This document shows, piece after piece, positions 1 through 32,625 of a DNA stretch of 32,625 nt. The DNA is from Oscillospiraceae bacterium. Lineage in GTDB: Bacteria > Bacillota > Clostridia > Oscillospirales > Acutalibacteraceae. How positions within the stretch are numbered: the stretch's first letter is position 1; the number at the start of each line of letters is the position of its first letter. The notes beneath the pieces are model-generated. The model was not told the DNA's origin and searched no databases. It saw nothing but the letters and a program-made list of their open reading frames with translations. The stretch is from contig SVQF01000012.1 in assembly GCA_015065445.1 (NCBI GenBank), positions 1 through 32,625 on the forward strand, in the 5' to 3' direction. The position numbers and the translations under genes were made by a program.

Positions 1-971
1 ATTTTATCAAAGGGAATAGCATTGTTGCTTCCGCCGTCGTAAAGGTCTGTATGAACTGCACCTTTAATAACGAGCAACTCTTTGTTATCAGTATATTTGT
101 TGCCGTTAATCATATTTTCATATGCGTCCTTGCCGAAATAGAATGAGTGTGCCTTGTCTCCGTGCATAATCAATACGGCACTGCGGATTTCGTTACTGTA
201 CTGTAAAATTGGCTGATTGACAAATGATTCGCATCCGATAACATTCCAACCACCATTTGAATTTAGCGAACGAGGATGATAACCTCTTTCGGTTTTGTAA
301 TAATCGTAATAATCCTTGACGAAGAACGGTGCATCCTCGGGAAGCGGGTCAATCACGCCGCCTGCAAGCTTATATGTGCCGTTTTTGTAATCTTCAAGAC
401 GCTGTGCACACATAGCTTTTTTCGCCTCATAACGCTCTTCCTCGCTGTCCTGTGAATCAAAATAGCCCTTGGCGTTCACCCTCGTCATATCATACATTGT
501 TGAAACAACGGTTGCCTTTATTCTTGTATCAAGTGCCGCAGCATTGATTGCCATACCGCCCCAGCCACAGATACCGAGAATGCCGATTCTATCTTCGTCT
601 GCTTTTTCGTTAAGCGAAAGAAAATCAACGGCTGCCATAAAATCCTCCGTGTTAATATCGGGGGAAGCCATATATCTCGGTTGACCTGCACTTTCACCCG
701 TGTAGGACGGGTCAAAAGCAATCGTTAAAAAGCCACGCTCTGCAAGAGTTTGTGCATACAGACCGCTGCACTGCTCCTTAACTGCACCGAACGGACCGCT
801 GACTGCAATAGCGGGAAGTTTGCCCTCTGCACCTTTCGGTACATACATATCGGCAGCAAGTGTAATACCATATCTGTTTATAAAGGTTATTTTTGAATGC
901 TCAACTTTATCGCTTTTCGGGAAGGTTTTATCCCACTCATTTGTTAAATTTAACTGTTCTGTTTTCAACAT
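1..971 (-). CDS. alpha/beta hydrolase (dienelactone-hydrolase/COG1073-like), C-terminus truncated by window edge
   Basis: Open frame on - strand from ATG at 971 (GGAG RBS upstream) to the window edge: MLKTEQLNLTNEWDKTFPKSDKVEHSKITFINRYGITLAADMYVPKGAEGKLPAIAVSGPFGAVKEQ...DEDRIGILGICGWGGMAINAALD...; GxCxG nucleophile elbow. Not in the ORF track because the stop is outside the window. Confidence 0.85.
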   Translation of the reverse strand, partial: MLKTEQLNLTNEWDKTFPKSDKVEHSKITFINRYGITLAADMYVPKGAEGKLPAIAVSGPFGAVKEQCSGLYAQTLAERGFLTIAFDPSYTGESAGQPRYMASPDINTEDFMAAVDFLSLNEKADEDRIGILGICGWGGMAINAAALDTRIKATVVSTMYDMTRVNAKGYFDSQDSEEERYEAKKAMCAQRLEDYKNGTYKLAGGVIDPLPEDAPFFVKDYYDYYKTERGYHPRSLNSNGGWNVIGCESFVNQPILQYSNEIRSAVLIMHGDKAHSFYFGKDAYENMINGNKYTDNKELLVIKGAVHTDLYDGGSNNAIPFDK

Positions 972-991
972 AATTAATCTCCTTTTTGATA

Positions 992-1020
992 TTGAAATTG
1001 AAATATCTTTTTGCTATAAT
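992..1020 (+). promoter_or_regulatory. sigma-A-like promoter for merR-family gene
   Basis: TTGAAA (992-997), 17-nt spacer, TATAAT (1015-1020). Confidence 0.6.
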
Positions 1021-1023
1021 CAC

Positions 1024-1054
1024 ATTATAACACCTAAACCTGACTTTAGGTCAA
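1024..1054 (-). promoter_or_regulatory. MerR-type promoter/operator for the alpha/beta hydrolase
   Basis: On - strand TTGACC (1054-1049), 19-nt spacer, TATAAT (1029-1024); spacer region carries the inverted repeat ACCTAAA-N6-TTTAGGT. Confidence 0.7.
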
Positions 1055-1079
1055 GCTTTTTTTGAAAAGAGGAAAAAAT

Positions 1080-1517
1080 ATGTATACAATCGGTCAGATT
1101 TCGGAGATGTTTAATCTCCCAATATCAACATTAAGATACTATGATAAGGAGAGGTTGTTCCCGCAAATGCAGCGTCGGTCGGGTATCCGCAGGTTCGGCG
1201 AAAACGAGGTGGAGGCACTTCGTGTGATTGAATGTCTGAAAGCAAGCGGACTTGAAATCAAGGATATCAGACTGTTTATGGACTGGGCAACGCAGGGTGC
1301 AGCAACCTATGAAAAACGCAAAGAGCTTTTTGAAGCAAGACGAGAGGTAATTGAAGCAGAAATTACTAATCTGCAAAAAATGCTTGATATGGTAAAGTTC
1401 AAATGCTGGTATTATGAAACCGCAATCAAGAACGGCAATGAAGACGGCATTAACGCAATGCTGCCCGACAAGCTTCCTCCCGAAATTCAAAAACTATACG
1501 ACAATGCTCATTCATAA
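1080..1517 (+). CDS. MerR family transcriptional regulator
   Basis: MYTIGQISEMFNLPISTLRYYDKERLFPQMQRRSGIRRFGENEVEALRVIECLKASGLEIKDI: classic MerR N-terminal HTH. Start at 1080 favoured (GAGG just upstream); track start is 1062. Confidence 0.93.
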   Translation: MYTIGQISEMFNLPISTLRYYDKERLFPQMQRRSGIRRFGENEVEALRVIECLKASGLEIKDIRLFMDWATQGAATYEKRKELFEARREVIEAEITNLQKMLDMVKFKCWYYETAIKNGNEDGINAMLPDKLPPEIQKLYDNAHS

Positions 1518-1628
1518 GTAAAACACAGATAAAACTCTGTTTTGCAACCCCCTGACAAAAAATGCAACCCCTTCGGTGTTCTTTTTTGTGCATGGGGTCG
1601 CAGACTTGAGCCCACTATAATCGGGGAC

Positions 1629-1652
1629 CCAAAAATGCAAAAGCATTTTTGG
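1629..1652. repeat. perfect 10-bp-stem palindrome in intergenic region (possible terminator or dispersed-repeat part)
   Basis: CCAAAAATGC-AAAA-GCATTTTTGG. Confidence 0.6.
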
Positions 1653-1754
1653 AAAGGGGAAACTCACGGTTTAAAAAAATCTTTATTTTTATGGCGTTTT
1701 GTTGTATAATGTATTAGACTATACATTAATTTATATATTAGTAAAGACAGTTTT

Positions 1755-2627
1755 ATGGAGAAACAACTTATTTTTGAACCGATTTCGCTTAACCATTCCG
1801 AAAAAGCGGAGTCAATACGAAAACGTTTCGGCAACAATCTGTATCTATATACGTTCGCTTCGCTCTATGCGTGGCGTGAAGACGAGCAGTACGAAATTTG
1901 TTTTGCCGACGACGCATTTATAATAAAAAACGGAGCAGTGGGCGACAATGCGTATCTGTTTCCGTGCGGAAGTGACGGCGGCAAAAAAGTGCTGATTGAC
2001 GCTCTTCTTGCATATGAAAAGCCTACGCTTTGTTCATTAACAGACGAAGACAAAGATTTTCTTGAAACATATTATCCCGATATGTTTGAGTTTGAAGAAA
2101 TACGTGACGAGTTTATTTATCTGTTCGACAGAAAAGCACAGGTTGAACTGAAGGGCAAGGATTACAAAAAGCAGCGTCATCAGATTCACATTGGCAAAAA
2201 CTCGGCGGCACAGTGGAGCACGGAACTACTCACGCAGGAAAACACCGACAGAGCTATTGCCATCAATAAAGAATGGGTAAAAAAAACAGGCAAAAACGGA
2301 CTTGCCGACATAGAGGCGGCAAACTGTGCGTTAAAGCATTTTAAAGAACTTTCTATGTGGGGTATGCTGTTTAAGGCAGACGGCGAGGACGTAGCGTATG
2401 TTATGGGCTCGTTCATCACGCCTGAAATATTTGACCTTGCGTTCTGCAAGGTTATTGGCGAAAGGCGTGATTTTTTTGTAAGGTGGAAAGTCTTCAGTTC
2501 CTTGCCGCAGGAGGTCGTAACAATCGACTCTGAAGAGGACTTGGGAATTGAAGGACTACGCATAAACAAACTATCCCGTCACCCTCAGAAACTGATACGA
2601 ATCTGGAAAGGCAATTATAAAATATGA
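1755..2627 (+). CDS. DUF2156 domain protein (phosphatidylglycerol lysyltransferase C-terminal-like, GNAT-like fold)
   Basis: 290 aa; RKRFGNNLYLYTFASLYAWREDEQYEICFADDAFII...EEIRDEFIYLFDRKAQVELKGKDYKKQRHQIH resembles the DUF2156 family pattern. Confidence 0.75.
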   Translation: MEKQLIFEPISLNHSEKAESIRKRFGNNLYLYTFASLYAWREDEQYEICFADDAFIIKNGAVGDNAYLFPCGSDGGKKVLIDALLAYEKPTLCSLTDEDKDFLETYYPDMFEFEEIRDEFIYLFDRKAQVELKGKDYKKQRHQIHIGKNSAAQWSTELLTQENTDRAIAINKEWVKKTGKNGLADIEAANCALKHFKELSMWGMLFKADGEDVAYVMGSFITPEIFDLAFCKVIGERRDFFVRWKVFSSLPQEVVTIDSEEDLGIEGLRINKLSRHPQKLIRIWKGNYKI

Positions 2628-4363
2628 CTGAAACAGCAGCGACAATTAACAGCAGGGCATTTACCGACCGTATGTTCCGTCGGCTTTTTCTGCCTACGCT
2701 TTTATCGGCTATAGGCTGGGCGTTGGGCGATGTTGCTGACGCACTGTTTGTAGGTATTCGCCTTGGCAGAGTCGGACTTGCAACTATGTCGCTTGTAGCA
2801 CCTGTATATATGATTTATAACGTGCTTGACGTCGGCATAGCTATCGGTACATCGGTCAAGTATTCACAGGCACTCGGCAAAGGCGATGCAAAAAAAGGAA
2901 CTGAAACGTTTTCGCAAATGCTTGTTATGGCTGTTGCAGTAAGTGCTGCGGTGTGCGTAATCGGACTTGTCGGTATGCCCTACATACTCAGATTTTTAGG
3001 TGCAGGAAGTGAAGGCGGCGACCTGTGGAACTACACAAAAGAGTATCTGCAGATAATGTTTTTAGGTGCACCGATTACATTTTTATATTTCTTGCTTTAT
3101 TACTGCGTGCGTTGTGACGATAACGAAAAACTTGCAAGTGCAGGCTACACAATCGGATACTTAACAGACGTGGTTGCAAGTGCGGTTTTTATAATGGGAT
3201 TTAAGCTCGACGTACGTGGTGCAATCTACGCAACGGTGCTTGGCAAGGCAGTCGGCGTTATAATTTTCTTATTCCATTTTACAAGAAAGTGGGCGATATT
3301 GCGATTTCGTCTGTTCAGACCCGATTTAAAACTTGTTTTGTCCGTGCTTAAAACGGGAATGGCGTCTTCATTCGGTTACATAGGTCAGTTTATTACGCTG
3401 CTTGTTGTAAACAATATTCTTATGAAAATAGGCGGTTCATCTGCACTGGCACAGCTTAATGTCGTGCAGGATGTATCCTATGTTGCACTGGCTATTTATA
3501 CGGCACTTGGCGACACGGTTCAGCCTCTTAGTGCAACGTTTTATGCCGAACATAACCACGAAGCCACAAAGCGTATTATGATGCTCGGCACAAAAATAGG
3601 CGTTATCAGCGGCGGAGTTATTGCAGCTCTTTTTGCGGTGTTCGCCCCGTCAGTGTGCAGACTTTTCGGCTTAACGGGCAGTACCGTTTCTGAAGGTGCA
3701 TTCGCCGTAAGACTGTTCTGCCTTTCGGTAATTCCCGCAGGCTATAATATAATATGGAGTTCGTGTTTTCAGGCTATAAAAAAAGAGAGAATAGTATTTA
3801 TAATAAATCAAATGCGTACTTTCGTATGCTTTCTGGCATTTGCGTTTGTCCTTTCAAATTTTGAACTCAGATGGTTCTGGTTTGTTTTCCTCGGTGCAGA
3901 AGTTATGACAATAGCAGTCTGGACTCTGCTTGTGCGTCGGCAAAAGTTTGACGTGTCGGACAAGGTGTTCACATATCTGCTCGACGTCAATAATTCGGAC
4001 ATTTCGGATATGCTCAATCAGACAGAGGTGTTCTGTGAAGAACACGACGCAAATCCCAAACAGGTTTACTTCATCACAATGTGTGTTGAAGAAGTCTGCC
4101 AGGCGATAACCGAAAATGCGTTTAACAAAACGGGTGACGAGTATATTCAGTTTACGCTTTGTTTTGAAAACGGCGGTTCTGTAATGCTGCACTTCCGTGA
4201 CAATGCGGTTAACTTTAATCCTTTCGGTATGAAAACCGGTCAGAACTACGACGACCCCGAACAACTTGCATCGCTTGGAATTCAGATGGTAAAAAGCAAG
4301 TCAAAGCAGTTCTTTTACCGTCACTATTCAGGATTTAATACCCTTACTGTGGAGGTAGAATAA
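2624..4363 (+). CDS. MATE-family multidrug/polysaccharide flippase-like transporter with C-terminal HATPase (RsbW-like) domain
   Basis: 579 aa; N-terminal ~440 aa multi-TM MATE pattern (GWALGDVADALFVGIRLGRVGLATMSLVAPVYMIYNVLDVGIAIGTSVKYSQALGKGD); C-terminal ~140 aa soluble with RsbW-like pattern VYFITMCVEEVCQAITENAF...FRDNAVNFNP...LASLGIQMVKSKSKQFFY. ATGA overlap with upstream gene. Confidence 0.85.
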   Translation: MTETAATINSRAFTDRMFRRLFLPTLLSAIGWALGDVADALFVGIRLGRVGLATMSLVAPVYMIYNVLDVGIAIGTSVKYSQALGKGDAKKGTETFSQMLVMAVAVSAAVCVIGLVGMPYILRFLGAGSEGGDLWNYTKEYLQIMFLGAPITFLYFLLYYCVRCDDNEKLASAGYTIGYLTDVVASAVFIMGFKLDVRGAIYATVLGKAVGVIIFLFHFTRKWAILRFRLFRPDLKLVLSVLKTGMASSFGYIGQFITLLVVNNILMKIGGSSALAQLNVVQDVSYVALAIYTALGDTVQPLSATFYAEHNHEATKRIMMLGTKIGVISGGVIAALFAVFAPSVCRLFGLTGSTVSEGAFAVRLFCLSVIPAGYNIIWSSCFQAIKKERIVFIINQMRTFVCFLAFAFVLSNFELRWFWFVFLGAEVMTIAVWTLLVRRQKFDVSDKVFTYLLDVNNSDISDMLNQTEVFCEEHDANPKQVYFITMCVEEVCQAITENAFNKTGDEYIQFTLCFENGGSVMLHFRDNAVNFNPFGMKTGQNYDDPEQLASLGIQMVKSKSKQFFYRHYSGFNTLTVEVE

Positions 4364-4366
4364 TCT

Positions 4367-5194
4367 ATGAACGACGGTATCCGACTTGCTGTAAAGCGGG
4401 ACATACCCGCCCTGTGCAAAATATGGCGGGACTGCTTCAGCGACAGCGAGGAATACATACGCACTTTTTACAGCGAAAATTTTGAACGTATTAAAGTGGT
4501 TATATACGAGGCAGACGGAAAGCCCGTAAGTATGGTGAACATTTTTTCAGCCTGCGTAGTTACTGAAAAATCACAGCAAAACGCAGAGTATCTTTACGCT
4601 GTCGGCACGCTTAAAGCGTATAGGGGCAATGGTTTTATGAGTGCAGTTTTGCGGCATATAGTAACTCGTGCAAAAGAAAGCGAAAAGGCACTGTTTTTAA
4701 AACCGTCTTCGCTCGAAATTACTGAGTTTTATAAGCCGTTCGGTTTTATAGGCAGAACGTATTTATGCCCCGTATCTTTAACGCCTGCCGAAATTATTGA
4801 TATTGATGTCTGCGACATATCGTGCGTGGAATACAACCGTATGCGTGACGCCGCATTTAAGAATATGCCCTATGTCAGATGGGACAACGGCCACATACGC
4901 TGGTGCATTGAAGAAAACAAACTGTTCAGCGGCAAAACGGTTAAAATAGAATTTGAAAGTAAATGCTATTTTCTTTTGGGTTATCCCGAAGGGAATACGC
5001 TCATAATTAACGAAACTGATTTATCATTGAGTCAGCTTAAACAGTTAAGCGGTGCATTGTGCAGGCTTTTTGGCACTGAGAATTTAAAAGCTTATATGCC
5101 TTATAATGCCTGCAACGAGTGTGATAAAACTATATCCTCGTTGCTCTGTAATACTTCTGAGCGTAATATTTATGTTAATCTGATTATGATGTAA
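4367..5194 (+). CDS. GNAT family N-acetyltransferase
   Basis: 275 aa; AEYLYAVGTLKAYRGNGFMSAVLRHIVTRAKESEKALFLKPSSLEITEFYKPFGF = GNAT acetyl-CoA motif A and B pattern. Confidence 0.8.
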   Translation: MNDGIRLAVKRDIPALCKIWRDCFSDSEEYIRTFYSENFERIKVVIYEADGKPVSMVNIFSACVVTEKSQQNAEYLYAVGTLKAYRGNGFMSAVLRHIVTRAKESEKALFLKPSSLEITEFYKPFGFIGRTYLCPVSLTPAEIIDIDVCDISCVEYNRMRDAAFKNMPYVRWDNGHIRWCIEENKLFSGKTVKIEFESKCYFLLGYPEGNTLIINETDLSLSQLKQLSGALCRLFGTENLKAYMPYNACNECDKTISSLLCNTSERNIYVNLIMM

Positions 5195-5210
5195 AGGAAT
5201 GGAGTCTGTT

Positions 5211-7310
5211 ATGAAAAACAAAAAAAGAAAAGTAACTTCACTGCGAAAAAAGTCTGTTACTGTTGTTCTTATTGCAGCTTTAGTGTTAGCTGTTATTGCC
5301 GTTACAATAAGCGGTGCATTTTACAGCTACAATATGTTTGGCCACTACAAACAGCTTGCAGAGCAGCTTGCAGACACTTCGGCGTCGCTTATGAGTGCAG
5401 AAGATATCAAGCACTATTACACCGAGGTAAAGAAGCTGGAGCCTTATGACGACGAAAAATACAACTCCGACGAGGCTTATCGGAAAGAGTATGACGAAAA
5501 GGTAAACGCCATTAAAGACGACAAGTATCAGGAGATGCTGGACATACTCTTTACCTTTGCTGACCAGTCTGAAAACAGAAACGAAATTGAGTATATCTAC
5601 GTCCAGGTTATCGAAGGTAATCAGGTTACTTATATTTTTGACGCAGACCACACCGACGAGGCATATCAGCTTGGCACGGTTGTTCCTGTATCCGACGCCA
5701 ACACCGATAAAGACGGACTCGAAAACGGTATTCCTGCCTTTATTTCAAACAACCCCGACGATGGCTGGCTTTGTACCTGTATGCGACCTATACGTGATTC
5801 AGACGGCAAACCGGTTGCACTTGTAGGCGTTGATATTTCTATGAGTAAGGTTGTAACTGAGGGTATAGCTTATATTGTAACACTTATTATAATTATGATA
5901 ATCGCTGTAGGATTACTCAGTCTGCTCATTCTTCGTGGTACTGATAAGTCTATGGTAAGACCGATTAACAAACTGTCAGAAGCAGCAAGAAGATTTGTTG
6001 AGGATAGGGGTAAAAAGTCAGATGAACATTCTGCTATAACTCAGCTCGACATTCAGACGGGAGACGAACTCGAAACTCTCTGCGACTCGGTTAAACAGAT
6101 GGAACAGGACATTAACGAGTACATTACACACTTAACGGCTGTTACAGCCGAGAAGGAGCGAATCGGTGCCGAACTTTCGCTCGCCACACGGATTCAGGCA
6201 GATATGCTTCCAAATATATTCCCTGCATTTCCTGAAAGAAAAGACCTTGACATATTTGCAAGTATGACTCCTGCAAAAGAGGTCGGCGGCGACTTCTATG
6301 ACTTCTTCCTTGTTGACGATACGCATCTTGCAATGGTTATGGCGGATGTTTCGGGTAAGGGAATTCCTGCAGCACTGTTTATGATGATGAGCAAGATTCT
6401 CATTCAGAACGCAGTTATGAGCGGCAAATCTCCTGCCGACGCACTTATGACGGTAAACAATCAGATTTGTGCAAACAACCGTGAGGAGATGTTTGTTACC
6501 GTATGGCTCGGTATTGTTGATTTGGAAACGGGACTTCTCACCGCATCAAACGCAGGTCACGAAAAACCGATTGTTAAATCTGCTCACGGCGACTTTGAAG
6601 TGTTTAACGATAAGCACGGATTTGTTATAGGCGGTATGGAAGGACTCAAATACCGTAATTACGAAATTCAGCTTGCCAAAGGCTCAAAAGTATTCCTCTA
6701 CACAGACGGTGTGGCAGAAGCAACTGACAATGCAAAAGAACTGTTTGGTATTGACAGAACTATTGACGCACTTAACAAGTGCAAGGACGAAAGTCCTAAG
6801 AAGGTTCTTGAAACCGTTAAAGCGTCCGTTGACGAGTTTGTAGGCGACGCACCGCAGTTTGACGACCTGACTATGTTATGCTTTGCATTTGAAGGAGGTA
6901 AATCCGAATTGACTGTTGAGGCAACGCTCGACAATGTTGCTGTTGCTATGGACTACGTCGGGGAACAAGCGGAAAAACTTCCGTTTTCACAAAAGGCAAT
7001 AAATCAGATTAAAATTGCTGTTGACGAACTTGTTAGCAACGTTGCACGCTATGCTTACGGCGAGCATGAAGAAGGTACGGTCAGCGTGTATGTAAGCAGC
7101 GACGAAAAGGGTATGTCAGTACGTATTACAGACTCGGGTATTCCTTACAACCCGCTCGAAAAAGAAGACCCTGACATATCACTTTCTGCAGATGAAAGAG
7201 GCATTGGCGGACTCGGTATTTTCCTTGTTAAAAAGACAATGGACGAGATTGAATATACGTACAAAGATAACCGGAATATACTGACGTTCAGAAAGAACTT
7301 TGCCGAGTAA
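5211..7310 (+). CDS. membrane-bound SpoIIE-type PP2C serine phosphatase (extracellular sensor + HAMP) with C-terminal RsbW-like HATPase domain
   Basis: Two TMs, HAMP (RPINKLSEAARRFVEDRG), PP2C/SpoIIE motifs EVGGDFYDFF, MADVSGKGIPAALFM, YTDGVAEATD, FDDLTMLCF; then IKIAVDELVSNVARYAYG, VRITDSGIPYNP, RGIGGLGIFLVKKTMD (N, G1, G2 boxes). Start 5211 preferred (GGAG-6nt-ATG); track start 5199. Confidence 0.9.
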   Translation: MKNKKRKVTSLRKKSVTVVLIAALVLAVIAVTISGAFYSYNMFGHYKQLAEQLADTSASLMSAEDIKHYYTEVKKLEPYDDEKYNSDEAYRKEYDEKVNAIKDDKYQEMLDILFTFADQSENRNEIEYIYVQVIEGNQVTYIFDADHTDEAYQLGTVVPVSDANTDKDGLENGIPAFISNNPDDGWLCTCMRPIRDSDGKPVALVGVDISMSKVVTEGIAYIVTLIIIMIIAVGLLSLLILRGTDKSMVRPINKLSEAARRFVEDRGKKSDEHSAITQLDIQTGDELETLCDSVKQMEQDINEYITHLTAVTAEKERIGAELSLATRIQADMLPNIFPAFPERKDLDIFASMTPAKEVGGDFYDFFLVDDTHLAMVMADVSGKGIPAALFMMMSKILIQNAVMSGKSPADALMTVNNQICANNREEMFVTVWLGIVDLETGLLTASNAGHEKPIVKSAHGDFEVFNDKHGFVIGGMEGLKYRNYEIQLAKGSKVFLYTDGVAEATDNAKELFGIDRTIDALNKCKDESPKKVLETVKASVDEFVGDAPQFDDLTMLCFAFEGGKSELTVEATLDNVAVAMDYVGEQAEKLPFSQKAINQIKIAVDELVSNVARYAYGEHEEGTVSVYVSSDEKGMSVRITDSGIPYNPLEKEDPDISLSADERGIGGLGIFLVKKTMDEIEYTYKDNRNILTFRKNFAE

Positions 7311-7324
7311 AAACGTAAAACTCA

Positions 7325-7365
7325 AAAATGCTTGGAAACCTGATGTTTCCAAGCATTTTCTTTGT
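7325..7365 (+). terminator. intrinsic terminator downstream of SpoIIE-like gene
   Basis: Perfect 15-bp stem AAAATGCTTGGAAAC-ctgat-GTTTCCAAGCATTTT followed by C/T-rich tail. Confidence 0.8.
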
Positions 7366-7435
7366 ATACAATCTTTACACAAGGGAGGTAATACAGACGT
7401 TTATATCGGCGTGGTTATGCCCTCTGTAGAAAGTC

Positions 7436-7468
7436 AAAAAGGGCGGTAGCCAAACGGCTACCGCCCTT
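7436..7468 (-). terminator. intrinsic terminator downstream of STAS gene (- strand)
   Basis: GGGCGGTAGCC-AAAC-GGCTACCGCCC; on - strand followed by TTTTTGAC. Confidence 0.8.
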
Positions 7469-7483
7469 ATACTTTTGTTTTGC

Positions 7484-7780
7484 TTACTCTATAGTTAATA
7501 TATCCGAAAATCCTGTAACTTCAAGCACTTCCATTACGTCGTCGCATACGTTTGTAAGTTTCATTCCGCCTTTAGCACTCATCTCTTTGTGTACCTTTAA
7601 AAGCACCCTCAGACCTGCCGAGGAAGTGTAGGGCATATCCTTTAAATCAAGAATAAGTTCGTCCGTGCCGTCAAGGCTTTCAAGTATTTTCTTTTCAAGG
7701 TCGGGAGCTGTAACTGTGTCAACCCTTCCCGAAACAGTAATTGTCAGCCTGCCGCCGTCTTTAATAGAATTAATTTCCAT
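7484..7780 (-). CDS. STAS-domain anti-sigma-factor antagonist-like protein (RsbV/SpoIIAA family)
   Basis: MEINSIKDGGRLTITVSGRVDTVTAPDLEKKILESLDGTDELILDLKDMPYTSSAGLRVLLKVHKEM; start at 7780 with GAGGTG RBS (track start 7855 is upstream). Confidence 0.92.
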   Translation of the reverse strand: MEINSIKDGGRLTITVSGRVDTVTAPDLEKKILESLDGTDELILDLKDMPYTSSAGLRVLLKVHKEMSAKGGMKLTNVCDDVMEVLEVTGFSDILTIE

Positions 7781-7793
7781 AATTACACCTCGT

Positions 7794-15278: not shown

Positions 15279-17183
15279 ATGGCTCATATTAAAGACGAAT
15301 ATCAGCTGCCTGTATATCTGTTTCACGACGGGACCAATTACAAGGCATATGAGTTCTTCGGTGTTCATAAAATAAAAGAGAACACCTACGCTTTCAGAGT
15401 TTGGGCTCCAAATGCAGAAGGTGTGAGCGTTGTCGGCGACTTCAACGGCTGGGATGAAAATGCCCACAGATGTCTGCCCGCCTCACCCGGTATATGGGAG
15501 GCTATTATTGAAAACGTCAATGTTTATGACTGCTACAAATACGCAATCAAAACAAAAGACGGCAGAACGCTTATGAAGGCTGACCCGTATGCAGTGCATC
15601 AGGAAACACGCCCTGCAACAGGCTCTAAAGTTTACGAACTTTCAGACTTCAAATGGCACGACAAAAAGTGGCAGGAGGACAAGAGTAAAACAAACATTCT
15701 TGAAAAGCCTGTTAACATTTACGAAATTCACTTCGGTTCGTGGAAACAACACGACGACGGCAACTTCCTCACCTACCGTGAAATGGCGGACGAGCTTGTG
15801 CCGTATGTTAAAGATATGGGTTATACTCATATTGAGATGCTTCCTGTAACAGAGTATCCGTTTGACGGCTCGTGGGGATATCAGGTAACGGGCTACTTTG
15901 CCGCAACTTCACGTTACGGCGTGCCTGAAGATTTGATGTACTTCATAGACCAGTGCCACAAAAACGGCATAGGCGTTATTCTTGACTGGGTACCTGCCCA
16001 CTTCCCTAAAGACGCACACGGACTCTACGAATTTGACGGTCAGTGCTGCTACGAATACGCAGACCTCAAAAAAGGCGAGCACAAGGAATGGGGTACAAGA
16101 GTATTTGACTACTCCAAAAAAGAGGTGCAGTCGTTTCTTATCTCCTCTGCTATGTTCTGGGTTGAAAAGTTCCACTTTGACGGACTCAGAGTTGACGCCG
16201 TTGCGTCCATGCTCTACCTCGACTACGGACGTGAAAACGGACAATGGACGCCAAACAAAAACGGAGGCCGTGAAAATCTTGAGGCAGTTGAATTCTTCCA
16301 GAAGCTGAACACCGCAATGTTCAGAGAGCAGCCCGGTGTTATGATGATTGCCGAAGAGTCAACCGCATGGCCGATGATTACTATGCCGACCGACATCGGC
16401 GGACTCGGTTTCAACTTTAAGTGGAATATGGGCTGGATGAACGATATGCTTCGTTACACATCTATGGACCCGCTTTTCAGAAAAGGCAATCACAACTGCA
16501 TAACCTTCAGTTTCTTCTATGCTTTTTCGGAGAACTTTATTCTGCCGATAAGCCACGATGAAGTTGTTCACGGCAAGGCAAGTCTGCTTAACAAGATGCC
16601 CGGCGACTATGATATGAAGTTTGACGGTATGAGGCTGTTCCTTGCATATATGTTCGCTCACCCGGGCAAAAAACTGCTGTTTATGGGAAGTGAGTTCGGT
16701 CAGTTCATAGAATGGAACTACAAGCAGGGGCTTGACTGGATGCTTCTCGGTTACGACAAGCACGCTCAGCTCAAGGAATTCACCAAGGAACTCAACAAGT
16801 TCTACAAGGCTCACAGCGAACTTTGGGAGATTGATTACAGCTGGGAAGGTTTTCAGTGGATTTCGAGCGAGGACAACTGCAACAGCGTAATCGCTTTCAG
16901 ACGAATCAACAAGAACGGTGACGACATTATTGCCGTATTCAACTGGACGCCGAACAGTTTTGAGAGTTACAAAATCGGCGTACCCGACGCAGGTAAGTAC
17001 AAGGTGGTGCTTGACACATCACTTTCTAAATACGGCGGTGACAAGCCAAGACTTGCAGGTACTTATAAGACTGTTAAAGAGCCTATTCACGGCTTTGACC
17101 AGCACATTGACCTCAAGTTGCACGGTTTGTCCGCAATGTACTTAAAAAAGGTTGAAGAAAAACCGAAAACAAAAAAGAAATAA
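15279..17183 (+). CDS. glgB: 1,4-alpha-glucan branching enzyme (GH13)
   Basis: FRVWAPNAEGVSVVGDFNGWDENAHRC, WGYQVTGYFAATSRYGVPEDLMYFID, DGLRVDAVASMLYLDYGRENGQWTPNKNGGREN, LPISHDEVVHGKASLLNKMPGD. Start 15279 (AAGGAG RBS); track start 15225. Confidence 0.97.
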   Translation: MAHIKDEYQLPVYLFHDGTNYKAYEFFGVHKIKENTYAFRVWAPNAEGVSVVGDFNGWDENAHRCLPASPGIWEAIIENVNVYDCYKYAIKTKDGRTLMKADPYAVHQETRPATGSKVYELSDFKWHDKKWQEDKSKTNILEKPVNIYEIHFGSWKQHDDGNFLTYREMADELVPYVKDMGYTHIEMLPVTEYPFDGSWGYQVTGYFAATSRYGVPEDLMYFIDQCHKNGIGVILDWVPAHFPKDAHGLYEFDGQCCYEYADLKKGEHKEWGTRVFDYSKKEVQSFLISSAMFWVEKFHFDGLRVDAVASMLYLDYGRENGQWTPNKNGGRENLEAVEFFQKLNTAMFREQPGVMMIAEESTAWPMITMPTDIGGLGFNFKWNMGWMNDMLRYTSMDPLFRKGNHNCITFSFFYAFSENFILPISHDEVVHGKASLLNKMPGDYDMKFDGMRLFLAYMFAHPGKKLLFMGSEFGQFIEWNYKQGLDWMLLGYDKHAQLKEFTKELNKFYKAHSELWEIDYSWEGFQWISSEDNCNSVIAFRRINKNGDDIIAVFNWTPNSFESYKIGVPDAGKYKVVLDTSLSKYGGDKPRLAGTYKTVKEPIHGFDQHIDLKLHGLSAMYLKKVEEKPKTKKK

Positions 17184-17208
17184 CTTAAATCTTTTGGAGG
17201 CATAAAGA

Positions 17209-18417
17209 ATGAAACACAAAACAGATGTTGTAGCAATGCTCCTTGCAGGCGGACAGGGCAGCCGTCTGGGAGTTCTTACCAAGAGCATTGCAAAGCCTGC
17301 AGTTCCGTACGGAGGAAATTATCGCATTATTGACTTCCCTCTTTCGAACTGTGTTAACAGCGGTATTTACACCGTAGGCGTTTTAACTCAGTACCAGCCG
17401 CTTGTACTTAACGACTACCTCGGCAACGGTCAGCCGTGGGACCTTGACAGAATCAACGGCGGCGTACACGTACTCTCACCTTACGAGGCTATCGGCGGTG
17501 CTGAGTGGTACAAGGGTACTGCTAACGCAATTTATCAGAACATTGCGTTTATTGAAAAGTATGACCCCGAATATGTTGTAATTCTTTCGGGCGACCATAT
17601 TTACAAGATGAACTATGCAAAGATGATTGACTTCCACAAAAAGAACAATGCAGACTGCACAATCGCAGTGCTTGAAGTTCCTTGGGAAGAGGCGTCACGT
17701 TTTGGTATTCTTGCAACGGACGAGAACAACAAGATTTACGAGTTCGCCGAGAAACCTGCCGAGCCTAAGTCAAACAAGGCGTCTATGGGCGTTTACGTAT
17801 TCTCGTGGGACAAACTCCGCAAGTATCTTATTGAGGATGAGGCAAATCCTGAGTCGTCAAACGACTTTGGTAAAAACATCATTCCTACGATGCTTGCAGA
17901 CAACCAGAGAATGTTTGCGTTCCCGTTCAAGGGCTACTGGAAAGACGTTGGTACTATCGACTCACTCTGGGAGGCTAACCTCGACATTATCAATCCTAAC
18001 GTTGACCTCGACCTGTCAGACAAGACCTGGAAGGTTTACTCACGTAATCCTATGGCTCCGCCGCACTACATCGGCGAGGACGCCGTGGTTGAAAAGTGTT
18101 CAATCGGCGAAGGCTGTGAGATTGACGGCACGGTTGACTACTCCGTAGTTTCCCCCGACGTTATTATTGAAAAGGGTGCAGAGGTTAAGTACTCTGTAAT
18201 TATGCCCGGTGCAAAGATAAAAGAGGGTGCGAAGGTTTACTACTCAATTATCGCCGAGGACGCTGTGATTGAAAAGAACGCACAGGTTGGCGAAATCCCC
18301 GAAAACCTTGAGAACAGCGAGGACTGGGGCATTGCAGTAATTGGCTCAAAGGCAACAATCACCGAGGGCAAGAAGATTGCCCCGAAAGAAATGATAGCAT
18401 CGGGAGAGGAGGTATAA
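17209..18417 (+). CDS. glgC: glucose-1-phosphate adenylyltransferase catalytic subunit
   Basis: [57 protein letters not shown]-like [13 protein letters not shown]-terminal hexapeptide repeats. Confidence 0.97.
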
Positions 18418-18421
18418 GACA

Positions 18422-19546
18422 ATGAACGGAAAGAAAGTTCTTGGATTAATTTTTGCAAATATTCACGAAGAGGCTCTTGATTCTCTTACGGATATGAGAA
18501 CAATGGGTTCTGTACCGTTTTGTTCACGTTACCGTTTAATTGACTTCCCTCTTTCAAATATGGTTGACAGCCAGATTTCAAACGTAGGCGTTGTTACAAA
18601 CTCAAACTTCAACTCGCTTATGGACCACGTTGGCACAGGTAAACCGTGGGATTTGTCAAGAAAAACAGATGGTCTTTATCTTCTGCCGCCGTACTCGCTC
18701 AGCAACACAACAATGTGGGGCAACCGCATTGACGCTATTTACGGCAATATGAATTTCCTCGACCAGTCAAATCAGGAATGGGTGCTTATGAGCGACTGCT
18801 ACAATGTTATGAACATTGACTTTGAAAAGGTATTTGACGCTCACGAAGAAAGCGGTGCGGCTGTTACAATAGTCGGTGTTAAAGGCAAAAAGCCTGCTAA
18901 TATGAGCAGCGTTCTTGTTATGGACAACGTTGCTGAGGACGGTAAGATTAACTCTGCCGTTATCGACCCCGACACCGACGACGAAGTATTCTACTCGTGC
19001 AATATTATTCTTATTAAAAAGTATCTGTTGCAGACACTCGTCACAACTGCTCACTCAAAGAACGAAGTTTCGTTCCAGAGAAGTATTCTGATGAACTGCA
19101 TAAACTCGGGAAAGGCTTATGCCTATGACGCAACAGACTGCTTTATCGGAACAATCGACAGTGTACAGAGCTACTACGACATTTCGATGAGCCTGCTCAA
19201 CAAAGACATAAAGAACAAGCTGTTTGTATCGGACAGACCGATTTACACCAAAGAACGTGACGATATGCCTACTCTTTACGGTCACGACGCAAAGGTTAAG
19301 AACACACTTGTTGCTGACGGCTGCGAAATCAAGGGAACTGTTGAAAACAGTATTCTTTTCAAAGGTGTTAAGGTTGAAGAGGGTGCTGTTGTTAAGAATT
19401 CTATTCTTATGCAGGACACTGTGATAGGCGAAAACACAAAGGTTAACTACATCATCGCCGACAAGAATGTTAACATCAAGTCGGGCGTTGAACTTTCGGG
19501 TGCAGAGAACTTCCCTGTAAGTCTTAGTAAAGATACAAGAATCTGA
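18422..19546 (+). CDS. glgD: glucose-1-phosphate adenylyltransferase regulatory-subunit paralog
   Basis: 374 aa; shorter ADP-Glc-PPase paralog lacking the intact GGxGxRL motif (MNGKKVLGLIFANIHEEALDSLTDMRTMGSVPFCSRYRLIDFPLSNMVDS), directly downstream of glgC. Confidence 0.93.
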   Translation: MNGKKVLGLIFANIHEEALDSLTDMRTMGSVPFCSRYRLIDFPLSNMVDSQISNVGVVTNSNFNSLMDHVGTGKPWDLSRKTDGLYLLPPYSLSNTTMWGNRIDAIYGNMNFLDQSNQEWVLMSDCYNVMNIDFEKVFDAHEESGAAVTIVGVKGKKPANMSSVLVMDNVAEDGKINSAVIDPDTDDEVFYSCNIILIKKYLLQTLVTTAHSKNEVSFQRSILMNCINSGKAYAYDATDCFIGTIDSVQSYYDISMSLLNKDIKNKLFVSDRPIYTKERDDMPTLYGHDAKVKNTLVADGCEIKGTVENSILFKGVKVEEGAVVKNSILMQDTVIGENTKVNYIIADKNVNIKSGVELSGAENFPVSLSKDTRI

Positions 19547-19554
19547 CGATTCGG

Positions 19555-19582
19555 TTTTGAGTTTTGAGCTTTGAGTTTTGAA
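19555..19582. repeat. four tandem imperfect heptamers (TTTTGAG)x2 CTTTGAG TTTTGAA
   Basis: Direct reading of the glgD-glgA gap; the last units also form GAGTTTT-G-AAAACTC (19573-19587). Confidence 0.7.
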
Positions 19583-19620
19583 AACTCTGCTCATAACTCT
19601 CCATAGTAAAGGAGAAAAAT

Positions 19621-21051
19621 ATGAAAGTATTATATGTTGCTTCAGAGGCACTTCCGTTTATGGCGTCCGGTGGACTCGGTGATGTTGCAGGCTCGCTGCC
19701 CGCAGCACTTCGCAAGCGTCTTATAGGCTGCCGTGTAGTAATGCCTCTTTACGACTCAATAAAGCAGGAATATAAAGACCAGATGAAGTTCATTACATCT
19801 ATCTCTGTTCCTGTTTCGTGGAGAAGACAGTACTGCGGTATATTTGAAGCAAAGCACAACGGAGTAATCTATTACTTCCTTGACAATCAGTATTATTTCA
19901 AGCGTGACGGTATTTACGGTCACTACGACGATGCAGAGAGATTTGCTTTCTTTGCCAGAGCCGTACTCGAAATCATCCCACACCTCGGCTGGAAGCCCGA
20001 CATTATTCACTGCAACGACTGGCAGAGTGCGTTGACTCCGCTGTATTATAGCTGCTACTATGCTAATCAGATGGGCTGGGAAAATATCAAGACTGTATTT
20101 ACAATTCACAATATTCAGTACCAGGGCAAGTACGGCGACGAACTTCTCGGCGACGTTCTTGGTATTGCTCCGGAGTTTAACAACCTCATTCTGTATGACG
20201 GACTTGTTAACTTTATGAAGGCGGGTATTGAGTGTGCAAACAGAGTTACAACTGTTTCACCAACATATGCCAAAGAAATTCTTGACCCATGGTTCAGCTA
20301 CGGACTTGACCCCATTCTTAATCAGAGAAGCTGGAAACTCTGCGGTATCTTAAACGGTATTGACACCGATAACTACAACCCCGAAACCGACAAGAATATT
20401 GCCGCTAACTACAATGCAAAGCATTACGCTGAGGAAAAGGCAATTAACAAAAAGGCACTGCAGGAGCAGATGGGTATGGCAGTACGTCCCGACGTTCCGC
20501 TCATTGGTATTGTTAGCCGTCTTGCAGGTCACAAAGGATTTGACCTTATGAAAGAAGTGCTTGAAAAGAGCCTTTGGGAGCGTGACGTTCAGTACGTTGT
20601 TCTTGGCTCCGGCGAGTGGCAGTACGAGAGTTTCTTCAGAGAACTGCACGACAAATATCCCGACAAGGTTGGTATTTGCATAGGCTTTGTTCCCGAACTT
20701 GCACGCAAGATTTACGCAGGTGCAGACCTGTTCTTAATGCCGAGCAAGAGTGAGCCGTGCGGACTTTCGCAGATGGTGGCACTTCGCTACGGCACGCTGC
20801 CGATAGTTCGTGAGACAGGCGGTCTTAAGGATTCTATCACAGACTGCGGCGACGGTGAGGGCAACGGTTTCACCTTCCAGACATACGACGCATACGATAT
20901 GCTCGGTGCAATTTACAGAGGCGTTGACGCTTACTACGGCGACAAAGGCATATGGGACGCACTTGTTAAGAGAGCACTTGAATGCGATATGTCATGGGGC
21001 AAGAGTGCAAACGAGTACATCAAGATGTACAAGGGACTTATGAAAGAATAA
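19621..21051 (+). CDS. glgA: glycogen synthase (ADP-glucose, GT5)
   Basis: MKVLYVASEALPFMASGGLGDVAGSLPAALRK, TIHNIQYQGKYG, GILNGIDTDNYNPETD, LMPSKSEPCGLSQMVALRYGTLPIVRETGGLKDSI. Confidence 0.98.
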   Translation: MKVLYVASEALPFMASGGLGDVAGSLPAALRKRLIGCRVVMPLYDSIKQEYKDQMKFITSISVPVSWRRQYCGIFEAKHNGVIYYFLDNQYYFKRDGIYGHYDDAERFAFFARAVLEIIPHLGWKPDIIHCNDWQSALTPLYYSCYYANQMGWENIKTVFTIHNIQYQGKYGDELLGDVLGIAPEFNNLILYDGLVNFMKAGIECANRVTTVSPTYAKEILDPWFSYGLDPILNQRSWKLCGILNGIDTDNYNPETDKNIAANYNAKHYAEEKAINKKALQEQMGMAVRPDVPLIGIVSRLAGHKGFDLMKEVLEKSLWERDVQYVVLGSGEWQYESFFRELHDKYPDKVGICIGFVPELARKIYAGADLFLMPSKSEPCGLSQMVALRYGTLPIVRETGGLKDSITDCGDGEGNGFTFQTYDAYDMLGAIYRGVDAYYGDKGIWDALVKRALECDMSWGKSANEYIKMYKGLMKE

Positions 21052-21079
21052 GAAATGTCATTTATGTGACTCCAAATTA

Positions 21080-21120
21080 AAAAAGCAGAGGAAGGAATAA
21101 TCCTTCCTCTGTTTTTTGTT
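21080..21120 (+). terminator. intrinsic terminator of glg operon
   Basis: Perfect 11-bp stem CAGAGGAAGGA-ataa-TCCTTCCTCTG followed by TTTTTT. Confidence 0.9.
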
Positions 21121-21147
21121 TTTTAATTAAAGCCATCTTGAACATAC

Positions 21148-21180
21148 AAAAAAACAGCGGCAGTCACCTGCCGCTATTTT
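21148..21180 (-). terminator. intrinsic terminator of the giant - strand gene
   Basis: AGCGGCAG-gtga-CTGCCGCT on - strand followed by GTTTTTTT. Confidence 0.85.
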
Positions 21181-21184
21181 TGTT

Positions 21185-24100
21185 TTATGAATTGCCGAAT
21201 CCGTCGTCGTAGCTGCCGTCACCATCGCCGCTGCCGTCAACTGCCGTTGCGGAATCCTTGGGTAGTCCGTAGAAGAACGGCTGAGCCCATTCGTTGATAT
21301 TCGGGTTAGGATTCTTATCGTAACCGTACATATAAACATCGTCTACATTTGCCTCAGCATTGTCGTAATCCTTCTGCGGAATCAGGTATACCTTCTTTGA
21401 ACTTGCGATGTGAAGGTCCATCGTACGCCAGTTGTTGAAGCGGTGAACGTTGATATAGAATGTGTTGATATCAACTGTATCGCCGATGATACTGCCGTAG
21501 AAATCGTACGCAAATCCGTCGAGGTCTACATCACCCACAGGAGCGTACATCAACGCACCGATTGAACCTCTGAGTGCGTAGAAGTTTACGTCGCCCTGAT
21601 ACGATGCAAATGCGTTTGGAAGGTCAGTTGCATCTGACGGTGTGGTTTCCGAAGTTTCGGATACAAAGTTGAGGTTTGTGAAGTTAACATCGCCCCGGTT
21701 TGCAATGAAATAAGTAAACCTTATTTTTGCAGTTGTGGCAATATTAATCTCGTTATTGGCGTAAACTACAATCGGTTTGGTGTAAACCTTATGAGTTACT
21801 CCGCCCTCATCAGTGTAAGTACTGTATCTTACGCCTCTTCCATCTGTGTAGTTGCCGTTAGCCTCATGCTCAACACCGTTACTGTCTACATAAAGCCTCT
21901 GCGACCTGTCGTACGAATCAAAGCCCTTGTAGGTTTTGTTTTCGCTGAGTCCGAGGTTAGCCCTCATACTATCCATAAAGCCGTCGAACGAGCTGAAGTC
22001 TGCCTGAAGATTATAGATAGGAGCCCAGCAGTCAAAGTCGTGGCCCATAAATACGAGCGAGCCTTTACGCATCATAGTCTGACCGAATACCATTGCATCG
22101 TAAGTGCCGAAGATTGAGGTATTCATATTCATATTGAGCTGACCGAGCGAGTAAATACTACCCGGCTTTGGCTCGAAGTCCTGCTTAAGGTCGTGGCGGA
22201 TTCTGTTGAATGCTGTAGTAAGCGTTGACCACAGAGTTGCATTCCAGTCATCAGGATATACGAAGTCGGTTTCGTGATAAGTTTCGTTACCGAATACTTC
22301 GGGAAGTACCCAGAGGTCCGAATTATGCTGAAGCGTGATGTGGCTGAGTGCGACTACTACGCCGCCCGATACTGCACGGGTGTAAGCATACTCACGAAGG
22401 TAGCTTGTGTAAGAAAGGATGTTGCCGCCAACGTAGAAGTCGGAGCCGATAGCCTTATCCTTACCGTCGTCACGAAGAACGGATTCTTCCTTGACTGCAA
22501 GCTGGTTGTTCTCACCTTCAGAGTCGATGTTTTCACCCTGATTATCGTTACCTGCACCGGCTGCTGTGCCGTCATTCGGACGCTCATGCTCGTCACTGTT
22601 GTAATTGAACTCGCCGCCTTCTTCGGTTGTACCCTGTTCGTCCTGACGGTTGATTGCGTCTTCAAACTCGTTTAGGTACTGCTGAGCACGTGCTTGTTTA
22701 ACGCCCCTGAAGTAGTTTTCGTCAAACTTGCCGAGTTCGATATAACTTGGCGAGGTCATATTTTTGCCAACGTAACAGGTTACCTGGTCACGAATCTTGA
22801 TGTTTGAAAGCGTCGCCTTCATATTGCCGCCGACATAGATTTCGGAGTAAGCACCGCCGTCAATTGACGTGCTTGCCGTCATATCGCCGCCGACAAACAG
22901 TCTTGCGTCGTGACGCATTGTGATGTAACCGTTTGTAATTGCCTTGGCGTTCATATTTCCGCCGACTCTTACAGTAGTTGACGCATAAATCTTGGTATAA
23001 TTACCGCTCGCCATACTGCCCTGAACATACATATAGCCCGAATTAGCATATACGCCGTTGTTCATAAACATCTCTATTGCTCTGGACATAAGCTGAGAGT
23101 CGGACATACCGCTGTATTCACTGTCGCCTGCCTGCCGTTTTCCACGCAGTTCGTTATACTTTGCTGTAATCCATGCGTTTTCGCTTGCCGTACGGTACTT
23201 TTCAAGTTTAGCCTCGGTTGCGTCCTCTTTGCTTTCGCTCAGCGACTTACCTATTTCGAGGTAGTTTGACGCATCAAAGTCACCGTAGACATACGTTTTG
23301 GTCATATCACGAATCTTGGTGGTATCACGGACGTAAGCGTTACCGTGAATTACAAGCTCGGAGAAGATATTTACATCAAGCAACTGATAAGCAAAGAGTG
23401 AATATTCCTTGCCTGTAAGTCTGCTTGTAAGGTTTTTGATGTTGCCTGCAAGCAGGTCGGTAATACCCGGACCGAATATAGTAGGATTATCCTTATAAGC
23501 CGAATCCTCATCAAGAGCACGGCACTTCCAGTTGAGGTTGCCGTTATCGTCGTAAAGACCGTCGCCCTGACCGCAGATAATCATAGAAACATTCTGCTTG
23601 AGGTAGAGCTTCTGCGGACAGTAGAAACTGCCGCCGATAAGGATATTTGCGTTTGCCTGAACATCAATATCACGTGATGAATCGTACGGAACTGTATCAC
23701 CTGCGAACGATGTTGCACCAATGCCGATACCAAACGCTTTCCAGTTGTTGTCAAGGTCCATACCCTCAACGTTTGCGTAAACGTCGCCGCCCACACGCAT
23801 ATAGCACGACTTGTAGTTATCGCTTGCACCGAATTTGGATTCGTACTGATGGTCCTCGAAGTACGAAATAACGTTACCTGCTGTACCGCCTGTGTTGTAG
23901 TATCTGAACCACATATTAAGTTTGAGCGGACGTCTTGCACGAAGGTCGCCGTCAACCATAAAGATACTGTTTTTACCTGTTGCAACTGCTGCACCGCTGT
24001 AACATTCGCCGCCTATAAATGTGTTTGAATCATTAGGTGCCCAGATTGCTGTCATATAGTATACAGAACCTGTATCGGTACCGTCGTTACCGCCTGTACC

Positions 24101-27100
24101 GTAAACCTTGAAGTCGCCACGGGTGAACATTGTGCCCTGGTTGATTACGGAACCTGCACCATCAGAGGTGCTGACTCTTTCCTTGTTGCCGAGAATCATA
24201 TTTCCACCAACAAAGAGCGTTGCGTCTTTCCAGGTCATTGTGGCACCGTTGTCGTCCGATGTTGAGCCTGCAAGTTTGTACAGACCGTTCATAAGTGCAA
24301 ACGAACGTGTCTTAGAACTCTTAAGACCGAGTGCAGGAATGTTAAGGTTGAAGATGACACCCGTGTCATCACGCATCTTGCCTGCAGCACGCATAGAGCC
24401 GATACTGTTGTTTCTGAGGTCGCCGCCAACGTACATCTGACCGCAGTTGTAAGCAATTTCACCGTACGAGAGTCTGCCGTCGCAACCGAACGAGCAACCC
24501 TGCTTGTTGATGAATCTGTTTGAGTTACACTGGAACTCGCCTGCAAACTGAGCGTTAGCATAAGCGTAGTTCATAAATGCGAAGTCAGAAAGTAAGTCGT
24601 CGTCGTCTGAACCTGAGTAGCCCTCAACGCTGAGACCGTAGTTCATCTTGATGGTGCCTGCGTTGCGGACATAACCCTTAAAGGTTAGTGTACCGCCCTT
24701 GTTACCGTAGTTCCAGGCGAGGAAGGAAGCACCTGTGTCGCCTTCCCATCTACCGTTTTTGAGTGTCCTGCCCTTTGCAGGGTTAGAAGTGGTATCGCTG
24801 TTGTCCGTAATGTACGTTGCACTGTTATCCATCGTGAAACTACCGTAGATGTGCATCTTGCCGTAGTTCCAGATTGTACAACCCATCTTGTAATCCTTCT
24901 GGCAAACAAGACCTGCACCGGTGAGAATATATGCAGCGTTGTCATTTGGAAGCGTTACATTACCGCTTACATATGTGGTACCGTTAGGAATATAGAGCGA
25001 AGTACCTCTGTTGTCGACCATTCTGGCATCATCTTTCTTGTAAAAATAGCCGTTGATGTTAAGGTTTGCGTCGATGAATACGTCGCCGTGACCCTCGTAG
25101 TAACTTGTATAGTTCAGAGTTGACTGCTCAGTGCCGTTACTGTAAATCTTGCCTAAGAATGTATCTGCATTATCTTTAAGAAGATAGAAATCAGTTTCGT
25201 TACCGCTTGAGATATTACCGCTGCCCTTATGAGCATTTGCAATATCTGTACCGCCGTAAGCGTAAAGTCTGCCCCAGTTGGTATAGGTAGCATTGTTCTT
25301 AATAGTTATGAGTCCTGCACAGTAAAGAGTAGCCTTACCGTTTGCAGCCGATGAAAGACCTACCTCGACCCAGTCGCTTGTTATAGGTGAATCAATAACT
25401 GCAACACCTGTATCCTTAATTGCGACTGTCATAAGTTTGTTGTCTCTGCCGAAGTTCTTGTTAGGCGGCATATAGAGCGTGCCTGCAACCTGAAGGTTGT
25501 ACTGAACGTCGTCGTTTGTGTTGTCACCGCAGAATACGATACTGTTGTACGTTGAATGAGTAGTAGTATCAATATTCATCGTGTTGTTAGCCGAGAAGCT
25601 TATGCCGCTGTAACCGTAAAGTTTTGAACCGTCGTTTACGGTAATCTGGCTTGTGCCGAGCTGACCGTCAACAAAGAGCTTTGAGCCGCCTGAAATATCA
25701 ATTGCACCCGAGACTGAAACATTGTCGTCGTGATAACTGCTGTTATCGTCACGTGCAAAGAGCCAAGCCGTGTTTGTAAGCGTGATTGAACTTGCGTTCT
25801 GACGGATGCCTTCGGTTACAAAGATTGTGGAATTGGATGCGTTGATTGCACCTGCTTTGATAAGGTCTTTTCCTACAAGGACTGCTGAGCCGTTTGTTGC
25901 TGTGAACGCACCGCCCGTGCCGCTTGTCTGAATATCAAGCGTACCGCCGCTCGTACAGTTAAGGTTTTCGTTGAAAGTACCTATTTTAACCTTTGACTTA
26001 TTAAGAGTCATTGAGTGACAAGTGATATTACCTGTTACAAGGAGACGTGAATTTGTAAGATTGATAGGTCCGTTTACTACGAGGTCACCGTAAATCTTAA
26101 CATCAACGCTTGAACCTGTGAGGCTTGAAGTTGTGATATTCCTGTTCTGAGTTTCGGAACCGAATACAACATTCGAAAGACCTGACAGTGAGTATGCCTC
26201 GCCTTCACGTGGGTCCTGAACCTTGATAGGTGCAATAATCTGTGCGTTGCTTTCGCCCGTGTTTGTACCCTCTGCGTTAACCTTGTTGCAGACGTTGAAT
26301 ATTGCGTTGCCGCCTGCATCAATTGTCTGTGTAACGGTTGCCTCATTAGGAGCAAACAGGAGAGCGTCGCCCCACATTGCCACTTTGTTAACCTCAAGGT
26401 TAACAGTAGGTGTGGTCTGGTCTTTGTAATTCTCAATTATATTATCGTCAACATATACATAGTGCTTGTCGCCTACGTTAATTGTTGCCTGTGGAGCGGA
26501 GAACTTATCTGCACAGTACGTAAGAGCACTGTACTTAGTAAGTGTGTCTTTATAATATTCGTCCTGAACGTAGTAGTTTGTAAGCGGGTCAGATGCAAGA
26601 CCTGTGCCGTAATCGTATCCGCCTGTGAGCCAAGCACTCTTGAGGTTAGGACAGCTGATTGTTCCGTTTACATAGAGCCTGCCTGCGTTTGCAAACCACG
26701 AATCGTTTTCAGAACCTGCACCGCCGATATAGAGGTTTGTGCCGAGGAACACGTATGAGCCTTGCTGCTGGTTTGCGAACGCCTCAAGTTTATTCTTGAA
26801 GCAGTCTTCACCGGAAGCCGCACCGTTACCGAGAATACTCAGCACAGTATCAGGACAGGCGTTGCCGTCAGGCGAGTACATCCAGATTCGTCTGTTGTTC
26901 TTTGTTGAACTTACGCAGCCACGAACGTAAATTGTTGTGCTGCCCTTGATTTCGAGGATGTTGTTGCCTGCGTTATCGCTGTTGCAGGCAAGAATATCGC
27001 CGAGCACCTGAATGTTGCCGCCGTATGAGTAAAGCACTGACGCAGCGTTTATTGACGCTGTTGAGTACATTGTGCCGTAGTTACGGATTGAACGGAGTTC

Positions 27101-32625: not shown

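Follow-up and report, generated by a model that had tools for sequence, protein, structure and literature searches.

A single giant gene at positions 21185–31969, on the reverse strand of the analyzed window (the whole stretch of 32,625 nucleotides), encodes a real, conserved and unusually large protein. We suggest, with a probability of roughly 0.6, that this protein is a tip-located, filament-initiating minor pilin of the TadG type, in which a solenoid has been expanded into a long stalk. Judged by its sequence, it appears to be a modular form of a minor pilin hitherto known in shorter versions. The initial annotation saw in it a possible surface fibre or adhesin exported by a Tad-like or Sec system. 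The results below support a refined version of that interpretation, in which the giant is specifically the last gene of a tad locus and has the hallmarks of a tip pilin.

The 10.8-kb frame is intact and, as first described, runs without interruption through 3594 aa to its stop codon. It starts with TTG, preceded by AAGGGGG. Based on the Pfam search, the only match in the giant was the Tad family (PF13400) at aa 12–57 (31799–31936; E 6e-7, 30.1 bits against a curated cut-off of 22.3), and 25 of the 27 aligned members also matched it. A single TM-like segment was predicted (19-aa windows starting at aa 11–20). The TadE/G-like N-terminus with one hydrophobic helix, as first proposed, is confirmed. 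The C-terminal sequence is GSGDGDGSYDDGFGNS, with no sorting signal, and a wall anchor (LPXTG, a hydrophobic segment or a second TM) was looked for in the giant and is absent, in agreement with the first reading. The cysteine content is 1.06% versus 1.77% in the neighbouring proteins, and asparagine accounts for 10.6% versus 4.9%. This composition is compatible with an exported repeat protein, although it is no proof of one. A second TadG paralogue was sought in the same genome, and none was found.

The predicted layout of the protein (all parts on the reverse strand) begins with a pilin-like module at aa 1–151 (31517–31969), delimited by PF13400, TM prediction, AlphaFold and the alignment. 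It consists of a basic leader up to Gly12, a hydrophobic α1 (12–58), a helix (64–77) and strands at 90–100, 117–128 and 141–151. With moderate confidence, the model of aa 12–151 looks like a type IV pilin, with a hydrophobic α1 followed by a β-sheet. Next, according to the alignment and AlphaFold, comes a low-confidence region at aa 152–329 (30983–31516), whose sequence is conserved across the genus. It is followed by a helical domain predicted by AlphaFold at aa 330–620 (30110–30982; pLDDT mostly 80–90) and, from the alignment and AlphaFold, a low-confidence, partly helical stretch at aa 621–1023 (28901–30109). The AlphaFold2 model of aa 1–1190 as a whole is weak (mean pLDDT 60.4, pTM 0.39), and its solenoid strands begin at about aa 1024. 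Ribonuclease matches obtained with this model in Foldseek (E 0.05 or worse) were discounted because the N-terminal model is weak.

The remainder is mainly a predicted β-solenoid stalk, aa 1024–3510 (21440–28900), defined by AlphaFold, the rung motif and the alignment. It was modelled at aa 1024–1176 and 2420–3510, while its continuation through aa 1190–2420 is proposed from the rung motif. The model of aa 2420–3594, built on 30 aligned sequences, had a mean pLDDT of 72.5 and a pTM of 0.70, with about 80 strands of 4 residues on average. Each rung is formed by three strands, with a modal length of 20–21 aa in the regular stretches, and helical inserts interrupt the series. Compared with composition shuffles, the rung motif occurred 21 times against 4.7 expected in aa 1000–2200 and 18 times against 3.5 in aa 2200–3250. 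This enrichment, about fourfold to fivefold over aa 1000–3250, was reached by none of the 500 shuffles, whereas aa 1–1000 showed none (3 observed, 1.8 expected). Near the end lies a terminal-rung motif at aa 3475–3496 (21482–21547), YAPVGDVDLDGFAYDFYGSIIG, which is conserved and shared with the short TadG-like proteins of sister genera. The last part, aa 3511–3594 (21188–21439), is an acidic, low-confidence tail lacking LPXTG and a second TM. The acidic end and the solenoid of some 2000 aa proposed at first both held up. The segment-wise structure prediction suggested as a check did return a solenoid. The region boundaries given earlier were close, except that the solenoid extends slightly further than noted, to about aa 3510 (window position ~21440).

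The fold was initially compared with bactofilins or other β-helices. The second part of this comparison stands as a β-solenoid, while a relationship of this protein to bactofilins is not supported, as PF04519 had no Pfam match in the giant. An intracellular, bactofilin-like cytoskeletal polymer is thus very improbable. It could draw on the superficial rung pattern and on weak sub-threshold bactofilin matches found in two short relatives only, but it conflicts with the TM and pilin-type N-terminus and with the tad operon. In the giant, the β-helix family DUF7305 (PF23981) reached E 0.023 and 15.1 bits, under its 27-bit cut-off. The solenoid belonged to no family of Pfam, NCBIfam or PHROGs, the single-member matches being judged as chance, and profiles of both ends of the giant gave no match among PDB sequences. 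Foldseek found nothing in the PDB at E ≤ 0.001 for either model. The nearest, non-significant matches of the C-terminal part were solenoid adhesins (EtpA, Hap, Ag43) and ice-binding proteins, which indicate the fold class only.

Giants of about 2300–3700 aa occur in the genus and in one sister genus; with the C-terminal 1175 aa as a query, they were found in 31 of the 81 genomes of the genus, including the source genome. When 98 genomes were searched with aa 1–1023, homologues turned up in 23 members of the genus besides the source genome and in one genome from another part of the order. Genes with both ends present (those cut by contig ends or by the extracted stretch being omitted) ranged from 2318 to 3671 aa, and the longest open frame had 3679 aa. 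In the 23-member alignment, aa 1–320, 600–800 and 2600–3550 were conserved, and aa ~900–2100 were hypervariable and rich in indels. The C-terminal profile of the giants found no match outside the genus at E ≤ 1e-5 among 392 genomes of the class. In a 393-genome class sample, Tad-domain frames outside the genus did not exceed 1492 aa, the 2622-aa frame of the sister genus having been found later. The class-wide Tad proteins of 0.7–1.5 thousand aa, judged by eye, are apparently of a different, mainly helical type.

The MAG from which the window derives is fragmented into 119 contigs, and tadA of the same genome carries an in-frame TAG (see below). Both would suit a fusion, an assembly artefact or a decaying pseudogene. 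This explanation is refuted by the homologues, since more than 15 independent assemblies contain a single uninterrupted frame of 2300–3700 aa; the artefact check proposed with the first annotation thus found single frames of similar length. Furthermore, between the closest pairs of giants dN/dS was near 0.17–0.19 along the whole length, a value that is approximate because synonymous sites are saturated, and the gene is thus under purifying selection. As separate observations, some divergent giants (L050, L051, L119, L120 and L172) contain CxxC zinc-ribbon-like pairs, an unusual feature in a protein that is exported, and BspA-type leucine-rich repeats were matched (E 7e-24) by a single member of the A1 alignment.

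The tad genes and the prepilin peptidase, which the initial annotation had suggested seeking in the genome, are present and, by synteny, directly upstream of the giant. The monoderm Tad locus has the order tadV, two flp, tadE, cpaB, tadZ, tadA, tadB, tadC, DUF192, a DivIVA-like gene and, last, the giant. In relatives, the giant comes after tadE, cpaB, tadZ, tadA, tadB, tadC and the DivIVA-like gene, with a DUF192 gene usually lying between the last two. In the source genome, the prepilin peptidase (tadV), two Flp pilins, tadE, cpaB, tadZ, tadA, tadB, tadC and DUF192 are on contig C33, which stops inside the DivIVA-like gene, the remainder of which opens the right end of the window. An exact overlap of contigs C33 and C7 was sought and none was found, so the evidence for joining C33 to the giant is synteny, together with the DivIVA-like gene being split in half between the two contigs. 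Among 37 genomes of the genus, a Tad-domain giant was present in 15/15 with tadC and in 0/22 without it (Fisher p 1e-10, indicative only because the genomes are related).

The DivIVA/GpsB-like coiled-coil gene adjoining the giant upstream (32019–32624, reverse strand) is truncated at its 5′ end, where the contig stops. In each of the 26 loci having upstream sequence, it was the gene immediately preceding the giant. PF05103 was matched at E ≤ 0.01 by 16 of the 26 aligned members, mostly under the curated cut-off, and the profile of the protein aligns N-terminally to GpsB and DivIVA structures. As a fixed member of the tad locus in this lineage, it may position the pilus machine at the pole or septum. 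In many of these tad loci, tadC is separated from the DivIVA-like gene by the DUF192 gene (17647–17994 of L035 on contig C33, and relatives). It should be noted that tadA of the source genome contains an in-frame TAG (L035 14663–14665, contig C33), where the relative L036 has the glutamine codon CAG. If translation starts further downstream, a frame of 335 aa retains most of the ATPase domain, and intact copies of tadA are present in relatives. Therefore, the pilus of the source organism itself is perhaps defective or lost in the population, or the consensus is wrong.

On its other side, the giant gene is convergent with glycogen genes (15225–21051, forward strand) for a branching enzyme, two GlgC/GlgD-like proteins and glycogen synthase, which also occur in several relatives. 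The window further encodes a MATE transporter that carries an RsbW-like HATPase at its C-terminus (2624–4363, forward strand; PF13581, E 6.5e-5, below cut-off), which is an unusual fusion, a SpoIIE-type phosphatase fused to HATPase_c_2 (5199–7310, forward strand) and a protein joining a STAS domain to an APH-type kinase (7794–8963, reverse strand). Together, these three predicted fusions resemble a partner-switching module.

When sister genera of the family were searched with the N-terminal profile, the open frames detected measured 163 to 659 aa, apart from the 2622-aa giant that one genus has at the same locus. Complete short forms were obtained from the family (seven, 359–649 aa) and from another family of the order (one), spanning 353–649 aa together. 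They carry Tad PF13400 and DUF7305-like β-helix matches (DUF7305 15.1–29.7 bits, one above the 27-bit cut-off), so that the short-solenoid TadG-like proteins first described as familiar do exist in these genera. Most of the family's short forms are located after DUF192 and DivIVA-like genes, as is the giant. In addition, an HMM of aa 3380–3545 of the giants, the last ~166 residues of the solenoid, matched all eight short forms (E 2e-12 to 2e-3) and none of 180 shuffles. The short proteins share with the giant the N-terminal module, the lack of Glu5 and the terminal rung motif, while their solenoid has only a few hundred residues; the giant as a protein is ~5–10 times longer, and its solenoid is barely recognized by DUF7305. 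From the domain matches, the locus and the HMM matches, the giant would be an inflated short solenoid-bearing TadG-like minor pilin. Thus, a short pilus-tip protein seems to have been lengthened five- to tenfold in evolution.

If aa 1024–3510 are coaxial with their inserts, the solenoid would have an estimated ~60–95 rungs and, at 4.8 Å per rung, a length of roughly 30–45 nm. This is comparable to the thickness of a Gram-positive wall, and a secretin is not expected in a monoderm. The giant could accordingly belong to the machine itself, as a guide or alignment complex that spans the thick wall, helps the pilus through it and replaces the periplasmic and outer-membrane parts of diderms. In addition, TadG is listed as a component of the inner-membrane subcomplex and not as a pilin in PMC10191384, which counts against a position at the tip. 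We nevertheless consider a guide of this kind quite unlikely, as the same locus in sister genera has versions of 359–649 aa, which would hardly span a wall, and stalk length varies widely between species.

The assignment of the giant to the pilus tip is based on the signature of initiating pilins. Hydrophobic residue 5, large size and a 3′-end gene position were proposed as marks of the first filament subunit (PMC5207764), and a subunit lacking Glu5 caps tip complexes (PMC10191384). The giant lacks Glu at +5 after the leader Gly, and it is the largest pilin and the last gene of the cluster. The residue at +5 was non-Glu in 23/23 aligned giants, and short relatives also lack Glu5, whereas this Glu is present in TadE and in the two Flps encoded at the giant's locus. 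Gly12, which ends the class III leader, is nearly invariant in the alignment. A GspK-type label would apply by signature only, and membership is not claimed: no PDB sequence was matched by profile, and GspK was not among the Foldseek matches listed. Tad systems were modelled with TadE/F/G-type tips bearing modular ends (PMC12075869, PMC12607857). CpaL has been modelled as a pilin at the Tad tip, and its orthologue TadG was detected in pilus preparations (PMC12607857). For the solenoid pilin ComZ, it was argued from the structure that the tip is the only position it can take (PMC6561018). The absence of Glu5, the size, the last-gene position and these published models therefore favour a tip pilin. 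The TAG in tadA of the source genome, the weak N-terminal model and the lack of a PDB match at E ≤ 0.001 speak against it.

Alternatively, the giant could be a surface stalk or adhesin anchored in the membrane, its N-terminal helix being kept there outside the pilus and the gene merely lying in the tad operon. The single N-terminal TM, which may stay unprocessed, and the nearest though non-significant fold matches to EtpA, Hap and Ag43 would agree with it. However, the perfect co-occurrence with tadC, the fixed place in the locus, the pilin-like N-terminal model and the conserved leader Gly make it rather unlikely.

Based on the tip pilin assignment, we suggest the following pathway. The giant would be inserted N-in/C-out via SRP/Sec, and the prepilin peptidase TadV from the same locus may cleave it after Gly12. 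An α1 without Glu5 would suit the giant only as the first (tip) subunit, with TadE beneath it and Flp pilins added below by TadA/B/C. The grafted solenoid would act as a rigid stalk, carrying the conserved last ~900 residues far past the wall for contact or adhesion. Its length may be tuned species by species through rung gain or loss. The tip function, whether adhesion, surface sensing or another, is best sought in the conserved C-terminal ~900 aa.

No giant Tad solenoid protein was found described in the open-access literature. KilN/TadG tip pilins (Myxococcus and others) and CpaL (Caulobacter) are, like the giant, Tad minor pilins with a large C-terminal module, proposed as a cap; in the accessible text of PMC12075869 and PMC12607857, these modules have other folds (vWA in CpaL), and a long solenoid is not described among them. 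ComZ of Thermus thermophilus (PMC6561018) is also a β-solenoid pilin argued for the tip, but its length is about 554 aa, a solenoid of ~380 aa being inserted in the pilin fold, and it binds DNA as part of a competence pilus. Its structure (6qvi) was a non-significant Foldseek match to the giant (E 3.4). Modular type IV pilins, such as PilB/PilC of S. sanguinis, likewise have a functional module grafted on a pilin. The most extreme named case in the survey PMC8179133 has 860 residues, compared with 2300–3700 aa in the giants, and Tad proteins may be under-sampled in that survey since it used IPR012902. Fibrillar adhesins, in the accessible part of PMC9210967, resemble the proposed giant in projecting an adhesive part on a long stalk. 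They differ in having recognized stalk and adhesive domains; the giant has no recognized adhesive domain, and its anchoring would be through the pilin helix.

The giants bear on how monoderm Tad pili cross the wall and on what their tips touch. As a tentative proposal, which we hold at less than even odds, a type IV filament tip subunit would have grown into a single rigid solenoid "lance" of ~30–45 nm, the largest pilin-type subunit described, in which rung gain and loss set the length for each species while the ends are constrained, and which perhaps also serves as a wall-spanning device for the emergence of a monoderm Tad pilus. The giants extend the modular-pilin concept several-fold past the 860-residue case. 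Furthermore, they form with the short relatives a natural length series of one protein at one locus, from about 350 to 3680 aa, so that the relation of stalk length to function is directly testable.
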